From the NCBI GenBank assembly GCA_026391315.1, contig JAPLDT010000013.1, positions 1 to 64,000 on the forward strand: a stretch of 64,000 nucleotides of DNA, read 5' to 3'. A program made the position numbers and the translations under genes. The DNA comes from Bacteroidia bacterium (lineage in GTDB: Bacteria > Bacteroidota > Bacteroidia > Bacteroidales > Prolixibacteraceae). Of this stretch, positions 1 through 64,000 are shown one piece after another (positions within the stretch are counted from its first letter, which is position 1; the number at the start of each line of letters is the position of its first letter). The notes beneath the pieces were generated by a model. That model was not told where the DNA came from, did not search any database, and worked only from the letters and a program-made list of their open reading frames with translations.

Positions 1-1
1 G

Positions 2-835
2 GCAAATTCAGAAGTAGCAACCAGCGCGCCTGTTGCCAATGCTACGGTGGCTCCAGGAACCGTTTTTACCCTTGCCGACGGAACCAAACCCGCCTCAGTC
101 GCTATCTCGGTAACCAATATTCCGGTTAACACGGCTGTAGCTCCTACTGCAAACATTGGAGGTGTACCTACGACTGTTGTATCTACAAGGGTGGAAATCA
201 TCAACAATCAGATACCTTCCAAAAAGCTGGACCTTCAGCCTTCAGGTCTGGTACTGAGCCAGCCAATGATCGTTGATGTTTACATAGGTAAGGATTACCC
301 TGCTACCATGTCGGTTGCTGAGAAAACTGCGAGACAAAATGGGTTGACCATGAACTATGTAAGGAAGGATGGTACTGTTGAGGTAGTTACACCTGACCAT
401 TTCTCTGCCGATAGGAATACTGTATATTATAAAATTACCCATTTTTCTCAATGGAGTCAGTCAAATAAATTTGTAACAATTAAGCCTTCACTATCCAAAG
501 CGCTAACCACGAGTAGTCCTGTGACAAAATTAGGCGAATGTGGGAGTAATCTTGTATTTACGCCGTTTTTTAAGGTTGGTTTTGTTAATCCAATTTCGTT
601 TTTGTTGACAGGTTCTGCACAAGCAGTTACATTTGGGGCCACTGGAGATCTTAGAGTTTATCTTGGTTCACCTGGATTTTTTGTATCTGCTACCTACTAT
701 TATGATATTGAAACATTTGATTTAAACGATGCTACTCCTGGCTTTGAGTTTGATACTCTAATAGGTCTTCCAACAGCTACAGTTCATCTTAATGCTGAAT
801 ATCTTTCATGCCACAACCAGGGAGGTACACCATAA
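2..835 (+). CDS. C-terminal part of a secreted surface protein (5' end outside window)
   Basis: The frame is open from base 2, so the start lies upstream of the window; a GTG at 47 is internal. The visible 277 residues contain a Ser/Thr/Val-rich beta segment, then a stretch around KLDLQPSGLVLSQP and a later THFSQWSQS. That pairing resembles ZU5-like beta-sandwich regions of Bacteroidota surface lipoproteins. This is a resemblance only and I do not name a family. Two cysteines (GECGS and YLSCH) lie in the last 100 residues and could form a disulfide. The protein ends without an obvious sorting domain. A strong terminator follows at 901-953. Function unknown. Confidence 0.6.
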   Translation, partial: ANSEVATSAPVANATVAPGTVFTLADGTKPASVAISVTNIPVNTAVAPTANIGGVPTTVVSTRVEIINNQIPSKKLDLQPSGLVLSQPMIVDVYIGKDYPATMSVAEKTARQNGLTMNYVRKDGTVEVVTPDHFSADRNTVYYKITHFSQWSQSNKFVTIKPSLSKALTTSSPVTKLGECGSNLVFTPFFKVGFVNPISFLLTGSAQAVTFGATGDLRVYLGSPGFFVSATYYYDIETFDLNDATPGFEFDTLIGLPTATVHLNAEYLSCHNQGGTP

Positions 836-900
836 AGTTCATGCCACTGGTTAAGTTTAATAAAAGGGTTAAATTTATCCATGATGAAGAAGCGTAGAAA

Positions 901-953
901 GAAACACCCACTTCCAAGATAGTTTATTGGATGGTGGGTGTTTCCTTTTTTTT
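901..953 (+). terminator. Rho-independent terminator
   Basis: An 11-bp perfect stem (GAAACACCCAC at 901-911 with GTGGGTGTTTC at 934-944) is followed by an eight-base T run at 946-953. It ends the surface-protein gene. The rest of 836-1123 shows no convincing gene. Confidence 0.85.
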
Positions 954-1123
954 TGAATTGTCCACTAATAACTATGCCTAGAGCTTAGAAATCATCTTTG
1001 TTGAACAGAAATGCCAAGAATTTTTTGGCGGGTACAGTGATGTTGTCACTGCGAACATGACATTCGGCACCTTTGGAGGAAGAAGAAACCACAAAATATT
1101 TTTGCAAAAAGCCGCTCCCTTGA

Positions 1124-2401
1124 TTAGGGTAAATGCAGTTGTTTATTAACAAAGTCAGGATTGAGGTTTCTGAAGGTTTCGTTCCAATCGCGGTTGGTCC
1201 TGTAAGTAGTTGCCAATGGGTCGATTGTTCTCTCCCTAAACTCCCAATTGAAGTATCTGGAAAGGTTAACCCTGAATTTGGAAGGTTTCAGCCCTTTTTT
1301 CGGTGCAATAGGAATGATTACATTGAATCCGCCAACGGTTCCGGTTTCACCGGCAGAATGAAGGGTGGATTTTATAACAAACAATCCAATAGCCAATTCA
1401 CGAAACTGTCGGGAGATATCTACCCGGACCGCCGTATCGTCATACAAAAATTTTCCGGCTGTTACCCGGGTAGTGAAATCAAATTTTGGTTCACGGTATT
1501 CACCAAAAAATGTATAATTAAATTTGTTGTCATTTGGGATGTAATTGAAATAGCCCTCTCCAATATACATCATTCCCGTGTACCCCGCGGAAAAGCCGGT
1601 ACAAATTCTCCCATTAAAAAAATATTTACGGACATCGGCCGCTATTCCATATCTCTGGTAGATTATATCTGAAGAAATTTTATTGGGAAAAGCGAAAATT
1701 CCTGCAGAACCATAAATAAACACATCTTTGGGTAGGCGAAACAACTGGTTGAGCATGGCAGTCTCCAACCTTACCTTGGATTCGTCTTTTTGAGACAATT
1801 CATTGTATAGTGGTATCATAATCTGGAAAGATAACAATGACCCTTTCCACAAGGAGGTTTGTAGGATGGGCGAGATGCTGAATTTCAATTTTACAGGCTT
1901 ATCCTCATTCCCCAATGTAAGACCATAACCAGGAAGAAAAAAGAGGTCAATTTTCCCAAACGCCCTGTTTTGAAATTTTAGAATTTTCCGGATTGAATTC
2001 AGATCATCACTGTTCAATTCCGTATGGACTAAGTTATCCTGGTGGTATTCGCCGGTAGGTTCATCTATCCTCTTTTTGTAATCCAAAACCCCTGTTGTTA
2101 TTACGGTAACCGGTACTTCATAGTGCATTGGAACCACATGTAAAATTGTTGAGTCACTCAAAGTGGAAGAGGCTATCCTGAGAATTTTTGACAGTCCATC
2201 AATTTCCCAGCGGTAGTGCCGATTTTCATAAAACAGGTATACGTCATTCTTTTCACGGTGAATTCCAACACTTTCGAAACCATCCCTGACAAGTGCCCTG
2301 GAAAGGGAATCGAGTGAGTTTGAACGTTTCTGGGCTTTTGTTCCTGTAGAAATAAGCAGTAATATAAGGAGGAGTGGGAAGAGGCAGGTTTTAGATTTCA
2401 T
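1124..2401 (-). CDS. Predicted outer-membrane beta-barrel protein, weakly YjbH-like
   Basis: About 425 residues from the ATG at 2401, which directly precedes a signal peptide (MKSKTCLFPLLLILLLIS, cleavage near TKAQ). A longer frame to 2476 adds 25 residues with no signal-peptide logic. After a soluble region of about 130 residues come many alternating aromatic/polar strands (YGLTLGNED, FQIMIPLYNEL, YGSAGIFAF, CTGFSAGYTGMMYIGEGYF), typical of a barrel. The C-terminal part (FRVNLSRYFNWEFRERT) recalls YjbH/YbjH exopolysaccharide-secretion barrels, but the usual YjbH N-terminal region is not evident. It is a single-gene unit, divergent from lepA. Function otherwise unknown. Confidence 0.55.
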   Translation of the reverse strand: MKSKTCLFPLLLILLLISTGTKAQKRSNSLDSLSRALVRDGFESVGIHREKNDVYLFYENRHYRWEIDGLSKILRIASSTLSDSTILHVVPMHYEVPVTVITTGVLDYKKRIDEPTGEYHQDNLVHTELNSDDLNSIRKILKFQNRAFGKIDLFFLPGYGLTLGNEDKPVKLKFSISPILQTSLWKGSLLSFQIMIPLYNELSQKDESKVRLETAMLNQLFRLPKDVFIYGSAGIFAFPNKISSDIIYQRYGIAADVRKYFFNGRICTGFSAGYTGMMYIGEGYFNYIPNDNKFNYTFFGEYREPKFDFTTRVTAGKFLYDDTAVRVDISRQFRELAIGLFVIKSTLHSAGETGTVGGFNVIIPIAPKKGLKPSKFRVNLSRYFNWEFRERTIDPLATTYRTNRDWNETFRNLNPDFVNKQLHLP

Positions 2402-2606
2402 GTAATTTTTTAATTTTACTATCAAGGATTGAAATGTCTGAGTATACGTATGATAAGGCGAAGTTGTTAACAACAATTATCCGATTTCAGCAACAGTACT
2501 ACATTATCATTTCAAACAAACATTGCCAGGGGATTTTTCTATGGAACCACCGCCTAAATGTTAAAGGCATTGTAAAGGTATAAAAATTAGCTATCAGATT
2601 TTTGCG

Positions 2607-2614
2607 TATCTTTG
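2607..2614 (+). promoter_or_regulatory. Candidate lepA promoter -7 element
   Basis: TATCTTTG matches the Bacteroidota -7 consensus TAnnTTTG exactly, about 47 bases before the lepA ATG. No clear -33 TTTG at the expected spacing. Confidence 0.5.
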
Positions 2615-2661
2615 TAGCCACAAACAGGAAGTTGAAGTACAGATTATCAAGTATATAAGGT

Positions 2662-4455
2662 ATGTCAGATAGGAATAACACCCGAAATTTTTGCATCATT
2701 GCCCACATTGACCACGGGAAAAGCACGCTGGCCGATCGCCTGCTGGAATTGACTTCCACGATCAGCGGACGCGACATGGAGGCACAGGTGTTAGACAACA
2801 TGGATCTGGAGAGGGAGCGGGGTATCACCATCAAGAGTCATGCGATTCAGATGGAGTACATCCACAACAAGGAGAAATACCTGCTAAACCTGATCGATAC
2901 ACCGGGGCATGTCGACTTTTCGTACGAAGTGTCGCGTTCGATTGCGGCCTGCGAAGGCGCTTTGCTCATCATTGATGCGACACAGGGCATTCAGGCCCAG
3001 ACCATCTCGAACCTTTATCTGGCCATCGAGCACGACCTCGAGATCATTCCGATACTGAACAAGATGGATCTGCCCAATGCCATGCCTGAGGTGGTCGAAG
3101 ACCAGATCATCGAACTGATCGGCTGCAAAAGGTCGACCATTATCCGGGCATCCGGAAAAACAGGCGATGGTGTAGCTGAGATACTCGAACGTATTCTGAC
3201 CGATATACCAGCTCCGGAAGGAGATCCCGAAGCGCCCCTCCAGGCGCTGATCTTCGACTCGGTATTCAATCAGTTTCGCGGTGTGATCGCCTATTTTAAA
3301 ATTGCCAATGGCACTGTGCGCAAAGGCGATTTGGTGAAGTTTGTGGCTGCCGACAAACAATATTTTGTCGACGAGGTCGGTGTGCTGAGAATGGGGCTTG
3401 AGATCCGTGATGAATTGATGGCAGGAGATGTAGGCTATATTATTTGCGGCATCAAAAGCGCCCGTGAAATTAAAGTGGGAGATACGGTCACCCAGGTAAA
3501 AAATCCTGCAGTTGCTATCTCCGGTTTCGAAGATGTGAAACCGATGGTTTTTGCCGGAGTCTATCCTATTGACAGCGAGGACTATGAAGATCTTCGAAAT
3601 GCCATGGAGAAATTGCAATTAAACGATGCTTCCCTTACCTATGTGCCCGAATCATCGATGGCGCTGGGTTTCGGTTTCAGATGTGGCTTCCTCGGACTGC
3701 TTCATATGGAGATTGTACAAGAGAGGCTTGACCGCGAGTTCGACATGAATGTGATCACCACGGTGCCGAACGTATCCTACATGGTAACCACTCGTGCCGG
3801 TGAAGTCTTCGAGGTTTACAATCCAGCAGGATTGCCTGAATCTACCTTGATTGAACAGATCGAAGAGCCTTTCATTCAGGCGCAAATCATCACCCGGTCC
3901 GAATACATCGGCACCATCATGACTTTGTGCCTGGAGAAGCGCGGGATGATGACAAAGCAAAACTACCTCACCGCTGACAGGGCCGAACTCACCTTCGATA
4001 TGCCGCTGGGGGAGATTGTGATTGACTTCTACGATAAGCTGAAGAGTATCTCAAAGGGCTATGCCTCTTTTGATTACCATATTACGGGTTACCGCCCTGC
4101 CAAACTTGTGAAGCTGGATATTTTGCTAAATAGTGAACCGGTTGATGCACTTTCAACACTGTTGCATGTAGATAACGCCTATAATTTCGGACGGAAAATT
4201 TGCGAGAAGCTGAAAGAACTAATACCACGTCAGCAATACGATGTTGCGATTCAGGGAGCCATTGGCGCCAAGATCATCTCAAGGGAGACAGTGAAAGCTG
4301 TTCGTAAGGATGTTACCGCCAAATGTTATGGCGGCGATATCACGCGAAAGCGGAAACTGCTCGACAAACAAAAGAAGGGCAAGAAGCGGATGAAACAGAT
4401 TGGCAACGTGGAAGTTCCGCAGAAAGCTTTCCTTGCGGTTCTGAAGCTGGATTAA
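2662..4455 (+). CDS. lepA: Elongation factor 4 (LepA), ribosome back-translocase GTPase
   Basis: 597 residues, the usual LepA length. G1 is AHIDHGKS (14-21), G3 DTPGH (79-83) and G4 NKMD (133-136). The Lys/Arg-rich LepA-specific C-terminal domain is intact ([19 protein letters not shown]). EF4 acts on stalled or mistranslocated ribosomes in the cytoplasm under ionic or cold stress. The ATG at 2662 gives the standard [19 protein letters not shown] start. Monocistronic, with a TAnnTTTG element upstream. Its stop codon lies inside the left arm of a 31-bp perfect inverted repeat that separates it from the convergent response-regulator gene. Confidence 0.97.
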
Positions 4456-4522
4456 AAAGTTATGAGTTATAAGTTATGAGTTATAGCTGCCATAACTCAT
4501 AACTTATAACTCATAACTTTTT
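4454..4522. terminator. 31-bp perfect inverted repeat, likely bidirectional terminator
   Basis: Arms 4454-4484 and 4492-4522 are perfect complements around a 7-base loop. The left arm is made of the unit AAGTTATGAGTTAT read twice and starts with a run of A; the right arm ends in TTTTT. The arms touch both stop codons (lepA TAA, rprY TGA). A degenerate copy of the same unit occurs near 45218-45245. Confidence 0.75.
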
Positions 4523-5208
4523 CATATAATCAGCTTATACCCTTTCCCGTGGATATTGATAATCTCAATTCCCTCTTCATCTTTCAGGTGTTTTCTCAGC
4601 TTGGTGATGTAAACATCCATGCTTCGGGCATTGAAATAGTTGTCATCCACCCAGATGGTTTTGAGGGCATAGTTACGTTCAAGTACCTTGTTGGCATTCA
4701 CACAGAGCAGCCGTAGCAACTCAGACTCTTTGGTGGTAAGTTTTGTGCTGTCATTGATATCGGAAAGGGTCTGTTTCCGGGCATCAAAGGTAAACCGGCC
4801 TAATTTAAATATAACCTGCGTATTGTCGGCTTCACCCAGCGTTCTTCTCAGGATCGCTTCGATGCGGAAAATGAGCTCTTCCATGCTGAATGGCTTGGTC
4901 ATGTAATCGTCGGCCCCCAGACGGAATCCTTCGATCACATCCTCTTTCATGTTTTTAGCAGTAAGAAAGATGATAGGAATTTCACTATTGATCATCCGCA
5001 CCTCCTTGGCCAGCGTGAATCCGTCTTTTTTAGGCATCATCACATCAAAAATGCAAAGGTCGTACTGGTTTTTCTGAAAGCCTTTGTACGCAGCCTCTCC
5101 GTCGGGATAAAGATCTGTGTCGTAGCCTTTCGCAATCAAATATTCCCTAAGCAACGATCCCAGGTTTTCATCATCTTCACTTAAGATAACTCTCATCTTC
5201 TTTTCCAT
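4522..5208 (-). CDS. rprY: OmpR-family response regulator, RprY-like
   Basis: 228 residues: a receiver domain (acidic residues E11/D12/D13, phosphoacceptor D55 in CIFDVMMP, T83, K105 in DYMTKPF) and a C-terminal winged-helix DNA-binding domain (LTTKESELLRLL, MDVYITKLRKHL). Phosphorylated by the adjacent kinase, it would act as a DNA-binding transcription factor. Length, the DVMMPKKDGF block and pairing with the kinase fit RprY of Bacteroides; the symbol is by recognition and less certain than the family. Start is M1 or M5 (MRVILSED). It lies 9 bp after the kinase gene, so the two are probably co-transcribed. Confidence 0.9.
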   Translation of the reverse strand: MEKKMRVILSEDDENLGSLLREYLIAKGYDTDLYPDGEAAYKGFQKNQYDLCIFDVMMPKKDGFTLAKEVRMINSEIPIIFLTAKNMKEDVIEGFRLGADDYMTKPFSMEELIFRIEAILRRTLGEADNTQVIFKLGRFTFDARKQTLSDINDSTKLTTKESELLRLLCVNANKVLERNYALKTIWVDDNYFNARSMDVYITKLRKHLKDEEGIEIINIHGKGYKLII

Positions 5209-5217
5209 AATAATTTA

Positions 5218-6735
5218 CTATTTAATAACCGGGAAATAGATCCTGAATTTGGTTCCTTTCCCAACTGTACTTTCTACTTTAATTTTTCCATGGTGCTCTT
5301 CTACGACTCTTTTTACGTAGGAAAGCCCAAGTCCGAAACCTTTCACGTTGTGCACGTTCCCGGTAGGTATGCGGTAAAAGCGTTCAAAAATCTGGGTGAG
5401 ATTCTCTTTCGAGATTCCGATCCCATAATCCCTTATCTGAACAATTACCCAGCCGCTTTTGTTCTCTGTCAATATTTCAATTTTGGGTATTTCTTTACTA
5501 TATTTTTCTGCATTGTCGAGTAAATTGAAAATTACATTGGTAATGTGGACTTCGTCCCCATTGATGATCGGATCATAGGCCTGAATAGAAGTTTCGAGGG
5601 TGCCTCCGGAGTTTGTTACCCTTATCTCAAAGTTGGAAGCGGCCTGCGATACAATCTGGTTCAGATCGATGTCCGTAAATTTTAATTTTAACTTTCCTTC
5701 GTTGAAGACAGCCATCTGCAGCACTTTTTCGACCTGGGAACTCAATCTCTTGCTTTCGTCGAAGATGACCCCCGAAATATGATCGATGGTGGAAGGAGAG
5801 TGTACCAGGGAATTGTCTTTCAGCATCTGTGATGCCAGCGAAATCGTTGATATGGGCGTCTTCAGCTCGTGGGTCATGTTGTTGATAAAGTCGTTCTTGA
5901 TTTGGGACAATTTCTTCTGGCGCAGGATAATCTGGAGGGTAAATACGAATATTCCTATGATGATAAGTGTCAATATCAGGGAAGGAAGAACAAAGTTGGT
6001 CATTGCCTTGATCTGTTCTGAATGCTGATCGGGAAAATAGACGTAAATAAAATTGGGCTTTGGAGAGCTCTGGTCGTAGAATAGCGCAGTTTTATACTCC
6101 CTGGTCCCCTTGGTAGGACGGTAATCAGTATCCCCCATGACGATCTCCGTTTTTCCGTTGATGCTCGACTTTATGCAATATTTGAAAGGGAGAAGAATAC
6201 CTGCTTCTTTCAACTGAAGGTCCAGTTCATGTCTCACATCCCCCATTATTCTGTCTTCGACCTTCATCTCTGATCTTTCAAGCATGTAACTCTGGTACCG
6301 CAGGTCCTGTGATTGTTTCTCACTCAGTCTGTCGTAGGAGCTTTGCATGCTTGGAATGATGATCGTTTGGTTTTTTCCAAATGTAATGACCCCATTGGAA
6401 GTATTGACTGTGCTTTGGTCGTAAGAGATAGCGAGCCTCCCTGAACGACCAAGTTTATTAAAAGATTCGGAGGAATCTGAATTTGGGAAAAGGCCAAGCC
6501 CTTTGGAAGGTTTAGGATCCGGGATAAAGTATTGCGCATCCAATTCATAGAAATGAGTGACCTCCCAATAGACACAGATGTCCACGACATCTTTCAATGC
6601 CCTCGTGACAACAAGATTATTGTCCTTTTCCACGAGTTTAGCCGTTTTGTTGATGGTGATCAGCTGTACCGATATCATAGCCACCACTGCAACGGCCATT
6701 ATGATAGCGAGGATATTGATCATCTTTTTGCTCAT
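5218..6735 (-). CDS. rprX: Sensor histidine kinase, RprX-like
   Basis: 505 residues. TM1 spans about 5-27, a periplasmic sensor region follows, TM2 spans about 248-271, then HisKA with H289 in NNMTHELKTPIS and HATPase_c with an N box (NVIFNLLDNAEKYS), DYGIGIS and GFGLGLS. It autophosphorylates and passes phosphate to the RprY-like regulator. The long extracytoplasmic region marks it as a membrane sensor; its signal is unknown. The annotated ATG at 6735 is only 4 bases from a TAnnTTTG element, so the true start may be M5 at 6723 (MINILAIIMA). First gene of the two-component operon. Confidence 0.93.
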   Translation of the reverse strand: MSKKMINILAIIMAVAVVAMISVQLITINKTAKLVEKDNNLVVTRALKDVVDICVYWEVTHFYELDAQYFIPDPKPSKGLGLFPNSDSSESFNKLGRSGRLAISYDQSTVNTSNGVITFGKNQTIIIPSMQSSYDRLSEKQSQDLRYQSYMLERSEMKVEDRIMGDVRHELDLQLKEAGILLPFKYCIKSSINGKTEIVMGDTDYRPTKGTREYKTALFYDQSSPKPNFIYVYFPDQHSEQIKAMTNFVLPSLILTLIIIGIFVFTLQIILRQKKLSQIKNDFINNMTHELKTPISTISLASQMLKDNSLVHSPSTIDHISGVIFDESKRLSSQVEKVLQMAVFNEGKLKLKFTDIDLNQIVSQAASNFEIRVTNSGGTLETSIQAYDPIINGDEVHITNVIFNLLDNAEKYSKEIPKIEILTENKSGWVIVQIRDYGIGISKENLTQIFERFYRIPTGNVHNVKGFGLGLSYVKRVVEEHHGKIKVESTVGKGTKFRIYFPVIK

Positions 6736-6739
6736 AAAA

Positions 6740-6747
6740 CAAATATA
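6740..6747 (-). promoter_or_regulatory. Candidate rprXY promoter -7 element
   Basis: Minus-strand TATATTTG matches TAnnTTTG. It sits 4 bases from the first ATG, implying a leaderless message or use of the second ATG. Confidence 0.4.
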
Positions 6748-6935
6748 GAGTTAATAATCTGTTGAGCGGAGTATCCTTAACAATATTTAACAGCATGAAG
6801 CTGTAAGCTATTAGCTATTAGCTTTTAGCAGTTAGCTTTTGGCAATTGGCTGCTGATTCAGGTAAACAATAAGATGGAAAAGGATGTTTATTTGTCGTAA
6901 AGCTCTGAAGAAGGCTATTGGCTGTTGGCTATCAG
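6748..6935. repeat. Short-period intergenic repeat (TTAGCTA / TTGGCTG units)
   Basis: The gap holds reiterated and inverted units such as GCTATTAGCTATTAGC and, near 6917-6940, GGCTATTGGCTGTTGGC with partial complements. No gene seen. A related CCAATAGCCAATGGC string occurs near 36483. Confidence 0.5.
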
Positions 6936-7685
6936 CTAATAGTTTTCTTCTATTTCCATCAAACTCAACTTCTCAAGCGCTTGTTGGGCGGCATTTTGCT
7001 GGGCCTCCTTTTTGGAAAAACCTCCTCCTGTTCCCTTTACTTTTCCATCGATGCAAGCCTCTGATAGAAAGGGCATTTTTTCTAATCCCGAATCCGGATT
7101 GTTGACAGTTTTGAATTCAACCTCCTGTTTCATTTTCTGACCCCATTCTATCAACTGACTCTTGAAATTGTTGTCGGTCCTCTCCATCTCCTTTATGTCG
7201 ACGTGCTGATTAAAGATCTTTTTGATAACAAATTGTTTGGTCACAGCATAGCCGCAGTCGAGGTAGATAGCGCCTATGAATGCTTCCAACAAATCACCGT
7301 AGAGATGGCTCGACTCGCTGACTGAGTTGGCATTGGAGATCACATAACGGTTGAGTTTCATTTTGAAGGTAAGCTGGGTCAGAAAACTTCTGTTAACAAC
7401 CCTTGATCTCAATTGAGTAAGAAAACCTTCGTCTTTAAAGGGGAAGCGGTTGTAGAGATATTCGGCTACAATGGTGCCAAGGACGGCATCACCGAGATAT
7501 TCGAGTCGTTCGTTGTTGACGACATTCCCCATTTTATCGACATAGGAGGCCGATTTGTGGATAAAAGCAATGTCGTAAAGTTTGAATTTTATCGGACTAT
7601 GGCCTGTCAGGTTCCGGATATACGAATAAAACTCTTTTCTTGGGGAAGAAAAGAGTTTTATCTTGTATATCAGATTTCTGATCAC
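6936..7685 (-). CDS. rnc: Ribonuclease III
   Basis: 249 residues. The signature NERLEYLGDAVLG (58-70) contains the catalytic Glu62 and Asp66; a second acidic block is DLLEAFIGAIYLD. The C-terminal dsRNA-binding domain ends KKEAQQNAAQQALEKL. It cleaves double-stranded RNA in rRNA maturation and mRNA decay. It is the third gene of acpP-fabF-rnc, 3 bp after fabF, a common Bacteroidota arrangement. The last codons lie at the edge of the short-period repeat at 6748-6935. Confidence 0.96.
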   Translation of the reverse strand: MIRNLIYKIKLFSSPRKEFYSYIRNLTGHSPIKFKLYDIAFIHKSASYVDKMGNVVNNERLEYLGDAVLGTIVAEYLYNRFPFKDEGFLTQLRSRVVNRSFLTQLTFKMKLNRYVISNANSVSESSHLYGDLLEAFIGAIYLDCGYAVTKQFVIKKIFNQHVDIKEMERTDNNFKSQLIEWGQKMKQEVEFKTVNNPDSGLEKMPFLSEACIDGKVKGTGGGFSKKEAQQNAAQQALEKLSLMEIEENY

Positions 7686-7688
7686 GTT

Positions 7689-8939
7689 TTAACTTAATTT
7701 TTTGAAGATCACAGTACCGTTGTGACCGCCAAAACCAAAGGTATTGCTTAATGCGTAGTTGATATTTCGTGGTTTTGCTTTGTTGAAAGTAAAATCGATA
7801 TTTGGATCAATTTCCGGATCAAGTTCAAATTGGTTGATGGTCGGTGGAACGATGCTGTATTTCATGGCAAGAATACATGCTATGGCTTCCACTGCTCCTG
7901 CTGCTCCAAGCAAGTGGCCGGTCATCGACTTGGTCGCACTGATGCTGACTTTGTAGATGTGATCTCCAAACACTTTTTTAATAGCTTTGGGTTCGGCAAT
8001 GTCGCCTAAGCCTGTAGAGGTACCATGGACATTGATGTAGTCGATATCTTCAGGCTTTAGACCTGCATCGTTGAGGGCTCTTTTCATCACCAGTGATGCA
8101 CCTCCGCCTTCAGGATCGGGGGCAGTCATGTGGTAAGCATCAGTAGACATTCCTCCGCCGACAAGCTCAGCCCAAATGGTTGCGCCTCGTGCAATGGCAT
8201 GTTCATACTCTTCGAGGATGAGGGCACCAGCTCCTTCTCCCATGACAAATCCATCTCTGTCTTTGTCAAATGGACGTGAAGCGGTTTTAGGATCATCGTT
8301 GCGGGTAGAGAGGGCACGCATGGCGTTGAATCCTCCTACACCTGCCTGAGTGATTGCGGCTTCAGATCCACCGGCAATGAATATGTTGGCTTTACCTAAA
8401 CGAATGTAGGTGGCAGCATCAATCATAGCGTGGGTAGCTGATGCACATGCGGTGACGGTAGTGATGGTAGGCCCCCTGAAACCGTACTGCATGGCAATGT
8501 TTCCACTGGCCATGTTGGCAATCATTTTCGGAATAAAGAAAGGTGAGAATCTGGGATTTTCCGGATGGTTATTGAATTCAGTAACAGATTGGAAAAAGGT
8601 ATCCAATCCGCCGATACCGGCTCCCCAAATAACACCTACTTCGTCTTTGTCGATTTTGGAGAGATCCAGTCCGGAGTTTTCAATGGCCTGAGCTGCAGCT
8701 ATATATGCATATTGTGCATACATATCGTGCTTCTGCACCTCTTTCCGATCCAGATAGTCGTTCGGATCGAAATTTTTGATCTCGCAGGCAAAAGTTGTTC
8801 TGAACTTGGAGGCATCAAAATGAGTAATGGGGCCTGCACCGCTGACCCCATTCCTTAGGCCTTCCCAATACTCTTCAACATTTTTGCCAAGCGGGTTGAT
8901 TGTGCCAAGTCCGGTAACAACAACTCGTTTTAATTCCAT
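7689..8939 (-). CDS. fabF: Beta-ketoacyl-ACP synthase II
   Basis: 416 residues, full length. Catalytic triad visible: Cys in TVTACASATHAM, His in NVHGTSTGLGD and His in SMTGHLLGAAG. It condenses malonyl-ACP with acyl-ACP in fatty-acid elongation. It follows acpP by 27 bp and precedes rnc by 3 bp, so carrier protein and condensing enzyme are produced together. The ATG at 8939 gives the standard MELKRVVVTGLGTINPLG start. Confidence 0.97.
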   Translation of the reverse strand: MELKRVVVTGLGTINPLGKNVEEYWEGLRNGVSGAGPITHFDASKFRTTFACEIKNFDPNDYLDRKEVQKHDMYAQYAYIAAAQAIENSGLDLSKIDKDEVGVIWGAGIGGLDTFFQSVTEFNNHPENPRFSPFFIPKMIANMASGNIAMQYGFRGPTITTVTACASATHAMIDAATYIRLGKANIFIAGGSEAAITQAGVGGFNAMRALSTRNDDPKTASRPFDKDRDGFVMGEGAGALILEEYEHAIARGATIWAELVGGGMSTDAYHMTAPDPEGGGASLVMKRALNDAGLKPEDIDYINVHGTSTGLGDIAEPKAIKKVFGDHIYKVSISATKSMTGHLLGAAGAVEAIACILAMKYSIVPPTINQFELDPEIDPNIDFTFNKAKPRNINYALSNTFGFGGHNGTVIFKKLS

Positions 8940-8966
8940 ATTGATTTTTAAGACCTTACTGATTTG

Positions 8967-9203
8967 TTACTTCGCGTTTTCAGTGATGTAATTGATAGCG
9001 TCACCAACGGTGCCGATTTTTTCTGCTTGATCATCAGGGATAGCAATACCAAACTCTTTTTCGAATTCCATGATTAACTCAACAGTGTCCAAAGAATCAG
9101 CACCTAAATCGTTTGTGAAGGATGCTTCTGTAGTTACTTCGCTCTCGTCAACACCAAGTTTATCAACAATGATTGCTTTTACCTTTGCCGTAATGTCAGA
9201 CAT
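8967..9203 (-). CDS. acpP: Acyl carrier protein
   Basis: 78 residues, acidic, four-helix ACP pattern. The phosphopantetheine attachment Ser37 lies in [17 protein letters not shown]. It carries growing acyl chains for FabF and the other fatty-acid enzymes, and may supply acyl groups to the GlsB-like transferase encoded later in the window. First gene of acpP-fabF-rnc, with a TAnnTTTG element about 80 bp upstream. Confidence 0.98.
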
Positions 9204-9280
9204 AATTTTTTAATTTTACGTGGTTACTATTGTTAAATTTACACACTGAATTTTTCAGCGATTGCAAAGAAACGAAGAAA

Positions 9281-9288
9281 CAAAATTA
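9281..9288 (-). promoter_or_regulatory. Candidate acpP promoter -7 element
   Basis: Minus-strand TAATTTTG matches TAnnTTTG, leaving a leader of about 70 bases before the acpP ATG. Confidence 0.45.
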
Positions 9289-9405
9289 TCTTCCAAATAT
9301 TTGTTAAAGAATGTAGCAGTTTTTACCTCAAAATAACCTCATTCCAAACAGTGTGGAATAAGGGGGTCGAAAGTTCAAAAAATACCACATTGCAACTGCT
9401 TGAAT

Positions 9406-9972
9406 ATGAAAAAAATAGCCATACTTGCTTCGGGGTCAGGTTCAAATGCGGAGAATATTATCCAGTTTTTTAAGCATCATCCAAACATCCAGGTTGATTC
9501 TGTCTGGAGCAATAAACGAGATGCATTTGTACTGGAAAGGGCTGAGCGACTGAAGGTAGAAGCTCATCCCTTTTCCATGGATGAGTTCATTTCGACAGAT
9601 AAATTGTTGAATGAATTTAAAAAAAGAGAGATCGATCTGATCGTTCTCGCCGGATTTCTGCTCCTTTTGCCGCAAAAATTCGTCCGGGAATTTTTGGTTG
9701 TCAATATTCATCCTGCCTTACTCCCTTCATATGGCGGAAAGGGCATGTATGGAGTACATGTTCACAATGCCGTTATTGCCAACAAGGAGCTTGAATCAGG
9801 CATTACCATTCATCTGGTCGATGAGGTGTATGATCACGGCAAAGTCCTGTTTCAGGCCAAATGTGCCGTCGAATCTCAGGATACCCCGGAAACCCTGGCT
9901 TTGAAGATCCATGAACTCGAGATGGAACATTTTCCGCGCACCATTGAGGCGTTATTATCTGGAAGTGACTAA
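9406..9972 (+). CDS. purN: Phosphoribosylglycinamide formyltransferase 1
   Basis: 188 residues from the ATG at 9406; an in-frame TTG two codons earlier is less likely. The N-terminal ASGSGSNAENI is the PurN phosphate-binding motif. HPALLPSYGGKGMYGVHVH carries the catalytic His, and DEVYDHGKVLFQ the catalytic Asp region. It transfers formyl from 10-formyl-THF to GAR in purine synthesis. Divergent from acpP. Immediately after the stop lies a block of short AAAGT-type repeats. No other purine gene is adjacent; a PurF-like gene sits 13 kb away. Confidence 0.95.
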   Translation: MKKIAILASGSGSNAENIIQFFKHHPNIQVDSVWSNKRDAFVLERAERLKVEAHPFSMDEFISTDKLLNEFKKREIDLIVLAGFLLLLPQKFVREFLVVNIHPALLPSYGGKGMYGVHVHNAVIANKELESGITIHLVDEVYDHGKVLFQAKCAVESQDTPETLALKIHELEMEHFPRTIEALLSGSD

Positions 9973-10080
9973 AGTGACTAGAGTGCACTAAAGTATTTAA
10001 AGTACCTAAAGTTATGGACCACAAACAGTTGATGATAGTGGCGAAGTACTTTAGACACTTTAGGCATTCTAGGCACTTCA
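9966..10080. repeat. Heptamer-type inverted repeat block 1
   Basis: Left part reiterates CTAAAGTG/CTAAAGTA units; right part is their complement (ACTTTAGACACTTTAGGCA). It can fold into an imperfect long hairpin between purN and ldcA. A sister block lies at 11418-11536. Confidence 0.65.
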
Positions 10081-10112
10081 TTTTTAAAGTATAATTGCAA
10101 AAAATAGCAGCC

Positions 10113-11018
10113 ATGATCCATCCTCCATTTCTCAAGTCCGGCGACAAAATAGCCTTGGTTTCCGTAGCCGGGAAGGTTGGAAGGGAACCAGTCGAACAGG
10201 CCGTTTCTTTGCTGAGGGAAGAGAACTTTGTGGTGGAGATTACTCCGCATACCTTTGGACAGTTGAATATGTTTTCCGGGACAGATGAGGAGAGGGCTTC
10301 CGATATGCAAAATGCACTGGACGACCCGGAGGTGAAAGCCATCCTTTTTGCCAGAGGCGGATATGGATCGCTGAGGACCCTGATGCTACTGGACTGGAGC
10401 GGTTTTTTCAGGCATCCAAAATGGCTAATAGGATTCAGCGACATCACCGTATTTCACTCCTTCCTTACCTGCCAGGAAGTCGCCTCCATCCACGGTGTGA
10501 TGCCCGCTTTCTTTTTTGAAAGAGGTGTTAGAACTGATAGTCTGGAAAAGCTTCTCAATCTGCTTCGGGGGAAGCCGCTTTCATACCGGATTCCGGGTGA
10601 CAGGCTGAACAGAAAGGGTATCACAAAAGGAATATTGATAGGAGGAAATTTATCGTTGCTCATTAGCTTAAGAGGAACGGAACTGGATCTCTCATACGAT
10701 GGGAAGATTCTATTTATTGAAGATATTGCAGAATACGATTACCACATCGACCGGATGATGATGAATCTGAAATTTGGCGGAGGTTTGTCGCAGCTTGCCG
10801 GCTTGATTGTTGGATATTTCACTGACACAAAAACCAATAACACGCCTTTTGGCATGTCGGCTTATGAAATTATACAGGATGCAGTTTCAGAATACGGTTT
10901 CCCGGTTGCATACGGCTTTCCTGCCGGACATGAGTTGCCCAACTTCCCATTGGTAATGGGTAGTGAGATTTCACTAGAGGTGACAGAGGAGAGCGTTCTG
11001 TTCGATCAATCATTTTAA
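10113..11018 (+). CDS. LD-carboxypeptidase (peptidase S66 family)
   Basis: 301 residues from the ATG at 10113 (an upstream in-frame TTG at 10095 is less likely). S66 triad candidates: nucleophile Ser109 in GFSDIT, Glu in FIEDIAEYDYHIDRM, His in GFPAGHELPNFPL. The family cleaves the L,D bond of tetrapeptide stems when murein peptides are recycled, usually in the cytoplasm. No signal peptide is visible, as expected. Related family members act on microcin C7 (MccF), but a housekeeping LdcA role fits better here. It precedes yraN by 11 bp. The two genes are bracketed by related heptamer repeat blocks. Confidence 0.9.
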   Translation: MIHPPFLKSGDKIALVSVAGKVGREPVEQAVSLLREENFVVEITPHTFGQLNMFSGTDEERASDMQNALDDPEVKAILFARGGYGSLRTLMLLDWSGFFRHPKWLIGFSDITVFHSFLTCQEVASIHGVMPAFFFERGVRTDSLEKLLNLLRGKPLSYRIPGDRLNRKGITKGILIGGNLSLLISLRGTELDLSYDGKILFIEDIAEYDYHIDRMMMNLKFGGGLSQLAGLIVGYFTDTKTNNTPFGMSAYEIIQDAVSEYGFPVAYGFPAGHELPNFPLVMGSEISLEVTEESVLFDQSF

Positions 11019-11029
11019 CTGAAAAGGAG

Positions 11030-11419
11030 ATGAAGCAAGTGTCTGAGGAGAATCCTCTGAAGGATGATATGGGCAGGAGGGGGGAGGAGATTGCGAAATT
11101 TTATCTGATTGATAAAGGGTTTGCTATCCTTGATCTCAACTGGCACCATGGTCACAAGGAGATAGATATCGTGGCCAAACTGGGGAATGAAATCGTGGTG
11201 GTTGAGGTGAAGACCAGAGCCGAAAATTATGCGGAAGAGCCCTGGGAGGCAGTTACATCCTCCAAAATAAGAAACATTGTCGAAGTGGCCGAGGCCTGGC
11301 TGAAGGTGAACCAAGTGGACCTTGAAACAAGATTCGACGTGATCTCCATCCTGCTAAAAAAGGATGGTACGCATACGGTGGAGCATTTTGAGGGGGCATT
11401 CCTTCCACCAGTAAATTAA
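11030..11419 (+). CDS. YraN-family (UPF0102) endonuclease-like protein
   Basis: 129 residues. The core GRRGEEIAKFYL, NWHHGHKEIDIVAK and VVVEVKTRAEN is the UPF0102 nuclease-like fold; the E-x-D and E-V-K residues fit a PD-(D/E)XK active site. The family resembles Holliday-junction resolvase folds, but its biological role is not settled. Likely co-transcribed with the LD-carboxypeptidase (11-bp gap). A repeat block begins at its stop codon. Confidence 0.9.
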   Translation: MKQVSEENPLKDDMGRRGEEIAKFYLIDKGFAILDLNWHHGHKEIDIVAKLGNEIVVVEVKTRAENYAEEPWEAVTSSKIRNIVEVAEAWLKVNQVDLETRFDVISILLKKDGTHTVEHFEGAFLPPVN

Positions 11420-11536
11420 GTGCCTAAAGTGCCTAAAGTATTTAGAGTGTCTAAAGTACTGCACCACAATGAGAAATTGTATGGAGATCATAACTTTAGG
11501 CACTCTAGGCACTTTAGCGCACACTAGGCACTTTTT
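11418..11536. repeat. Heptamer-type inverted repeat block 2
   Basis: Units like AAGTGCCTAAAGTGCC at 11418-11462 are matched in reverse by TTTAGGCACTCTAGGCAC at about 11492-11536. Same family as the block at 9966-10080. Confidence 0.65.
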
Positions 11537-11567
11537 CATTAATTTCACAAAAGTAAATAAGTGGAAC

Positions 11568-11930
11568 ATGAACGTTGAAGAGGTCAGACAAATTTGCATT
11601 GCGAAAAGAGGGGTAACAGAAGGGTTTCCTTTTGATGAGACAACCCTCGTAATTAAGGTGGGTGGCAAGATTTTCGCCCTGATCAGTCTGGACAGGGTCC
11701 CTTCCGTTAATCTGAAATGTGATCCTGAAAGAGCCATAGATCTTCGGGAAAGGTTTTCAGATATCACGCCAGGATACCACATGAATAAAAAACATTGGAA
11801 TACGGTGATGCTCGAAGGAGACCTGCATGACAGTCTGATCGTTGAGCTGATCGGTCACTCCTATGAACTGGTGTTGGCCTCACTACCGGGGAAGGTGCAG
11901 GAGGAGGTGGTTGGGCTTCCTGGTAAGTGA
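11568..11930 (+). CDS. MmcQ/YjbR-family DNA-binding-like protein
   Basis: 120 residues from the ATG at 11568. An open frame continues upstream to 11469 but would translate the repeat block, so the shorter start is chosen. Family marks: an N-terminal helix, then EGFPFDETTLVIKVGGKIFALISL, GYHMNKKHWNTV and the C-terminal LIGHSYELVLASL. YjbR proteins have a CyaY-like fold and are called DNA-binding-like, without an established role. No clear operon partner. Confidence 0.88.
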   Translation: MNVEEVRQICIAKRGVTEGFPFDETTLVIKVGGKIFALISLDRVPSVNLKCDPERAIDLRERFSDITPGYHMNKKHWNTVMLEGDLHDSLIVELIGHSYELVLASLPGKVQEEVVGLPGK

Positions 11931-12234
11931 AGGAGAGGACGACCAGGAAGACTGGGACGAAGAGGATGACTGAAAGACGGACTGAATTGGGAAAATTGAG
12001 AAATGGAATAAGCATATGAGCGTCCTTAGCGTCCTAAATGTCCTGCGATTTCTGAGAGAAGATGGGAAATGAGATCGGTCCCCGAGCGAAGCCGAGGGGC
12101 GTTGAGGGAAAGAAGAAGTGTTCAGAGGGATCCTTGAGCGAAGCAAAAGGGTAAACATCGCCCTTCGGCTTCGCTCAGGGACCGGTAACTTTTTCAGACA
12201 TTTCAGACTTTTAAAACATTTCAAACTTTTTTAT
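11931..12234. repeat. Gap with three REP-like elements
   Basis: REP-like copies read + at 12076-12099 and 12129-12151 and - at 12161-12185. The last two face each other and can form a hairpin. The distal part has TTTCAGACATTTCAGAC units. No gene seen. An open frame running from 12118 into the S4 gene only translates these repeats. Confidence 0.7.
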
Positions 12235-12444
12235 ATGGTATACAATCTGAATGGTGCCGAATATATTGAGTTGATCAAACTTCTCAAACTTCTGCGGATC
12301 GCTGAATCGGGCGGACAGGCAAAAATGATGGTCGAGGATGGGGAAGCAATGCTCAACGGGAATCCGGAATCAAGGAAACGTGCCAAACTAAGGACGGGGG
12401 ATGTGGTTCAGATCTTTGGAAAGAAAATAACAATCGAACCTTGA
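12235..12444 (+). CDS. Small S4-domain RNA-binding protein
   Basis: 69 residues from the ATG at 12235. The whole protein is an S4 fold of the YbcJ/RlbA type: YIELIKLLKLLRIAESGGQAKMM, then VEDGEAMLNGNPESRKRAKL and a final GDVVQIFGKKITI. Such proteins bind structured RNA, probably in ribosome assembly; no specific target is known. An upstream frame to 12118 translates the REP-like repeat and is rejected. Stands alone. Confidence 0.88.
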   Translation: MVYNLNGAEYIELIKLLKLLRIAESGGQAKMMVEDGEAMLNGNPESRKRAKLRTGDVVQIFGKKITIEP

Positions 12445-12465
12445 TTTCTATTCATAGGAATCAGA

Positions 12466-13641
12466 TTATTTCACCTTCAGCAATTTCATCATCTTCTTTG
12501 CTATATCAGTGTTTTCCATGAATCCCCCAAACTGATCAGCGCCCGGGCCATAGGCAAACACAGGAACGCAAACACCGGTATGTTCCGGACTGGTAAATTT
12601 GGCGGTGATATCTCCTGTCTTGTTGTTCCCTTCATTGATGGTCATCCCGCCGGTTTCGTGGTCGGCAGTCACGATGATCAATGTCTCTTTGTTTTTGGCG
12701 GCAAAAGCCAGTGCAACTCCAACGGCCCGGTCCATGTCGAGGGTCTCCCGGATTACCCCCGGCGCCTGATTGTTGTGAGCCAGAAAGTCTATTTCAGAAC
12801 CTTCTACCATCAGGAAAAAACCCTTCTTGCCCTGGGAAAGCAGGTTGATTGCCGTTTCAGTGGCAGGAACAAGCATTTCACCACGTTCGGGCATGGGTGC
12901 GTTGTGCTCTTCTGCAGTCAGCCCGGCCAGTTTCCCCGATTTTACTTTCTGTATATCCTCTATTTTGTAAAGAACCTGATAACCCTTGTCTCTGAGTTCT
13001 TTAGATAAATTACGTCCATCTTTGCGATTTTCAAAGAACCGGACGCCACCTCCTATAAAAACGTCAATATTGGATTTTAGAAATTCAGCGGCAATTTCAT
13101 CGTAGTTGCTGCGTGATGCCTGGTGTGCCATGAAAGAGGCTGGTGTAGCATGGTTGATGGCGGAAGTACTCACAAGTCCGGTCTTCAAACCTTTCTTTTC
13201 AGCCATTTCACGGATATTTTCGACCGGTTGCTTGTCAGGACCGACACCTATTGCACCGTTGTAAGTCTTTACCCCACAGGCAAGGGCCGTCCCTCCCGCG
13301 CCCGAATCTGTAATATAATCAGACGTTGAGTAGGTTTTGGAAAACCCGCAATGAACGAAATTTTGAAGGAAGAGAGAACCTCCGTTGGCCGTCATCGAGG
13401 CATAAATATGTGCCAGCCCCATTCCGTCGCCGATGAAAAGTATGATGTTTTTGGGATTTTTTCTGGTATCAACCTGGTCATACTGCTGAACTGGATAAAA
13501 GGCACCGCCTTTGAACTCTTCAATGGCAGTTATCTTCTTATTTTCCTTGTATTGCTCCTGGGCAAAACAATTTAGATGGATTGCAGCAAGGAGAAGAATT
13601 ACTACCAGTAACCTGAAATTCGATGATTTTAATTGTTTCAT
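12466..13641 (-). CDS. phoA: Secreted alkaline phosphatase
   Basis: 391 residues from the ATG at 13641, with a signal peptide (hydrophobic LLVVILLLAAIHLNCFAQ). Metal-binding LFIGDGMGLAH, then the nucleophile Ser in TDSGAGGTALACG; MVEGSEIDFLAHNN and VTADHETGG supply further metal ligands. A periplasmic or outer-surface phosphomonoesterase releasing inorganic phosphate. The symbol is by family; Bacteroidota have several such enzymes. No Pho-box was recognised. The decayed patatin gene lies directly upstream on the same strand. Confidence 0.93.
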   Translation of the reverse strand: MKQLKSSNFRLLVVILLLAAIHLNCFAQEQYKENKKITAIEEFKGGAFYPVQQYDQVDTRKNPKNIILFIGDGMGLAHIYASMTANGGSLFLQNFVHCGFSKTYSTSDYITDSGAGGTALACGVKTYNGAIGVGPDKQPVENIREMAEKKGLKTGLVSTSAINHATPASFMAHQASRSNYDEIAAEFLKSNIDVFIGGGVRFFENRKDGRNLSKELRDKGYQVLYKIEDIQKVKSGKLAGLTAEEHNAPMPERGEMLVPATETAINLLSQGKKGFFLMVEGSEIDFLAHNNQAPGVIRETLDMDRAVGVALAFAAKNKETLIIVTADHETGGMTINEGNNKTGDITAKFTSPEHTGVCVPVFAYGPGADQFGGFMENTDIAKKMMKLLKVK

Positions 13642-13728
13642 AATCAAGATAATAAATAAAATAGTAGTAATGTGATTTTGTGCATTGATTCTTAGAATTG
13701 GGCACGAATTTAAGAATAATTATAGATT

Positions 13729-14010
13729 TCAACAATCCTTTTGAAGCAGTCCTCTTTCACCCATATCGGTGATCATTGCATCGACCAGAAGGTCTTTGTT
13801 CAGTCCATCTGGCGTATTGAAATGAAAGGGAATTTTTCCGTCATTCTGATACTCCCCGGAAGGATTGAGCTGAAAGTGAACCAGATCTTTCGCCTTTTGC
13901 CGGCTTTCGAGTGCTTCCAGCAGGTAGTCTATTACGACGGCAGTTTAAGCGCCGGCCGATACGGCTCCTGCCATTGCTATTCCAATTTTGAAGGTAGGTT
14001 GATTTTCCAT
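13729..14010 (-). pseudogene. Patatin-like phospholipase remnant
   Basis: Read on the minus strand from the ATG at 14010, the first 21 codons give MENQPTFKIGIAMAGAVSAG-A, the start typical of Bacteroidota patatin-like proteins. Codon 22 is TAA where a Tyr codon (GAYTAGV) is expected. The frame then continues with TAVVIDYLLEALE and 50 further residues (including PFHFNTPDGLNKDLLVDAM) to a TGA at 13729. The whole remnant is 93 codons, far shorter than patatin proteins, and lacks the catalytic G-x-S-x-G and D-G motifs. The stop plus a large internal loss indicate a dead gene. Confidence 0.75.
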
Positions 14011-14188
14011 AGCTTGCTCATTCTCATATTAATACATGAAAATGAGCAAAGGATACCTTGTTCAACGAAAATTTTGGTGATTTTGTTGTTCTTTTTCTTT
14101 TTTCAACCTGACATACAAGAATTCGAGAGACATATGAAAACTGATGCCTTGTCAGAATAATTTGCATGCTTGCCCTCAACATTACAAG

Positions 14189-14506
14189 CTAACGCGGATT
14201 TGATGATCCGTTTTTTGTAAGGTATCTAAAAATGAGCTCCTCCTCCTGAGTCGTTAGCTTAGCCTTTTTAGCCATTCTTACGGTTTGAAGTTTCCATTGA
14301 GTTGTGCTGTACTTTTCCGGAAGATACAGGGTATGGCAACTAGCGCATTTGTTGATGTAGATTGCCCTTCCTTTTTGCAATGTACTTAGCGTTTCTTTCG
14401 AAATCAGGGGGCTTTCGACGGGAATATACAGTGAGGTACTGCAGTCCAGTACTGATCCTGATAACAGGATCAAAATCCACGCTCGAATTTGTTTCTTAGA
14501 AGGCAT
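14189..14506 (-). CDS. Small secreted single-haem c-type cytochrome
   Basis: 105 residues from the ATG at 14506. N-terminal hydrophobic segment (WILILLSGSVLDC) for export, possibly a weak lipobox at Cys. One haem-attachment motif CASCH follows, with a likely axial Met in TVRMAKKAKL and a last helix LIFRYL. Periplasmic electron carrier. The start overlaps the stop of the upstream barrel gene by 11 bp, implying coupled translation. Electron partner unknown; probably the end of the six-gene unit 14189-17747. Confidence 0.82.
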   Translation of the reverse strand: MPSKKQIRAWILILLSGSVLDCSTSLYIPVESPLISKETLSTLQKGRAIYINKCASCHTLYLPEKYSTTQWKLQTVRMAKKAKLTTQEEELIFRYLTKNGSSNPR

Positions 14507-15302
14507 ATGAAAAGAGTAATCTGAATTGCACTTTTTCAAATTCATTCAGGTCTAACCTGCTGTTGGTCTCACCTTTAAATGATTTTATCTGAGGTAATGC
14601 GGTGAAGTTTACCCAAAAATTTTCCCGATTATAGGAGAAACCCAACCCGGAATAGAGGGCGCTGTGTTGCAATTCTTTCCCTACATAAACATTTCCAAAG
14701 TTATTTTCCTGAGTAAGATGAAATCCATAACCGATGGCATACCCAAGAGCAAGATTGTAATCAACATGGCCCTGCTTTTCCCATTTTAGTTGATTGGCAT
14801 TGTAAAACGGGGCAAACTCCCTTTCATAGGTTGCATTGCCGGCAATGGTCAGATTGTTGATCTTCTTGTCAATAATTAATTTGCCTTCGAGCTCATATTC
14901 ACTGCTGCTGATCCCATATTCTCCGTACAAAGCCAGACCAACCGGATTGGCAACAGGATCCGTCAATTTTAGTTTCCACTCGTTTGAAAAGCCGATTTCG
15001 TGCCTGGTGTCGGTTGTCTTTTGCGCTCCATCCATGACTGTTTGTGTGATGGAAGTCAGATTCAGGTAAAAGGAGGTCTGCAGATTGCCACCCAGGCCAA
15101 CCTCGAACTCCGTACGGTTATCCAGTCGCGAGAAAAAATCCTGTTTCCCCTGGCGAAGTGTATTCCAGACTTCAATCTCGCGTTGACCTTTATTCAGAAC
15201 ATTGCTTTGGTAGGTATAGGTGAAGATTCTGTCCTGAGCTTTTGAAACGAATGATAGAGATAAAAATGAGAAAAGCACAAATTGAAATCGAAACGTTTTC
15301 AT
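14496..15302 (-). CDS. Predicted outer-membrane beta-barrel protein
   Basis: 268 residues from the second ATG (15302; another ATG at 15308). Signal peptide MKTFRFQFVLFSFLSLSF ending SKAQ. The mature protein alternates aromatic and polar residues through strands (FTYTYQSNVL, TEFEVGLGG, TSFYLNLTS, LALYGEYGIS) and ends FRLLFSYAF, with the terminal aromatic Phe of barrels. Substrate unknown. Overlap with the cytochrome gene suggests the two work together at the envelope. Confidence 0.72.
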   Translation of the reverse strand: MKTFRFQFVLFSFLSLSFVSKAQDRIFTYTYQSNVLNKGQREIEVWNTLRQGKQDFFSRLDNRTEFEVGLGGNLQTSFYLNLTSITQTVMDGAQKTTDTRHEIGFSNEWKLKLTDPVANPVGLALYGEYGISSSEYELEGKLIIDKKINNLTIAGNATYEREFAPFYNANQLKWEKQGHVDYNLALGYAIGYGFHLTQENNFGNVYVGKELQHSALYSGLGFSYNRENFWVNFTALPQIKSFKGETNSRLDLNEFEKVQFRLLFSYAF

Positions 15303-15387
15303 GTACATAATAATTGGGTTTTATTGGTACACAAATAAACCGGCTTCAAATTCCTGGAGCAATCCCTATTTGTAGTGATTTTATTGG

Positions 15388-15945
15388 TTAATCGATCAGA
15401 TCGTTTATTACCGCATAAAGAGTAAGTCCCGAGATGGATTTTACTCCCAATTTTGAAGTTATGTGTTTACGGTGTGAGATGACCGTATGAATGCTGATAA
15501 ACAATTTGTCTGAGATCTTTTTGTTGCTGAAGCCGGTCGCAACAAGCCTTAATACTTCAGTTTCGCGGTCGGAAAGTTGAAGGGAGGGTTGCTTATGCTT
15601 ACCAAAGTTTGAGAATGCTTTCAGCTTGTTGAAAAGCACACCCTGTGTATCTGATTGATACAAAATCTCGTCAAAAAGATTGTTATCCGGAGTTTGTAAA
15701 GCATCAAAGTGAATTCCAACAATGGCAATATTTCTTCGCCTGAAAGATTTACAATGCTTATGGATAAATTCATACTCCCGGGTATCGATTAAAACAACAA
15801 TGTCATTCCATCCAATAATCATTTTGTTTTCAGGACACAAGGAGTAAGCCGCCGTCACTTCAATCTTTAGGGATTGAAGGATATTGGTTAATCCAATTTG
15901 TACGATTGGCCAGGGATGAATGACGATGCAGCTGCTAGAATGCAT
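15388..15945 (-). CDS. LuxR-type regulator with degenerate receiver domain
   Basis: 185 residues from the ATG at 15945. The N-terminal half aligns with NarL-type receivers (IVQIGLTNILQSL, VVLIDTREYEF), but the acidic pair that binds Mg2+ is replaced (IVIHPWP). An Asp in VLID may remain; the conserved Lys region is altered (VLFNKLKAF). The C-terminal half is a good LuxR helix-turn-helix (LSDRETEVLRLVATGFSNKKIS). It overlaps the hemerythrin gene by 11 bp and has no kinase neighbour, so control may not be by standard phosphorylation. Confidence 0.85.
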   Translation of the reverse strand: MHSSSCIVIHPWPIVQIGLTNILQSLKIEVTAAYSLCPENKMIIGWNDIVVLIDTREYEFIHKHCKSFRRRNIAIVGIHFDALQTPDNNLFDEILYQSDTQGVLFNKLKAFSNFGKHKQPSLQLSDRETEVLRLVATGFSNKKISDKLFISIHTVISHRKHITSKLGVKSISGLTLYAVINDLID

Positions 15946-16669
15946 TGCTTCGAAATTTTGTACCAAACAGTTTCAAAAGCCTTGGAACGAGAATTTTATC
16001 CTCAAAACGTGCATGATCGATCTGCTCTTTCTCAAAATGTGACAGTGTATGCAATATGTCATGAAATATCTGTATGTCAGCATTTTCCGGAATGTGTTGA
16101 AGGATGATGATAATCAGGTCACTAATTTCTGTCTCTACATTGTTGTGCTGACCAAAGAGTTTTTTTAGGTTGGCCGATGAAGTTTTTAAATCGCTTCTTC
16201 TGCCATTCTCATCGAGTATTCCAACGAGGGGGAAAATATATTTCTCCTCGAATTCAATATGGTCAATCAGCTTGGACACATAGTCATTTAAATATTTCTC
16301 GAGCGTGATAATCAACTTGGTATCAGGCAATTTAATTTTGAGTTCCTGCATTAAACTACCAAGGAGCGGAATGGTTACCTGCCTATGATGCTGATGCGTC
16401 CTGATAAGAAAATCAGTCAGCAAAGTAAGATTGACTGATTCTGTATTTGGAAAGTAATTGCTTGAATGATAGGTGTTCAAGACAGCCAACAAAAAATCTA
16501 AATCAATCTTCTTCTGTAGGCATATCTCCCCAAGAGTTGACTGTCCCACATTTGAACTTATGCCAAATCTAAATACAATTGGAAGCAAATCGATGTTTCG
16601 GCCTAATACTTCGCACAGTTTATCATCGGCTTCGATCAAAGCCTGTTCGCTGGAATCAGGATCTCTCAT
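15935..16669 (-). CDS. Ric/ScdA-like di-iron hemerythrin-domain protein
   Basis: 244 residues. N-terminal part (LCEVLGRNIDLLPIVFRFG to TLGEICLQKKIDLDFLLAVLNTY) matches the ScdA_N segment of Ric (YtfE) iron-sulfur repair proteins, but the usual CC pair is missing. The C-terminal part is a hemerythrin-like four-helix bundle with His/Glu ligands in RTHQHHRQ, DHIEFEEKYIFPL, GQHNNVETE and HFEKEQIDHARFEDKIL. It may sense or handle NO, O2 or iron. Start overlaps the previous stop by one base (TAATG) and its end overlaps the LuxR gene, so the genes are tightly coupled. Confidence 0.82.
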   Translation of the reverse strand: MRDPDSSEQALIEADDKLCEVLGRNIDLLPIVFRFGISSNVGQSTLGEICLQKKIDLDFLLAVLNTYHSSNYFPNTESVNLTLLTDFLIRTHQHHRQVTIPLLGSLMQELKIKLPDTKLIITLEKYLNDYVSKLIDHIEFEEKYIFPLVGILDENGRRSDLKTSSANLKKLFGQHNNVETEISDLIIIILQHIPENADIQIFHDILHTLSHFEKEQIDHARFEDKILVPRLLKLFGTKFRSNAF

Positions 16670-17238
16670 TATGAATCAATTTCTTTGGTATACAGTAATA
16701 TTTTCTGATTGTTACACAGTTCTAATTTAATTTTCCTATTGGTAACCAAAGCCTTAAATTCATTGTTTGCCTGTAATTTCCTTACTTCATTTTGAAGCTC
16801 CTGCATGCATGCAATGCATTGATTGGCTGTTGGTTGATCTTCCTCCAGCCAAAACAGGTTATTCCTGACAACCAAATTCAGATCATCCGGACAAGTTAGC
16901 GTCAGATTTTCATAGATCAGGACTTTATCCCTGGACAATGAACGGATCTCCTCGGTAAGCGAATTTTCTTCCTGCTGAAGTCCTGCGAATCTCTTTTCAT
17001 TCTGCTTAAATAGATAGTAGCCGGGGAATAATAAACCAACCACTGCAGATGTGAAAATGATATAAGCCATTTTACCCAATCCAAGGGTTTCTCCCCAAAA
17101 GATTCTGTGATTCACAAAAGAAATCACTCCAAAGAGCATCCAGAGAAGGGATCCATGCAGCAATAGAAATTTCCATTTTCTCTCTCTTTGGAGACTCCAT
17201 TTTTTATAAAACTTTGATTGAGCTATGTCCATTTTCAT
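16669..17238 (-). CDS. Two-transmembrane protein with coiled coil
   Basis: 189 residues; ATG codons at 17238 and 17232. TM1 is about KFLLLHGSLLWMLFGVISF and TM2 about AYIIFTSAVVGLLFPGYYLF, in the pattern of 2TM-domain proteins. A coiled coil follows (LQQEENSLTEEIRSLSRDK), then a soluble C-terminal part with a CIAC pair in NQCIACMQELQNEVRKLQ. Membrane-anchored with a cytoplasmic tail, possibly a scaffold or sensor for the Ric-like protein encoded next. Function unknown. Confidence 0.65.
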   Translation of the reverse strand: MKMDIAQSKFYKKWSLQRERKWKFLLLHGSLLWMLFGVISFVNHRIFWGETLGLGKMAYIIFTSAVVGLLFPGYYLFKQNEKRFAGLQQEENSLTEEIRSLSRDKVLIYENLTLTCPDDLNLVVRNNLFWLEEDQPTANQCIACMQELQNEVRKLQANNEFKALVTNRKIKLELCNNQKILLYTKEIDS

Positions 17239-17282
17239 ATTAATTTCAGAATAAAAGTCTGAATGTTAGTTGTTTGCGTGTG

Positions 17283-17747
17283 TCAATTGATTGTTATCCC
17301 TTTTTCAGCGGCAATAAAATTGATGGTATCCCTGGTTTCTATCAGAACTTTAAATTCGAGGTCGGAAAGTATTAATTTCGAGGATATACCATTTAAGTCA
17401 GTGATTTTAAACCAATTGGTTTTGTATTCCAAAGATTTTATGTGGTTCCATGGAATTGATTGTTCTTTTGTCCAAACCCCGGTTTTGATGGCAATTCGCT
17501 CTTCATCAATTTGAACATATGCGGCACCAAAGAATTTTTCAACGGAATAACCCAATCCATTGAGAATGCCAAAGATCCCATACACGAACATATATAGCAT
17601 CATAGGCAAAAAAGAGTTAGATTTTTCTTTGTCACCATGCATTCTGAGAGTAAAATAGGTGATAGCCAATATAATAGCAATCGCCCCCATTGCGAGGAAG
17701 AAATTTGATCTTTTTCTTTTTGGGATCAGGTCGATATTGAGTTCCAT
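17283..17747 (-). CDS. Membrane protein with PH-like domain
   Basis: 154 residues from the ATG at 17747; a longer frame to 17807 is not favoured. Two hydrophobic segments (FLAMGAIAIILAITYFTL and MMLYMFVYGIFGILNGL) precede a C-terminal beta-rich part (YVQIDEERIAIKTGVW, SIPWNHIKSLEYK, LILSDLEFKVLIETRD) that reads like a bacterial PH domain. First gene of the compact minus-strand set; 44 bp before the 2TM gene. Function unknown. Confidence 0.65.
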   Translation of the reverse strand: MELNIDLIPKRKRSNFFLAMGAIAIILAITYFTLRMHGDKEKSNSFLPMMLYMFVYGIFGILNGLGYSVEKFFGAAYVQIDEERIAIKTGVWTKEQSIPWNHIKSLEYKTNWFKITDLNGISSKLILSDLEFKVLIETRDTINFIAAEKGITIN

Positions 17748-17869
17748 TGATTTTAGGAAATAGGTTGAACAAATGGCATCATTCTGGATTGCACCACTAA
17801 AATACAAATATCTTCATAGATATAATAATCAGGATCCGTGTTTCTATTATGATCTGTGCAGTACGTCCT

Positions 17870-17936
17870 CCCTTCGACAGGCTCAGGGACCGGTTTTAGT
17901 TTGGTGTATGCTTCGACCCTTCGACAGGCTCAGGGA
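17870..17936 (-). repeat. REP-like doublet (left flank of U32 gene)
   Basis: Two copies of CCCTTCGACAGGCTCAGGGA at 17870-17893 and 17917-17936, starts 47 bp apart. They are mirrored by the inverse doublet at 19956-20024. Confidence 0.85.
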
Positions 17937-17986
17937 GCTTCAGTGCATCTCATTAGCACATTGCGAAGTTTCCATATCTTCACCTT

Positions 17987-19909
17987 CTACACTTCTTTAA
18001 ACACCCTCATCATGCAAATCATGCAATCGAATTCCAGTTCGAAGCTGTTGGCACCATCTTTCAGGGAGAAAGGCAAAGCGAATTCGTCAGGAAAAGTTCC
18101 TCCAAATCGCTTGCAGAAGCCAAGTTCATGCTGGATGCAGTGTTTCGTGATCATCACTTGAAGGCGCCCTGTTGCCACCCGTTTCTCAACAGCTGTTTCG
18201 GGCAATTCAAGGCCATGGCGTCTGTAAAACTGCATAGCCAACCGGTTGCAGATGTTGTTCTCAAAGTGAAATGAATCGGCAGGGTAGGGGATTGTCGGGT
18301 CTTGGGTTCCGTTTTTTTGTTTGACCGATGGTTCAATTTTTGCTGGTTGAAAAGGCTTCTTTGCACTCATTATGGCTTCCAGTTGCTCCAGCAGTCCTCT
18401 GCGTAACTCATTCAATTGTTGCGAGGTGAAGAAATATTGTTCGTTGCCACCGGTATCAATATCCTTTACCAGGAAAGGGGTGTCGCCCGATTTGGAGAGT
18501 TGGCGAAGGATATTCTCACGCGATTTGGCTGCGTCGTTGGCGGGAACTTTGTCCATAACGACAGAATTCACTGTCGCGGCGGACTTGATGACCGCCTCAT
18601 CTTGAGTAACATCAAAATCTCCATCAAGAGCATGATGGGCTGGCACAAAGGCTGCTCTGACATTAAATCCATCAACAGTTGATTCTAGTTTGATATCGAT
18701 TGGAATCTTTCGTTCGGATGTTTTTTTGCCAAGAGCCATCTGGAAGGAGTGGTCCCAGTTGCGGTAGATGCGGGCGCCCACAAATATGTCATTCATCTTA
18801 TCGGGGAAAATTGACCCATTCCCTACCCGGTTGACTTTCAGTCCGTCACTCTCCCCCTTGCGGTTCACAAAGGTCAAACCATCGTTGTTGCCGGGCAGAA
18901 TGTATCCCGAAAGTTGAAAGGAATCCCTGTTCACCCGAACGACTTCTCCAATTTCTTCGCCAGTAGATTTGGGGCTATCTATCCCTGCCACAGAATCTTG
19001 CCTTCCATGCATAAAATAATCGGTAGCTCCCCTGTGAAAGGTTTTGGCCGGATCGGGGGTGAAAAAGAAGGTCGTTTTCCCGTAAGAGGAGGGGGCAAAT
19101 TCTGGTTTCCCCTCCAAATAACGATCAAGCTCCAGACGATAATAGGCTGTAATATTTTTCACATAATCCATCTCTTTCAGGCGCCCCTCAATTTTTAATG
19201 AGCGCACACCGGCAGCTACCAGTTCGGCGATCGATTGAGACCGGTTGAGGTCTTTGAGCGAAAGCAGATGTTTGTCCCGGATTATCGATTTTCCGGTAGC
19301 ATCCGTCAGGGTATATTTTTTGCGGCAAGGCTGGGCGCAGGCCCCCCGGTTGGCGCTCCGACCTCCCATGGCATAGCTCATGAAACATTGTCCGCTCAGA
19401 CTCACACATAGGGAGCCATGCACAAAGGCTTCGAGTTCGATGGAGGTCTGGGCTGAGATTTCTTCTATCTGTCGAAGTGATAGCTCCCTGGCCAGTACGG
19501 CCCTTTTGAATCCGACTGCTTCCAGGAATTTGATTTTATCTACCGTGAAGTTGTTGGCTTGTGTACTGGCATGAAGTGCGATGGGTGGCAGATCCATCTC
19601 CAGGATACCAAAATCCTGGATGATCAGGGCATCCGCTCCCGTCTCATATACCTGCCGGATGATTCGCTCTGCTTCCGGCAATTCGTTGTCGTAGAGGATG
19701 GTGTTGAGGGTAACGTATGTTTTGACGCCGAACAGGCGGGCTTCGGTAGCCAGCTTCCCTATCTCTTCAATTGAATTTCCTGCTGCCTCCCTGGCTCCGA
19801 ACTTAGGTGCACCAATGTAGACGGCATCCGCGCCGTGCCGGATGGCCGCGATGCCACATTCCAGGTTTTTGGCAGGAGCAAGAAGTTCGATGTTGTTTGT
19901 GCTTCGCAC
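17987..19909 (-). CDS. U32 peptidase-family protein (RlhA/TrhP-type RNA hydroxylation)
   Basis: About 640 residues from a GTG at 19909. Conserved core: IELLAPAKNLECGIAAIRHGADAVYIGAP, the U32 signature block around EAFVHGSLCVSLSGQCFMSYAMGGRSANRGACAQPCR, and a C-terminal extension ending FDCMIC. Cys residues in CVS/QCF/GAC/QPC fit the iron-sulfur ligation of RlhA/TrhP, which hydroxylate 23S rRNA or tRNA; peptidase activity is doubtful. No ATG exists upstream: the open frame to a TTG at 20071 merely translates two REP-like copies, so the GTG before RSTNNIELLAPAK is chosen. Confidence 0.85.
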   Translation of the reverse strand: MRSTNNIELLAPAKNLECGIAAIRHGADAVYIGAPKFGAREAAGNSIEEIGKLATEARLFGVKTYVTLNTILYDNELPEAERIIRQVYETGADALIIQDFGILEMDLPPIALHASTQANNFTVDKIKFLEAVGFKRAVLARELSLRQIEEISAQTSIELEAFVHGSLCVSLSGQCFMSYAMGGRSANRGACAQPCRKKYTLTDATGKSIIRDKHLLSLKDLNRSQSIAELVAAGVRSLKIEGRLKEMDYVKNITAYYRLELDRYLEGKPEFAPSSYGKTTFFFTPDPAKTFHRGATDYFMHGRQDSVAGIDSPKSTGEEIGEVVRVNRDSFQLSGYILPGNNDGLTFVNRKGESDGLKVNRVGNGSIFPDKMNDIFVGARIYRNWDHSFQMALGKKTSERKIPIDIKLESTVDGFNVRAAFVPAHHALDGDFDVTQDEAVIKSAATVNSVVMDKVPANDAAKSRENILRQLSKSGDTPFLVKDIDTGGNEQYFFTSQQLNELRRGLLEQLEAIMSAKKPFQPAKIEPSVKQKNGTQDPTIPYPADSFHFENNICNRLAMQFYRRHGLELPETAVEKRVATGRLQVMITKHCIQHELGFCKRFGGTFPDEFALPFSLKDGANSFELEFDCMICMMRVFKEV

Positions 19910-19910
19910 G

Positions 19911-19937
19911 TTTGAAATGTTTGAAATGTTTGAAATG
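19911..19937. repeat. Three tandem 9-bp units TTTGAAATG
   Basis: Three exact head-to-tail copies directly upstream of the U32 start codon (minus strand: CATTTCAAA). Related strings occur at 12193-12230 and 20061-20100. Confidence 0.8.
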
Positions 19938-19955
19938 TTACCGCTAATGATTTTA

Positions 19956-20024
19956 AGCTCCCTGAGCCTGTCGAAGGGGCTAAATAGTCGGTTTGAAGAT
20001 TCGGTCCCTGAGCTTGTCGAAGGG
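19956..20024 (+). repeat. REP-like doublet (right flank of U32 gene)
   Basis: Copies at 19956-19979 (CCCTGAGCCTGTCGAAGGGG) and 20002-20024 (CCCTGAGCTTGTCGAAGGG), starts 46 bp apart. Their outer bases (AGCT inner, CGGT outer) mirror the doublet at 17870-17936. Confidence 0.85.
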
Positions 20025-20093
20025 AAAATTTTAAAAATTGTTTGAAATATTCCGGTCCAATAACATTTCAAACAGCACGTAGTGCCAAACTTT

Positions 20094-20459
20094 TCAAACG
20101 CCCGAAGGGTTTAAAACTTCTTCTTGCAACGCTTCCCAATATTCCACGGCCCTTCTGGTGTGCGGAATGACTATGGTGCCTCCAACCAGGTTGGCAACGG
20201 CAAAGATCTCGAAAAGTTCTTCAGTGGTGACCCCTTGTTCGTGGCACTTTTCGAGGTGGTATTTGACACAATCATCGCAACGAAGCACCATGGAGCTCAC
20301 CAATCCCATCATCTCCTTCACTTTCGTGGAAAGAGCCCCTTCCATGTATGTGTTGGTGTCGATGTTGTAGATCCGTTTCATCACCTTATTATTGGCAGCC
20401 AGGATCTTCTCATTCATTTTTGCGCGGTAATCGCGGAATTCAGTAATTTTTTCGTTCAT
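20094..20459 (-). CDS. AhpD-like carboxymuconolactone decarboxylase-family protein
   Basis: 121 residues. The redox motif CDDC in VLRCDDCVKYHLEKCHEQG followed by ELFEIFAVANLVGGTIVIPHTRRA is the AhpD/CMD helical fold; its Cys pair and nearby His support peroxide or disulfide reduction rather than decarboxylation. Cytoplasmic. It lies upstream of the U32 gene on the same strand, with about 185 bp of repeat-rich DNA to the chosen U32 start, so co-transcription is uncertain. Confidence 0.85.
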   Translation of the reverse strand: MNEKITEFRDYRAKMNEKILAANNKVMKRIYNIDTNTYMEGALSTKVKEMMGLVSSMVLRCDDCVKYHLEKCHEQGVTTEELFEIFAVANLVGGTIVIPHTRRAVEYWEALQEEVLNPSGV

Positions 20460-20568
20460 TTCATCAGTATTAAAACGTTGAAATTAAATATTTTGCATAG
20501 ATCTGTTTCTTCCGTCCGAAACGATCAAATTGCATTTTTAAATATGCTATCGCGGACGGTGGTCTCCC

Positions 20569-20692
20569 TTCATTCTCACACCCCCGGTTCCACCGGGGGT
20601 TATTCACAGTCAACCCCTGCGGGGTAAGATCTGAGCAGATTCAACCTTGCTGTCAAAAATGTAAAAATTGCACTTCTGTCAATTTTCACATT
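20569..20692. repeat. Two GC-rich hairpins and an A/T-rich hairpin in the AhpD-like/miaB gap
   Basis: CCCCCGGT-TCC-ACCGGGGG (20581-20599) and ACCCC-TGC-GGGGT (20613-20625) lie back to back; AATGTAAAAATTG (20658-20670) pairs with CAATTTTCACATT (20680-20692). The remaining 20460-20805 gap is pyrimidine-rich low-complexity (CCAGTTCCCCAAGTCCCC types). No gene seen. Confidence 0.7.
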
Positions 20693-20805
20693 TCCAAATT
20701 TTCATATTCATTCCGTCTCCTAGTCTCCCAGTTCCCCAAGTCCCCAAGTCTTTCCGTCTCTCCGTCATTCGGTCTCCCCCTCGCCAAGTCGCCCCTTCGG
20801 AAGTC

Positions 20806-22158
20806 CTACTCCGTCGGTACCTCAATCTTGACTTCTACCTCCCCGATCAACGTGGTCTGGGTGCAGTCGAGAATTTTTACCCGCACAAAATCACCAATTT
20901 CGAGGCCTTTGTTCGGGAAGACAACTACTTTGTTTTGTGAGCTGCGGCCAAAAAATTCACTTTTTTTCTTTTTGGAGATTCCCTCAGCAAGTACTTCCAT
21001 GGTCATACCGATGTCTCTTTGATTGCTTTCCAGCGAAAGCCGGTTTTGCAGGTGAATGATCTCTTCGAGACGCCTGGATTTCACCTCTTCCGGAACATCA
21101 TCCACGAAGTGGTCGGCGGCATAAGTTCCGGGCCGCATCGAGAATTTGAACATGAAGGAGGTGTCGAACTGAACCTCTTCCATCAGTTGCAGGGATTGTT
21201 GATGGTCCTCTTCGGTTTCGGAACAGAAGCCACAAAAAATGTCGGTGGTGATGCCGCATCCCGGTAAGGCCTCGCGAATCGCTTTGATTCGGCCGAGGTA
21301 CCATTCGCGGTCATATTTTCTGTTCATCTTTTTCAAAATAGCCGAACTGCCCGACTGCACGGGAAGGTGTATGTGACGGCAAATATTAGGATAAGCAACC
21401 ATCTTTTTTAACAGTTTGTCCGACAGGTCTTTGGGATGAGAAGTGGTAAACCTGACCCGCAGGGCTGGTGAGAGCTGTGCCACCATCTCCAGCAGATCTT
21501 GAAACTTAACAGGCTTCCGGGTAGCTTCGGGATGCCAGACATAGGAATTGACATTCTGCCCAAGTAGCGTCACCTCTTTGGTTCCGTTTTCCATTAGAGC
21601 TTTTACCTCGTTGAGGATATCTTTTGGATCACGGCTGCGCTCCCTGCCACGGGTATAGGGTACGATACAGTAGGTGCAAAAATTGTTGCATCCCCTGGTA
21701 ATCGATACGAAGCCCGTAATTCGCTCTTCTCCAATCCTTTTCGGGATAATGGAGTCGTAGGTCTCGTGGATAGTCAACTCAACATTAACGGCGCTTTCGC
21801 CCGAAAGGGCTTTGTCGTATAGGAAAGGAAGATCCCGGTAGGCATCCGGCCCGGCAACAAGATCGACAGATTTTAGTTCGATCAGCTCATCGCCAATGCG
21901 TTCCGCCATGCAGCCGATCAGTCCTACGACCAGTTTCGGATTTTTCTTTTTCAGGCTTTTAAAGAATGACAATCTGTTCCAGATTTTCTTTTCGGCATTG
22001 TCGCGAACCGAGCAGGTGTTGACCAGAATTGTATCCGCATCGGCATACTGATCAGTCACTACGAATCCTCGGTCACCCATTACAGCGGCGACTACCTCGC
22101 TGTCGGCCACGTTCATCTGGCAGCCGTATGTTTCGATGTAAAGTTTTTTCTCCGTCAT
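20806..22158 (-). CDS. miaB: tRNA-2-methylthio-N6-dimethylallyladenosine synthase
   Basis: 450 residues. UPF0004 N-domain cysteines are in YGCQMN, NTCSVRDNAE and IGCMAER, ligating one cluster. Radical-SAM CxxxCxxC is in GCNNFCTYCIVPYTRGRERSR. A TRAM RNA-binding domain ends the protein (LIGEVEVKIE). It adds the 2-methylthio group to i6A37 in tRNAs reading UNN codons. YTRGRERSR favours MiaB over RimO/MtaB. A TAnnTTTG element and a 7-bp-stem hairpin lie in its leader. Confidence 0.96.
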   Translation of the reverse strand: MTEKKLYIETYGCQMNVADSEVVAAVMGDRGFVVTDQYADADTILVNTCSVRDNAEKKIWNRLSFFKSLKKKNPKLVVGLIGCMAERIGDELIELKSVDLVAGPDAYRDLPFLYDKALSGESAVNVELTIHETYDSIIPKRIGEERITGFVSITRGCNNFCTYCIVPYTRGRERSRDPKDILNEVKALMENGTKEVTLLGQNVNSYVWHPEATRKPVKFQDLLEMVAQLSPALRVRFTTSHPKDLSDKLLKKMVAYPNICRHIHLPVQSGSSAILKKMNRKYDREWYLGRIKAIREALPGCGITTDIFCGFCSETEEDHQQSLQLMEEVQFDTSFMFKFSMRPGTYAADHFVDDVPEEVKSRRLEEIIHLQNRLSLESNQRDIGMTMEVLAEGISKKKKSEFFGRSSQNKVVVFPNKGLEIGDFVRVKILDCTQTTLIGEVEVKIEVPTE

Positions 22159-22173
22159 TATTTCAAATTATGT

Positions 22174-22209
22174 GTCAGCTACCGCAGAAGCTGACAGGCT
22201 GCAAAGTTA
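22174..22209 (-). promoter_or_regulatory. miaB -7 element and leader hairpin
   Basis: Minus-strand TAACTTTG at 22202-22209 matches TAnnTTTG. Downstream of it, GTCAGCT (22174-22180) pairs with AGCTGAC (22189-22195), giving a hairpin in the predicted leader. Confidence 0.45.
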
Positions 22210-22269
22210 AAATCAATTTTTCCATTTTTATAATCAGAGGGAAGACTTTGATTTGTGGGGAATTTGCGT

Positions 22270-22482
22270 GGTCCCTGAGCGAAGTCGAAGGACCAGCGAG
22301 CACCCAAGACTATGAAAAAGCCGGTCCCTGAGCGGAGCCGAAGGGTGAAGATGGAGACCGGAGTTGCGTTTGTCGTATTGGATTTGCTTCAACCCCTAGC
22401 CCCTTCGACTTCGCTCAGGGACCGAAGTCGCGTTTATCTTTTAAATTTGCTAAACTGCAAGCCCCTTCGGCTCCGCTCAGGG
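22270..22482. repeat. Four REP-like elements, two forward then two reverse
   Basis: Forward at 22270-22291 and 22321-22345; reverse at 22401-22424 and 22463-22482. The facing doublets could fold into a long hairpin. They fill most of the 22159-22574 gap, which has no other gene. Confidence 0.85.
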
Positions 22483-22548
22483 AATCGAACGAGTATGTAT
22501 AATCTGACATATATTGCAGATTTTGATTTTTTCCCTTTCGATTTTCCT

Positions 22549-22556
22549 TATCTTTG
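22549..22556 (+). promoter_or_regulatory. Candidate promoter -7 element of the SPOR gene
   Basis: TATCTTTG matches TAnnTTTG 18 bases before the ATG at 22575. Confidence 0.5.
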
Positions 22557-22574
22557 TGCCAAATTATCCGTGAT

Positions 22575-23063
22575 ATGATTACGATTGGACGGAAAGCAGG
22601 CATTTTGATTTTTTTATTTCTGGTGGCATTTACCTGCCGGACAGAGGCTCAAACAGCCAGACCAATCGCGCCACCTACTGCCATGACCGATGGCTCGTTT
22701 ATCTGGCAACGCTTAAATGTGGAGGCCAGCAACGAAATTGCGGATCTTCTTCGTCAACAATACGACCAAAGCAGAAAAGCCGGAACCTTCCCGGGTTACC
22801 GTCTTCAGTTGTACTTTGGATCCGGCGTGCAGGCAAGGGCACATGCAGAAAAAGTAAGAGCCGATTTCAACGCCCTGTATCCTGAAACCAGGGTCTATCT
22901 AATCTTTAAATCTCCCGATTTTATTGTGAGAGCGGGTGATTTCAGAAGCAAAAGTGAGGCATTAAAGGTATTAAAGAGTTTTACAGCCGGCTTCTCGAAC
23001 GCGTTTATCGTCTCCGACGAAATTGCTTTTCCAGGACCAGTAGTTCAAGTAGAAATTAAATAG
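22575..23063 (+). CDS. Secreted SPOR-domain protein
   Basis: 162 residues from the ATG at 22575, with a signal peptide (AGILIFLFLVAFTCRTEAQ). The C-terminal 75 residues (YRLQLYFGSGVQARAHAEKVR to FIVRAGDFRSKSEALKVLKSF) form a SPOR fold, known to bind denuded peptidoglycan at division sites. So a periplasmic murein-binding role is likely. Three bases separate it from the PurF-like gene, so the two share a transcript although their functions differ. Confidence 0.85.
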   Translation: MITIGRKAGILIFLFLVAFTCRTEAQTARPIAPPTAMTDGSFIWQRLNVEASNEIADLLRQQYDQSRKAGTFPGYRLQLYFGSGVQARAHAEKVRADFNALYPETRVYLIFKSPDFIVRAGDFRSKSEALKVLKSFTAGFSNAFIVSDEIAFPGPVVQVEIK

Positions 23064-23066
23064 AGC

Positions 23067-24968
23067 ATGAGCGACCAAATCAAACACGAGTGTGGAATAG
23101 CCCTGATCAGGCTTCGTAAACCGCTGGAATACTACCGACTGAAATACGGAACCTGGCAATACGGGATCAACAAACTCTACGTGATGATGGAAAAGCAGCA
23201 CAACCGCGGACAGGATGGTGCCGGAGCTGTTGGAGTAAAAGTAGATATGTCGCCTGGCAGGGAATACATTTTCAGACACCGCTCCATCGATCCGAATCCC
23301 ATCCGGGATGTTTTCGTAAAGATTTTCAAAGAGTTCAGTCTGGCTCAGCAGCAGCATCCCAATGCATTTCCTGATCCGGCATGGGCCAAAGCCAACCTCC
23401 CTTTTGCCTGTGAACTATACCTTGGTCACCTGAGATACGGTACCTTTGGCCGCAACAGCGTGGAGTCGACCCATCCGGTGATGCGCCAAAACAATTGGCG
23501 TTCACGGAACCTGGTTTTGGCGGGGAATTTCAACCTCACCAATGTGGACGAACTGTTTAACCTGCTGGTTGGACTAGGTCAGTTTCCAAAAGGGTTCAAT
23601 GATACCGTCACCATCCTCGAAAAAGTAGGCCATTTCCTCGACGAAGAGAACGAGCTGCTTTTCAGACAGTACAAGAATGAAGGCTATGCCAATGCCGAAA
23701 TCTCCCCGCTGATCGAGAAAAATATAGATATCCGGAAAGTCCTCGAAAGAGCGAGCCGCGACTGGGATGGGGGGTATACCATCGGTGGAATCATCGGTCA
23801 CGGTGATGCCTTTGTTGTCCGCGACCCCTGGGGAATTCGTCCGGCATTCTATTATGCCGACGACGAAATTGTGGTGGTGGCTTCCGAAAGACCTGTCATC
23901 CAGACTGTCATGAATGTAGGTTGGAACAGTGTGTCGGAAATAAAACCCGGTCATGCATTGATCATCAAAATGGACGGGACTTACAAAGAGGAGCTGGTCC
24001 GCGTGCCTCAAAAGAGAAGCTCCTGCTCCTTCGAGAGGATCTATTTCTCACGAGGATCTGACAGGGATATTTACAAGGAGCGTAAAAAATTAGGCTTCCT
24101 GCTGGCTCCGGTTATTCTCAAAGCGATCAACAACGATCTGAAACATACCGTTTTCTCCTTTATTCCCAATACAGCTGAGACTGCTTACCTTGGTATGATG
24201 GAGGGCATCCGGTCTGATCTGCTTCAGTGGAAAAAAGAGAAAATTCACGCCCTTGGCGATAAAATGACTGAGGATGAGATTGGCGAGATCATCTCGGTTC
24301 AGCCAAGAATGGAGAAAATTGCCATCAAAGATGTGAAGATGCGCACCTTCATCGCCGATGACAGCAGCCGGGATGATTTGGTAGGCCATGTTTATGATGT
24401 GACCTATGGCGTGGTGGAGAATCATAAGGATACCCTAGTGGTCATTGATGACTCCATAGTTCGTGGTACTACTTTAAAACAGAGCATCCTAAAGAGCCTG
24501 GACCGGCTGAAACCAAAGAAAATTATCATCATCTCCTCTGCCCCGCAAATCCGGTACCCCGATTGCTATGGTATAGACATGGCCATTCTGGGTAAATTTG
24601 TGGCTTTCGAGGCGGCCATTGCCTTGTTGAGAGAGACAGGGAAATCCAAGGTCATCGATGAAGTTTACCGCAAATGCAAAGATCAGCAGCGTTTGCCCAA
24701 AGAGGAGATGGTCAATTATGTGAAGGAGATCTATCGTCCGTTCAGTGATGAGGAGATCTCGGGCAAAATTGCCCAGCTGCTGAAACCGGCCGAATGCAAA
24801 GCGGAAGTGGAGATTGTCTACCAGAGTGTTGAGAATTTACACATCGCCTGTCCGAATGATCTTGGCGATTGGTATTTTACCGGCGACTATCCGACACCCG
24901 GCGGAAACAAAGTGGTCAATACCTCCTTTATCAACTACATAGAAGGAATAGACGGAAGGGCTTATTGA
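23067..24968 (+). CDS. PurF-like class II amidotransferase/phosphoribosyltransferase
   Basis: 633 residues, longer than canonical PurF (about 470-510). The N-terminal glutaminase is recognisable from HECGIALIRL, KQHNRGQDGAGAVGV and LYLGHLRYGTFGRNS; the PRTase has the PRPP motif LVVIDDSIVRGTTLKQS. The family is generally called amidophosphoribosyltransferase in Bacteroidota, but the Cys lies at residue 9, so exposing it needs processing of an eight-residue leader. A role in purine synthesis is plausible; paralogue status is not proven. Its last 7 bases overlap the convergent glsB-like gene. Confidence 0.8.
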   Translation: MSDQIKHECGIALIRLRKPLEYYRLKYGTWQYGINKLYVMMEKQHNRGQDGAGAVGVKVDMSPGREYIFRHRSIDPNPIRDVFVKIFKEFSLAQQQHPNAFPDPAWAKANLPFACELYLGHLRYGTFGRNSVESTHPVMRQNNWRSRNLVLAGNFNLTNVDELFNLLVGLGQFPKGFNDTVTILEKVGHFLDEENELLFRQYKNEGYANAEISPLIEKNIDIRKVLERASRDWDGGYTIGGIIGHGDAFVVRDPWGIRPAFYYADDEIVVVASERPVIQTVMNVGWNSVSEIKPGHALIIKMDGTYKEELVRVPQKRSSCSFERIYFSRGSDRDIYKERKKLGFLLAPVILKAINNDLKHTVFSFIPNTAETAYLGMMEGIRSDLLQWKKEKIHALGDKMTEDEIGEIISVQPRMEKIAIKDVKMRTFIADDSSRDDLVGHVYDVTYGVVENHKDTLVVIDDSIVRGTTLKQSILKSLDRLKPKKIIIISSAPQIRYPDCYGIDMAILGKFVAFEAAIALLRETGKSKVIDEVYRKCKDQQRLPKEEMVNYVKEIYRPFSDEEISGKIAQLLKPAECKAEVEIVYQSVENLHIACPNDLGDWYFTGDYPTPGGNKVVNTSFINYIEGIDGRAY

Positions 24969-25933
24969 AAGCGCATCTTGGGATTGTCCTCTTTCTCGAC
25001 GAGTTCTTCCAAATAGGTTGAGACGTGACGGTCGATCTTGATGTCGTATATATCCTCGATACTTAACATGATTCCTGTCTCCTCCACATCACCAAATTCA
25101 TCGCTGATGGCCGTTCCGAATGTACGCATGTTTGGTGTCAGATTCATGTAGGCATTTATCAGCGGAGGGATATTTTCGCCCAGCTTTCTTACCTCCTGTG
25201 AAAGAATTTTGTAGGCTGCTTCATAATCCTTCCCGTCAAAGAGTTCAGCCAGTTTTTTCTGGTCGGCATGGTAGACCATCGGTTTTTTGGCCCAAACCAG
25301 GTGATCAGGATCAGAGAAGAACATGCTGAAAAAATGGAGAATCATGTTGCGGGCCTCCTCGTTGTAGTGGGTGTACATCGTCACTTTTCCGAAAAAATAT
25401 TTGACCTCGGGGTAGTCGATCATCAACGCTCCCAAACCATCCCAAAGGTTATCGAGGGCAAAGAGCGCTTTGGATCCGACTTTGGTCGACTGGTAGTCGG
25501 GTTGTACAAAAGAGCGGCCCAATTCAATGACAGAAGGCAGGTAATCTGAAATAAATTCGTCAGAAAAGTTGAATAGATGAGCAGTTGCCAGCGGGACCTC
25601 TCCTTGAGCATCCTTCTCAAGTCCGCTGCAATGAATGTACCGGTAGCCACCCAGAATCTCCTTGTTGGCAGGGTCCCAAACTATCAATTGTTTGTATGGA
25701 TGTGTTTCGGAAATATCGTATTGGTCGATATCCAGATCCTCTCCGATACCTCCTCCTGCCGACCTGAAGGTGAGCTCTCTGAGCCGGCCGATCTCACGCA
25801 TGAGGTTGGGTGAATCAAAGTAGGTAAGGATGTATATCTCGTTATCAGCCTTGTTGGTCTTTCTTTGAAATTTCTCCGGAGTGAGTTCTGCCTCCAGTAA
25901 CTCCCTGGCAACGGGAGGAATAATCTCCTTCAT
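24962..25933 (-). CDS. glsB: GlsB-like N-acyltransferase (GNAT/OlsB-type)
   Basis: 323 residues. The central part (IGRLRELTFRSAGGGIGEDLDIDQYD, LGGYRYIHCSG, VIELGRSFVQPDYQ) is the acyl-ACP-dependent GNAT fold of OlsB/hemolysin-like N-acyltransferases. In Bacteroides, GlsB links a 3-hydroxy-fatty acid to glycine, the first step of glycine lipid synthesis; the assignment here rests on family likeness and on the GlsA-like gene 1.2 kb upstream. Cytoplasmic/peripheral membrane. A TAnnTTTG element precedes it. Its 3' end overlaps the convergent PurF-like gene by 7 bp. Confidence 0.78.
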   Translation of the reverse strand: MKEIIPPVARELLEAELTPEKFQRKTNKADNEIYILTYFDSPNLMREIGRLRELTFRSAGGGIGEDLDIDQYDISETHPYKQLIVWDPANKEILGGYRYIHCSGLEKDAQGEVPLATAHLFNFSDEFISDYLPSVIELGRSFVQPDYQSTKVGSKALFALDNLWDGLGALMIDYPEVKYFFGKVTMYTHYNEEARNMILHFFSMFFSDPDHLVWAKKPMVYHADQKKLAELFDGKDYEAAYKILSQEVRKLGENIPPLINAYMNLTPNMRTFGTAISDEFGDVEETGIMLSIEDIYDIKIDRHVSTYLEELVEKEDNPKMRFQ

Positions 25934-26375
25934 CTAAAAAAAGTAATTAGTTCGGATCAAAAATAACAATAATTTGACCACGATTTTCATATATGTGAAC
26001 AAATCAAGCCCCTGCCCAACCACAAATTGCACAAATGAACACAAATAAAACATGCTCAAACTACAGATTTTTCAGATTAAACCCTTCTCCACCACAAATT
26101 TCACAAATTACACGAATTGAAAGGAAAAAACTGGATTAGTGGATCAAGCTAGACTCATTGAACAATTTTAACCTTTCGGCCCTTCGACCCTTCGACAGGC
26201 TTCTCAAGGACCGGTCTCGTTTTCCTATATTCTCATTTTTGAATCAGCGAATTGACATATTCTCAAAAAGGAGGGTTACCTTTAGTGTGATTACGGTATT
26301 AAATTATTGTAGTGTTGACTAACCGTGAGTATTTAGTTTTCTAGTTGCCTAACCAATAAAAATCACAGGAATAGT
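25934..26375. repeat. Repeat-bearing gap between glsB and the TonB/TPR gene
   Basis: Contains a minus-strand TAnnTTTG element for glsB at 25958-25965 (TATTTTTG), two ACAAATT-type blocks (about 26020-26047 and 26090-26120), and one reverse REP-like copy at 26188-26214. No gene seen. Confidence 0.65.
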
Positions 26376-27074
26376 ATGAAAAAGAGATTAATTTTATGTG
26401 TCATAGCATTATTGACATTGAATCTGATTGTTCAAAGTCAGACGGTTCAAAAATCGGATTCAATCGTCGGGAAAAAGAAGGCGAGGCATTCCACAGAAGA
26501 GGTGACAAAATTTCTTTTCAAGAATACTAGGTATCCTGTGGAACAATTGGGTACAAATGCCGGGGAAGGGGATGTTGTTTTATCTTTGGTTATTCATGCA
26601 AATGGTAAATCAGATATTTTAGCCATTGTCAGTTCTCCGGATAAAACATTCTCGACAAGTTCTTTGGTAGCATTTAATAAGTTGGAGGATAAATGGAGCC
26701 CGGCCAGAATAAACAATACCCCCACTGACAAAAATTATTTGATAATTTTCAGATACAGGAAGTATTTGGATACCCAACCATTTGATTATAAGGACAGGAT
26801 AGAGCATCTAATGTCTAAGCAAAAATACAAAGAGGCCTTAAGGCAATTGAGCAATGCAATAAATGACAATAAATACGATTGGGAACTGTTCGCACTATGT
26901 TCCAAAGTAAAGCAAATGCTAGGTGACGTTGAAGGAGCGAAATCTGACGAGTTAACTGCTGCAAAACTCGATGATGAAATATTGTCTGTAGTTAATGTGG
27001 AAGCCATAGGTGTAACCAGAACCAAAGTGGTGAGGGTCGTAGGTAGTTCTACAAAAAGGGTAGTAGGGTGGTAA
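26376..27074 (+). CDS. Secreted protein with TonB C-terminal-like and helical-repeat parts
   Basis: 232 residues. Signal peptide (LILCVIALLTLNLIVQSQ). Residues about 50-125 (RYPVEQLGTNAGEGDVVLSLVIHANGKSD, FNKLEDKWSPARIN) match the TonB C-terminal fold common in Bacteroidota energy-transducer-like proteins, but without an N-terminal transmembrane anchor or Pro-rich linker. Residues about 145-205 (KQKYKEALRQLSNAINDN, LFALCSKVKQMLGDVEGAKSDEL) resemble a TPR pair. It is inserted, in opposite orientation, between genes that are neighbours in Bacteroides. Role unknown. Confidence 0.7.
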   Translation: MKKRLILCVIALLTLNLIVQSQTVQKSDSIVGKKKARHSTEEVTKFLFKNTRYPVEQLGTNAGEGDVVLSLVIHANGKSDILAIVSSPDKTFSTSSLVAFNKLEDKWSPARINNTPTDKNYLIIFRYRKYLDTQPFDYKDRIEHLMSKQKYKEALRQLSNAINDNKYDWELFALCSKVKQMLGDVEGAKSDELTAAKLDDEILSVVNVEAIGVTRTKVVRVVGSSTKRVVGW

Positions 27075-27134
27075 GATAGAATTCTCCGTTTCACCGCTGC
27101 ATCTCAGCGTTCTCCCCTTCTCCCCCTCGCCCTG

Positions 27135-27953
27135 TCACCCCCTCTTTTCCTGGACAGGAAGCCCATACACCACCCTCTTCACCTCTTCCGCCCACTCGGT
27201 CGGGGTTTTAGTGTGGTCGAAAGTTTGCCAGGGGATCGGTTTCCCAAAGGTAATTGTAAAGCTTTTTCCCCGCTGTTTGAACATCTCGTCTGGAAGTAAA
27301 AGCATCTCGATGCCAAATTTCATGCCTATGAACTTCCTGAAGTTGCAAAACCAATAAAAGAAAGCGGAGTTACGTCCGCTCATGAAAACCGGGATGACAT
27401 CCCTTTGGTGTTCAACCGATTTCTGGATGAAATGTTTGTGCCACTCCAGATCGGCAATGATACCGCGTTTTTTGCGGGAGGCAAGGCCTGCCGGGAAAAT
27501 CAGCACCTGCTTATCCGATTCGTAAGCTGCATTGATCTGATTGATGGAATTTCGCTGATTTCCATATTTGTTGATGGGAATAAACAGCTCTTTCAGCGGC
27601 GGGATCTTAGTGAGTTCATCCCTTACCAGGAAAAGGGAAGGGCCCAGGAATCTTGTGACACCGTTCATCAGGATCAAACCATCAAATCCACCCAGCGGAT
27701 GGTTGGAGGCGATGATGTATCGACCCTCTTTGGGCAGGTTTTCAGTTCCCAGAAATTCAAAAGTGACATCGAAATAGCCCAGACTCGCCGTGACAAAGTC
27801 GATACCTTTTTTATCGCCATATCTGAAGATGATTTCGTTGAGTTCGCGGACATGCAGCAACCTGTTCAGCAAGCCATAGACAAATCCCGGAATCCGGCCG
27901 GCCAGCTTGCTGTTCTTTTCAGCAACGAGATCTTTAAGCACAAGTGGATTCAT
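27135..27953 (-). CDS. glsA: GlsA-like PlsC-family O-acyltransferase
   Basis: 272 residues. The acyltransferase signature ASNHPLGGFDGL (NHxxxxD-type) plus IPINKYGNQRN and LIFPAGLASRK are the PlsC motifs. In Bacteroides GlsA adds the second acyl chain in glycine lipid synthesis; here the link is by family and proximity to glsB. It also resembles general lysophospholipid acyltransferases. It reads in the same direction as glsB but is separated from it by the TonB/TPR gene. Peripheral inner membrane enzyme. Confidence 0.78.
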   Translation of the reverse strand: MNPLVLKDLVAEKNSKLAGRIPGFVYGLLNRLLHVRELNEIIFRYGDKKGIDFVTASLGYFDVTFEFLGTENLPKEGRYIIASNHPLGGFDGLILMNGVTRFLGPSLFLVRDELTKIPPLKELFIPINKYGNQRNSINQINAAYESDKQVLIFPAGLASRKKRGIIADLEWHKHFIQKSVEHQRDVIPVFMSGRNSAFFYWFCNFRKFIGMKFGIEMLLLPDEMFKQRGKSFTITFGKPIPWQTFDHTKTPTEWAEEVKRVVYGLPVQEKRG

Positions 27954-28263
27954 AGATAATTAAAAATTAAAAATTACAAATTAAAAATGGGGGAGCAGAG
28001 ATGTCCGATAGCTGACAACGGGATTTTGATGCCTTCCTGATTATAAGTACAATATTGATTATTAGATGCAAATATCTTTTATTCAATCACATATCCAATA
28101 ATTTTTAATCTTTAATTTTTAATTTGTAATTCATCCGAAGATACCCCATTATCCACTTCTCATCTCTCTGATCTTCATTAAAATTAGTTTCGGTTACCAA
28201 CAAGTTATCAACAATAAGCCATTTGGAAACGGATAAAATTGTTAACAACCTGTTGAGAAATTG
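27954..28263. repeat. A/T-rich inverted repeat in the glsA-mraZ gap
   Basis: AATTACAAATTAAAAAT (27972-27988) is matched by its complement at 28115-28131, and both arms are extended by AATTAAAAATTA-type units. Single DnaA-box-like strings at 28149-28157 and 28205-28213. No gene. The gap ends at the mraZ promoter region. Confidence 0.7.
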
Positions 28264-28303
28264 TTTAGTGTAATAAAGTGTCAGATATTGTCATGAAGTG
28301 TAA
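28264..28303 (+). promoter_or_regulatory. Putative MraZ operator: four 10-bp units
   Basis: TTTAGTGTAA, TAAAGTGTCA, GATATTGTCA and TGAAGTGTAA follow one another at exact 10-bp steps (cores at 28267, 28277, 28287 and 28297). Three carry AGTGT and one ATTGT. They resemble the AAAGTG[T/G] MraZ boxes known from Mollicutes. The third unit overlaps the proposed -33 element, fitting autorepression. Confidence 0.65.
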
Positions 28304-28318
28304 TAATATATATCTTTA
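28288..28318 (+). promoter_or_regulatory. Putative dcw (mraZ) promoter
   Basis: -33 TTG at 28288-28290, a 20-base spacer, then TATCTTTA at 28311-28318, one base off TAnnTTTG. The mraZ ATG follows 27 bases later. Confidence 0.6.
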
Positions 28319-28344
28319 CCATCTATCCGATAAGTTAAGTAAAG

Positions 28345-28806
28345 ATGGTCTCGTTTTCGAACAAATACAGTGCAACCGTTGACGGTAAAGGGCGTATCGT
28401 CCTCCCGGCCCCTTTCAAAAAGGAGATGGGAGATGCGCTCGAGCCTCTGTTTGTTGTCGAAAAAGACGTTTACGACGCCTGTTTGAACCTTTATCCTCAT
28501 GCTACTTGGCTGACAAAGGTAGAAAGATTGAAGAAGAAGCTGAACATGGATGATCCGATCCACAGCAAAATGTTGTCGAGGTATTACGAAGAGATTGTGA
28601 CGGTAACGATGGCCGAAAACGGTCGTCTGAACATTCCGGATGATATGCTTCAGTATGCCGGCATCACCAAAGAGGCGGTATTTACCGGACAGGGCATGCG
28701 AATGAGGCTTTGGGAACCATCCAGGCATCTGGCATCAAGACTTAGCGATGAAGATTATACCAGGTTGTACAAAGAGCTTCTTGGTGGACCAATGGATAAT
28801 TTTTAA
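28345..28806 (+). CDS. mraZ: Transcriptional regulator MraZ
   Basis: 153 residues. Two AbrB-like halves: the first with YSATVDGKGRIVLPAPFKKEM (about 7-29), the second with TMAENGRLNIPDDMLQYAGI (about 89-110). MraZ forms ring oligomers binding phased repeats upstream of dcw and controls its own operon. The upstream 10-bp-spaced array fits this. First gene of the dcw cluster, 18 bp before rsmH. Confidence 0.96.
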   Translation: MVSFSNKYSATVDGKGRIVLPAPFKKEMGDALEPLFVVEKDVYDACLNLYPHATWLTKVERLKKKLNMDDPIHSKMLSRYYEEIVTVTMAENGRLNIPDDMLQYAGITKEAVFTGQGMRMRLWEPSRHLASRLSDEDYTRLYKELLGGPMDNF

Positions 28807-28824
28807 CAACATAACATTCGTCGC

Positions 28825-29727
28825 ATGAGTGAATATCACATCCCGGTCTTGCTGAAAGAGAGCATAGACGGATTGAACCTGCAACCCAACGGCATCTATG
28901 TGGATGTTACTTACGGGGGAGGGGGACATTCGCGCCTCATTCTCGAACGGTTGCAAGGAGGGAAACTGGTAGCCTTCGACCAGGACGAAGATGCGCAGCA
29001 AAACCTCATCGACGACGAACGGTTGATCTTCGTTAACCACAACTTCAAATTCCTTAAAAATTTTCTGCGTTACCACGGCATCTCAAAAGTCGATGGAATT
29101 TTGGCCGATCTTGGGGTTTCCTCTCACGATTTTGACCAGCCCGACCGCGGTTTCTCTTTCCGTTTCGATGGGAAGCTGGATATGCGCATGAACCAGTCGG
29201 CCGAAACGGATGCGGTAAAGGTGATCAACGAATACGATGTCCGGAAGCTGGGAGTGATGTTCAGGGAGTACGGCGAGATCCAGAACTGGCGCAATCTCTC
29301 CGAGACAATCGGGCAAGCAAGGACCGCCGGCAAAATAGTCACTGTCACTCAGTTTTTGGATGTCATATCACGTTGCGTACCGGCGAAGGTGGAGAAAAAA
29401 TACCTGGCACAAGTGTTTCAAGCCTTACGCATTGAGGTGAACGGCGAAATGCAGGCATTGGAAACATTCCTGGAAAGTACCCTGGAGTTGCTGAATCCGG
29501 GTGGAAGGTTGGTGGTCATATCCTATCACTCACTGGAAGACCGGATGGTGAAGAACTTCATGCGGTCAGGTCGTATTGACGGAAAGAGCGAACAGGATTT
29601 TTTTGGCCATTATCATCTGCCATTGGAGGTAATCACCCGAAAGGTGATTGTTCCTGATGAAGAAGAGACTCAGAGGAACCCAAGGGCAAGGAGCGCCCGG
29701 TTACGCATTGCACAAAGAACGGCATGA
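28825..29727 (+). CDS. rsmH: 16S rRNA (cytosine1402-N4)-methyltransferase
   Basis: 300 residues, usual length. SAM-binding VDVTYGGGGHSRLILERL, AFDQDEDA and GILADLGVSSHDFD; later QALRIEVNGEMQAL and VVISYHSLEDRMVKNF. Methylates C1402 of 16S rRNA in the P site. Second gene of dcw. Its stop overlaps the ftsL start by 4 bp. Confidence 0.97.
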   Translation: MSEYHIPVLLKESIDGLNLQPNGIYVDVTYGGGGHSRLILERLQGGKLVAFDQDEDAQQNLIDDERLIFVNHNFKFLKNFLRYHGISKVDGILADLGVSSHDFDQPDRGFSFRFDGKLDMRMNQSAETDAVKVINEYDVRKLGVMFREYGEIQNWRNLSETIGQARTAGKIVTVTQFLDVISRCVPAKVEKKYLAQVFQALRIEVNGEMQALETFLESTLELLNPGGRLVVISYHSLEDRMVKNFMRSGRIDGKSEQDFFGHYHLPLEVITRKVIVPDEEETQRNPRARSARLRIAQRTA

Positions 29728-30071
29728 TGGAAGAGCCAAAGAAAAAAATAAAGTTTAATCTGGGAGAGCTGCTGAATGGGCAGTTTTTCGAAAGCGAACT
29801 GTTTGTAAAAAATAAGCTTTTGCTCTTTGTCATCTTCCTGATGTTGGTGGCAAACATTACAGTGAGGTACAAAACCGCCAAAGTGTTGCGGGAGGTGGAT
29901 ACCATGGAGCGGGATGTGAAAGAGCTGAGGGCGCACTCTATCGCGGTAGCGGCAGAGGTAATCAAGCTGACACGCCCCTCTGAGATTCTTGACAGGATAA
30001 AAAACAGCAACCTGGGACTCGAGACTTCCAAGGTTCCGCCCAGAAGAATTTATGTCGACAAAATAGAGTAA
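29724..30071 (+). CDS. ftsL: FtsL-like cell division protein
   Basis: 115 residues: about 30 cytoplasmic residues, one transmembrane segment (KLLLFVIFLMLVANITVRY), then a coiled coil (REVDTMERDVKELRAHSIAVAAEVIKL). Sequence unlike proteobacterial FtsL, but position between rsmH and ftsI, size and topology match the Bacteroidota FtsL-like family. A bitopic divisome subunit expected to pair with a DivIC/FtsB protein. Its stop overlaps the ftsI start (TAATG). Confidence 0.85.
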   Translation: MMEEPKKKIKFNLGELLNGQFFESELFVKNKLLLFVIFLMLVANITVRYKTAKVLREVDTMERDVKELRAHSIAVAAEVIKLTRPSEILDRIKNSNLGLETSKVPPRRIYVDKIE

Positions 30072-32215
30072 TGGAGATAAAACAAGGCATATTGAAAAGG
30101 TTTAAGGTGGTCTATTTCGGGATCATCGTGGCCGTCTTGTGGATCTTCGTTTTGTTGGTCAAGATACAATTCTCGCCAAAATGGAGCGAGAAAAGCAAAA
30201 TCTTCCAGTCTGTGGAACTTACCGTGCAGGCGCGGCGCGGAACCATTTGTGCCGCTGATGGCAGTCCACTGGCTGCATCCATTCCGCACTACAGCCTGAG
30301 GATGGATTTGTGCGTTCCTCCGCTGAAAAAATATTTTGCCCACGATGTCGACTCGCTGGCTTTGATGCTTTCGCGCTTTTTCCGCGACAAATCTGCATCC
30401 GCTTACAAAAGGGCGTTGACAGAGGCTTACAAAAAAGGGGACCACTATTTTCTGATCTCATCGCACAAGGTGGATTACGACGGACTTCAGAAAATAAAGA
30501 GGTTTCCAATCTTCAGATATGGTCAGTTTAAGGGTGGCCTGATCACCGAACAGGATTACGAAAGGATCTATCCGCTGGGTAACCTTGAGAGCAGGACCCT
30601 GGGAAAGATGAAAGAGGGAGTTTCCGAAGGCAATCCGGCACAGGTTGGGGCGTTTGGTCTGGAGGAGTCGTTTGAACAGGATTTGAGAGGTGAACCGGGT
30701 TTGGCCGAGAAAGAGAATGTCTCCGGCCGTACCATGGATGTTCACATGGATGAACCAACCGATGGCCGCGATCTGATAACCACCCTCGATGTGAAATTGC
30801 AGGATCAGGTATCCTATTCCCTGCGCAGAATGTTGGAGAAGACGCGGGCAAAATATGGTACCGCTATTCTGATGGAGGTAAAAACGGGCGACATCAAGGC
30901 GATCTCCAATTATGGCAGAAACAGCGGGGGCCAATTGATACAGGGTTATCAGAATTATGCCCTGGGCGCGGCAGGATGCACCGACCCAGGTTCGACCTTC
31001 AAACTTGCCTCCCTGATGGCCGCGATGGAAGATGGGAAAATCGATACCTCCACCATCGTGGATGCAGGCAACGGCGTCTGGGTCAGCAAGCATGGTAAAC
31101 AGACATGGAAAGTAACAGACTCCGATCACGAGAAGAAGGGCGGCTATGGCAAGATAACGGCCAAACGTGCCTTCGAGGTATCTTCCAATATCGGTGTAGC
31201 CAAACTGATTACCCAAAGCTATGCAGGTGAAGAGAAAGATTTTTTCAAACGGATCCATCAGTTTGGACTGGATGTTCCGATAAAGGTTGGCATCAGCGGC
31301 GAGAGTGCACCTTACCTTAACCATCCCGGTGAAAAGACTTGGTCCGGAGTCAGTATGACCCAGATCTCCTACGGTTATGAGATGAGGTTGACGCCGATGC
31401 AGCTCCTCGCATTTTACAATGCCGTTGCCAACGATGGTTGCATGATGAAGCCCAGGTTGGTCAAAGCAGTTGTGGAACAGGGCGAAGTGAGTGAAAGTTT
31501 TGGCACCAGGACCATCAAACGCTCCATCTGTTCCAACAGCACCCTGCGGCAGGCGCATGCCATGCTCGAGGGGGTGATTGAACGGGGCACAGGGAAAGCG
31601 CTAAGGGCATCAAATTACAAAATTGCCGGAAAGACTGGTACGGCACAGGTGGCCAACAGGAATGAGGGTTACAGCCACAATGGCAGCAAAGTTTACCAGG
31701 CCTCCTTTGCGGGGTATTTTCCTGCCGATGAGCCCAAATATTCCTGCATTGTGGTGATCAACCACCCGCTTGGGGATTATTACGGTGCATCGGTTGCCGG
31801 ACCTGTTTTCAAGCAGATAGCGGATTATGTCTATGCCTATGATCTGGGTAAAAATGAGGATTTTAAATATCCTGGTAAGGAGATACCCGAGGATTACCCC
31901 GGACTGGTGGCCGGACGGAAAAAAGATATTGCCAAAGTGCTGAACGAACTGGACATCATGAATGGATGGAGTTTTTACAAATCGGAATGGGTTGAGGCAA
32001 ACAGGGAAGATGACGGCGTATCGGTCACCAGCAGGGAGCTCAAACCCGGCACCATCCCCAATGTAAAAGGGATGGGCGTAACAGATGCCGTGTATCTGCT
32101 CGAAAAATCGGGACTGAGGGTTTCGATGAGGGGATTTGGAAAGGTGAAATCGCAGTCTTTAAGGGCGGGTGATCCAATGAGAAGAGGACAAAATATCACG
32201 CTAACATTAGGATAA
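30071..32215 (+). CDS. ftsI: Division-specific PBP3-type transpeptidase with PASTA domain
   Basis: 714 residues. N-terminal membrane anchor (VVYFGIIVAVLWIFVLLVKI). Transpeptidase motifs: S308-x-x-K in PGSTFKLAS, S371-x-N373 in SSNIG, K521-T-G in AGKTGTAQ. One PASTA domain near 655-714 (IPNVKGMGVTDAVYLLEKSGL), usual in Bacteroidota and Firmicutes but absent from E. coli FtsI. It crosslinks septal peptidoglycan in the periplasm. Overlaps ftsL and murE by one base each, suggesting coupled translation. Confidence 0.95.
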   Translation: MEIKQGILKRFKVVYFGIIVAVLWIFVLLVKIQFSPKWSEKSKIFQSVELTVQARRGTICAADGSPLAASIPHYSLRMDLCVPPLKKYFAHDVDSLALMLSRFFRDKSASAYKRALTEAYKKGDHYFLISSHKVDYDGLQKIKRFPIFRYGQFKGGLITEQDYERIYPLGNLESRTLGKMKEGVSEGNPAQVGAFGLEESFEQDLRGEPGLAEKENVSGRTMDVHMDEPTDGRDLITTLDVKLQDQVSYSLRRMLEKTRAKYGTAILMEVKTGDIKAISNYGRNSGGQLIQGYQNYALGAAGCTDPGSTFKLASLMAAMEDGKIDTSTIVDAGNGVWVSKHGKQTWKVTDSDHEKKGGYGKITAKRAFEVSSNIGVAKLITQSYAGEEKDFFKRIHQFGLDVPIKVGISGESAPYLNHPGEKTWSGVSMTQISYGYEMRLTPMQLLAFYNAVANDGCMMKPRLVKAVVEQGEVSESFGTRTIKRSICSNSTLRQAHAMLEGVIERGTGKALRASNYKIAGKTGTAQVANRNEGYSHNGSKVYQASFAGYFPADEPKYSCIVVINHPLGDYYGASVAGPVFKQIADYVYAYDLGKNEDFKYPGKEIPEDYPGLVAGRKKDIAKVLNELDIMNGWSFYKSEWVEANREDDGVSVTSRELKPGTIPNVKGMGVTDAVYLLEKSGLRVSMRGFGKVKSQSLRAGDPMRRGQNITLTLG

Positions 32216-33681
32216 TGATGAGACTAGAAAATATATTGTTGGGCATTGGCGGTTTAAAAGTTGTTGGAGACACCGGAAGAGAGATTTCAGGTATCGCTTT
32301 CGATTCGCGAAAGGTGATCAGCGGTTCGCTCTTCGTGGCCACTTCAGGAACGCATGCCGACGGGCATCAATACATCCCTATGGCAGTTGAAAAGGGGGCA
32401 TCGGCGGTATTGTGCACGGTTCTACCGGAGAATCCGAATCCCTCAGTAACCTGGATTCTCTCCAAAGACAGCCTTTCAGACCTTGGTAAGGCTGCTGCCA
32501 ATTTCTACGATCATCCTTCAGAAAAAATGAAGGTTGTCGGCATAACCGGCACCAACGGGAAAACAACTACCGCGACACTTCTTTACCGTTTATTTACGGC
32601 TTTGGGACACACCTGCGGCCTCTTCTCAACAGTGTGCAACTACATCGGGGAGAAGAAGAGTTCAGCTACCCATACAACGCCTGATGCTGTGCAGATTCAA
32701 TCGGTCATGGCCGAAATGGTATCTCTTGGATGCACCCATTGCTTCATGGAAATTAGCTCGCATGCCATTGATCAGAAGCGAATTGCAGGGATATCATTCG
32801 ATGGGGCCATCTTCAGTAACCTAACGCACGACCACCTCGATTACCACAAGACTTTTATCGAATACCGCAATGCCAAAAAGCGATTTTTCGATGATTTGAC
32901 GCCCGATGCTTTTGCCCTGACCAATGCCGATGACAAAAACGGTCTGGTCATGCTGCAAAACTGCAAGGCAAAAAAATATACTTATTCGGCCAGAACCATG
33001 GCCGACTTCAAGGTCAAAGTGATCGAAAGTCATTTTGACGGAATGCTTTTAAACATCAACGGGAAAGAGTTCTGGAACCATTTTGCCGGCAATTTCAATG
33101 CCTATAACCTACTGGCAGTCTACGCTTCCGCTATGCTTTTGGGTGCCGATAGCGAGGAGGTACTGAGGGTGATGAGCCTATTGAAACCGGTGGATGGCCG
33201 TTTCGAGATATTTCGCTCACCGGCTGGTTTTTTTGCCGTGGTCGATTATGCCCACACACCCGATGCACTCAAAAATGTCCTTTCCACCATCAATGAAACC
33301 ATAACCGGCGATCATCTGGTGTTCTGCGTCGTTGGGGCCGGAGGCGACCGCGATAAAACCAAAAGACCGGAGATGGCAGCCGAAGCAGTCCAGGCCAGCG
33401 ATCGTCTCATTCTGACCTCCGATAATCCCAGGTCGGAAGAGCCCGAGCAGATTATTGCCGATATGATGGCGGGTGTACCTGCTGCCATGCGGGCAAAAGT
33501 GGTGGCCATTACCAACAGGAAAGAGGCCATTCGTACTGCCTGCATGATGGCCCATCCGGGAGATATCATCCTGATTGCCGGTAAAGGGCACGAAGATTAT
33601 CAGGAGATTAAGGGAGTAAAATACCATTTCGATGACCGTGAAATTGTAAATGAAATATTTAATGCATCTACACTTAACTAA
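32215..33681 (+). CDS. murE: UDP-MurNAc-Ala-Glu:2,6-diaminopimelate ligase
   Basis: 488 residues. P-loop [12 protein letters not shown] near 108-119. The amino-acid selectivity motif DNPR (403-406 in [10 protein letters not shown]) indicates meso-diaminopimelate rather than lysine. [10 protein letters not shown] near the C-terminus is typical. Start ATG at 32215 or 32218. Adds the third stem residue in the cytoplasm. Two bases before mraY. Confidence 0.96.
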
Positions 33682-33683
33682 CC

Positions 33684-34934
33684 ATGCTTTATTACCTCTT
33701 CAGATACCTCGAAAATTTTGATATACCCGGTGCAAGGATGTTTGAATACATCTCTTTCCGTTCGTCGATGGCTGTTATTGTAGCGCTGTTTATATCGACA
33801 ATTTGGGGAAAGCGCGTCATTCGCATGCTGCAAAGACAGCAGATAGGCGAGGAGATTCGTGATCTCGGACTGGAAGGACAGATGCAGAAGAAAGGAACGC
33901 CAACCATGGGTGGAATCATCATACTGGCCTCCATTTTGATTCCGGTCCTTCTTTTTGCTAAACTCGACAACGTGTACATCATCCTGATGATCATCACTAC
34001 CGTATGGTTGGGGGTGATTGGTTTCATCGATGATTACATCAAGGTTTTCCTGAAAGATAAACAAGGACTTGCGGGCAGATTTAAGATCATGGGGCAGGTT
34101 ATGCTCGGTTTGATCGTAGCCGGAACGCTCTATTTCAACGACAGTGTGATCGTTCGCGACCAGGTTTACCTTCCCAACGGAAGGGTGAAAACAGAATCAG
34201 TCATCAATGCAGTGACCGGGAAGAAGGAGATCAGGCAGGTCACAATAGACAGGAAATCTACGGAAACCACAATACCTTTTATCAAAGACCATCAGTTTGA
34301 TTACAAATGGTTGGTAAGCTTTACCGGTAAACATGCCAACAAAGTGGTCTGGTTTCTTTATGCCCTGATCATCATTTTCATCATTACTGCGGTATCTAAC
34401 GGGGCAAATCTCACCGACGGGCTCGATGGGCTGGCAACGGGGGTGTCAGCTATAAGCGGAACCACCCTCGGAGTCTTTGCCTACCTCAGTGGTAACTTCA
34501 TCTATGCCGGATACCTGAATATCATGTACATCCCATATACAGGTGAGCTTACCGTCTTTATCTCTGCGTTCATTGGGGCGTGCATCGGGTTTTTATGGTA
34601 CAATTCCTATCCGGCGCAGGTATTTATGGGTGATACTGGCAGCCTTTCGCTGGGAGGTATTCTGGCGGTCTTTGCCATCATTATTCGCAAGGAGATCTTG
34701 ATTCCGTTGCTCTGCGGCATTTTCCTGATCGAGAACCTCTCGGTCATGATACAGGTCTGCTACTTTAAATACACCAAAAAGAAATATGGCGAAGGCCGCA
34801 GGATCTTCCTGATGGCCCCGCTTCACCACCATTTTCAGAAAAAAGGATTTCCTGAAGCAAAAATCGTAACGCGCTTCTGGATTGTTGGAATCATTCTTTC
34901 AGTATTAACGATTGCGACACTCAAAGTACGATAG
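33684..34934 (+). CDS. mraY: Phospho-MurNAc-pentapeptide transferase
   Basis: 416 residues, multi-pass membrane enzyme. Catalytic signature blocks: [17 protein letters not shown] with the DD pair, [12 protein letters not shown] and [12 protein letters not shown], plus [13 protein letters not shown] with the His triad. It transfers phospho-MurNAc-pentapeptide to undecaprenyl phosphate, making lipid I. Longer than the E. coli enzyme (360) because of a 50-60 residue insert near residues 155-210 ([20 protein letters not shown] onward), as in other Bacteroidota. Confidence 0.96.
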
Positions 34935-34936
34935 CC

Positions 34937-36277
34937 ATGGTTAAAAAGCGTTTGGTAGTTCTGGGGGGAGGCGAAAGTGGCGTTGGCGCTGCGATTCTCG
35001 CTGTTGCCAAAGGGTTTGAGACTTTTGTCTCTGACTTTGGCGCCATTCAGGATCTCTACAAAGCCGACCTCGAAGCGCATGGCATTTCGTTTGAAGAGCG
35101 GCAGCACACACCGGAATTGATATTAAATGCGGATTTGGTAGTAAAAAGTCCCGGTATCCCGGATAAGGCCCCTATCATAAAGTCTCTTGTAAACAAAGGA
35201 GTCCAAGTGATTTCCGAGATTGAATTTGCGGGCAGGTATACCAACGCAACCACCATCTGTATCACCGGTAGCAACGGAAAGACCACCACCACACTGCTGA
35301 CTTACGATCTGCTCAAACGTGCAGGGTTAAAAGTTGGATTGGCAGGCAACATCGGCAAGAGCTTTGCCCGGCAGGTGGCTGAAGGGGATTTCGACTATTA
35401 TGTCCTGGAAATCTCCAGTTTCCAGCTGGATGGTATGTTCGGTTTCAGGGCCAACATCGCCATCCTGACCAACATTACCCCTGATCATCTTGACAGGTAC
35501 AACTACGAAATGCAAAACTATACCGATTCAAAATTCAGAATAGTTCAAAACCAAACGAGTGAAGATTTCTTCATCTACAACGACGACGACCCTGTTATTG
35601 CCGAAGAACTGGCAAAAAGGAGTCTCTCTGCGATGAAGCTGCCTTTTTCATTATCCCATCGGCTAACCATCGGAGGATGGGTCGAAGAGGACAAAATGAA
35701 ATTAAATGTATACAATAATATTTTCGATATGACAATTTTAGAACTGGCACTGCAAGGAAAACACAACGTGAACAACTCAATGGCTGCCGGAATTTCCGGA
35801 ATGGTGCTCAAACTTCGCAAGGACGCTATCAGGGAGCGCCTGAGCGACTTCCAGGGGGTTGAGCACAGGCTGGAAAGATTCATGAGGGTACACGAAATTG
35901 AGTTCATCAACGACTCCAAGGCAACCAATGTTAACTCAGTTTGGTATGCGCTCGAAAGCATGTCGACAGATGTGGTCTGGATTGTTGGCGGGATCGACAA
36001 GGGCAACGATTATTTGCAATTAATGGATCTTGTCAAGGAGAAGGTCAAAGCGATTGTCTGTCTTGGCGTGGATAACAGCAAAATCAAAGCGGCATTTGAG
36101 GCAACAGGGATCGAAATGGTGGAAACAAAAAGCATGGAAGAGGCGGTTCGCAGCTCCTATTTCCTTGCTTCAAAAGGAGATTCGGTTCTTCTTTCACCGG
36201 CGTGCGCAAGTTTCGACCTGTTTAAAAATTACGAAGACCGGGGACGGCAGTTTAAAGAAGCGGTAAGAAATTTGTGA
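34937..36277 (+). CDS. murD: UDP-MurNAc-L-alanine:D-glutamate ligase
   Basis: 446 residues. N-terminal nucleotide-like domain (LVVLGGGESGVGAAILA), P-loop CITGSNGKTTTTLL, then ISSFQLDGM and NDSKATNVNS. Adds D-Glu in the cytoplasm. Two bases after mraY. It is followed by the only large gap of the dcw cluster (251 bp, repeat-filled) before ftsW. Confidence 0.96.
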   Translation: MVKKRLVVLGGGESGVGAAILAVAKGFETFVSDFGAIQDLYKADLEAHGISFEERQHTPELILNADLVVKSPGIPDKAPIIKSLVNKGVQVISEIEFAGRYTNATTICITGSNGKTTTTLLTYDLLKRAGLKVGLAGNIGKSFARQVAEGDFDYYVLEISSFQLDGMFGFRANIAILTNITPDHLDRYNYEMQNYTDSKFRIVQNQTSEDFFIYNDDDPVIAEELAKRSLSAMKLPFSLSHRLTIGGWVEEDKMKLNVYNNIFDMTILELALQGKHNVNNSMAAGISGMVLKLRKDAIRERLSDFQGVEHRLERFMRVHEIEFINDSKATNVNSVWYALESMSTDVVWIVGGIDKGNDYLQLMDLVKEKVKAIVCLGVDNSKIKAAFEATGIEMVETKSMEEAVRSSYFLASKGDSVLLSPACASFDLFKNYEDRGRQFKEAVRNL

Positions 36278-36528
36278 TAAGAAGATGAGAGGATGGGAAA
36301 ATGAGAAGATGTGTTGATTTGAGGATGTGCTGATGAGATGATATGCTAACGGGATGATGAAAAAATCAGACCGGTCCCTGAGCGAAGTCGAAGGGCGAAA
36401 GTTGGCAGCATCAGTTTGGGGTAATTATGAATTTTAAATTAGGTAGTGAACAGTTTGGTTCTAAAAGAAATTTGGGCTAAAAGCCAATAGCCAATGGCAA
36501 ATAGCCCGAGTAAAAATAAAATTGGAGA
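36278..36528. repeat. Repeat-filled gap between murD and ftsW
   Basis: GATGAGA/GATGTG-type short repeats (36281-36360), one forward REP-like copy at 36370-36395, and CCAATAGCCAATGGCAAATAG near 36482-36503 resembling the repeat at 6748-6935. No gene. Confidence 0.7.
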
Positions 36529-37755
36529 ATGAAATTTAGCGATTACATAAGCAGGTTAAAGGGCGACAAGAAGATTTGGATCGTCATCTTTGTGATGTCA
36601 TTCATCTCCATTCTGGTGGTCTACAGTTCAACCGGAGCGCTAGCTTTCAGGCGATCCAATGGCAATACCTCCTTTTACATCTTCCGGCAGGTAATCGTTC
36701 AGATGATTGGATTCATGTTTATCCTGCTGATGCTAAAATTTGTGAGGATTAAAGTTTATAACAAATATGCAAATCTGGCGCTGATGGCGGCCATTGGTTT
36801 TATATTGCTGGGAATATTGATCGGAAGGGGCTCCGGTCGTACCATACCCCTGGGATTTTTCAGTTTTCAACCTGCAGAGTTGGCCAAGGTGGCAGTCATC
36901 ATGTGGGTGGCAAGAATACTTTCCAGCACAGGGGAGAGTGATGAGTCAAGAAGAAAGTCGTTTTTTAAAATTCTTCTCGTTATGGGCCTGTTGGCGCTCC
37001 TACTGCTTAAGGTGAATTTTTCTTCAGCAGTTCTGTTAATGGCGACCGCCTTTATCATGATGTTCGTCGCGCAGATGCCTATGAGATATCTTGCAGGGAC
37101 CATGTTGATTGGGTTGATTTTGGCTGTGTCATTGTTCTTGGTGCGCAAGCAATTGCCGGAGATCATTTACAAAGGAACAAGGGTTGAGACGGTATTCAAC
37201 CGGGTTGACCGGTATATCAGCGGATCAGATCCCAAACAGGACGAGGGTCTGACACAGGATGAATTTGCCAAAATCGCCATATACAACGGCGGTTTTTTCG
37301 GTGTGGGTGTTGGCAAAGGGGATATCAGCAACAGGATGAGCGCTGCATACAACGATTTTGTTTTCGCGATCATTGTCGAAGAGTACGGTCTGTTCTTTGC
37401 CGCATTCATTGTTTTGCTCTACCTGATCATTCTTACGAGGGGATTGATGATTATCAAAGCCTGCAAACGGACCTTCCCGCTCTACCTTGCCACCGGGGCT
37501 GTTACCATGCTCATGATGCAGGCGCTTGTAAACATGGGCGTCTCCTCAGGGGCCATTCCGGTTACCGGTCAGCCGCTACCATGGATAAGCTGGGGGGGTA
37601 CTTCACAAGTCTTTACGGCATTTATATTTGGTTTTTTGCTGAGTATCAGCGCTGAAAATCAGGCAGAAATGTTTAAGCAGGATGATGCGTCAGAGTCTGG
37701 AGAGGATGATGATTTTGCGGAAGAAGAAATATTACTGTCAAACATTGAAAATTGA
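36529..37755 (+). CDS. ftsW: Septal peptidoglycan polymerase FtsW (SEDS)
   Basis: 408 residues, ten-helix SEDS pattern. Motifs: VYSSTGALAFR near the N-terminus, FSFQPAELAKVAVIMWVAR, and the C-terminal PVTGQPLPWISWGGTSQVF. Polymerises glycan from lipid II with the FtsI partner. Acidic cytoplasmic tail (SGEDDDFAEEE). Position between murD and murG fixes FtsW over RodA. Confidence 0.95.
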   Translation: MKFSDYISRLKGDKKIWIVIFVMSFISILVVYSSTGALAFRRSNGNTSFYIFRQVIVQMIGFMFILLMLKFVRIKVYNKYANLALMAAIGFILLGILIGRGSGRTIPLGFFSFQPAELAKVAVIMWVARILSSTGESDESRRKSFFKILLVMGLLALLLLKVNFSSAVLLMATAFIMMFVAQMPMRYLAGTMLIGLILAVSLFLVRKQLPEIIYKGTRVETVFNRVDRYISGSDPKQDEGLTQDEFAKIAIYNGGFFGVGVGKGDISNRMSAAYNDFVFAIIVEEYGLFFAAFIVLLYLIILTRGLMIIKACKRTFPLYLATGAVTMLMMQALVNMGVSSGAIPVTGQPLPWISWGGTSQVFTAFIFGFLLSISAENQAEMFKQDDASESGEDDDFAEEEILLSNIEN

Positions 37756-37773
37756 ATTTTGAACCTTGAATAT

Positions 37774-38877
37774 ATGAACAACCATCGTTTTATCATCAGC
37801 GGAGGCGGAACAGGGGGCCACATCTTCCCTGCACTTTCCATTGCTGAAGGATTGAAACAGCGTCTGCCGGATGCGGAGATCCTCTTTGTCGGCGCGTTGG
37901 GAAAGATGGAGATGGAGAAGGTCCCTGCTGCGGGATTCCGGATCGTCGGACTGACGGTTGCCGGCTTCCACCGGGGGGAAATTTGGCGCAACCTGATGTT
38001 TGTGCCAAAGCTGATTATGTCCTTATGGAAGGCAAGGTCGGTGGTGAAAAAATTCAGGCCGGATTGTGCGATCGGCGTTGGCGGTTATGCCAGTGGTCCG
38101 ATCCTGAAAGTTGCCGCACAAATGGGTATTCCAACACTCTTGCAGGAGCAGAACTCCTATGCTGGTGTTACCAACAAGATTCTGGGTAAAAAGGCAACCA
38201 AAATATGCGTGGCCTATCCAAATATGGAACGATTTTTCCCAAAAGAGAAGATCGTTTTCACAGGTAATCCAATCCGGAAAGGGTTGGAGGGTATCGCCGA
38301 AAAGAGGGAAGAAGCTTATAAATTTTTCGGACTGGAACGCGGGAAACCCGTCATTTTGGTAATAGGAGGAAGTTTGGGAGCCCGCACCCTGAACAATGGC
38401 ATTCGTGCCAAACTCGATCTGATTCGCTCCTCCGGAGTGCAGTTTCTATGGCAAACGGGCAAAATCTATTACCAGGATATGAAAGCTGAGCTGGATAACA
38501 ACCCTACCGGAAATCTCCATCTTTTGGAATTCATCCAACGAATGGACCTGGCTTTTGCGGCAGCGGATCTGGTTATTTCGAGGGCAGGAGCTGGTACCAT
38601 CAGCGAACTTTGTGTTCTGGGAATGCCTTCCATACTTGTGCCTTCGCCCAATGTAGCTGAGGATCACCAGACAGCCAATGCCCGGGCGCTTGCCGATCGG
38701 GGTGCAGCTCTGCTCATCAAAGACGCAGAAGTCGGGGAAAAGCTGGTGGAAGAGGCGCTCAAACTGGTCAATGACGAACAACGGCTGAGTGAATTCTCAG
38801 TAAAAATGAGGGAGATGGGAACGCCCAATGCGACAAAAGATATTGTGGAGGTAATACTTTCTTTAATTGACAATTGA
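37774..38877 (+). CDS. murG: Lipid II synthase (GlcNAc transferase) MurG
   Basis: 367 residues from the ATG at 37774 (an in-frame TTG at 37759 is less likely). ISGGGTGGHIFPALSIAEGL (loop 1), GVGGYASGPILKVA, GGSLGARTLNNGI, and RAGAGTISELCVLGMPSILVPSP for UDP-GlcNAc binding. Peripheral inner-membrane enzyme converting lipid I to lipid II. Two bases before murC. Confidence 0.96.
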   Translation: MNNHRFIISGGGTGGHIFPALSIAEGLKQRLPDAEILFVGALGKMEMEKVPAAGFRIVGLTVAGFHRGEIWRNLMFVPKLIMSLWKARSVVKKFRPDCAIGVGGYASGPILKVAAQMGIPTLLQEQNSYAGVTNKILGKKATKICVAYPNMERFFPKEKIVFTGNPIRKGLEGIAEKREEAYKFFGLERGKPVILVIGGSLGARTLNNGIRAKLDLIRSSGVQFLWQTGKIYYQDMKAELDNNPTGNLHLLEFIQRMDLAFAAADLVISRAGAGTISELCVLGMPSILVPSPNVAEDHQTANARALADRGAALLIKDAEVGEKLVEEALKLVNDEQRLSEFSVKMREMGTPNATKDIVEVILSLIDN

Positions 38878-38879
38878 TA

Positions 38880-40268
38880 ATGGTTGAGACCGAAAAAATA
38901 AAATATGTTTACCTGTTGGGGATCGGCGGGATCGGTATGAGCGCCCTTGCCCGCTATTTCAAGTTTGCTGGCAAAAGGGTATCAGGGTACGACAAGACCC
39001 CTTCTCCTCTGACCGATGAGTTGATTGCGGAGGGAATTCCTGTCCATTTCAACGAGGATCTGACGATTTCGCCAAAGCTGGAAGAGCGCGAAGATACCCT
39101 GGTCATTTTTACCCCTGCCGTACCTGAACATTTTGGCGAGTTGAAATGGCTGCAGACGAACAATTTTACCATAGCCAAAAGATCGGAAGTGCTTGGATCT
39201 CTCAGTCGCAACAAAAGTTGCATCGCGGTAGCAGGCACCCATGGGAAAACATCCGTTACCACGATGACTGCCTACCTGCTCAAGGAGTCGCATGTGGACT
39301 GCATCGCCTTCATGGGCGGACTTTCCAGAAACTATGGCACCAATCTGCTGCTTCCGGCCAACGACAGCAAGATGATGGTTGCCGAGGCCGATGAGTTCGA
39401 CCGCTCTTTTCTGAGGCTCTTCCCCGAAATGGCCGTCATCACCTGGATGGATCCCGATCACCTCGATATTTATGGAACTGCCGGTCATCTGGTGGAGGCT
39501 TTTGCCACTTTTACCGGTCAGATCAGGGAAGGTGGCGTGTTGCTATACCGCAAAGGAGTAGCCATTGATCGTAACTGGAACAGAAAAATTCGCTATTTTA
39601 CCTATTCCGTTTCGGAGGAGGCCGATTTCAAGGCAGAGAATATCACGGTAACAGAGGGAGCCTATCGTTTCGACCTGCGTTCCCCTTTTGGTGCGATCAG
39701 TGGAATCACGCTTCATTATCCCGGACTGATGAATGTGGAAAATATGACGGCAGCGATGGCGCTGGCTTTGCTGAACGGAGTGACCAAAGAGGAAATACTT
39801 GCTTCCGTGCCCAATTACAAAGGGGTCGAGCGGCGTTTCGACATCCGGTACAAAAGTGCGACCAATGTCTACATCGACGACTACGGGCACCATCCAAGGG
39901 AGCTGGAGGCAACCATACGTTCCGTTCGCCACCTCTATCCCGGCAGGAAAATAACTGGAATCTTTCAGCCACACCTCTTTACCCGTACCCGGGATTTTGT
40001 GGATGGCTTTGCCGAAAGCCTCGATTTGCTCGATGAGGCGCTTGTGATGGAGATCTATCCGGCAAGGGAAGAACCAATACCCGGAGTGGATGCCGGAATG
40101 ATCCTGGATAAAATGAAACTGAAATCAAAAAGAAGATGCTCTGCAGCTGATTTTACTGCAATTCTTGATGATTATCAATTAGATATTTTGCTTACCTTGG
40201 GAGCAGGTGATATAGATCGCCTGGTCAATCCCATCGTTAAATACCTGAAGGAGAAAAATAATGATTAA
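38880..40268 (+). CDS. murC: UDP-MurNAc:L-alanine ligase
   Basis: 462 residues from the ATG at 38880; an in-frame TTG at 38874 would overlap the murG stop. LLGIGGIGMSALARYF, P-loop VAGTHGKTSVTTM, EADEFDRSFL, and DDYGHHPRELEATI. First amino-acid ligase of stem-peptide synthesis. Its end overlaps ftsQ by 8 bp. Confidence 0.96.
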   Translation: MVETEKIKYVYLLGIGGIGMSALARYFKFAGKRVSGYDKTPSPLTDELIAEGIPVHFNEDLTISPKLEEREDTLVIFTPAVPEHFGELKWLQTNNFTIAKRSEVLGSLSRNKSCIAVAGTHGKTSVTTMTAYLLKESHVDCIAFMGGLSRNYGTNLLLPANDSKMMVAEADEFDRSFLRLFPEMAVITWMDPDHLDIYGTAGHLVEAFATFTGQIREGGVLLYRKGVAIDRNWNRKIRYFTYSVSEEADFKAENITVTEGAYRFDLRSPFGAISGITLHYPGLMNVENMTAAMALALLNGVTKEEILASVPNYKGVERRFDIRYKSATNVYIDDYGHHPRELEATIRSVRHLYPGRKITGIFQPHLFTRTRDFVDGFAESLDLLDEALVMEIYPAREEPIPGVDAGMILDKMKLKSKRRCSAADFTAILDDYQLDILLTLGAGDIDRLVNPIVKYLKEKNND

Positions 40269-41013
40269 AAAAATTGGCTATCTTCTGGTCTGGTGTATGG
40301 TGCTCGGAATGGTATTCCTCTCGTTGGGATTTTCCATTTTCGAACGCAACAAGATTGTCTGCACCGACGTCAGGGTAGAGATAACCGATTCGACGGAAAA
40401 TCAATTTTTAAGTAGCCGGGAGGTCAGGTCGTGGGTATTGAACCGCTATCCGAACATCCTGAAAAGGAACCTCGATTACATCGATCTTAGAAGCATCGAA
40501 GAGGGGTTGCGAAAAATTAAGGCAGTAGAGGAGGTAAAGGTATTTACCTCGATTGTTGGCAGAGGCAAACCGGGTGAAGGATCTGTTGTTGTGAGGATCC
40601 GGCAGCGTGATCCACAGTTCAGGGTCGATCAGCCCGGACGTGATTACTACATGGACAAGCTGGGCAAAAGCATCGACTGGACGCCGAATTATACCCCCAG
40701 GGTGATGATGGTTTCCGGTGTTATTGCTTATGAATATGCCCGCAAAAGGCTTCTTCCGCTGATTACCTATATTCAGGAAGATCCTTTTCTGAACGCCCAG
40801 ATCGATCAGATCCATGTGGGTGGAAATGGAAATTTGACGATGGTTCCCAGGATTGGGAATCAGCTTATTTATTTTGGACCGCCTGAGGATTATCAGGTAA
40901 AATTGAGAAATTTGAAAGCGCTATACAAGGAAGGTTTTAAAAACGGGGGATGGACATTGTATAAATCGATCAATCTGTCGTATAAAAATCTTGTAATCTG
41001 TTTAAAAAAATAG
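40261..41013 (+). CDS. ftsQ: Cell division protein FtsQ
   Basis: 250 residues. Short cytoplasmic end, one transmembrane segment (IGYLLVWCMVLGMVFLSLGFSIF), then a POTRA-like part (LNRYPNILKRNLDYIDLRSIEEGLRKIKAVEEVKVF) and the FtsQ/DivIB beta domain (VDQPGRDYYMDKLGKSIDW). Links early and late divisome proteins in the periplasm. Sequence is divergent, but position between murC and ftsA supports the call. Confidence 0.88.
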   Translation: MIKKIGYLLVWCMVLGMVFLSLGFSIFERNKIVCTDVRVEITDSTENQFLSSREVRSWVLNRYPNILKRNLDYIDLRSIEEGLRKIKAVEEVKVFTSIVGRGKPGEGSVVVRIRQRDPQFRVDQPGRDYYMDKLGKSIDWTPNYTPRVMMVSGVIAYEYARKRLLPLITYIQEDPFLNAQIDQIHVGGNGNLTMVPRIGNQLIYFGPPEDYQVKLRNLKALYKEGFKNGGWTLYKSINLSYKNLVICLKK

Positions 41014-41018
41014 AAGAG

Positions 41019-42293
41019 ATGAGCCAGACCAGGGAATTAGCAGCCGCTATTGACATCGGCACAAGCCACACCAGAGCAATTCTGGGGCGGTTTACATCAG
41101 ACAATAAGCTTGATGTATTGGCATTCAGTGAAGTGGTTACGCAGGGAGTGCGAAACGGGGTGGTGGTAAACATTGATGATGCCGCCGATTCCATTCGCAA
41201 AGCAGTCTCCGTTCTTGAGCGGGCTACCAACCTGAAGGTGAAGAAGCTGTATGCAGGGATCTCGGGACAAAAAATCGGGAACCGGCCTTACCAGGGGATT
41301 GTGAAAGGCATGTCGGACGAGGCAAGACGTCATGCGGTGCAACCGGGCGAAAAGATATACCATCTCGTACCAACGGAGTACATGGTCGATGGTGAGCGCG
41401 AAATCAACAAACCGGTCGGTATTGCGGGACGGCGGATTGATGCCACCTTCAACATCATCCTTGCCTCCGACAATTACGAGAAGAACCTGACAAGGGCCAT
41501 CGAAAAGGCAGGGTTTGAACTGGCTCTGGTCTTCATCAATCCGTTTGTGCAGGGAACTGCCTGCCTTTCACAGGATGAGAAAGAGGCCGGTGTAGTACTG
41601 CTTGATATGGGCGCCGGCACAACCGGTATTTCCCTCTATTACGAAAATAAATTACGGCTTGCCCTGGAGCTGCCTTTCGGCGGAAACGTGATCTCCAACG
41701 ATATCAAGGAGGGTTGCAACATCATTCCGCGGCATGCGGAAATGGTGAAGGTCAATTGCGGATTCGCCATGACCGAACTCGCCCCTGAAAACAAAGTGGC
41801 GCAGATTCCGGAAGTAGAGGGATGGCCAGGGAAAGAGATCTCCTTCAAAAGCCTTGCGGGGATTATTCAGGCCAGGGTGGAGGAGATCATGGAGTGGGTG
41901 AATTTCCAGCTCGAATCATCCGGGTACGTGGACAAACTGGGCGCAGGCATTGTACTCACAGGGAAAGGAGCAGGACTGAACGGCCTCGATAAGGTGGTGA
42001 GTTACATGACCGGATTGGATGTACGATATGGAAAGCCAATCGTGGCCATGAAAGAGCAGCTGTTTAACGAGCAGCTTGCCACTCCAGCATCCGCTAACCT
42101 TCTTGGTATTCTTATTCACGGTCTGATTAACTCAAGAAACTTAAAATATCCGGCAGGGATGGTCGATCCAATTGTCCAGGAAGAGGCGCCGAAAGCAGAA
42201 CCTGTCAAACGCAAAACCAGAGGCTTTTCTGACCTGGTCGGCAAATTCAAAGATGGTTTCGACAACCTGTTTGAGGAGCCGGATCATAAATAA
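41019..42293 (+). CDS. ftsA: Cell division protein FtsA
   Basis: 424 residues, actin-fold ATPase. LAAAIDIGTSHTRAILGR (phosphate 1), GVVLLDMGAGTTGISLY (phosphate 2), GAGIVLTGKGAGLNGL. The C-terminal FSDLVGKFKDGFDNLFEEP is an amphipathic membrane-targeting helix. It anchors FtsZ to the membrane. Two FtsZ proteins are encoded downstream, raising the question of which tail it binds. Confidence 0.95.
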   Translation: MSQTRELAAAIDIGTSHTRAILGRFTSDNKLDVLAFSEVVTQGVRNGVVVNIDDAADSIRKAVSVLERATNLKVKKLYAGISGQKIGNRPYQGIVKGMSDEARRHAVQPGEKIYHLVPTEYMVDGEREINKPVGIAGRRIDATFNIILASDNYEKNLTRAIEKAGFELALVFINPFVQGTACLSQDEKEAGVVLLDMGAGTTGISLYYENKLRLALELPFGGNVISNDIKEGCNIIPRHAEMVKVNCGFAMTELAPENKVAQIPEVEGWPGKEISFKSLAGIIQARVEEIMEWVNFQLESSGYVDKLGAGIVLTGKGAGLNGLDKVVSYMTGLDVRYGKPIVAMKEQLFNEQLATPASANLLGILIHGLINSRNLKYPAGMVDPIVQEEAPKAEPVKRKTRGFSDLVGKFKDGFDNLFEEPDHK

Positions 42294-42304
42294 AAATAAA
42301 TGAC

Positions 42305-43618
42305 ATGGAAAATATATCTGACGATCTGTTGACATTTGGTTTCAAGAATGAGTACAACTCCATTATCAAAGTGATTGGCGTTGGCGGCGGTGGCAGTAAT
42401 GCCGTCAACCACATGTTTCGGAACGGAATAGCAGGCGTTGATTTTGTCATATGCAACACCGACTCACAGGCCCTGGCCAATAGTTCAGTACCTGTAAAGA
42501 TCCAACTTGGCGTAACCCTCACCGAAGGCCGGGGAGCCGGAAACGCTCCGAAAAAGGGAGAACAGGCGGCCATTGAAAACCTGGGTGAGGTGAGGCAAAT
42601 CCTGGAGGCAGGGACCAAAATGGTCTTTATCACCGCCGGAATGGGTGGTGGAACCGGAACCGGCGCAGCACCTATTATTGCCCAATTGGCGAGAGACATG
42701 GATATTCTGACTATCGCGGTCGTGACCATGCCCTCCAAAAAGGAAGGGAAACTTAGGTACGATCAGGCGATGGAGGGCATTCTGAAACTCGATCGTTACG
42801 TCGATTGTATGCTGGTGATCAGCAACGAGAATTTGCACAAAGTATATGGTGAACTGCCTGCACGCGAGGCATTTGCCAAGGCTGATGATATCGTTTGCAC
42901 CGCAGTGAAGGGATGTGCGGAGATCATTACCCTCCATGGCAACATCAACATCGACTTTGCAGATGTGAACACGGTGATGCGCGACAGCGGCGTCTTTATC
43001 ATGGGAACCGGGTTGGCCGAAGGGTCTAACCGCGCTTTTCTGGCCGTTGAGGATGCGCTGCAGTCGCCATTGCTCGACAGCAACAACATTTATGGAACCG
43101 GGAACATCCTGCTGAACATCATCTCAGGAGAAGAGGAGGTTCGGATGGGTGAGATTGGTCAGATCATCGACTACCTGCAACAGGCTGCGGGCGACAATGC
43201 CAACATCATCTGGGGTAACGGATACGATCCTTCTCTTGGAAACAAGATCAGTGTAACCATCATCGCCACAGGATTTGAACATGATCCAAACCCGATCAGA
43301 AACACTCCCCCTGCTACCGAGAAGGTTGCTCTTGAAAATAATGCCTTCGTGGTAACAGACGAAGTTCCGAAGGTAAACGAAACTGCTTCCGAGCCAGAAG
43401 CGCTGGAGTTGATGGGCATCTCTGTGACGGATGAATATTTCTCTCCTGAAGATGAGCCGGTGGCAGAGCCTGCCAAACCGGTAACGCAGGTAACGGAAAA
43501 TAGGGCAGGAAAGCAGGTAGGGAAAACCGGAAAGAGAACAGAACGTGAATCTATATCGAAATGGTTTAACCAACAGTTTGGCGGACTATTTTCGGACGAG
43601 GATGAGGAGGTAAAATAG
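42305..43618 (+). CDS. ftsZ: FtsZ, first tandem copy (non-canonical tail)
   Basis: 437 residues. Intact GTPase: IKVIGVGGGGSNAVNHM, tubulin signature GGGTGTGAAP (114-123), T7 loop NIDFAD (215-220) with both catalytic Asp. After the core, at about residue 328, an acidic linker leads to the end WFNQQFGGLFSDEDEEVK, which lacks the FLHD-type C-terminal peptide seen in the second copy. Eleven bases after ftsA and 24 before the second ftsZ. The core appears functional; the altered tail suggests different partner binding. Confidence 0.93.
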   Translation: MENISDDLLTFGFKNEYNSIIKVIGVGGGGSNAVNHMFRNGIAGVDFVICNTDSQALANSSVPVKIQLGVTLTEGRGAGNAPKKGEQAAIENLGEVRQILEAGTKMVFITAGMGGGTGTGAAPIIAQLARDMDILTIAVVTMPSKKEGKLRYDQAMEGILKLDRYVDCMLVISNENLHKVYGELPAREAFAKADDIVCTAVKGCAEIITLHGNINIDFADVNTVMRDSGVFIMGTGLAEGSNRAFLAVEDALQSPLLDSNNIYGTGNILLNIISGEEEVRMGEIGQIIDYLQQAAGDNANIIWGNGYDPSLGNKISVTIIATGFEHDPNPIRNTPPATEKVALENNAFVVTDEVPKVNETASEPEALELMGISVTDEYFSPEDEPVAEPAKPVTQVTENRAGKQVGKTGKRTERESISKWFNQQFGGLFSDEDEEVK

Positions 43619-43642
43619 ATAAAAACGAATAAATTACATATT

Positions 43643-45055
43643 ATGAAAGATCTCATAGACTTCGATTTACCAACGGCTTCAGAAAACATCATCAAGGTGA
43701 TTGGGGTTGGCGGGGGCGGCAGCAACGCTGTCAACCACATGTACCGTCAGGGAATCAAGGATGTTGATTTTGCCATCTGCAACACAGATGTTCAGCACCT
43801 GCTCAAGAGTCCGGTACCCGTTAAGGTCCAGCTTGGTTCTGCGCTGACCGAGGGACGGGGTGCTGGGAATAAACCCACTGTCGGTTGCGCATCGGCCAAT
43901 GAAAACATCGAAGAGATCGAGGCGATTTTCACGGGAAATACCAAGATGGTCTTTATCACCGCCGGGATGGGAGGAGGTACAGGTACAGGCGCCGCACCGG
44001 TTATCGCAGAAGTGGCACGTACCAACAAGATTCTCACCATTGGTATTGTGACGCTCCCCTTCCGCAACGAAGGAAAACTTCGCATCCAGCAGGCCATCGA
44101 AGGAATCCGGCAGATGGAGGGACATGTGGACTCACTGCTCATCATCAACAACGAGAGAATCCGTGAGATTTACGGGGATTTTCCTATCTCCCAGGCCTTT
44201 GCCAAAGCCGATGACGTGCTGGCAACTGCGGCAAGAGGCATCGCCGATATCATTACAAGTACCGGATTCATCAATGTCGACTTTGAAGATGTTCGTACGG
44301 TAATGCAAAATTCAGGGGTAGCCATCATGGGATCCGCCACCTTCAGCGGTGAGGACCGTGCACGCAAAGCTGCTGAAGGAGCCCTCAACTCTCCGCTGCT
44401 CAACAACAACGATATCCGTGGCGCCCGGAATATTCTGGTCAACATTACCTCAGGCGAGACCAAGGAGGTCACCATGGACGAGGTAAACCTGGTCAACGAA
44501 TATGTTCAGGAGATGGCCGGAAACAATGCGGACCTTATCCACGGAATCGCAGTAGACCCGACTCTTGGGGATGCCCTGACCGTTACTGTTGTTGCCACTG
44601 GATTTAAAAGCAGTTCAATTCCGGAATTCCGGACCGGTATCGCGGATGAGAAGGTTAGGGTCTCAATCGATGGTGATGCCACGGACAGCAATCACCATTC
44701 ATCAAAATCGGAAACTTTCTTCGCAGGAGAAGTGACCGGCGGACATGAATGGACGGACGATCCGCAGGAGTCGGTCATCAACCGGCTCTATCCCAAGAGG
44801 ATGATCGATCCATTTTCCGGAGCCCCGGAAGTCGTCAAGAAAGTGATGCACGTCGATTTCTACAACCAGACGGAAGAGTACATCAACGAGCTGACAAAAA
44901 TTCCGGCCTTCGAACGACGCAGGATGAAACAACACAAGCCCGGAAATATTACCGACAATGGCAAGTCCATGTCGCGCTATTCCATCACCAACAATCCGGA
45001 AGACGGCCTTAAACTGAGGAAGAACAACTCATTTTTGCACGATAAAGCTGACTAA
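43643..45055 (+). CDS. ftsZ: FtsZ, second tandem copy (canonical Bacteroidota tail)
   Basis: 470 residues. IKVIGVGGGGSNAVNHM, GGGTGTGAAP (110-119), T7 loop NVDFED (211-216). Long linker (about 330-450) then KLRKNNSFLHDKAD, the C-terminal peptide type of Bacteroidota FtsZ. The two proteins share the GTPase core closely but differ strongly in linker and tail, so the duplication is not recent. Last gene of dcw, followed by two REP-like elements. Confidence 0.95.
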   Translation: MKDLIDFDLPTASENIIKVIGVGGGGSNAVNHMYRQGIKDVDFAICNTDVQHLLKSPVPVKVQLGSALTEGRGAGNKPTVGCASANENIEEIEAIFTGNTKMVFITAGMGGGTGTGAAPVIAEVARTNKILTIGIVTLPFRNEGKLRIQQAIEGIRQMEGHVDSLLIINNERIREIYGDFPISQAFAKADDVLATAARGIADIITSTGFINVDFEDVRTVMQNSGVAIMGSATFSGEDRARKAAEGALNSPLLNNNDIRGARNILVNITSGETKEVTMDEVNLVNEYVQEMAGNNADLIHGIAVDPTLGDALTVTVVATGFKSSSIPEFRTGIADEKVRVSIDGDATDSNHHSSKSETFFAGEVTGGHEWTDDPQESVINRLYPKRMIDPFSGAPEVVKKVMHVDFYNQTEEYINELTKIPAFERRRMKQHKPGNITDNGKSMSRYSITNNPEDGLKLRKNNSFLHDKAD

Positions 45056-45253
45056 GGGAATGTGAAAATTGGAAAATGTGAAAATGTGGAAATTGCACCG
45101 GTCCCTGAGCGTAGCCGAAGGGGGAAATTGGGAAATGTGAAAATGTGAAAATCGCACCGGTCCCTGAGCGAAGTCGAAGGGGGAATTCTAAGGACTATTG
45201 ATATAAGATTTGTTCTATAACTCATAATTCATAACTTATAACTTTCAACTGAA
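45056..45253. repeat. Two tandem units, each with a GAAAATGTG stretch and a REP-like element
   Basis: Forward REP-like copies at about 45097-45123 and 45156-45183, each preceded by GGAAAATGTGAAAATGTG-like sequence, forming a direct repeat of about 60 bp. A CATAATTCATAACTTATAAC string follows near 45222. No gene or clear terminator. Confidence 0.8.
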
Positions 45254-45703
45254 ATGTCAATATTCGATCAAGTAAACGACGACATCCGTGCAGCCATGCT
45301 GGCACGTGATAAAGAGCGGCTCGAGGCTGTCAGAAACATCAAGAAGGTGCTACTGGAGGCCAAAACTGCCAAAAGTGGGGCAGCGGATCTTTCCGACGAG
45401 GATGCCATCCGTGCAATATCGAAACTCGCCAAACAGGGACGCGATTCTGCCGAAATCTATTTTCAGCAGAAGCGGGCTGATCTGGCCGACTTTGAAATGG
45501 CCCAGGTAAAAGTTTACGATGGTTATCTTCCAAAGCAGATGAGTGAGGAGGAACTTACCACTGCGGTTCTGGCAATTATCGCTGGCAGCGGCGCTACCTC
45601 CATGAAAGAGATGGGTAAGGTGATGGGCATTGCCACCAAAGAGTTGGCCGGGAAAGTGGATGGAAAATTGATCTCCGAGTGCGTCAAAAGACTTCTGAGT
45701 TAA
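45254..45703 (+). CDS. GatB/YqeY-domain protein
   Basis: 149 residues, the usual stand-alone YqeY size. Helical, with the pattern DIRAAMLARDKERLEAVRNIKKVLLEA, KQGRDSAEIYFQQKRADLADFE and GSGATSMKEMGKVMG. The domain is shared with the tRNA-binding tail of GatB; the free-standing form has no settled role, though tRNA interaction is likely. Monocistronic. Confidence 0.9.
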   Translation: MSIFDQVNDDIRAAMLARDKERLEAVRNIKKVLLEAKTAKSGAADLSDEDAIRAISKLAKQGRDSAEIYFQQKRADLADFEMAQVKVYDGYLPKQMSEEELTTAVLAIIAGSGATSMKEMGKVMGIATKELAGKVDGKLISECVKRLLS

Positions 45704-45743
45704 AATTTCTGAACATTTTTTTTAATTATTTGTTTAATATTGG

Positions 45744-45751
45744 TACGTTTG
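45744..45751 (+). promoter_or_regulatory. Candidate -7 element for the b561-like/yceI pair
   Basis: TACGTTTG matches TAnnTTTG, 58 bases before the ATG at 45809. Confidence 0.4.
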
Positions 45752-45808
45752 GGCCTTTCGAAACCCTTACCTGCCTTTATTTAATTGTTTTATTTCAAAT
45801 TTGTGATT

Positions 45809-46462
45809 ATGAAGATATTAACAATGATTGTGTTACTAGTTGCATTGGTCTCTTTCAAGTCGAAAGCTCAGAAAGATACGACAGCCACAGTCGATTTGCT
45901 TGGGGAAATGAACAAAACTGCGCCTGAAAAGACCAAGCTGTTGCCCGATAAAATACTTTTCACCCAACGGATTTTCTGGGGAGAGAAGGGGTTAATGCGC
46001 TCTTTTGACGCTTTTGAACTGACTCCCGAAAAGAGACAGAAGGAGCTTAAGGTCAGACGGACGATGCTGGTCGCGCACCAGATTATGGGAATGGTAACAT
46101 TGGGGGGAATGGTGGCCGAAGGTATTGTCGGAGCCAAACTATACAATCAGCAGCAAAATGGCACTTTTGACCACAACTTAAGACAGACACACGAGGCAAT
46201 CGCTTCAGTTGTTAATGTTACCTATTTTAGTACAGCTGCGCTCTCTCTTTTTGCACCACCAAAAATGCTTAACGAGCGAAAAGGATATAGTAGTATCAAA
46301 CTTCACCGTGGGTTGGCAATTATTCATTTATCGGCCATGATTGCTACTAACGTCCTGGCGGGCATGCTCGAAGGTAATCCTAACCTCAAACCATACCATC
46401 GCGCTGCAGCATATACCGCTTTCGGGGCCTTTGCCGCTTCGATGATCGTAATCAAGTTCTAG
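45809..46462 (+). CDS. Exported four-helix membrane protein, cytochrome b561-like
   Basis: 217 residues from the ATG at 45809 with a signal-like segment (ILTMIVLLVALVSFKSKAQ). Four later hydrophobic helices carry well-placed His residues: RTMLVAHQIMGMVTLG, LRQTHEAIASVVNVTYF, SIKLHRGLAIIHLSAMI and KPYHRAAAYTAFG. Paired intramembrane His are the haem-ligand pattern of b561-type cytochromes. It directly precedes a yceI gene; in E. coli yceI is next to the b561 gene yceJ. Haem binding is inference. Confidence 0.55.
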   Translation: MKILTMIVLLVALVSFKSKAQKDTTATVDLLGEMNKTAPEKTKLLPDKILFTQRIFWGEKGLMRSFDAFELTPEKRQKELKVRRTMLVAHQIMGMVTLGGMVAEGIVGAKLYNQQQNGTFDHNLRQTHEAIASVVNVTYFSTAALSLFAPPKMLNERKGYSSIKLHRGLAIIHLSAMIATNVLAGMLEGNPNLKPYHRAAAYTAFGAFAASMIVIKF

Positions 46463-46519
46463 AGGGCAAAATCATAAAACTTTCCAAAAACAAAATCGTA
46501 CAAGGAATAAAAAAAGCTT

Positions 46520-47062
46520 ATGAAAAAACTTGGTTTATTGCTGATTTGCCTCGCGTTGGTTGTCAGTTCATTTGCACAAAATAAAGTTAAGGTAAGTAAT
46601 GTGAAGGAAGAATCATCGATTACTTATGCGATGAACCATCCGCTACATGCCTGGACTGGCGAGAGCAAGGAGATCAACTCAGTTATCCTGACCGATGATG
46701 CCCGAAGCACTATTTTTCAGGTTGCCGTGTCTGCAAAAGTCTCCACTTTCGACAGCAAAAATGCAAACCGCGATTCTCATATGATGGAGGTCACAGAAGC
46801 ATTGAAATATCCGAATGTCACCTTTGTAAGTTCTTCTGTTACCATCGAAGGCGGTGATTTTACCTCAACAGGAACCATGACTTTTCATGGTATCAGTCAG
46901 CCGGTTGCTTTAAAGGGGAAATTTACCAAAGAGGGGAATAAACTTACTTTCACTGGAAATTTCCAGCTTAAGATGACTCAATTCAAGATTGATCCACCTT
47001 CGCTGATGGGAATCAGTACCAACGACGATTTCAAGCTGGACTTCAAAGTGGTTTATCAATAG
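46520..47062 (+). CDS. YceI-family periplasmic lipid-binding protein
   Basis: 180 residues; signal peptide KLGLLLICLALVVSSFAQ. YceI beta-barrel features: SKVSTFDSKNANRDSHMMEV, KYPNVTFVSSSVT, GTMTFHGISQPVALKGKF and a final DDFKLDFKVVY. The family binds isoprenoid or fatty lipids in the periplasm. 57 bp after the b561-like gene, so probably one transcript. Its stop overlaps the convergent kinase gene by 7 bp. Confidence 0.9.
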   Translation: MKKLGLLLICLALVVSSFAQNKVKVSNVKEESSITYAMNHPLHAWTGESKEINSVILTDDARSTIFQVAVSAKVSTFDSKNANRDSHMMEVTEALKYPNVTFVSSSVTIEGGDFTSTGTMTFHGISQPVALKGKFTKEGNKLTFTGNFQLKMTQFKIDPPSLMGISTNDDFKLDFKVVYQ

Positions 47063-48720
47063 TCGAAACTGCTTCCTCCAAGAAATTCTCTCAATACAGA
47101 TGTTGGTGGAATCTCAGTCTCAGAAATAAAACTGAAGTAGGAGATAAACACGATAAGTCTGGCAGCTTCCGAATATTGGGCTTCATTCTCTTTGACGGTT
47201 TTTAGCAGGATATTGGCGTATCTTTTCAAAACAGCCAACTCATAAACCAGTGCAGAGTTAAAGATGATATCGGCGTTTTCCTGGTAAGGAAAGATATACT
47301 TCTCTTCGCCGCGCCGCACACTTGGCCACCGCTGGATGGTTGTTGAGGCACTGTATCCCCTGTATTTCGCGTCCCTGATCATTCTGCGCAACAACCGGTT
47401 GTCGGTGGTTGGAACATAGGTATGTTCATCTATCGAGATTTGAGTCAGTGCAGAGATGAAAATTTTATAGCATTTTTCCGGTTCAATCATGGGGATTAAT
47501 CCGGGGTTGAGGCCATGAATTCCTTCAATGATCAATATATGGTCCTTATCCATTTGTAGGAATTCGTCCTTGAAAGTTCTTTCGCCAGATTGAAAGTCAA
47601 ACCGTGGCATTTCAACCCTTTCACCATTCATAAGTTTGACCAGAACCTGGTTGAAGTATTTGATGTCAATCGCTTCGAGCGCCTCAAAGTCGAATGCCCC
47701 ATGTTCATCTAGTGGAGTGTGATCACGATCCACGAAAAAATCGTCGAGCGAGATTTGAATGGCATGTAAGCCATTGACGGCCAATTGTACGCTGAGACGT
47801 TTGCTGAAAGTTGTTTTTCCGGAACTTGATGGCCCTGCTATAAGAACCAGGTTGACTTTGTCGTGTCTTTCGGAGATGATGGTGGCTATCTCTGCAATCT
47901 TCTTTTCGTGCAGCGCCTCCGATACTTTGATCACATCACCTGCATGGCCACTGGCAGTCATCTGGTTGAGGTGAGAAATGTCGTTCACCCCAAGAAGGGC
48001 GGTACGTTGCTTGTGTTCACTGAAGATTTCAAACAACTTCTCCTGTTCGATGGCCGGCTCCAGTTCATCCATGTCGTTTTGCTTGGGAAAACGGAGCAGC
48101 AGTCCGTCGAAATATTTTTCCAGGCCAAATTTGCCAATCTGCCCGGTTGAGATGAGTTGATGGCCATAGAAAAAATTGTAATGGCCACCCAACTCAAAAA
48201 TCGGTGCATACAACCGGCCATATCCTTTAAAAAGTTCCGCTTTCCTGGTAAGGCCCTCCTGTTCATATAGTTCAGTGGCCTTCTCTGTAGGCATTGCTTT
48301 GCGTTCGATTGGGAGGTTTTGGTGGATAAGGTTTTTCATCTCCTCTTTGACCTGCCAGATATCTTCTTCAGTGAGCTGATGGTCAAGCTCTTCGATGCGG
48401 CAATAGTAGCCTTTGGAGATAGCATGGTCGATCTTCAGCTTTGCTTCCGGCCATAGGTTTTTAACAGCGGTATAGAGGATGAATGAGAGGGTACGAAGAT
48501 AGAGCCGCTGTCCATCCAGGTTGGCGTAATCGAAAAATTCGATCCGCTTGGGTTTGACCAACTCAAAATCCATCGGTTTTACCCTATTGTTTACGTAGGC
48601 CCCGCAGATGGGACCCACCAGGGATATACCTATTTTTTTTGCAATTTCCGAGAGGGTGGTTCCTAGCGGGAAGATGTCGCTGGTACCGGTATTGACACAA
48701 TAAATCTCTATATTCTTCAT
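47056..48720 (-). CDS. Nucleoside (uridine-type) kinase with ThrRS-like TGS/SAD N-terminus
   Basis: 554 residues from the ATG at 48720. Residues 1-65 resemble a TGS domain; about 70-170 resemble the SAD editing domain of threonyl-tRNA synthetase (LRTLSFILYTAVKNLWPEAKLKI), but the zinc-binding His residues are replaced. Residues about 290-500 are a uridine kinase/phosphoribulokinase fold with P-loop GPSSSGKT (296-303), ISLDDFFVDRDHT and IIEGIHGLNP. No aminoacylation domain. The regulatory meaning of the N-terminus is unknown. A TAnnTTTG element lies upstream. Confidence 0.85.
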   Translation of the reverse strand: MKNIEIYCVNTGTSDIFPLGTTLSEIAKKIGISLVGPICGAYVNNRVKPMDFELVKPKRIEFFDYANLDGQRLYLRTLSFILYTAVKNLWPEAKLKIDHAISKGYYCRIEELDHQLTEEDIWQVKEEMKNLIHQNLPIERKAMPTEKATELYEQEGLTRKAELFKGYGRLYAPIFELGGHYNFFYGHQLISTGQIGKFGLEKYFDGLLLRFPKQNDMDELEPAIEQEKLFEIFSEHKQRTALLGVNDISHLNQMTASGHAGDVIKVSEALHEKKIAEIATIISERHDKVNLVLIAGPSSSGKTTFSKRLSVQLAVNGLHAIQISLDDFFVDRDHTPLDEHGAFDFEALEAIDIKYFNQVLVKLMNGERVEMPRFDFQSGERTFKDEFLQMDKDHILIIEGIHGLNPGLIPMIEPEKCYKIFISALTQISIDEHTYVPTTDNRLLRRMIRDAKYRGYSASTTIQRWPSVRRGEEKYIFPYQENADIIFNSALVYELAVLKRYANILLKTVKENEAQYSEAARLIVFISYFSFISETEIPPTSVLREFLGGSSFDY

Positions 48721-48735
48721 AACTGATTCGTTTCT

Positions 48736-48743
48736 CAAATTTA
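48736..48743 (-). promoter_or_regulatory. Candidate -7 element for the nucleoside kinase gene
   Basis: Minus-strand TAAATTTG matches TAnnTTTG, 15 bases before the ATG. Confidence 0.45.
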
Positions 48744-48775
48744 CTGAAAAAAAGGCCGGATGGATTATTTCGGAA

Positions 48776-48811
48776 CAAAAAAAGCCCCGGGAAACCGGAG
48801 CTTTTTTTGTA
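48776..48811 (-). terminator. Rho-independent terminator
   Basis: On the minus strand AAAGCTCCGG-TTTC-CCGGGGCTTT with an A run before and T run after, placed right after the small membrane-protein gene. It could act in both directions. Confidence 0.8.
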
Positions 48812-48827
48812 TGATCGCTAAAAGCAA

Positions 48828-49070
48828 TTATTTCTTGTCGATTTTGCTTTCCAGTTCGTCGAGACGGTCGTTGGCTGAATGCACCATCATGGTAATACGG
48901 ACAAACGGACCAGCCAATAAAAACAAAGCCAGTGAAATGGCAAAACCATGCCAGGCATAAGGTAGATCGGTATGCATTAAACTACAAACAATACCGGAAA
49001 GACCAATCAATGCTGCGATAATACCTCCCGGTACACCCAGCGGACACCTCAGTTTTTTCTTTGTTTCCAT
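48828..49070 (-). CDS. Small two-transmembrane protein
   Basis: 80 residues from the ATG at 49070. Two hydrophobic spans (PGGIIAALIGLSGIVCSLM and WHGFAISLALFLLAGPFV) and a charged coiled tail (NDRLDELESKIDKK). No family recognised. Two bases after the thioredoxin-like gene, so co-transcribed; possibly its membrane partner. Confidence 0.7.
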   Translation of the reverse strand: METKKKLRCPLGVPGGIIAALIGLSGIVCSLMHTDLPYAWHGFAISLALFLLAGPFVRITMMVHSANDRLDELESKIDKK

Positions 49071-49072
49071 AC

Positions 49073-49342
49073 TCAATAAGTTTTAAGTTTATTTATCAAA
49101 TCTTGTTTCGAAGGTACTTCCCTGAAAACAATTTTATTATCGACCAAAAGGGTTGGTACTGCATAAATTCCTAATTTCATGGTTCTTATCATGCCGGAAG
49201 GCATATTGGCCAACGTGGTTTCGAACTTGAATTTCTCTCCAAATTCGGGTAAAACCGCTTGAAGCATGCGCTTCAGTGTCCTGCAATTTGGACAGGTTAA
49301 AGTATAAAACATTTCGATAACAATGGGCTCTTTTTCCTTCAT
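49073..49342 (-). CDS. Small thioredoxin/glutaredoxin-fold protein
   Basis: 89 residues with the redox motif CPNC in FYTLTCPNCRTLKRML, the cis-Pro in YAVPTLLVDNK and a final helix KQDLINKLK. No signal peptide, so cytoplasmic. Size and motif fit the thioredoxin-like family used in thiol exchange. First of a two-gene unit with the small membrane protein. Confidence 0.85.
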   Translation of the reverse strand: MKEKEPIVIEMFYTLTCPNCRTLKRMLQAVLPEFGEKFKFETTLANMPSGMIRTMKLGIYAVPTLLVDNKIVFREVPSKQDLINKLKTY

Positions 49343-49367
49343 GTTTATTCTAACGAGTTTAATGATT

Positions 49368-49375
49368 CAAAGTTA
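49368..49375 (-). promoter_or_regulatory. Candidate -7 element for the thioredoxin-like gene
   Basis: Minus-strand TAACTTTG matches TAnnTTTG, 25 bases before the ATG. Confidence 0.45.
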
Positions 49376-49383
49376 CAAGGAAA

Positions 49384-49545
49384 AGAAGGATAAAGGATAA
49401 AGTATGGGGGAAAGGATAAAGGATAAAGTCAAAAGGATAAAGTGAGCCCCGCACGTTTTTCTTGTTTAAACTAAAAAATATTATGATTCAAATATTGATC
49501 GCGGCGTTTCCCCCTTTATCCTTTTGACTTTATCCTTTATCCTTT
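49384..49545. repeat. AGGATAA-unit inverted repeat entering the uvrA 3' end
   Basis: Arms 49411-49442 and 49514-49545 are perfect 32-bp complements separated by 71 bases. Both consist of GGATAAAGGATAAAG units. The right arm contains the uvrA stop codon and last codons. Confidence 0.85.
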
Positions 49546-52367
49546 TTTACTAGCTCTTCTATCAAATACTTGGCGGTATACGAATCCTCATTTTTCACCA
49601 TATCCTCCGGCGTCCCGCAGCAAAGCAGCCTTCCTCCTTCGCGCCCGCCTTCCGGTCCGATGTCGATGATGTGATCGGCCATTTTTATCACCTCCATGTT
49701 GTGCTCGATCACAATTACCGTATTTCCCCGCTCGACGAGTTTGTTGAGGACGTCAAGCAACACACGGATGTCTTCGAAGTGCAGTCCGGTAGTAGGTTCG
49801 TCCAGGATGTAGAGGGTCCGGCCAGTATCCCTTTTGCTTAGTTCGGTGGCAAGTTTTACGCGCTGGGCTTCACCTCCGGATAGTGTAGTTGAAGCCTGGC
49901 CAAGGGTGATATAGCCCAGGCCAACTTCATCGATGGTCCGCAATTTGTGCGAGATCGCAGGAATATTTTCGAAAAAGGTGACCCCTTGCTGGATGGTCAT
50001 ATCCAACACATCGCTGATTGATTTACCCTTGAACCTGATCTCGAGGGTCTCGCGGTTGTATCGCCTTCCGTTGCATTTGTCGCAATGAACATAGACATCT
50101 GGCAGGAAATTCATCTCAATGGTTTTGAGTCCGGCCCCTTCGCAGGCCTCGCAGCGTCCACCTTTCACATTGAAGGAGAATCGACCGGGCTTGTATCCCC
50201 TGATCTTGGCTTCAGGCAGTAGGGTGAAAAGCGTCCTGATTTCGGTGAAGACACCACAGTAAGTCACAGGATTCGACCGGGGTGTTCGTCCGATAGGGGA
50301 TTGGTCCACCTGAACCACTTTGTCCAGATGCTCTATCCCGACGATGGACTGGTAAGCCAATGGATCATCGAGCGATTTGTAAAAATGTTGACTCAGAATA
50401 GGAAGCAGCGTTTCGTTGATCAAAGTAGATTTCCCGCTTCCAGAAACACCTGTCACACAGATAAATTTTCCCAACGGGAAATCGACATCGACCGACTTCA
50501 GGTTGTTGCCTGATGCTCCTTTGAGAGATAAGATTTTGCCATTTCCTGTCCTCCTGACTTTGGGAACTTTGATCTCTTTCTTTCCGGTCAGGTAGAGCGA
50601 AGTGAGTGTGTCGATCTTCAATACTTCTGTTGGGGTACCGGCGGCAACGATCTCTCCGCCGAAGCGGCCTGCATGGGGTCCCATGTCGATCAGGTAGTCG
50701 GCCTGCAACATCATGTCGCGGTCGTGTTCGACCACGATGACCGAGTTGCCGGTGTCGCGCAGTTGCTGAAGCGACCGGATAAGCCGCAGGTTGTCGCGGT
50801 GGTGAAGTCCGATGCTGGGCTCATCCAAAATGTAAAGCACATTGACGAGTTGCGATCCGATCTGTGTAGCCAGTCGGATTCGTTGCGATTCGCCCCCCGA
50901 AAGGGTAGCCGACGGGCGGTCGAGAGACAGGTAGTTCAATCCGACATCCAGCAGGAAACTCAGTCGGGTAACGATCTCCTTGTTCACTTCAGACGCAATC
51001 TGCAGTTGCCGCTTGCTCATCCGTTCTCCGATGCCGGTAAAGAAGGAGGAGAGTTCGCTGATATCCATCATGGCAAGTTCGGCGATATTTTTTCCGTCAA
51101 TTTTGAAGTGAAGCGGTTCTTCTTGTAACCTCTGACCGTTACAGTCGGGGCATTTGCAGGTTTTGTGAAACTGATCAGCCCATTTCTGGGCACTTTTGGA
51201 GAGGTTATCGCTCTTTTCGTTCACCACATATTTGACAATCCCTTCGTAGGTCATTGTGTAGTCGATGGAGCTGCCCAGCGGCGAATTTTTCAACTGAATC
51301 CGTTCGCCGGTTCCATGAAGGATGGCATTCAGGGTCTCCTCATCGATCTCGCCGACAGGCGTCTTCATGGTGAAGTGGTATTTCTCGGCCAAAGCCTCCA
51401 GTTGCCAGAAGATGAGGGTATTTTTGTAGGGTCCCAACGGTGCGATACCACCCTGAATGATGGAAAGGGTTGGATCCGGGACGATTTTAGCAAAATCAAT
51501 CTCGTTGATTTCACCCAGTCCGTTGCATTTTTGACAGGCGCCCTGGGGCGAGTTGAAAGAGAAACTGTGCGGAGCCGGATCGTTGTATGAGATGCCGGTT
51601 GTGGGGCACATCAGGTGACGGGAAAAATAGCGAACCGAGCCGGCATCGGGATCCAGGATCATCACAATGCCTTCGCCATGTTTCATTGCTCTGTCGAGAG
51701 ATTCGCGAAGGCGTTTCCTGTCTTTTTCCTCTACTACCAGTTTGTCAATCACCATTTCAATGTGGTGACTCTTGTACCTGTCTACTTTGTAACCGTGTGT
51801 CAGCTCGACGATCTCACCATCCACCCGTGCATGCAGAAATCCGCGCCTGCGAATCTGCTCGAAGAGTTCACGGTAGTGTCCTTTTCGCCCTTTGACGATG
51901 GGCGCCAGCAGGATGGTGCGTTTGTTGCTGTAATTTTCAAGAATGAGGTCGATGATCTGATCATCGCTGTATTTCACCATCTTTTCGCCGGTGTTGTACG
52001 AGAAGGCTTCTCCGGCACGGGCAAAAAGCAGACGGAGAAAGTCGTAGATCTCAGTGACCGTTCCCACCGTTGACCGTGGGTTTTTGTTGGTGGTCTTTTG
52101 CTCTATCGAGATGACAGGACTCAATCCGGTGATTTCGTCCACATCGGGACGTTCCATATTGCCAAGGAAACTTCTGGCGTACGCAGAGAAGGTCTCGATG
52201 TACCTCCTCTGTCCTTCGGCATAAATGGTGTCAAAGGCAAGTGAAGATTTCCCGCTGCCACTCAATCCGGTGATAACAGTCAGCTTGTTGCGCGGAATTT
52301 CAACAGTTATATTTTTCAGGTTATGCTCACGGGCTCCCCTAACTACAATTTTCTCTTGGCCGTCCAT
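49530..52367 (-). CDS. uvrA: Excinuclease ABC subunit A
   Basis: 945 residues from the ATG at 52367 (an in-frame TTG at 52382 is less likely). Two ATPase modules with Walker [13 protein letters not shown] and [12 protein letters not shown], two LSGGE signatures, and zinc-finger cysteines ([26 protein letters not shown]). DNA damage recognition in nucleotide excision repair. The last residues (KKDKG) are encoded inside a repeat arm. 18 bp after the transglycosylase gene, likely the same transcript. Confidence 0.96.
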
Positions 52368-52385
52368 GTACTGATATTTCAAAAA

Positions 52386-53327
52386 TTATAATCCAAAGGT
52401 GCGGGTGCCAGGTTCAGGAATTTTGATCGAATAGCTCTTCCTGGAGGGATTTTTAAGATAGGACTGTCGAAGCCAGGGATTGAAATATTTTAAAATTTTG
52501 TAGTTGATGCCTTGATTGTGAGCATAATTAGCAAGGTTCGTTACACTGCCGGAAACAACCACCACTTTACAGGAAAGAACAGGATATTTCTCTTCTTCAG
52601 TAACTTTGAAGCCGTATTTTTCCGGATTTTCCAGAATCAGTTTCAAAGCAAGGATCCTATACACATACCTGGCAGTCTCATCGTTAAGCTGCAGATCAAA
52701 ATAATTTCTGCTGTCCTGCAACTCCGTTTGCCGTTTGATTCCACTGATTCCCGCATTGTAGGAGGCTGCGACATTTACCCAGTTCCCATATTGATGGTAC
52801 GCGTGATTCAGGTAGCGACAGGCTGCTTCGGTCGACTTTTCCGCATGGTAGCGCTCGTCTACCTCATTGCTGACTTCCAGACCATTTTCCAGGGCCGCTT
52901 TTTTCATCAGCTGCCACAATCCTACTGCACCGGCAGGTGAAGTCACCTTTTCCTGGAAACCACTCTCTGCCAGGGAGAGATATTTGAAGTCGTTGGGAAT
53001 GTTGTTTTTCTTCAGGATCGGTTCAATCAGATGGAAATAACGTTTTGATTTTTTAAAATAGAGGATAGTCTGCGATTGGAAATAGCTGTTGGCAAGAAGT
53101 TCCCTGTCCAGCGACTCACGAACATCAAAATTTGTGAGGGAAATTGTCTCTCCGGCAAATATTATAGATGTGGGCAGTTCTACAGGTGAATTATAGGTTT
53201 TTGTCGCCTGTTCCTGCGGCTTAACCGCCGGAGCAGAGTTGATAAACAAACCGAGTGATATAACGCAAATAGCTATCAATGAAAATATTAACGCAAATTT
53301 AGTGAGGGGAATTCTATTCTTATCCAT
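52386..53327 (-). CDS. Lytic transglycosylase (SLT domain, MltD-like)
   Basis: 313 residues. N-terminal membrane or signal segment (FALIFSLIAICVISLGLFI). SLT core: catalytic Glu in LSLAESGFQEKVTSPAGAVGLWQLM, later AASYNAGISGIK and NDETARYVYRI. The C-terminal part (VVVVSGSVTNLANYAHNQGINYKILKYFN) is LysM-like. Cleaves peptidoglycan glycan strands in the periplasm. TAnnTTTG element upstream. First gene of a unit with uvrA. Confidence 0.88.
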   Translation of the reverse strand: MDKNRIPLTKFALIFSLIAICVISLGLFINSAPAVKPQEQATKTYNSPVELPTSIIFAGETISLTNFDVRESLDRELLANSYFQSQTILYFKKSKRYFHLIEPILKKNNIPNDFKYLSLAESGFQEKVTSPAGAVGLWQLMKKAALENGLEVSNEVDERYHAEKSTEAACRYLNHAYHQYGNWVNVAASYNAGISGIKRQTELQDSRNYFDLQLNDETARYVYRILALKLILENPEKYGFKVTEEEKYPVLSCKVVVVSGSVTNLANYAHNQGINYKILKYFNPWLRQSYLKNPSRKSYSIKIPEPGTRTFGL

Positions 53328-53365
53328 CTTTCGGTACTTTCGGAGTTAACAATTGGATTAATCTG

Positions 53366-53373
53366 CAAAGATA
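53366..53373 (-). promoter_or_regulatory. Candidate -7 element for the transglycosylase-uvrA unit
   Basis: Minus-strand TATCTTTG matches TAnnTTTG, 38 bases before the ATG. Confidence 0.45.
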
Positions 53374-53457
53374 CTTTTTTATGACGAAGGAGACAATTGA
53401 TTTCACGAAAGAAAGTGGAATATGCAAATTGGTAAATATGAAAATGTGATACTCAGA

Positions 53458-53527
53458 AGCTCCCTGAGCTTGTCGAAGGGTCGAAGATTAAACCCTACCG
53501 AAGCCGGTCCCTGAGCTTGTCGAAGGA
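53458..53527 (+). repeat. REP-like doublet
   Basis: Copies at 53458-53480 and 53504-53527 (CCCTGAGCTTGTCGAAGG variant), starts 46 bp apart, preceded by an AAATATGAAAATGTG stretch. They lie in the 53328-53607 gap, which has no gene. Confidence 0.85.
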
Positions 53528-53607
53528 GGAAATTTGGGAAAAGTGATAAGCATTGGAGCGTCTTAAGCGTCCTAAATATCCTGCGATTTCTGAGAGTTGA
53601 ACGGCGA

Positions 53608-54930
53608 TTATTCGAAGGAGAAGGTCAATCCGGTGAAGATTCCCATTTGCAACGGTTTGAAATTGACCATTTCGTTGCTGCTTACCGAATGCATGTACTG
53701 TTTTAATCTTGGCTCAACCGTTAACACCAGGTTTTTGGCCAGACCATATCCAAATTCTACTCCAGCTGATCCTGAATAGATGACATCGCGCAAATTGTCT
53801 GTATTCCCCTGTGATAATTTAATGCCATTTTCTGTGATGGAGGCGATGTTTCCAATTAGAATATTGGTACTGATACCGCCAGTTACTCCCACCGAGAACT
53901 TGCTGTCGATCAGCTTATAAGTGGCCTGAACCGGAATCTCAAGATATTTGAAATCCTGAGAGATATCCGATGCGAAAACATTGGTGGCAGCCGATTGTAA
54001 ACCGTTTGCTATAGCCTGCATTCCGTTTGAATATACGATACTGGATTTAGATGGAAGGTAAAGGGAAACATCCCTTGAGATACTGGCGCTCTTCTCAACA
54101 GGCTCCAGGTAGGTTATGCCTGATTTTGCGCTCAGCGTATAGGCTGAATGGGTACCCTGTTTCATCTGAGAATAACGGACACCGGTACTAATACTAACTC
54201 TTTTGTTCAGCTGGTAAGATGCTATCATACCCCCGCTAACAGTACTCATTGACTTGGTAGCCGAATTTCCGCCCGAAATTTGCGGAGCAAACATAGGGGA
54301 GACTTCCGCTTTTATTCTCCAGCTTCCCTTCTCCGTTTTCCTGGCTGCCGGATTGGGATAATACGAGTCGGCGAAATAGACCGGTTCTGCCTTTTTCTGT
54401 TTAGAACTGTTATTTATATCAGTTTTTTTCTCCTCTTTGGTTACAGCAATTGTCTGTGGAAGGCTCTTTTCTGTTTCTTTACCGGTGGACACAGAGGCTA
54501 TTGGTTCTTTCACTTTTGAAGATGAAGCAGCGCTGTTCCTTTTAGCCACGACAGATTTGGATTTACCATCCCGGTTCATTGCTGTTGCAGTACCCCGATG
54601 TTGTTGATCGGCAAGGAGTAATTTGTCCGGAATAGAAGCGACTGTCGCCTCTTTGAGAGGAGTTGACAGAACCGGGGAGAGTTCCTTTTGATTTTTAGAG
54701 GGGATTTTATTTTCGGAGAATTGGTTTTGATCGAGCGAAAACCATCCGGCCATGACAATGAGAATCAACCCAGCTGCAACACCGATGACAGCTTTAATCT
54801 GGTTCATTTGTCTCACCTTACCACGGAATGCAACCTGCTGTTCGATCTGACCCATAAGATCAGCGGGAGGATTCTTTTCGAAATTCCCCAGCTTGTCTTT
54901 AAAGAGTTGATCTATAGGATGTCTTTCCAC
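53608..54930 (-). CDS. Membrane-anchored protein with anti-sigma-like start and C-terminal beta-barrel-like domain
   Basis: 440 residues. A cytoplasmic start of about 45 residues (IDQLFKDKLGNFEKNPPADL), one transmembrane helix (about 45-65, AVIGVAAGLILIVMAGWF), a Ser/Lys-rich linker (66-195), then strands of an OMP_b-brl/PorT type (SGGMIASYQLNKRVSISTGVRYS, FKYLEIPVQATYKLI, SVGVTGGISTNILIG) ending LTFSFE. It starts 2 bp after the ECF sigma gene, the place of an anti-sigma factor. How one chain can have an inner-membrane helix and a barrel-like domain is unclear. Confidence 0.75.
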   Translation of the reverse strand: MERHPIDQLFKDKLGNFEKNPPADLMGQIEQQVAFRGKVRQMNQIKAVIGVAAGLILIVMAGWFSLDQNQFSENKIPSKNQKELSPVLSTPLKEATVASIPDKLLLADQQHRGTATAMNRDGKSKSVVAKRNSAASSSKVKEPIASVSTGKETEKSLPQTIAVTKEEKKTDINNSSKQKKAEPVYFADSYYPNPAARKTEKGSWRIKAEVSPMFAPQISGGNSATKSMSTVSGGMIASYQLNKRVSISTGVRYSQMKQGTHSAYTLSAKSGITYLEPVEKSASISRDVSLYLPSKSSIVYSNGMQAIANGLQSAATNVFASDISQDFKYLEIPVQATYKLIDSKFSVGVTGGISTNILIGNIASITENGIKLSQGNTDNLRDVIYSGSAGVEFGYGLAKNLVLTVEPRLKQYMHSVSSNEMVNFKPLQMGIFTGLTFSFE

Positions 54931-54932
54931 AG

Positions 54933-55493
54933 TTATATCGCTTTTACTTGTATTCTTTTTTCTTCTCCAAAATTATCTGTTACCCTTTTCTGTAAAATCA
55001 CCCTTGCTCTTGACAAGTTTGATTTGGAGGTGCCCTCCGAAATATTCATCATTGCCCCGATTTCCAGATGTGAATACCCCTCTATAGCGTAAAGGTTAAA
55101 AACCATTCTGTAACGGGGCGGTAATTCCTGGATCATCTTCATCAAATCATCGGCAGTAATGGAGGAGATCGTTTCTTCAACCCATTCGGTTGATTCGTAA
55201 ATACTCATCTCCTCTACCGGATAAAGCCGGTCATGTTTTCTGAACTTTTCAAGAGCCGTATTGACCATGATCCGTCTCATCCATCCTTCAAAAGAACCTT
55301 TGAATTCGAACTGTTTTATTTTGGTAAAAACCCTGACAAAACCCTCCTGCAGAATGTCTTCTGCATCGGCCGAATCCTTGGCATATCTTAGACAGACCCC
55401 GTACATCTTTCGCGAGAAAAGACGATACAGCTCAGACTGCGCCTTGCTGTTACTTTCCCAACACTTGTATATGGTATCTTCTAAATGGGTCAC
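54933..55493 (-). CDS. ECF RNA polymerase sigma factor
   Basis: 186 residues. Region 2 (LYRLFSRKMYGVCLRYAKDSADAEDILQEGFVRVF) and region 4 (LPPRYRMVFNLYAIEGYSHLEIGAMMNISEGTSKSNLSRAR) are complete. Alternative sigma factor for an envelope-related response, judging from the transmembrane partner gene 2 bp downstream. No FecI-type TonB receptor is adjacent. Confidence 0.93.
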   Translation of the reverse strand: MTHLEDTIYKCWESNSKAQSELYRLFSRKMYGVCLRYAKDSADAEDILQEGFVRVFTKIKQFEFKGSFEGWMRRIMVNTALEKFRKHDRLYPVEEMSIYESTEWVEETISSITADDLMKMIQELPPRYRMVFNLYAIEGYSHLEIGAMMNISEGTSKSNLSRARVILQKRVTDNFGEEKRIQVKAI

Positions 55494-55820
55494 TTTTAAC
55501 GAACTGATAATAGGTTTGGAATGATGTACAATTGATACAATTTATCCTCGCAAATGTCTTCAAAAGTTGTTGAAGAAGAAAATAAAAACCACAAAAAGAG
55601 TGGTTTAAACTTATTTTCAGTACCAGTGACCAAACTTAAGATGTAAGATGGGATTAAAATGGTTGCGTGAGGCATTCAACTATTTATGAACAATTTTCAA
55701 CGAAAAACCAATGATGATCAATGAAAAACGAAAAGTGAACAACAAATAAAAATTAAAAATGTTTCTAATCCTCGCCTAATCTTGTCGATTCATTGTTCTC
55801 CCACCACTTTTCGATGTTCA
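55494..55820. other. Gap between TlpA-like and sigma genes, with a weak terminator
   Basis: A 7-bp stem (AAACCAC 55586-55592 with GTGGTTT 55600-55606) is followed on the minus strand by a T-rich run, a possible terminator for the TlpA-like gene. The rest is A/T-rich with no gene seen. Confidence 0.45.
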
Positions 55821-56921
55821 CTATTTCCCCATCAGCTCAGCCAATTTATTGGCCAAATCTTCTCCGCGAAGGTTTTTAGCAATAATTTTGCCCTCTTTGT
55901 TGAGAAGGAAGGTGCAAGGGATGGCAGTAACGCCATATTTTTGGGCGATTTCACTCTGCCAGAATTTTAGTTCGGAAACCTGATGCCAAACCAATTGGTC
56001 GTCGGCGATGGCTTTTATCCACGCATCTTTCTCTCTGTCGAGCGAAACGCCAACTACATCGAAGCCCTTGTCCTTGTATTTACCGTAAAGTACGACCACA
56101 TTAGGATTCTCATGACGGCAAGGCTGGCACCATGCAGCCCAAAAATCAATCATGACATATTTTCCCCTGGTTGAAGAGAGGGTAAAGCTACCTCCATCAG
56201 GTGTAGGCAATGTAAAGTCCGGTGCCATGGTTCCCATGTCTGTAGCCCTTTTCTTTTCTGCTATTTTTTTCAGCTCGGCAACATAAATAGAAGGGTGAAC
56301 CGAAGGATCCAAAAATTTGATAAGCGTATCAATATCTGCAGCAGAAGCAGTCTCACCAAATTGCATCATGGCAACAAGGGGGGAAACCGTTGATTTTTTG
56401 TGCTCACGGATGAAATTTTTGGCATATACGGATAGGTTTTGAACCATAGCTTCATAATCAATCTGTGCCTTTTTCATCCCCTCCTGGTCACCGGATTGCT
56501 GAGCAGCCATAAACCGCTGCTGCATACCTTGCGACTCTTTTGAGAGACTCATCAATTCTGTCTGGTAAACCCTGAATTCTTCGTTGGATTTTGATCCGGT
56601 TATAACGGTCTTGTCAAGACTATCGCTGTAGGCCTGAAGTGTAATAGTTCCATTTTCTGCAAAAAACTGGGCCACCATCTGCTGGGGAACCAGGGCAACA
56701 AAACGCAGTTCGGGCAGATCAGCCTTCCCTGTAAGCTGGAACTTACCCTTGCTAATCGTTGTAGAGTCTTCAGCGACCCATCTTCCATTGGTAAATTTCA
56801 TCAATTGAATTTTACCGGTCTCTCTTCCTTTGATCTCACCTTTGATCACGAATTTATCAGGTTTGGCGCAGGATAGGATACTCAAGGTTATCAGCCCCAA
56901 TAACAACATTTTTTTAATCAT
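55821..56921 (-). CDS. TlpA-like thiol-disulfide lipoprotein with DUF4369-like N-terminus
   Basis: 366 residues. Lipoprotein signal with lipobox LSILSC. Residues about 25-120 are a beta-rich DUF4369-like domain (FVIKGEIKGRETGKIQLMKF). A helical middle is followed by AhpC/TlpA thioredoxin from about 230 (MAPDFTLPTPDGGSF, catalytic WCQPC, cis-Pro in AIPCTFLLN). Reduces periplasmic disulfides. Common in Bacteroidota; no partner gene nearby. Confidence 0.92.
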   Translation of the reverse strand: MIKKMLLLGLITLSILSCAKPDKFVIKGEIKGRETGKIQLMKFTNGRWVAEDSTTISKGKFQLTGKADLPELRFVALVPQQMVAQFFAENGTITLQAYSDSLDKTVITGSKSNEEFRVYQTELMSLSKESQGMQQRFMAAQQSGDQEGMKKAQIDYEAMVQNLSVYAKNFIREHKKSTVSPLVAMMQFGETASAADIDTLIKFLDPSVHPSIYVAELKKIAEKKRATDMGTMAPDFTLPTPDGGSFTLSSTRGKYVMIDFWAAWCQPCRHENPNVVVLYGKYKDKGFDVVGVSLDREKDAWIKAIADDQLVWHQVSELKFWQSEIAQKYGVTAIPCTFLLNKEGKIIAKNLRGEDLANKLAELMGK

Positions 56922-57006
56922 CCGGATAACTTTGTTTAAGGGTTGAACAACAACCCAGGTTTATTTTAAAAGGCTAAAAGTAGAAAACATTTTCTGGAAT
57001 GACCCT

Positions 57007-58134
57007 TCAATGTCTGCCAATGGCATTAAAATATTTTTCGAGTAACTCCTGCGCAGCTACAAATGGACTCACTTTTTCCTCCGAGACAACTTGTTGCAAA
57101 TTGTCAAGGTTAACCTGAACAAGTTTGTTTTGATAAAAATTGCTTTTCAGATGAGCATCGATGGTTTCGTACATCCAGAATCTGGCCTGGCTGGAACGAC
57201 GCTCCTTAAAATAGCCATTATCTTTAACCAGTTCAAAATAGTCATTGATGCAATCCGCAATTTCGCTCATCCCGGTCTTTCGCAACGACGAGCAGGTCAT
57301 TACCTGAGGGACCCAGCCCGATAGTGAAGGAGGGAAGAGATGCAGCGCATTGCGGTATTGAGTGGCGGTAGTGTTTGCACGGTGAATGTTATCTCCATCG
57401 GCTTTGTTGATCACAACCGTGTCGGCCATCTCCATGATACCACGTTTAATACCCTGTAACTCGTCGCCGGCGCCGGCAATTTGGAGCAGAAGAAAAAAAT
57501 CGACCATTGAATGGACGGCAGTCTCAGACTGACCAACTCCCACTGTTTCGATCAGAAGGGTGTCGAAACCTGCGGCTTCGCACAACAGGATGGTCTCACG
57601 GGTTTTTCGGGCTACTCCTCCCAGCGATCCGGAGGAGGGACTGGGGCGGATGTAAGCATTGGGATCAGAAGAAAGTTCTTCCATTCGGGTTTTGTCGCCT
57701 AAAATTGACCCTTTTGAACGTTCTGAACTTGGGTCGATGGCCAATACGGCAAGCTTCTTTCCAGTGGAGGTGAGATAGCTTCCGAAAGATTCAATGAAAG
57801 TACTTTTACCTGCACCGGGGACACCTGTAATACCGATCCGAAGTGATTTCCCGGAGAAAGGAAGGCAACGTCCAATGATCTCCTGCGCGATATGTTGATG
57901 GTCAGGCTTATTGCTTTCAATCAAGGTAACTGCCCTGCTCAATATAGTACGGTTACCCTGCAGGATTCCTTCACAATACTCTTCTGCAGTTAGCTCAATT
58001 TTTTTGTTTTTTTTCAGAAAACGATGGACAGAATCAGCATTCACAGCCTCCGGCTGTTCTATCCCTTTGTTGACATTGAGTCCCACATATACGGGGTCAT
58101 TTTCGGGATGATAAACTTTTCGGGATTCTGCCAT
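57007..58134 (-). CDS. meaB: Methylmalonyl-CoA mutase-associated GTPase MeaB
   Basis: 375 residues. Walker A GVPGAGKST, IDPSSERSKGSILGDKTRM (switch region), ETVGVGQSE and NKADGDN for guanine binding. MeaB/ArgK-type G3E GTPase that protects and loads methylmalonyl-CoA mutase with adenosylcobalamin. No mutase gene lies within the window, so it stands apart from its partner. Confidence 0.93.
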   Translation of the reverse strand: MAESRKVYHPENDPVYVGLNVNKGIEQPEAVNADSVHRFLKKNKKIELTAEEYCEGILQGNRTILSRAVTLIESNKPDHQHIAQEIIGRCLPFSGKSLRIGITGVPGAGKSTFIESFGSYLTSTGKKLAVLAIDPSSERSKGSILGDKTRMEELSSDPNAYIRPSPSSGSLGGVARKTRETILLCEAAGFDTLLIETVGVGQSETAVHSMVDFFLLLQIAGAGDELQGIKRGIMEMADTVVINKADGDNIHRANTTATQYRNALHLFPPSLSGWVPQVMTCSSLRKTGMSEIADCINDYFELVKDNGYFKERRSSQARFWMYETIDAHLKSNFYQNKLVQVNLDNLQQVVSEEKVSPFVAAQELLEKYFNAIGRH

Positions 58135-58204
58135 CTAACCTTAAATTGTTGATAAAACAGTAGAGACAAGGCATGCCTTGTCTCTAAATATATTTGTGCC
58201 AGTG

Positions 58205-59293
58205 TTATTGCGCCTTGGACACATTACCCGAAATCCTTAAAATAGTTGTGGATTGGTTCGGGTCATTTGAAATGATGGTGATGGTTTTGTTTTGCAATCC
58301 AAGCTTACCAGTTGAATCAAAAATCACCTTCAGGTCGGTTTCTGCTCCTGATTTAATAATGTTAGAGGCTGGATTTGCTGCAGTGCAACCGCAAGAAGCT
58401 TTTACGCTGCGTATTTGAAGATCGCTTTTCCCTTTGTTCAATATCTTGAAGGTGTATTCAACTTTCTTGCCCTCCTTGACGTCACCAAAATCATAAACAC
58501 GCTCATTAAAATCGATGACAGGGGCACTCTGCAGCTCCTTCTGCGACAGCTTGGAAAAATCCTCTTCTACTGTTGCCGTTACATTGACACCGTAGTTGTA
58601 ATTCTCCTCACCATTGTAGGTCAGATAGACCCTGGCCATCTGAAATCCAAGATCGATTTTGGAACCATCAAAAGTTACCACGATGTAACCGGTGCCATTT
58701 GGCTCAACCACAACAGGATTGACTTTAACAGTCAAATGCGCCAGAATACCTTTAAGTCCGATGGTAACTTTCGCTCCGGAGGTATTGATAAATTTGAGTG
58801 AGTCGGTCTTTTTCTCACTGTTTTTAATTCTCACGAAGGAAAGGTTGTTGTTCATCACCCTGATTTTACCGAGATCTATTGGATATTGTTCCGAAATGGT
58901 GAGCGTCTTAGGAAGTACCTCCCCTGCAATTTTTAACACAATGGCTCCATTTGGAATATTAGCCATGACTGTGATTGTCTTGTTGAAACTTCCCGGACGG
59001 CCTGCGGGGTTGTATGAAACCTTGATGAAGCCTGTCTTTCCCGGCAGAACTGGTTCCTTGCTCCATTCAGGAGTCGTACATCCGCACGAGGCGCTCACCG
59101 TTGAGATCACCAATGGAACTTTTCCAATGTTCTTGAAATTAAAACTATAATTGGCCGAACCGGCATCTTCTTTGATCTTGCCAAAGTCATGATCGACACT
59201 TTCAAAGGCCATTTCAGTAAAGGTTTGTGCACCTGCGTTTAGTCCTGCGATGAGGAATAGGGCTACTGTAAACAATCTAACTAGGTATCTCAT
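58205..59293 (-). CDS. Secreted protein with DUF1573-type Ig-like repeats
   Basis: 362 residues from the ATG at 59293 with a signal peptide (LVRLFTVALFLIAGLNAGAQ). Two similar DUF1573 units: the first ends in SASCGCTTPEW, the second in KASCGCTAANPA, each preceded by a DHDFGKIKE/VYDFGDVKEG start. An Ig-like fold lies between them. Abundant family in Bacteroidota envelopes without a proven function. TAnnTTTG element upstream. Confidence 0.9.
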   Translation of the reverse strand: MRYLVRLFTVALFLIAGLNAGAQTFTEMAFESVDHDFGKIKEDAGSANYSFNFKNIGKVPLVISTVSASCGCTTPEWSKEPVLPGKTGFIKVSYNPAGRPGSFNKTITVMANIPNGAIVLKIAGEVLPKTLTISEQYPIDLGKIRVMNNNLSFVRIKNSEKKTDSLKFINTSGAKVTIGLKGILAHLTVKVNPVVVEPNGTGYIVVTFDGSKIDLGFQMARVYLTYNGEENYNYGVNVTATVEEDFSKLSQKELQSAPVIDFNERVYDFGDVKEGKKVEYTFKILNKGKSDLQIRSVKASCGCTAANPASNIIKSGAETDLKVIFDSTGKLGLQNKTITIISNDPNQSTTILRISGNVSKAQ

Positions 59294-59373
59294 TGGTATA
59301 AACTTTAATTTATTATTCCTGAACTTATAAATACAATCGCCAGATGGCATAAAATCACCGCGATTGCAGGATA

Positions 59374-59381
59374 CAAAACTA
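59374..59381 (-). promoter_or_regulatory. Candidate -7 element for the DUF1573 gene
   Basis: Minus-strand TAGTTTTG matches TAnnTTTG, 80 bases before the ATG. Confidence 0.35.
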
Positions 59382-59417
59382 AAAAAATGATGGTTTCAAC
59401 AACAACCTTCCCCTAAA

Positions 59418-60440
59418 TTATTCATCCCCGAAATAAACGCCCATTTTTCTTGCCTTTTCAATCATTTGGTCATTGGGGTCGACCAGACTCAGTTTACCAC
59501 CAACTTTCTCAAGCGGAATTGATCCAATTTTTCCGTTTCGAATTGCAACCATCTGGCCATACTCACCATTGGCGATCAACTCCGCAGCAAAGGCACCGTA
59601 ACGGGTAGCCAAAATGCGGTCCATAGCTGAAGGACTTCCTCCACGCTGAATGTAACCCAATCTGGTATCCCGGGTTTCAATGCCCGTTAATGTTTGAATT
59701 CTTTCAGCAATATAGGCAGAGGCCGATATATGGGAAGGATGTTCAATCCCTTCGGCTATAACGACAATGGAGTAAGGTTTTTTCTTGGAAAACCTATTTT
59801 CAATCGCCTTACAGACACTTTCTATGTTATATTTTATTTCTGGAATAAGGATAATGTCTCCGCCTCCTGCCAATCCTGCATAGAGCGCAATCCAACCAGC
59901 ATCGTGTCCCATCACTTCAATGACCATTGCACGCTGGTGCGAGTTAGCAGTGGTATGAAGCCTGTCGATGGCCTCCGTGGCAATTGTCACAGCCGAATCA
60001 AAGCCAAAAGTTATCTCTGTTCCATATACATCGTTGTCGATGGTTTTTGGAATCCCAACCACATTGATCCCTATTTTTTGCAATTGGGCAGCTGTCTTCA
60101 TGGTCCCATTGCCGCCAATGCAAACTACGCAATCAAGTCGAAGGTCCTTGTAATTCTTCTTGATCAGGGCAGGCTTTTCATTGGTCTCCTCCCCCTTTTC
60201 CATTTTGAATGGTTTTTCACGTGAAGTACCCAGAATGGTTCCCCCAACTGTCAAAATTCCAGACAATTTTGACTCATCCAGTTCGATGTACTCCTTCCAG
60301 ATCAAACCACTGAAACCTGCTGTAAATCCAATTACCTCCATCCCATGATTCAGAATGGCTGTTTTTCCTACACCACGAATGGCTGCATTCAAGCCGGGAC
60401 AATCACCTCCTGCTGTTAAAATGCCGATTCTTTTTGCCAT
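59418..60440 (-). CDS. pfkA: 6-phosphofructokinase
   Basis: 340 residues. GGDCPGLNAAIRG at the start, IGGNGTMKTA, GIPKTIDNDVYGTE, MGHDAGWIALYAGL. Phosphorylates fructose 6-phosphate in glycolysis. Donor choice is not simple to read: Gly112 of the GGNGT block is the ATP-type residue, while Lys132 in PKTIDND is shared with PPi-type and mixed-group enzymes. The GGDCPGLNAAIR start also favours the mixed group. TAnnTTTG element upstream. Confidence 0.92.
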   Translation of the reverse strand: MAKRIGILTAGGDCPGLNAAIRGVGKTAILNHGMEVIGFTAGFSGLIWKEYIELDESKLSGILTVGGTILGTSREKPFKMEKGEETNEKPALIKKNYKDLRLDCVVCIGGNGTMKTAAQLQKIGINVVGIPKTIDNDVYGTEITFGFDSAVTIATEAIDRLHTTANSHQRAMVIEVMGHDAGWIALYAGLAGGGDIILIPEIKYNIESVCKAIENRFSKKKPYSIVVIAEGIEHPSHISASAYIAERIQTLTGIETRDTRLGYIQRGGSPSAMDRILATRYGAFAAELIANGEYGQMVAIRNGKIGSIPLEKVGGKLSLVDPNDQMIEKARKMGVYFGDE

Positions 60441-60485
60441 AGAAATAAAATTTTCTGGTATTTTTCAATACGTTTGAAGAGCGGG

Positions 60486-60493
60486 CAAAGTTA
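60486..60493 (-). promoter_or_regulatory. Candidate pfkA promoter -7 element
   Basis: Minus-strand TAACTTTG matches TAnnTTTG, 45 bases before the ATG. Confidence 0.45.
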
Positions 60494-60802
60494 CAACGAT
60501 TAGTTTGTCCATACGATTATTCCCAGTAATTTTATTGGTTTTTCATTAAATTTGTACTTTAGCACAAGGAAATTGAGATTCTGGATTTGTCAGATTAACT
60601 AAAATTAGGCCTCCAGCTTGCAAAAGGATGTTTAATTGGGCAATTGGTGTGAAATACCCATCCCGACAAGTCGGGACCAACCGAAAATGATTATGTGGGT
60701 ATTTGCTTCGCAGATCTTCGATTCCATGCGACCTTTAAAAAACAAATTATATACGCATCGAATTGATAGAAATCAAGTATAACCTTCAAATTTTAAAATG
60801 TG
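60494..60802. other. pfkA-DUF1080 gap
   Basis: Holds a plus-strand TAAATTTG at 60547-60554, a possible -7 element for the downstream gene with a long leader, and a perfect 7-bp hairpin TCCCGAC-AA-GTCGGGA at 60661-60676. No gene seen. Confidence 0.5.
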
Positions 60803-61594
60803 ATGAAAAACCTGTTAATTTTATTTGCTGCTGCTTTGATTGTGGTTAGCTGCAATATGCAGCCTAAAAAAAGTACGGAAAGTGCCAAGAGCGGTGCAAA
60901 CAAAAAAAGCGCGTCCGTTCAGGAGATGAACACACTTTCAGCCGCAGAGGAAGCTCAGGGTTGGATTTTACTGTTTGACGGTAAAACAGGCGCCGGCTGG
61001 AGAGGTGTCAATAAAGCCGATTTTCCTGCAGGCTGGGTTATTGAAGATGGCACCCTTAAATGCGTTGGATCAGGCATGGGAGAAGCTGGAGCTGCCAATG
61101 GTGGGGATATCCTTTATGCCGCAAGAAAATTTTCAAATTTCGATTTGAAGATAGAGTGGAAGATCTCGAAAGGTGGAAATTCAGGCATATTCTATCTGGG
61201 AGTGGAGAATGGGAAAGAGATATGGCGGACTGCTCCTGAATTTCAGGTGCTGGACAATGACAACCACCCGGACGCCCTGCTCGGCAAGGACGGAAATCGT
61301 ATGGCCGGATCACTTTATGACCTGATACCTGCCAAACCCCAAAACACAAAACCTTTTGGTGAATGGAACAGTGCGGAGATTCTCTGTTATCAGGGTACTG
61401 TAATTCATAAGCAAAATGGAGCAACCATAGTGGAATATCACCTCTGGATACCCGAATGGAATGAAATGGTGAAAAGCTCAAAATTTCCCTCTTACAATCC
61501 GAATTGGGCAAATGTTGCCAAAGAAGGGGTCATCGCCCTTCAGGATCACGGTAACGACGTTTGGTACCGTAATATCAAGATTCGTCCGCTATAA
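60803..61594 (+). CDS. DUF1080 (3-keto-disaccharide hydrolase family) lipoprotein
   Basis: 263 residues from the ATG at 60803 (a GTG precedes it). Lipoprotein signal (LLILFAAALIVVSC). The rest is the DUF1080 jelly-roll: GWILLFDGKTGAGWRG, NFDLKIEWKISKGGNSGIFYLG, APEFQVLDNDNHPDA, GEWNSAEILCYQGTVIHKQNG, and DVWYRNIKIRPL. Family members act on 3-keto sugars or bind glycans at the cell surface. No sugar-utilisation genes adjoin it. A terminator follows. Confidence 0.92.
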   Translation: MKNLLILFAAALIVVSCNMQPKKSTESAKSGANKKSASVQEMNTLSAAEEAQGWILLFDGKTGAGWRGVNKADFPAGWVIEDGTLKCVGSGMGEAGAANGGDILYAARKFSNFDLKIEWKISKGGNSGIFYLGVENGKEIWRTAPEFQVLDNDNHPDALLGKDGNRMAGSLYDLIPAKPQNTKPFGEWNSAEILCYQGTVIHKQNGATIVEYHLWIPEWNEMVKSSKFPSYNPNWANVAKEGVIALQDHGNDVWYRNIKIRPL

Positions 61595-61601
61595 TTCTTT
61601 A

Positions 61602-61789
61602 TTACACAGAGTTTCACAGAGAGGCACAGAGAACCACAGAGCTAAGACAATTTATCTCTGTGGTTTTTTTATTAAATTATTTTGTTGAAATGTCTTTTCC
61701 CAGCAAAGAGATTGATTAAATGCGAAGCGTATAAATCTGGTTCAATATTCTCTGTGAAACTCTGTGCTTCTCTGTGAAACTCTGTGTAA
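61602..61789. repeat. 40-bp imperfect inverted repeat of CACAGAG units
   Basis: Left arm 61602-61641 and right arm 61750-61789 are near-complementary, both made of ACACAGAGTTTCACAGAG-type units. The left arm also contributes one side of the terminator at 61632-61670. Confidence 0.8.
61632..61670 (+). terminator. Rho-independent terminator after the DUF1080 gene
   Basis: AACCACAGAG (61632-61641) pairs with CTCTGTGGTT (61656-61665), followed by a T run to 61670. Confidence 0.8.
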
Positions 61790-61808
61790 TATTTTTTAAA
61801 GCAAAACT

Positions 61809-62822
61809 TCAATCCGGGGAGTATCCCGACTCATTGAGGATCTTGTGGTAATCATTCTCTTCCATCAAACCCTGAAGCGTTGTTTTAGGATTGTTTTTCA
61901 TGTAGCTTTTCACAACCTGCCATCCCAGCCAAACTCCGGTCCTACCGGGTGATTTTTGACCAAAAGGTGTTGTAAAGGGCGCTGGATTGATAAACCGGAC
62001 CAACTCCATCCTGTCACCTGAGAAAAGCATCTTCCTTTCGACCAGATAGCTCCACATCTCTGTTTCATTTTTTTGGCACCAGTCTAGCTGCTCTTTGCTG
62101 TAGCCAATTTTCAGACTGTCAGGCCCATCCGGTATCAGGGCATCCAAAAAATAGAGTAGTTTCCCCTGGTGAATCATCCCCGAAATCAAATTCTCCGTAT
62201 TCCCTTTGTACTCAAATTGTTGCGATGCCAATCCGTAAAGTGCATCGTAAACCATCTTCCCGGGCTCCATGTTGTGCCTTTTGTAGGCTGGAATTCCAAG
62301 TTGGGAGTAAAATCTGCTTTTGGAACCAAGGTAATTGTCGAGGCTGATACCCAAAGCATTTGGAAAAGTGACGATCGATTGATTGAATCCGGAAAGATAG
62401 GTGTAAACCTTTGGAAGGTTAATCCCGGGATAATAGTAGGCATAATGCTTGAAGGCCATTTCGATTTGTGTGGAAAAGGATTGAAAATCCCTGAAGAGAG
62501 AGTCCGTTTTCAGTCTGGTAGCAGTGATGGTTGAGTCTGTTATAAAAGTTAACAGGTAACCTGAATAGAGCGAGTCCCGCGAATCTCCAATGGCCAAAAT
62601 TTCCTTGTTGTAGAGGCCAAAAAAGGGACCGTACTTCTCTTGCAGGGCAGGGATTGAGCTGCTTGAATTTTCGGTAGTCACGGTGAACAGATCCTGATCC
62701 AATCGTCCGATTTCAACCTTCAGATTGATGTGGGATACATCTATTTGCAGCTGGTTTCGGTGACAGGCTGTCAAAGTAATCAGCGTAATCAGGAGGTACA
62801 GGATATTATTCTTGCGGGTCAT
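61809..62822 (-). CDS. gldB: GldB-like gliding-motility lipoprotein
   Basis: 337 residues. Lipoprotein signal (ILYLLITLITLTAC). Family blocks: VEIGRLDQDLF, LQEKYGPFFGLYNKEIL, VYTYLSGFNQSIVTFPNALGISLDNYLG, and a C-terminal PGRTGVWLGWQVVKSYM. GldB is needed for gliding in flavobacteria and also occurs in non-gliding Bacteroidota. It is divergent from nadE; in Flavobacterium gldB is also next to nadE, supporting the call. No gldC follows. Confidence 0.85.
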   Translation of the reverse strand: MTRKNNILYLLITLITLTACHRNQLQIDVSHINLKVEIGRLDQDLFTVTTENSSSSIPALQEKYGPFFGLYNKEILAIGDSRDSLYSGYLLTFITDSTITATRLKTDSLFRDFQSFSTQIEMAFKHYAYYYPGINLPKVYTYLSGFNQSIVTFPNALGISLDNYLGSKSRFYSQLGIPAYKRHNMEPGKMVYDALYGLASQQFEYKGNTENLISGMIHQGKLLYFLDALIPDGPDSLKIGYSKEQLDWCQKNETEMWSYLVERKMLFSGDRMELVRFINPAPFTTPFGQKSPGRTGVWLGWQVVKSYMKNNPKTTLQGLMEENDYHKILNESGYSPD

Positions 62823-63230
62823 ACCAATTATTTAGCGTTGTCAGGGAACAAACAGTAATTCAAAAATGCAACGGAAATCGATTGTTTGCGGGTGTGAATT
62901 TATCTATTTTTGTCGGTACCGGAGACTAAATTGATAATTGTTGGAAAAATCGGTTTAGAAGAGGCTTAAATTTTTTACACAGAGGATAATTGTTAATAAG
63001 TAAAGGGAAAGAATTAATATCACATTTTACAAATATTCGACCCCTCTAAATCTCCCCCAAGGGGAGACTTCAGATTTGAGTTCTGATCAACATCAGAGAG
63101 ATACTCCCCTCCCTTGGAGGGGTTGGGGGAGGTCAAAATGACGAGATGCAAAGTGTGACATTATATTGTTCTCCTTTCTCAGTGTAAGATTTAAATTGTA
63201 TTTAGTGTTTTATCCAAGTAAGAGAGACTC
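62823..63230. repeat. gldB-nadE intergenic gap with a CTCCCC/GGGGAG inverted repeat
   Basis: GACCCCTCTAAATCTCCCCC (from 63039) and the inverse-type TTGGAGGGGTTGGGGGAGG (to about 63134) can form an imperfect hairpin. A plus-strand TATTTTTG sits at 62915-62922. No gene seen. Confidence 0.6.
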
Positions 63231-64000
63231 ATGAGGATTGCCCTGGCCCAATTGAATTACCATGTGGGAAATTTCCCGGAAAACAGTTCCCGGATCATCG
63301 CTGCCATCGGAAAGGCAAAAGAGCAAGACGCCGATTTGGTAGTCTTCTCTGAGTTATCTGTTTGTGGTTATTATCCGAATGATCTCCTGGAGAGGTTGGA
63401 ATTTATTCAGGAGTCACTTGCTGCAATTGAGCAGATCGCATCCTGTTGCATCGGGATTGCCGCCCTGGTAGGCGGGCCCAGTTTCAACCCCAGTCCGAAA
63501 GGGAAGATGCTCTTCAATTCTGCCTTCTTTTTGAAGGATGGAGCCATTAAAAGTATCCACAGCAAAACATTGCTGCCCACGTATGATGTGTTTGACGAAT
63601 ACCGTCATTTTGAATCAAACAAAGAATTTAATCTGATAGAGCTGAATGGTAATAAGATAGCCGTAACTATCTGCGAAGACCTTTGGTTCAACCAGAAGGT
63701 GATGAACGCTTTTGGACGGGAAAATCTTTATTCCACCTCACCGATGGAAGAAAATTGCAGGCAAAATCCCGATCTGGTTGTCAATCTCTCAGCCTCACCC
63801 TTCTCTTATCATCAGGAAAGATTAAGGAAAGATATCCTGATCGAAAATGCGGTGAAATACCAAGTGCCAATTATCTATGTGAATCAGGTCGGCGCTCAGA
63901 CAGAATTGATTTTCGATGGGGGTTCCTTCATGGTTGACCGGCAGGGTAAAGTCGTCAAAGAGCTGGCCTATTTTAGCGAGGACTTTGCCATCGTGGACAC
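63231..64000 (+). CDS. nadE: Glutamine-dependent NAD+ synthetase, N-terminal part (3' end outside window)
   Basis: Open from the ATG at 63231 to the last base (256 full codons), so it is cut off. The visible part is the nitrilase-like glutaminase domain: Glu in VVFSELSVCGYYPND, Lys in IHSKTLLPTYDVFDEYR, nucleophile Cys in VTICEDLWF. The domain feeds ammonia to an NAD synthase domain expected beyond the window. Other carbon-nitrogen hydrolases are possible, but CGYYPND and TYDVFDEYR are NadE features. Confidence 0.9.
   Translation, partial: MRIALAQLNYHVGNFPENSSRIIAAIGKAKEQDADLVVFSELSVCGYYPNDLLERLEFIQESLAAIEQIASCCIGIAALVGGPSFNPSPKGKMLFNSAFFLKDGAIKSIHSKTLLPTYDVFDEYRHFESNKEFNLIELNGNKIAVTICEDLWFNQKVMNAFGRENLYSTSPMEENCRQNPDLVVNLSASPFSYHQERLRKDILIENAVKYQVPIIYVNQVGAQTELIFDGGSFMVDRQGKVVKELAYFSEDFAIVD

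Follow-up and report, generated by a model that had tools for sequence, protein, structure and literature searches.

The window analysed here, a 64,000-nucleotide stretch of a Prolixibacteraceae genome, carries six closely spaced genes on one strand (Table 1), and the locus raises the question of which of them form a functional unit and to which signal such a unit would respond. An earlier note on this DNA had described one compact six-gene module around a Ric/ScdA-like hemerythrin protein and had suggested that it was an undescribed NO, O2 or iron-stress system. All six open reading frames lie on the minus strand at the places given in that note, and their coordinates confirm its junctions: from the PH-like gene to the cytochrome gene, a gap of 44 bp, overlaps of 1 and 11 bp, a gap of 85 bp and an overlap of 11 bp, the last becoming 50 bp if the possible upstream start ATG of the cytochrome gene is used. 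As to the gene identities, the Ric-like protein matches the hemerythrin family PF01814 above cut-off (E 1.6e-8), the regulator matches the GerE HTH (E 1e-18) and the cytochrome has a single CxxCH, with weak family matches. The PH name rests on a sub-threshold Pfam match to bPH_2 (E 0.0023), and the barrel has no family match in Pfam or NCBIfam.

Table 1. Coordinates in the window of the six genes and of the proposed operator.
Feature	Position	Strand	Remarks
Ric-like di-iron protein P0003, 244 aa	15935..16669	-	PF01814 and TIGR03652 matches; proposed sensor
LuxR/NarL-type regulator with predicted pseudo-receiver domain P0004, 185 aa	15388..15945	-	GerE match, NarL-type fold
Outer-membrane barrel with signal peptide P0005, 268 aa	14496..15302	-	barrel fold inferred by eye from sequence
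Predicted lipoprotein mono-haem cytochrome c P0006	14189..14506	-	CxxCH at 14333-14347; alternative start 14545
2TM/coiled-coil protein P0002	16669..17238	-	adjoins block, probably outside unit
PH-like membrane protein P0001	17283..17747	-	sub-threshold bPH_2; adjoins block, probably outside unit
Proposed operator AATCACTA-CAAA-TAGGGATT (minus-strand reading)	15361..15380	.	58 bp before barrel ATG at 15302

The extent of the unit was addressed by a gene-neighbourhood search, as the note had proposed. The order and strand of the four genes from the Ric-like gene to the cytochrome gene are kept in five other genomes, which is more than chance, and the six-gene grouping is not conserved. The four-gene block is present in the window and its congeners G400, G398 and G397, in L129, and in G014, a genome from outside the window's class, at about 29-55% identity. 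It would still be conceivable that all six genes form one functional module, in which the PH and 2TM proteins are membrane partners of the sensor, as the close spacing of the genes on one strand there suggests; both genes adjoin the block in G397 too, though downstream of it, on the opposite side compared with the window. We consider this reading very improbable and reject it, because each part is found without the other. The block occurs in G400 and G398 with no PH or 2TM gene at the locus and no 2TM homologue at E 1e-3 (the G398 genome is 83% complete), and the block-bearing stretch of G014 has no PH or 2TM match. G401, which yielded no Ric-like gene, carries the PH and 2TM genes at the syntenic site without the block, beside YraN/MmcQ-like genes as near the window's block, and G399 has a U32 peptidase-2TM-patatin arrangement there, again without the block (the YraN, MmcQ and U32 names were assigned by eye). 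The PH-like and 2TM/coiled-coil genes are thus a separate pair that is probably not part of the unit. Since G415 has the barrel and cytochrome genes without the Ric-like gene and its regulator, the synteny of the congeners, L129, G014 and G415 points to a unit of four genes, of which the barrel and the cytochrome are able to stand alone.

The first protein of this unit shares the two-domain layout and the fold of Ric, YtfE and ScdA. It consists of an ScdA_N-like domain and a hemerythrin-like bundle; its profile aligns to ScdA over the full length and to YtfE in part, and its structure model (pLDDT 88.8) best matches YtfE and ScdA. The di-iron ligands of YtfE are H84, H129, E133, H160, H204 and E208 (PMC9268430), and the six equivalent positions are invariant in all 40 rows of alignment A4 and kept in 29 to 31 rows of the 31-row alignment A1, the exceptions being L085 and L095. 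The N-terminal domain differs: the DfCCgG motif, present in most bacterial RICs, is absent from P0003 and from the pair loci tested. This loss is not unique to the paired proteins, as the CC motif is also gone in three unpaired ones. A third cysteine, Cys50, is kept in 40/40 rows of A4 and 30/31 of A1, the one row without it being L084, for which no neighbouring regulator was called. With 51.3 bits against a curated TIGR03652 cut-off of 204.7 and a position in the tree apart from canonical Ric, P0003 was rejected as a canonical Ric; it is, as judged from these alignments, a Ric-derived putative di-iron protein with all ligand positions in place and the CC motif lost.

P0003 further carries Lys133 and Gln174, at the positions of the YtfE iron-channel glutamates E125 and E159; in relatives, Glu is the usual residue at 133 and a frequent one at 174. 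These residues and the divergence of the window lineage speak against reading the protein as an iron switch.

The regulator that follows shares a receiver-like domain and a GerE HTH with NarL/VraR-type response regulators, and its structure model (pLDDT 89.7) matches regulators of the NarL type. It belongs to a family that differs from them at the phosphorylation site: in the alignment to VraR, neither the acidic pair of the receiver nor the acceptor Asp is conserved, the latter being found in 6/40. Phosphorylation control was rejected on this ground as the mode of the family, though P0004 itself has retained Asp in the acceptor column, its acidic pair being replaced by His-Pro. The regulator family is predicted to have a pseudo-receiver domain without a conserved phospho-site.

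The association of these two proteins extends far beyond the window. At E 1e-3, P0003 found matches, many of them weak, in 122 of 395 genomes searched in the phylum. Among 30 matched loci that were fetched, the window included, the high-scoring ones (L003-L014, L016 and L017) have a similar regulator next to them or fused with them; the others have the CC motif or are unpaired. The Ric-like alignment A1 being too divergent, the collection was scanned with the regulator alignment A2, which gave at least 588 confirmed relatives; among the best 80 of these, 75 adjoin a CC-less Ric-like gene and one is fused (76/80). These counts retain L112 and L165, where a regulator but no Ric-like gene was found, L111, whose regulator starts at a contig end, and L138, which failed the spacing test solely through the overlap of its called start. 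Once 9 of 121 loci had been dropped as duplicates or as lacking a pair, 112 distinct pair loci were left, three of them fused, and the junction is within 20 bp in 101 of the 109 unfused. In the window, too, the Ric-like gene stands directly before the regulator gene (15388-16669, overlap 11 bp). A 71-row tree, in which PG1236 and BT0519 were not included by name, places the pair group on one side of a branch with an SH-aLRT of 99 and the window inside it, in agreement with common descent of the window pair and the others. Within the group, the window, three congeners and L129 form a long branch.

These results bear on a possible function of the Ric-like protein in NO stress or Fe-S repair, like that of YtfE and ScdA, in which case it would simply be co-transcribed with the regulator. 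Its homology to these proteins, its fold and the retention of every ligand position would fit such a role, which nevertheless appears quite improbable to us given the lost CC motif, the separation of the group from canonical Ric and the tie to one type of regulator, up to fusion in some loci. Moreover, the NorB-type NO reductase of this genome sits on another contig, in a cluster with another hemerythrin and an Rrf2 regulator. Nothing specific to NO was found at the locus, and an NO-specific role was rejected.

The pair itself is already in print. A hemerythrin and response-regulator pair has been published as the CdhR operon of Porphyromonas, Bacteroides and Prevotella, comprising PG1236-37 of Porphyromonas gingivalis, BT0519-20 of Bacteroides thetaiotaomicron and the fused PIN17_RS10465 of Prevotella intermedia; iron depletion is reported to induce the pair in P. 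gingivalis and B. thetaiotaomicron, and CdhR to regulate hmuYR (PMC10434189). CdhR has been called an activator of hmu, and both cdhR and hmu are reported to be down in microaerophilic conditions (PMC10101095). The window-type pairs share with this operon the two-gene architecture, the gene order, the fusions in some genomes and the iron-related neighbourhood, flavodoxin/DUF2023 genes adjoining the pair in G230 and relatives as published for BT0516-17 (PMC10434189). In the 71-row tree L013 and L178, both fused, fall together with G238 and G351, a placement consistent with the fusion published for Prevotella. The comparison uses the published descriptions of PG1236-37 and BT0519-20, and the window pair differs in being a divergent lineage, followed by a barrel and a cytochrome. 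A FeoB-like gene lies within four genes of the pair in 20/112 loci, against about 0.4 expected for randomly placed Feo genes, the loci not being independent (Der/Era GTPases were removed from the FeoB cluster by eye). At its core the module is therefore already described: published work covers the two-gene pair, its fused form and its response to iron. The barrel-cytochrome variant was not met in the literature searched. That literature likewise yielded no Ric descent with loss of the CC motif, no pseudo-receiver, no operator and no Feo linkage for the pair, the original CdhR papers lying outside the search, so that a published CdhR site is possible. The parts of the published pair account used here contain no text on a motif, palindrome, promoter or FeoAB (PMC10434189).

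When k-mers and dyads were openly counted in 131 intergenic regions taken from the pair loci (73 lying before the Ric-like gene and 58 from the regulator to the next gene), ATCCC-N8-GGGAT emerged. The palindrome AATCCCNA-N4-TNGGGATT, with at most three mismatches, occurs in 44/131 regions (14/73 and 30/58) against 0.84 in block shuffles, in most cases 50-70 bp upstream of the start codons of putative targets, and a spacer of 4 is preferred (44 matches, compared with 15 for a spacer of 5 and 0 to 5 for all others). As the pattern was tuned on the same 131 regions and the loci are related, independent checks matter. G014, which is outside the 131, has a site with one mismatch between regulator and barrel; G415, with barrel and cytochrome and no pair, has none, its best match having 6 mismatches. 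The window site is conserved in the same place in the congeners, L129 and G014, with one mismatch at the equivalent site in L061 and L062, two in L129 and three in L063. One other match at two or fewer mismatches lies in the 64 kb, where 0.67 are expected, so the site would mean little on the window alone; its weight comes from the recurrence in the family and the conservation in relatives.

The presence of the site also varies with the gene that follows the regulator. It is found before the 409-aa porin in 8/8 testable cases, OprB in 4/7, DUF6686 in 7/7, the barrel in 5/5, FeoB in 1/1 and flavodoxin in 0/2, amounting to 25/30 for these recurrent next genes against 5/28 for other genes. In six pair-bearing genomes, 19 sites with at most one mismatch were found, three at the pair locus itself and 16 unlinked. 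Unlinked sites precede feoA-feoB in G408 and G428 (0 mismatches each) and G409 (1 mismatch), OprB-feoAB in G414, flavodoxin-DUF2023 in G351 and TonB receptors in G409 and G408; the FeoA, OprB, flavodoxin, DUF2023 and TonB-receptor names are Pfam matches, as is FeoB for G408 and G414, FeoB being named by eye for G428 and G409. Thirteen of the 16 unlinked contexts were viewed, and seven are FeoAB, OprB-FeoAB, flavodoxin or TonB receptor, whereas none of the 11 viewed contexts in eight genomes in which no pair was found is of those kinds, eight of the sites lying inside genes (7/13 against 0/11, Fisher p 0.005; 5/13 without TonB receptors, p 0.03). It is the contexts alone, not the counts, that told the two kinds of genome apart, since the eight genomes without the pair have 16 sites and the six with it 19. 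We infer from its position that the palindrome is the putative operator of the LuxR protein.

In a scan of the block-bearing congeners at two or fewer mismatches, G000 had 39 sites, compared with 11 when the pattern was reversed. Its other one-mismatch sites lie inside genes, and G398 and G400 each have one further intergenic site with one mismatch, which precedes genes with no known connection to iron (L208, L205). The feoAB of the window genome has no palindrome site. This, the similar counts in genomes lacking the pair and the result for flavodoxin as next gene count against an iron switch.

Published induction by low iron, the Feo linkage and the sites before feoAB and flavodoxin together make iron the best-supported signal. 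The combination of redox or metal sensing, transcription control and envelope electron carriage proposed in the earlier note is supported to this extent, with iron and not NO as the signal. It could also be imagined that the di-iron site is always loaded and senses O2 or redox state, O2 binding or oxidation altering how it touches the regulator, and that the barrel and cytochrome then adjust electron transfer to oxygen. Hemerythrin-domain sensors of bacteria have been reviewed as oxygen and redox sensors (PMC9388753), the microaerophilic decrease of cdhR and hmu (PMC10101095) points the same way, and the putative targets in the window are redox proteins. The published induction by iron depletion (PMC10434189) argues against it, as do the Feo linkage and the sites before feoAB and flavodoxin, which are compatible with a combined iron/O2 signal, and we hold sensing of O2 or redox state to be unlikely.

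As regards the output, C67, C70, H71, M91 and the lipobox C35 of the cytochrome are invariant in 7/7 homologues, and P0006, with CxxCH, distal Met and lipobox Cys, is predicted to bind haem and to be lipidated. Seven homologues of the barrel were aligned. The putative targets in relatives comprise feoAB, OprB porin-feoAB, flavodoxin, DUF6686, TonB receptors, and a porin accompanied by an FMN_bind-like protein, whose match (E 5e-4) falls just short of the cut-off. By analogy with the porin and FMN_bind-like protein and with OprB and FeoAB, we propose that barrel and cytochrome may form an envelope electron/iron route, which is the weakest step of the proposal.

We consider it rather probable that the locus encodes a sensor-regulator pair of the CdhR type together with the operon that it targets, and that this pair responds to iron and controls envelope iron handling, in a cytochrome-carrying variant. 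The Ric-derived protein would bind two irons in its four-helix bundle, and the occupancy or redox state of this site would report cellular iron; the protein may signal to the LuxR protein by touching its receiver-like domain directly, and the LuxR protein would bind the 8-4-8 palindrome and, by analogy with CdhR, activate its targets when iron is low. In the window, the outer-membrane barrel and the lipoprotein cytochrome c would be the target, probably serving as an envelope route by which iron is handled reductively.

More tentatively, and with somewhat less confidence than we would need to favour it, it can be hypothesised that a CC-less Ric-derived iron sensor acts across the Bacteroidota, by direct contact with a phosphorylation-free regulator and through one conserved 20-bp operator, on a low-iron regulon, as an iron switch separate from Fur, the recognisable regulon of the window lineage having shrunk to the barrel and cytochrome as candidates for reductive iron acquisition. 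FBXL5 is a eukaryotic hemerythrin iron sensor. BRUTUS of Arabidopsis is another (PMC12022348). The pair would share with them the principle of reading out iron by a hemerythrin-like di-iron site, and would differ from these ubiquitin ligases in that its proposed output is DNA binding via a partner protein. If this is true, the pair would be a bacterial counterpart of the eukaryotic hemerythrin iron sensors, with a regulon of feoAB, porins, flavodoxin, DUF6686 and TonB receptors across the Bacteroidota. The predicted operator would hint at what DUF6686 and the unnamed barrel and cytochrome do, and, above all through its coherent iron regulon, together with the ligand set and the predicted pseudo-receiver, it makes the question experimentally tractable.

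In the pair loci, the regulator is frequently followed by an outer-membrane protein of 400 aa (L064, L065, L068, L106, L116, L120, L127, L176 and others), to which no family was assigned and downstream of which an FMN_bind-like protein is often encoded. The regulator still adjoins the Ric-like gene in two loci despite the loss of several di-iron ligands, and these Ric-like proteins may be either degenerate sensors or proteins with a metal-free mode. In congeners of the window genome, a patatin-like gene lies close to the same site, whether the block is present or absent.

In the window genome, a second hemerythrin gene precedes a NorB-type NO reductase gene and is divergent from an Rrf2 regulator. 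This cluster is likely the NO module.

The perfect palindrome of genome G408 has feoAB on one side and the divergent gene of a small CCxGxC protein on the other, with a receptor-like gene, recognised by eye, beyond the latter. The palindrome is possibly a two-way operator. In seven pair loci (L099, L073, L075, L145, L070, L101, L173), the gene next after the regulator is that of DUF6686, so named from a Pfam match of the L075 copy, and all seven carry the palindrome. This, with the position after the pair, provides a lead towards a low-iron role for the DUF6686 family.

Coordinates of the features (L, fetched loci; G000, window genome)
Feature	Position	Context or basis
Perfect palindrome, G408	L240:3706-3725	surrounding genes to 7001
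Second hemerythrin gene, then NorB-type NO reductase	L189:4543-7965 (G000 contig C67)	
Ric-like protein, several di-iron ligands gone	L085:4910-5620	paired with regulator
Ric-like protein, several di-iron ligands gone	L095:4997-5764	paired with regulator
Intergenic repeat ccttcgacaggctcaggga, two copies	window 17870-17940	upstream of PH-like gene
Patatin-like gene	L061:4260-6089	Pfam
Patatin-like gene	L062:680-2515	similarity
Patatin-like gene	L063:3580-5415	similarity
Patatin-like gene	L194:1-1298	similarity

Follow-up and report, generated by a model that had tools for sequence, protein, structure and literature searches.

The window analysed here, a 64,000-nucleotide stretch of a Prolixibacteraceae genome, holds two intact ftsZ genes on the same strand, which lie directly 3′ of ftsA and close the dcw cluster (Table 1). 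We propose, with a probability of roughly two in three, that the first of these (copy 1) is a natural, self-anchoring FtsZ, predicted from its sequence to bind lipid, standing beside an FtsA-anchored copy 2. Its tail, an FtsA-like amphipathic helix, and the loss of the FtsA-binding peptide make it most likely that copy 1 serves as its own anchor. The original prediction had one copy forming a second filament, modulating the Z-ring or binding a different anchor; the tail evidence carries the third of these forward, refined to a copy 1 that would anchor itself.

Table 1 Features of the ftsA–ftsZ1–ftsZ2 locus (positions in the window)
Feature	Position	Strand	Evidence
ftsA, actin-like membrane anchor of FtsZ (424 aa)	41019..42293	+	TIGR01174, 274 bits vs cut-off 176
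FtsA C-terminal amphipathic helix (FSDLVGKFKDGFDNLF), presumed membrane-targeting sequence	42225..42272	+	Moment 0.72 over 14 aa
ftsZ copy 1 (ftsZ1, 437 aa)	42305..43618	+	TIGR00065, 350 bits vs cut-off 295; AlphaFold core
GGGTGTG GTP-binding loop, copy 1	42644..42664	+	37/37 copy-1 sequences
T7 loop NIDFADV, copy 1, both catalytic aspartates retained	42947..42967	+	37/37 copy-1 sequences; columns invariant
Hypervariable disordered linker, copy 1, without P-A-F/Y-x-R	43280..43546	+	31% identity within genus; pLDDT 35–52
Conserved amphipathic tail, copy 1 (ESISKWFNQQFGGLFSDEDEEVK), predicted membrane-binding helix	43547..43615	+	87% identity within genus; moments; model; FtsA likeness
ftsZ copy 2 (ftsZ2, 470 aa)	43643..45055	+	TIGR00065, 354 bits vs cut-off 295
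GGGTGTG GTP-binding loop, copy 2	43970..43990	+	36/36 copy-2 sequences
T7 loop NVDFEDV, copy 2	44273..44293	+	36/36 copy-2 sequences
Canonical FtsA-binding C-terminal peptide IPAFERRRM, copy 2	44900..44926	+	Motif in 34/35 copy-2 sequences
Terminal peptide NNSFLHDKAD, copy 2	45023..45052	+	34/35 copy-2, 71/118 single-FtsZ, 0/35 copy-1 sequences

Two complete tandem ftsZ genes at the end of dcw, with FtsA directly upstream of the first, had been predicted, and both points were borne out: the two ORFs score above the curated cut-off of TIGR00065, the NCBIfam ftsZ equivalog model, and as whole proteins pass the Pfam Tubulin and FtsZ_C cut-offs, with gaps of 11 bp between the end of ftsA and copy 1 and 24 bp between copy 1 and copy 2. 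Family matches 5′ of ftsA to rsmH, an ftsI-like transpeptidase, murE, mraY, murD, an ftsW-like gene, murG and murC confirm the identity of the dcw cluster; a 250-aa ORF at the ftsQ position had no match in the NCBIfam search. A whole-genome search recovered these two copies as the only FtsZ in the 4.7-Mb genome, and ftsA as its sole strong FtsA match. The best relatives in our scan were from Bacteroidota, and close relatives of copy 1 are present among solved FtsZ structures.

The pair is a fixed trait of the family (taken to be Prolixibacteraceae) and not a local oddity. At least two FtsZ were found in 103 of 108 family genomes, with one in three genomes and none in two; among the single-FtsZ genomes, a run of Ns interrupts copy 1 in G021, and copy 2 of G011 is cut off by a contig end. 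The pair is kept across 22 genera, and wherever family genomes were read, copy 1 was flanked by ftsA and ftsZ2. Prolixibacter bellariivorans (L091), from which the family name is deduced, has the same pair with tails nearly those of family genome G033. Its recurrence in these 103 genomes, every single-contig genome included, rules out an assembly artefact and, together with purifying selection, a decaying copy 1 among relatives with a single ftsZ, the two outcomes that had been named as counting against the prediction. A third FtsZ-like gene (370 aa, strongly diverged) was seen on another contig of family member G023 (L055:2862-3971), with no ftsA found in that stretch.

As originally predicted from the sequence, both copies should be active GTPases that bind and hydrolyse GTP: the GGGTGTG loop and T7-loop aspartates are intact family-wide, the T7 loop reading NxDF(A/E)D in all 37 copy-1 and all 36 copy-2 family sequences. 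The two cores share 49–63% identity, and both copies were shown to evolve under purifying selection, for which dN/dS serves only as an indication, synonymous sites being saturated (pS ~0.74). AlphaFold modelled the FtsZ core of copy 1 confidently, with pLDDT mostly >90.

Beyond the core, the copies part ways. Copy 2 carries the P-A-F/Y-x-R peptide that marks a canonical FtsA-anchored FtsZ, its IPAFERRRM being comparable to DIPAFLRKQAD at the C-terminus of E. coli FtsZ, whereas copy 1 lacks it, with no real case among 35 copy-1 sequences; the one motif match, RPSYQKK, was rejected as spurious. The earlier claim that the tails differ and that copy 2 bears SFLHDKAD therefore stands, but not with SFLHDKAD as the defining peptide, since the FtsA-binding one is IPAFERR; NNSFLHDKAD is common to many single FtsZ of Bacteroidota. 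In place of these, copy 1 has a conserved terminal amphipathic helix (ISKWFNQQFGGLF) with an acidic end; the consensus of this stretch, which follows a linker without sequence conservation, is IDNWFxRQFxxxFxDxD, with W420 and F429 near-invariant. Conservation of this tail, which the original prediction had proposed as a check, was evident within the genus, where the core (92% amino-acid identity) and tail greatly exceed the linker. In the AlphaFold model a helix spans residues 417–425 after the disordered linker, at low confidence (pLDDT 52–58), and no helix is modelled in the ~20 residues that precede the core, so that copy 1 lacks the N-terminal amphipathic helix of Odinarchaeota FtsZ1. Sequence statistics and the model together give copy 1 the terminal amphipathic helix and flexible linker of a self-anchored FtsZ.

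The copy-1 tail resembles, in a way the original prediction did not note, that of FtsA, whose C-terminal helix we take to be membrane-targeting, its position and chemistry being like those of FtsA proteins of known function. A strict motif (helix plus acidic end) caught few tails (9/36 copy-1 and 10/36 FtsA tails, with none in copy 2 or single FtsZ), and hydrophobic moments were therefore used instead. Medians of the largest moment within the last 32 residues were 0.64 (copy 1) and 0.60 (FtsA), compared with 0.35 (copy 2) and 0.38 (single FtsZ), at Mann-Whitney p ~1e-12 and 2e-11. In windows of 14 residues, copy 1 resembled FtsA in moment (0.56 and 0.58), hydrophobicity (0.41 and 0.38) and charge (0 and 0), and a moment >0.45 was reached by 28/35 copy-1 tails and 0/34 copy-2 tails. 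The likeness extends to sequence: copy-1 tails aligned to FtsA tails of the same genome with a mean score of 24.4, compared with 18.1 (SD 0.8) for shuffled copy-1 tails, none of 300 shuffles scoring above 20.4, and 16.5 for copy-2 tails; better matching to the FtsA of the own genome than to that of other genera was marginal (p=0.046). Taken singly, 34% of tails differed from their own shuffles at p<0.05, and FtsA tails themselves reached only 42%; the amphipathic case for copy 1 thus rests on the group comparison. Unlike the basic helix of E. coli FtsA, the copy-1 helix has a net charge of about zero and is followed by an acidic stretch, as is also true of FtsA in the window's lineage.

These properties bear on the main rival, which we consider rather unlikely: that the tail of copy 1 serves to dock a divisome protein and does not bind lipid, copy 1 being tethered by another anchor or itself modulating FtsA. 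The near-invariant W420 and F429 could equally form a binding motif, and the near-zero net charge of the tail is compatible with such a role. Against this reading stand the resemblance to the FtsA membrane helix, in both chemistry and sequence, and tails that vary between families while keeping their amphipathicity, which would be expected of lipid and not of one specific partner. A genome search for SepF as an alternative anchor, moreover, found none.

The FtsZ phylogeny that the original prediction had called for agrees with its view that the duplication is not recent. Within the family, each copy forms a clade of its own (support 100/100 for copy 1 and 99/95 for copy 2, bootstrap 99–100%), and the two clades largely mirror each other in branching, from which we infer that both have been vertically inherited since before the family diversified. 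At 16 sites the copies are fixed for different residues, and single FtsZ side with copy 2 at 13 of them, making copy 2 the conservative copy. These copy-1-specific core changes (S144, F231 and G282 among them), together with a stem of 0.41 for copy 1 compared with 0.12 for copy 2, could also fit a separate cytoskeleton working outside division, in cell shape or membrane deformation, much as archaeal CetZ forms a cytoskeleton with a role outside division. We regard this as improbable given the constant position of the gene between ftsA and ftsZ2, the full set of GTPase motifs and the level of core identity to copy 2. That copy 1 is a redundant or assembly duplicate lacking a distinct function, as the identical 'cell division protein FtsZ' label from the family models might suggest, is refuted by retention across genera as separate, largely matching clades, by strong purifying selection on core and tail, and by mutually exclusive tail types.

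Outside the family, the class beyond the order (237 genomes) has exactly one FtsZ in 236 genomes and none in one, no second FtsZ being found there at E 1e-20, and within the order (Bacteroidales, 393 genomes) most families have a single FtsZ. The same tail split nevertheless recurs in four further families of the order (f23, f102, f32 and f69), where the amphipathic-tail copies lie nearer ftsA and the first copies lack the FtsA-binding peptide. First copies terminate like ITRLVGTLFDDKDD in f23 and like WLKRKIGTLFSDEE in f102; the second copy retains the FtsA-binding peptide in f23, and in f102 has PAFERR without the terminal peptide. In f32 and f69 three ftsZ stand in a row, the first two with different amphipathic tails (for example, QFLINFFDD and WIQTTFDSLF) and the third with the FtsA-binding peptide.

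Several individual loci are recorded here in their own right. Triple ftsZ sets after ftsA were seen at L221, L222, L223 and L224 (genomes G067, G175, G263 and G104), the first two genes with amphipathic tails that differ from each other and the third with both the FtsA-binding and the terminal peptide. In the f102 loci L204–L207, FtsA is extremely diverged, its stem measuring 6.9 changes per column, and the open frame of the second FtsZ (381–387 aa) ends shortly after PAFERR, without the terminal peptide. At L228 (G341, f60) a second FtsZ, in a 519-aa frame, lies ~147 kb from the ftsA-linked one; no ftsA was found beside it, and its tail looks amphipathic (TFVEKVKKRMEQFAFDITQDDDNK). L069 (G051, f16) has a tandem of two strongly diverged FtsZ in which no FtsA-binding peptide is recognisable; the upstream one ends in MQQLIDFFGG plus an acidic stretch.

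Whether these families trace to one event was addressed with topology tests, in which neither a single clade of all amphipathic-tail copies (p-AU 0.08) nor a sister relationship of family copies 1 and 2 (p-AU 0.32) was rejected, so that the FtsZ tree alone fits one duplication or several. The FtsA tree, which contains long branches and does not represent a species tree, groups all multi-FtsZ families in a single clade (100/97) that includes just three single-FtsZ genomes; two changes of the multi-FtsZ label are required on it, a pattern that favours one probable old duplication plus a loss.

FtsA has itself changed in the family (the window, L033–L068 and L091). At FtsZ divergences of 0.22–0.35, FtsA divergence was 0.61 in the family compared with 0.42 in single-FtsZ Bacteroidales, in pairs that are not independent; f23 showed no FtsA acceleration. 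All 37 of 37 family FtsA have another residue in place of the aspartate that follows the phosphate-2 motif (DIGGGTTD), and close single-FtsZ relatives retain this aspartate; its loss was rejected as a mark of the duplication, since Bacteroidaceae-like lineages with a single FtsZ have lost it too. The adenosine motif of the window FtsA reads LTGKGA in place of LTGGxA. The fast evolution of FtsA, the aspartate loss throughout the family and the families with two putatively self-anchored FtsZ tentatively raise the possibility that the Z-ring is tethered to the membrane mainly by a self-anchored FtsZ1, with FtsA relieved of some of its work.

Under self-anchoring of copy 1, an old duplication in this Bacteroidales lineage would have given two FtsZ proteins that share membrane tethering. 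Copy 2 would be the standard FtsZ, held at the membrane via FtsA by its IPAFERR peptide; copy 1 would be a polymerising GTPase in which an FtsA-like amphipathic helix on a flexible linker replaces that peptide, and its filaments may bind the membrane directly through the tail. Both are probably co-transcribed with FtsA and would most likely act in division within one Z-ring, as mixed or parallel filaments. Tethering of bacterial Z-rings is thought to be due to separate anchor proteins, and an FtsZ with its own membrane helix has so far been mainly a man-made tool. Both FtsZ forms beside a single FtsA would offer a natural experiment on direct versus indirect tethering, in a lineage where one can ask whether FtsA is needed once FtsZ holds the membrane itself.

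Searches of the open-licence literature found no paper on ftsZ in Prolixibacteraceae or on a second ftsZ in Bacteroidota, and the open literature searched likewise yielded neither a tandem dcw pair in Bacteroidales with a C-terminal FtsA-like helix nor triple ftsZ sets with two amphipathic-tail copies. Related arrangements are known, reported or predicted elsewhere. Chloroplast FtsZ2 is held through a protein anchor via its C-terminal peptide. For chloroplast FtsZ1, an amphiphilic motif that binds membrane has been reported at the C-terminus (Liu et al. 2022 and An et al. 2024, both cited in PMC12583498). The chloroplast proteins resemble the window pair as two paralogs of which one has its own C-terminal membrane-binding motif, but they belong to a plastid/cyanobacterial lineage with ARC6 as anchor, whereas the window has FtsA and a tandem arrangement in a bacterial dcw cluster. 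In Odinarchaeota, one FtsZ binds the membrane by an N-terminal amphipathic helix and the other via SepF (PMC12583498); the division between an own helix and an anchor protein reached through the C-terminal tail is shared, whereas the N-terminal position, SepF and an archaeal duplication set that pair apart from the C-terminal helix and FtsA found here. Atribacterota have a second FtsZ with a predicted N-terminal amphipathic helix while the other adjoins ftsA (PMC7736352). The shared point is a second bacterial FtsZ with predicted membrane binding, there by an N-terminal extension and from a gene away from ftsA, here by a C-terminal helix in tandem.

Mycoplasma genitalium has a single FtsZ. Direct membrane binding has been reported for it (Dutta et al. 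2025, cited in PMC12583498). It would be, as is predicted for copy 1, a natural bacterial FtsZ with direct membrane binding, but in the window the protein is a paralog accompanied by a canonical FtsZ and by FtsA. The engineered FtsZ-YFP-mts chimera, a standard tool to which a C-terminal amphipathic membrane helix has been added (PMC7320174), is man-made, whereas copy 1 looks like its natural counterpart, coexisting with the canonical form. The window pair is best explained as convergent with the chloroplast and Odinarchaeal FtsZ1/FtsZ2, and would be a further apparently independent split of roles between two FtsZ after those of chloroplasts and Asgard archaea, and the repetition of such splits suggests a general solution. 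A self-anchored FtsZ beside an anchor-bound one is already known; the form it appears to take here, a tandem Bacteroidales pair with a C-terminal FtsA-like helix, is new as far as the open literature searched shows.
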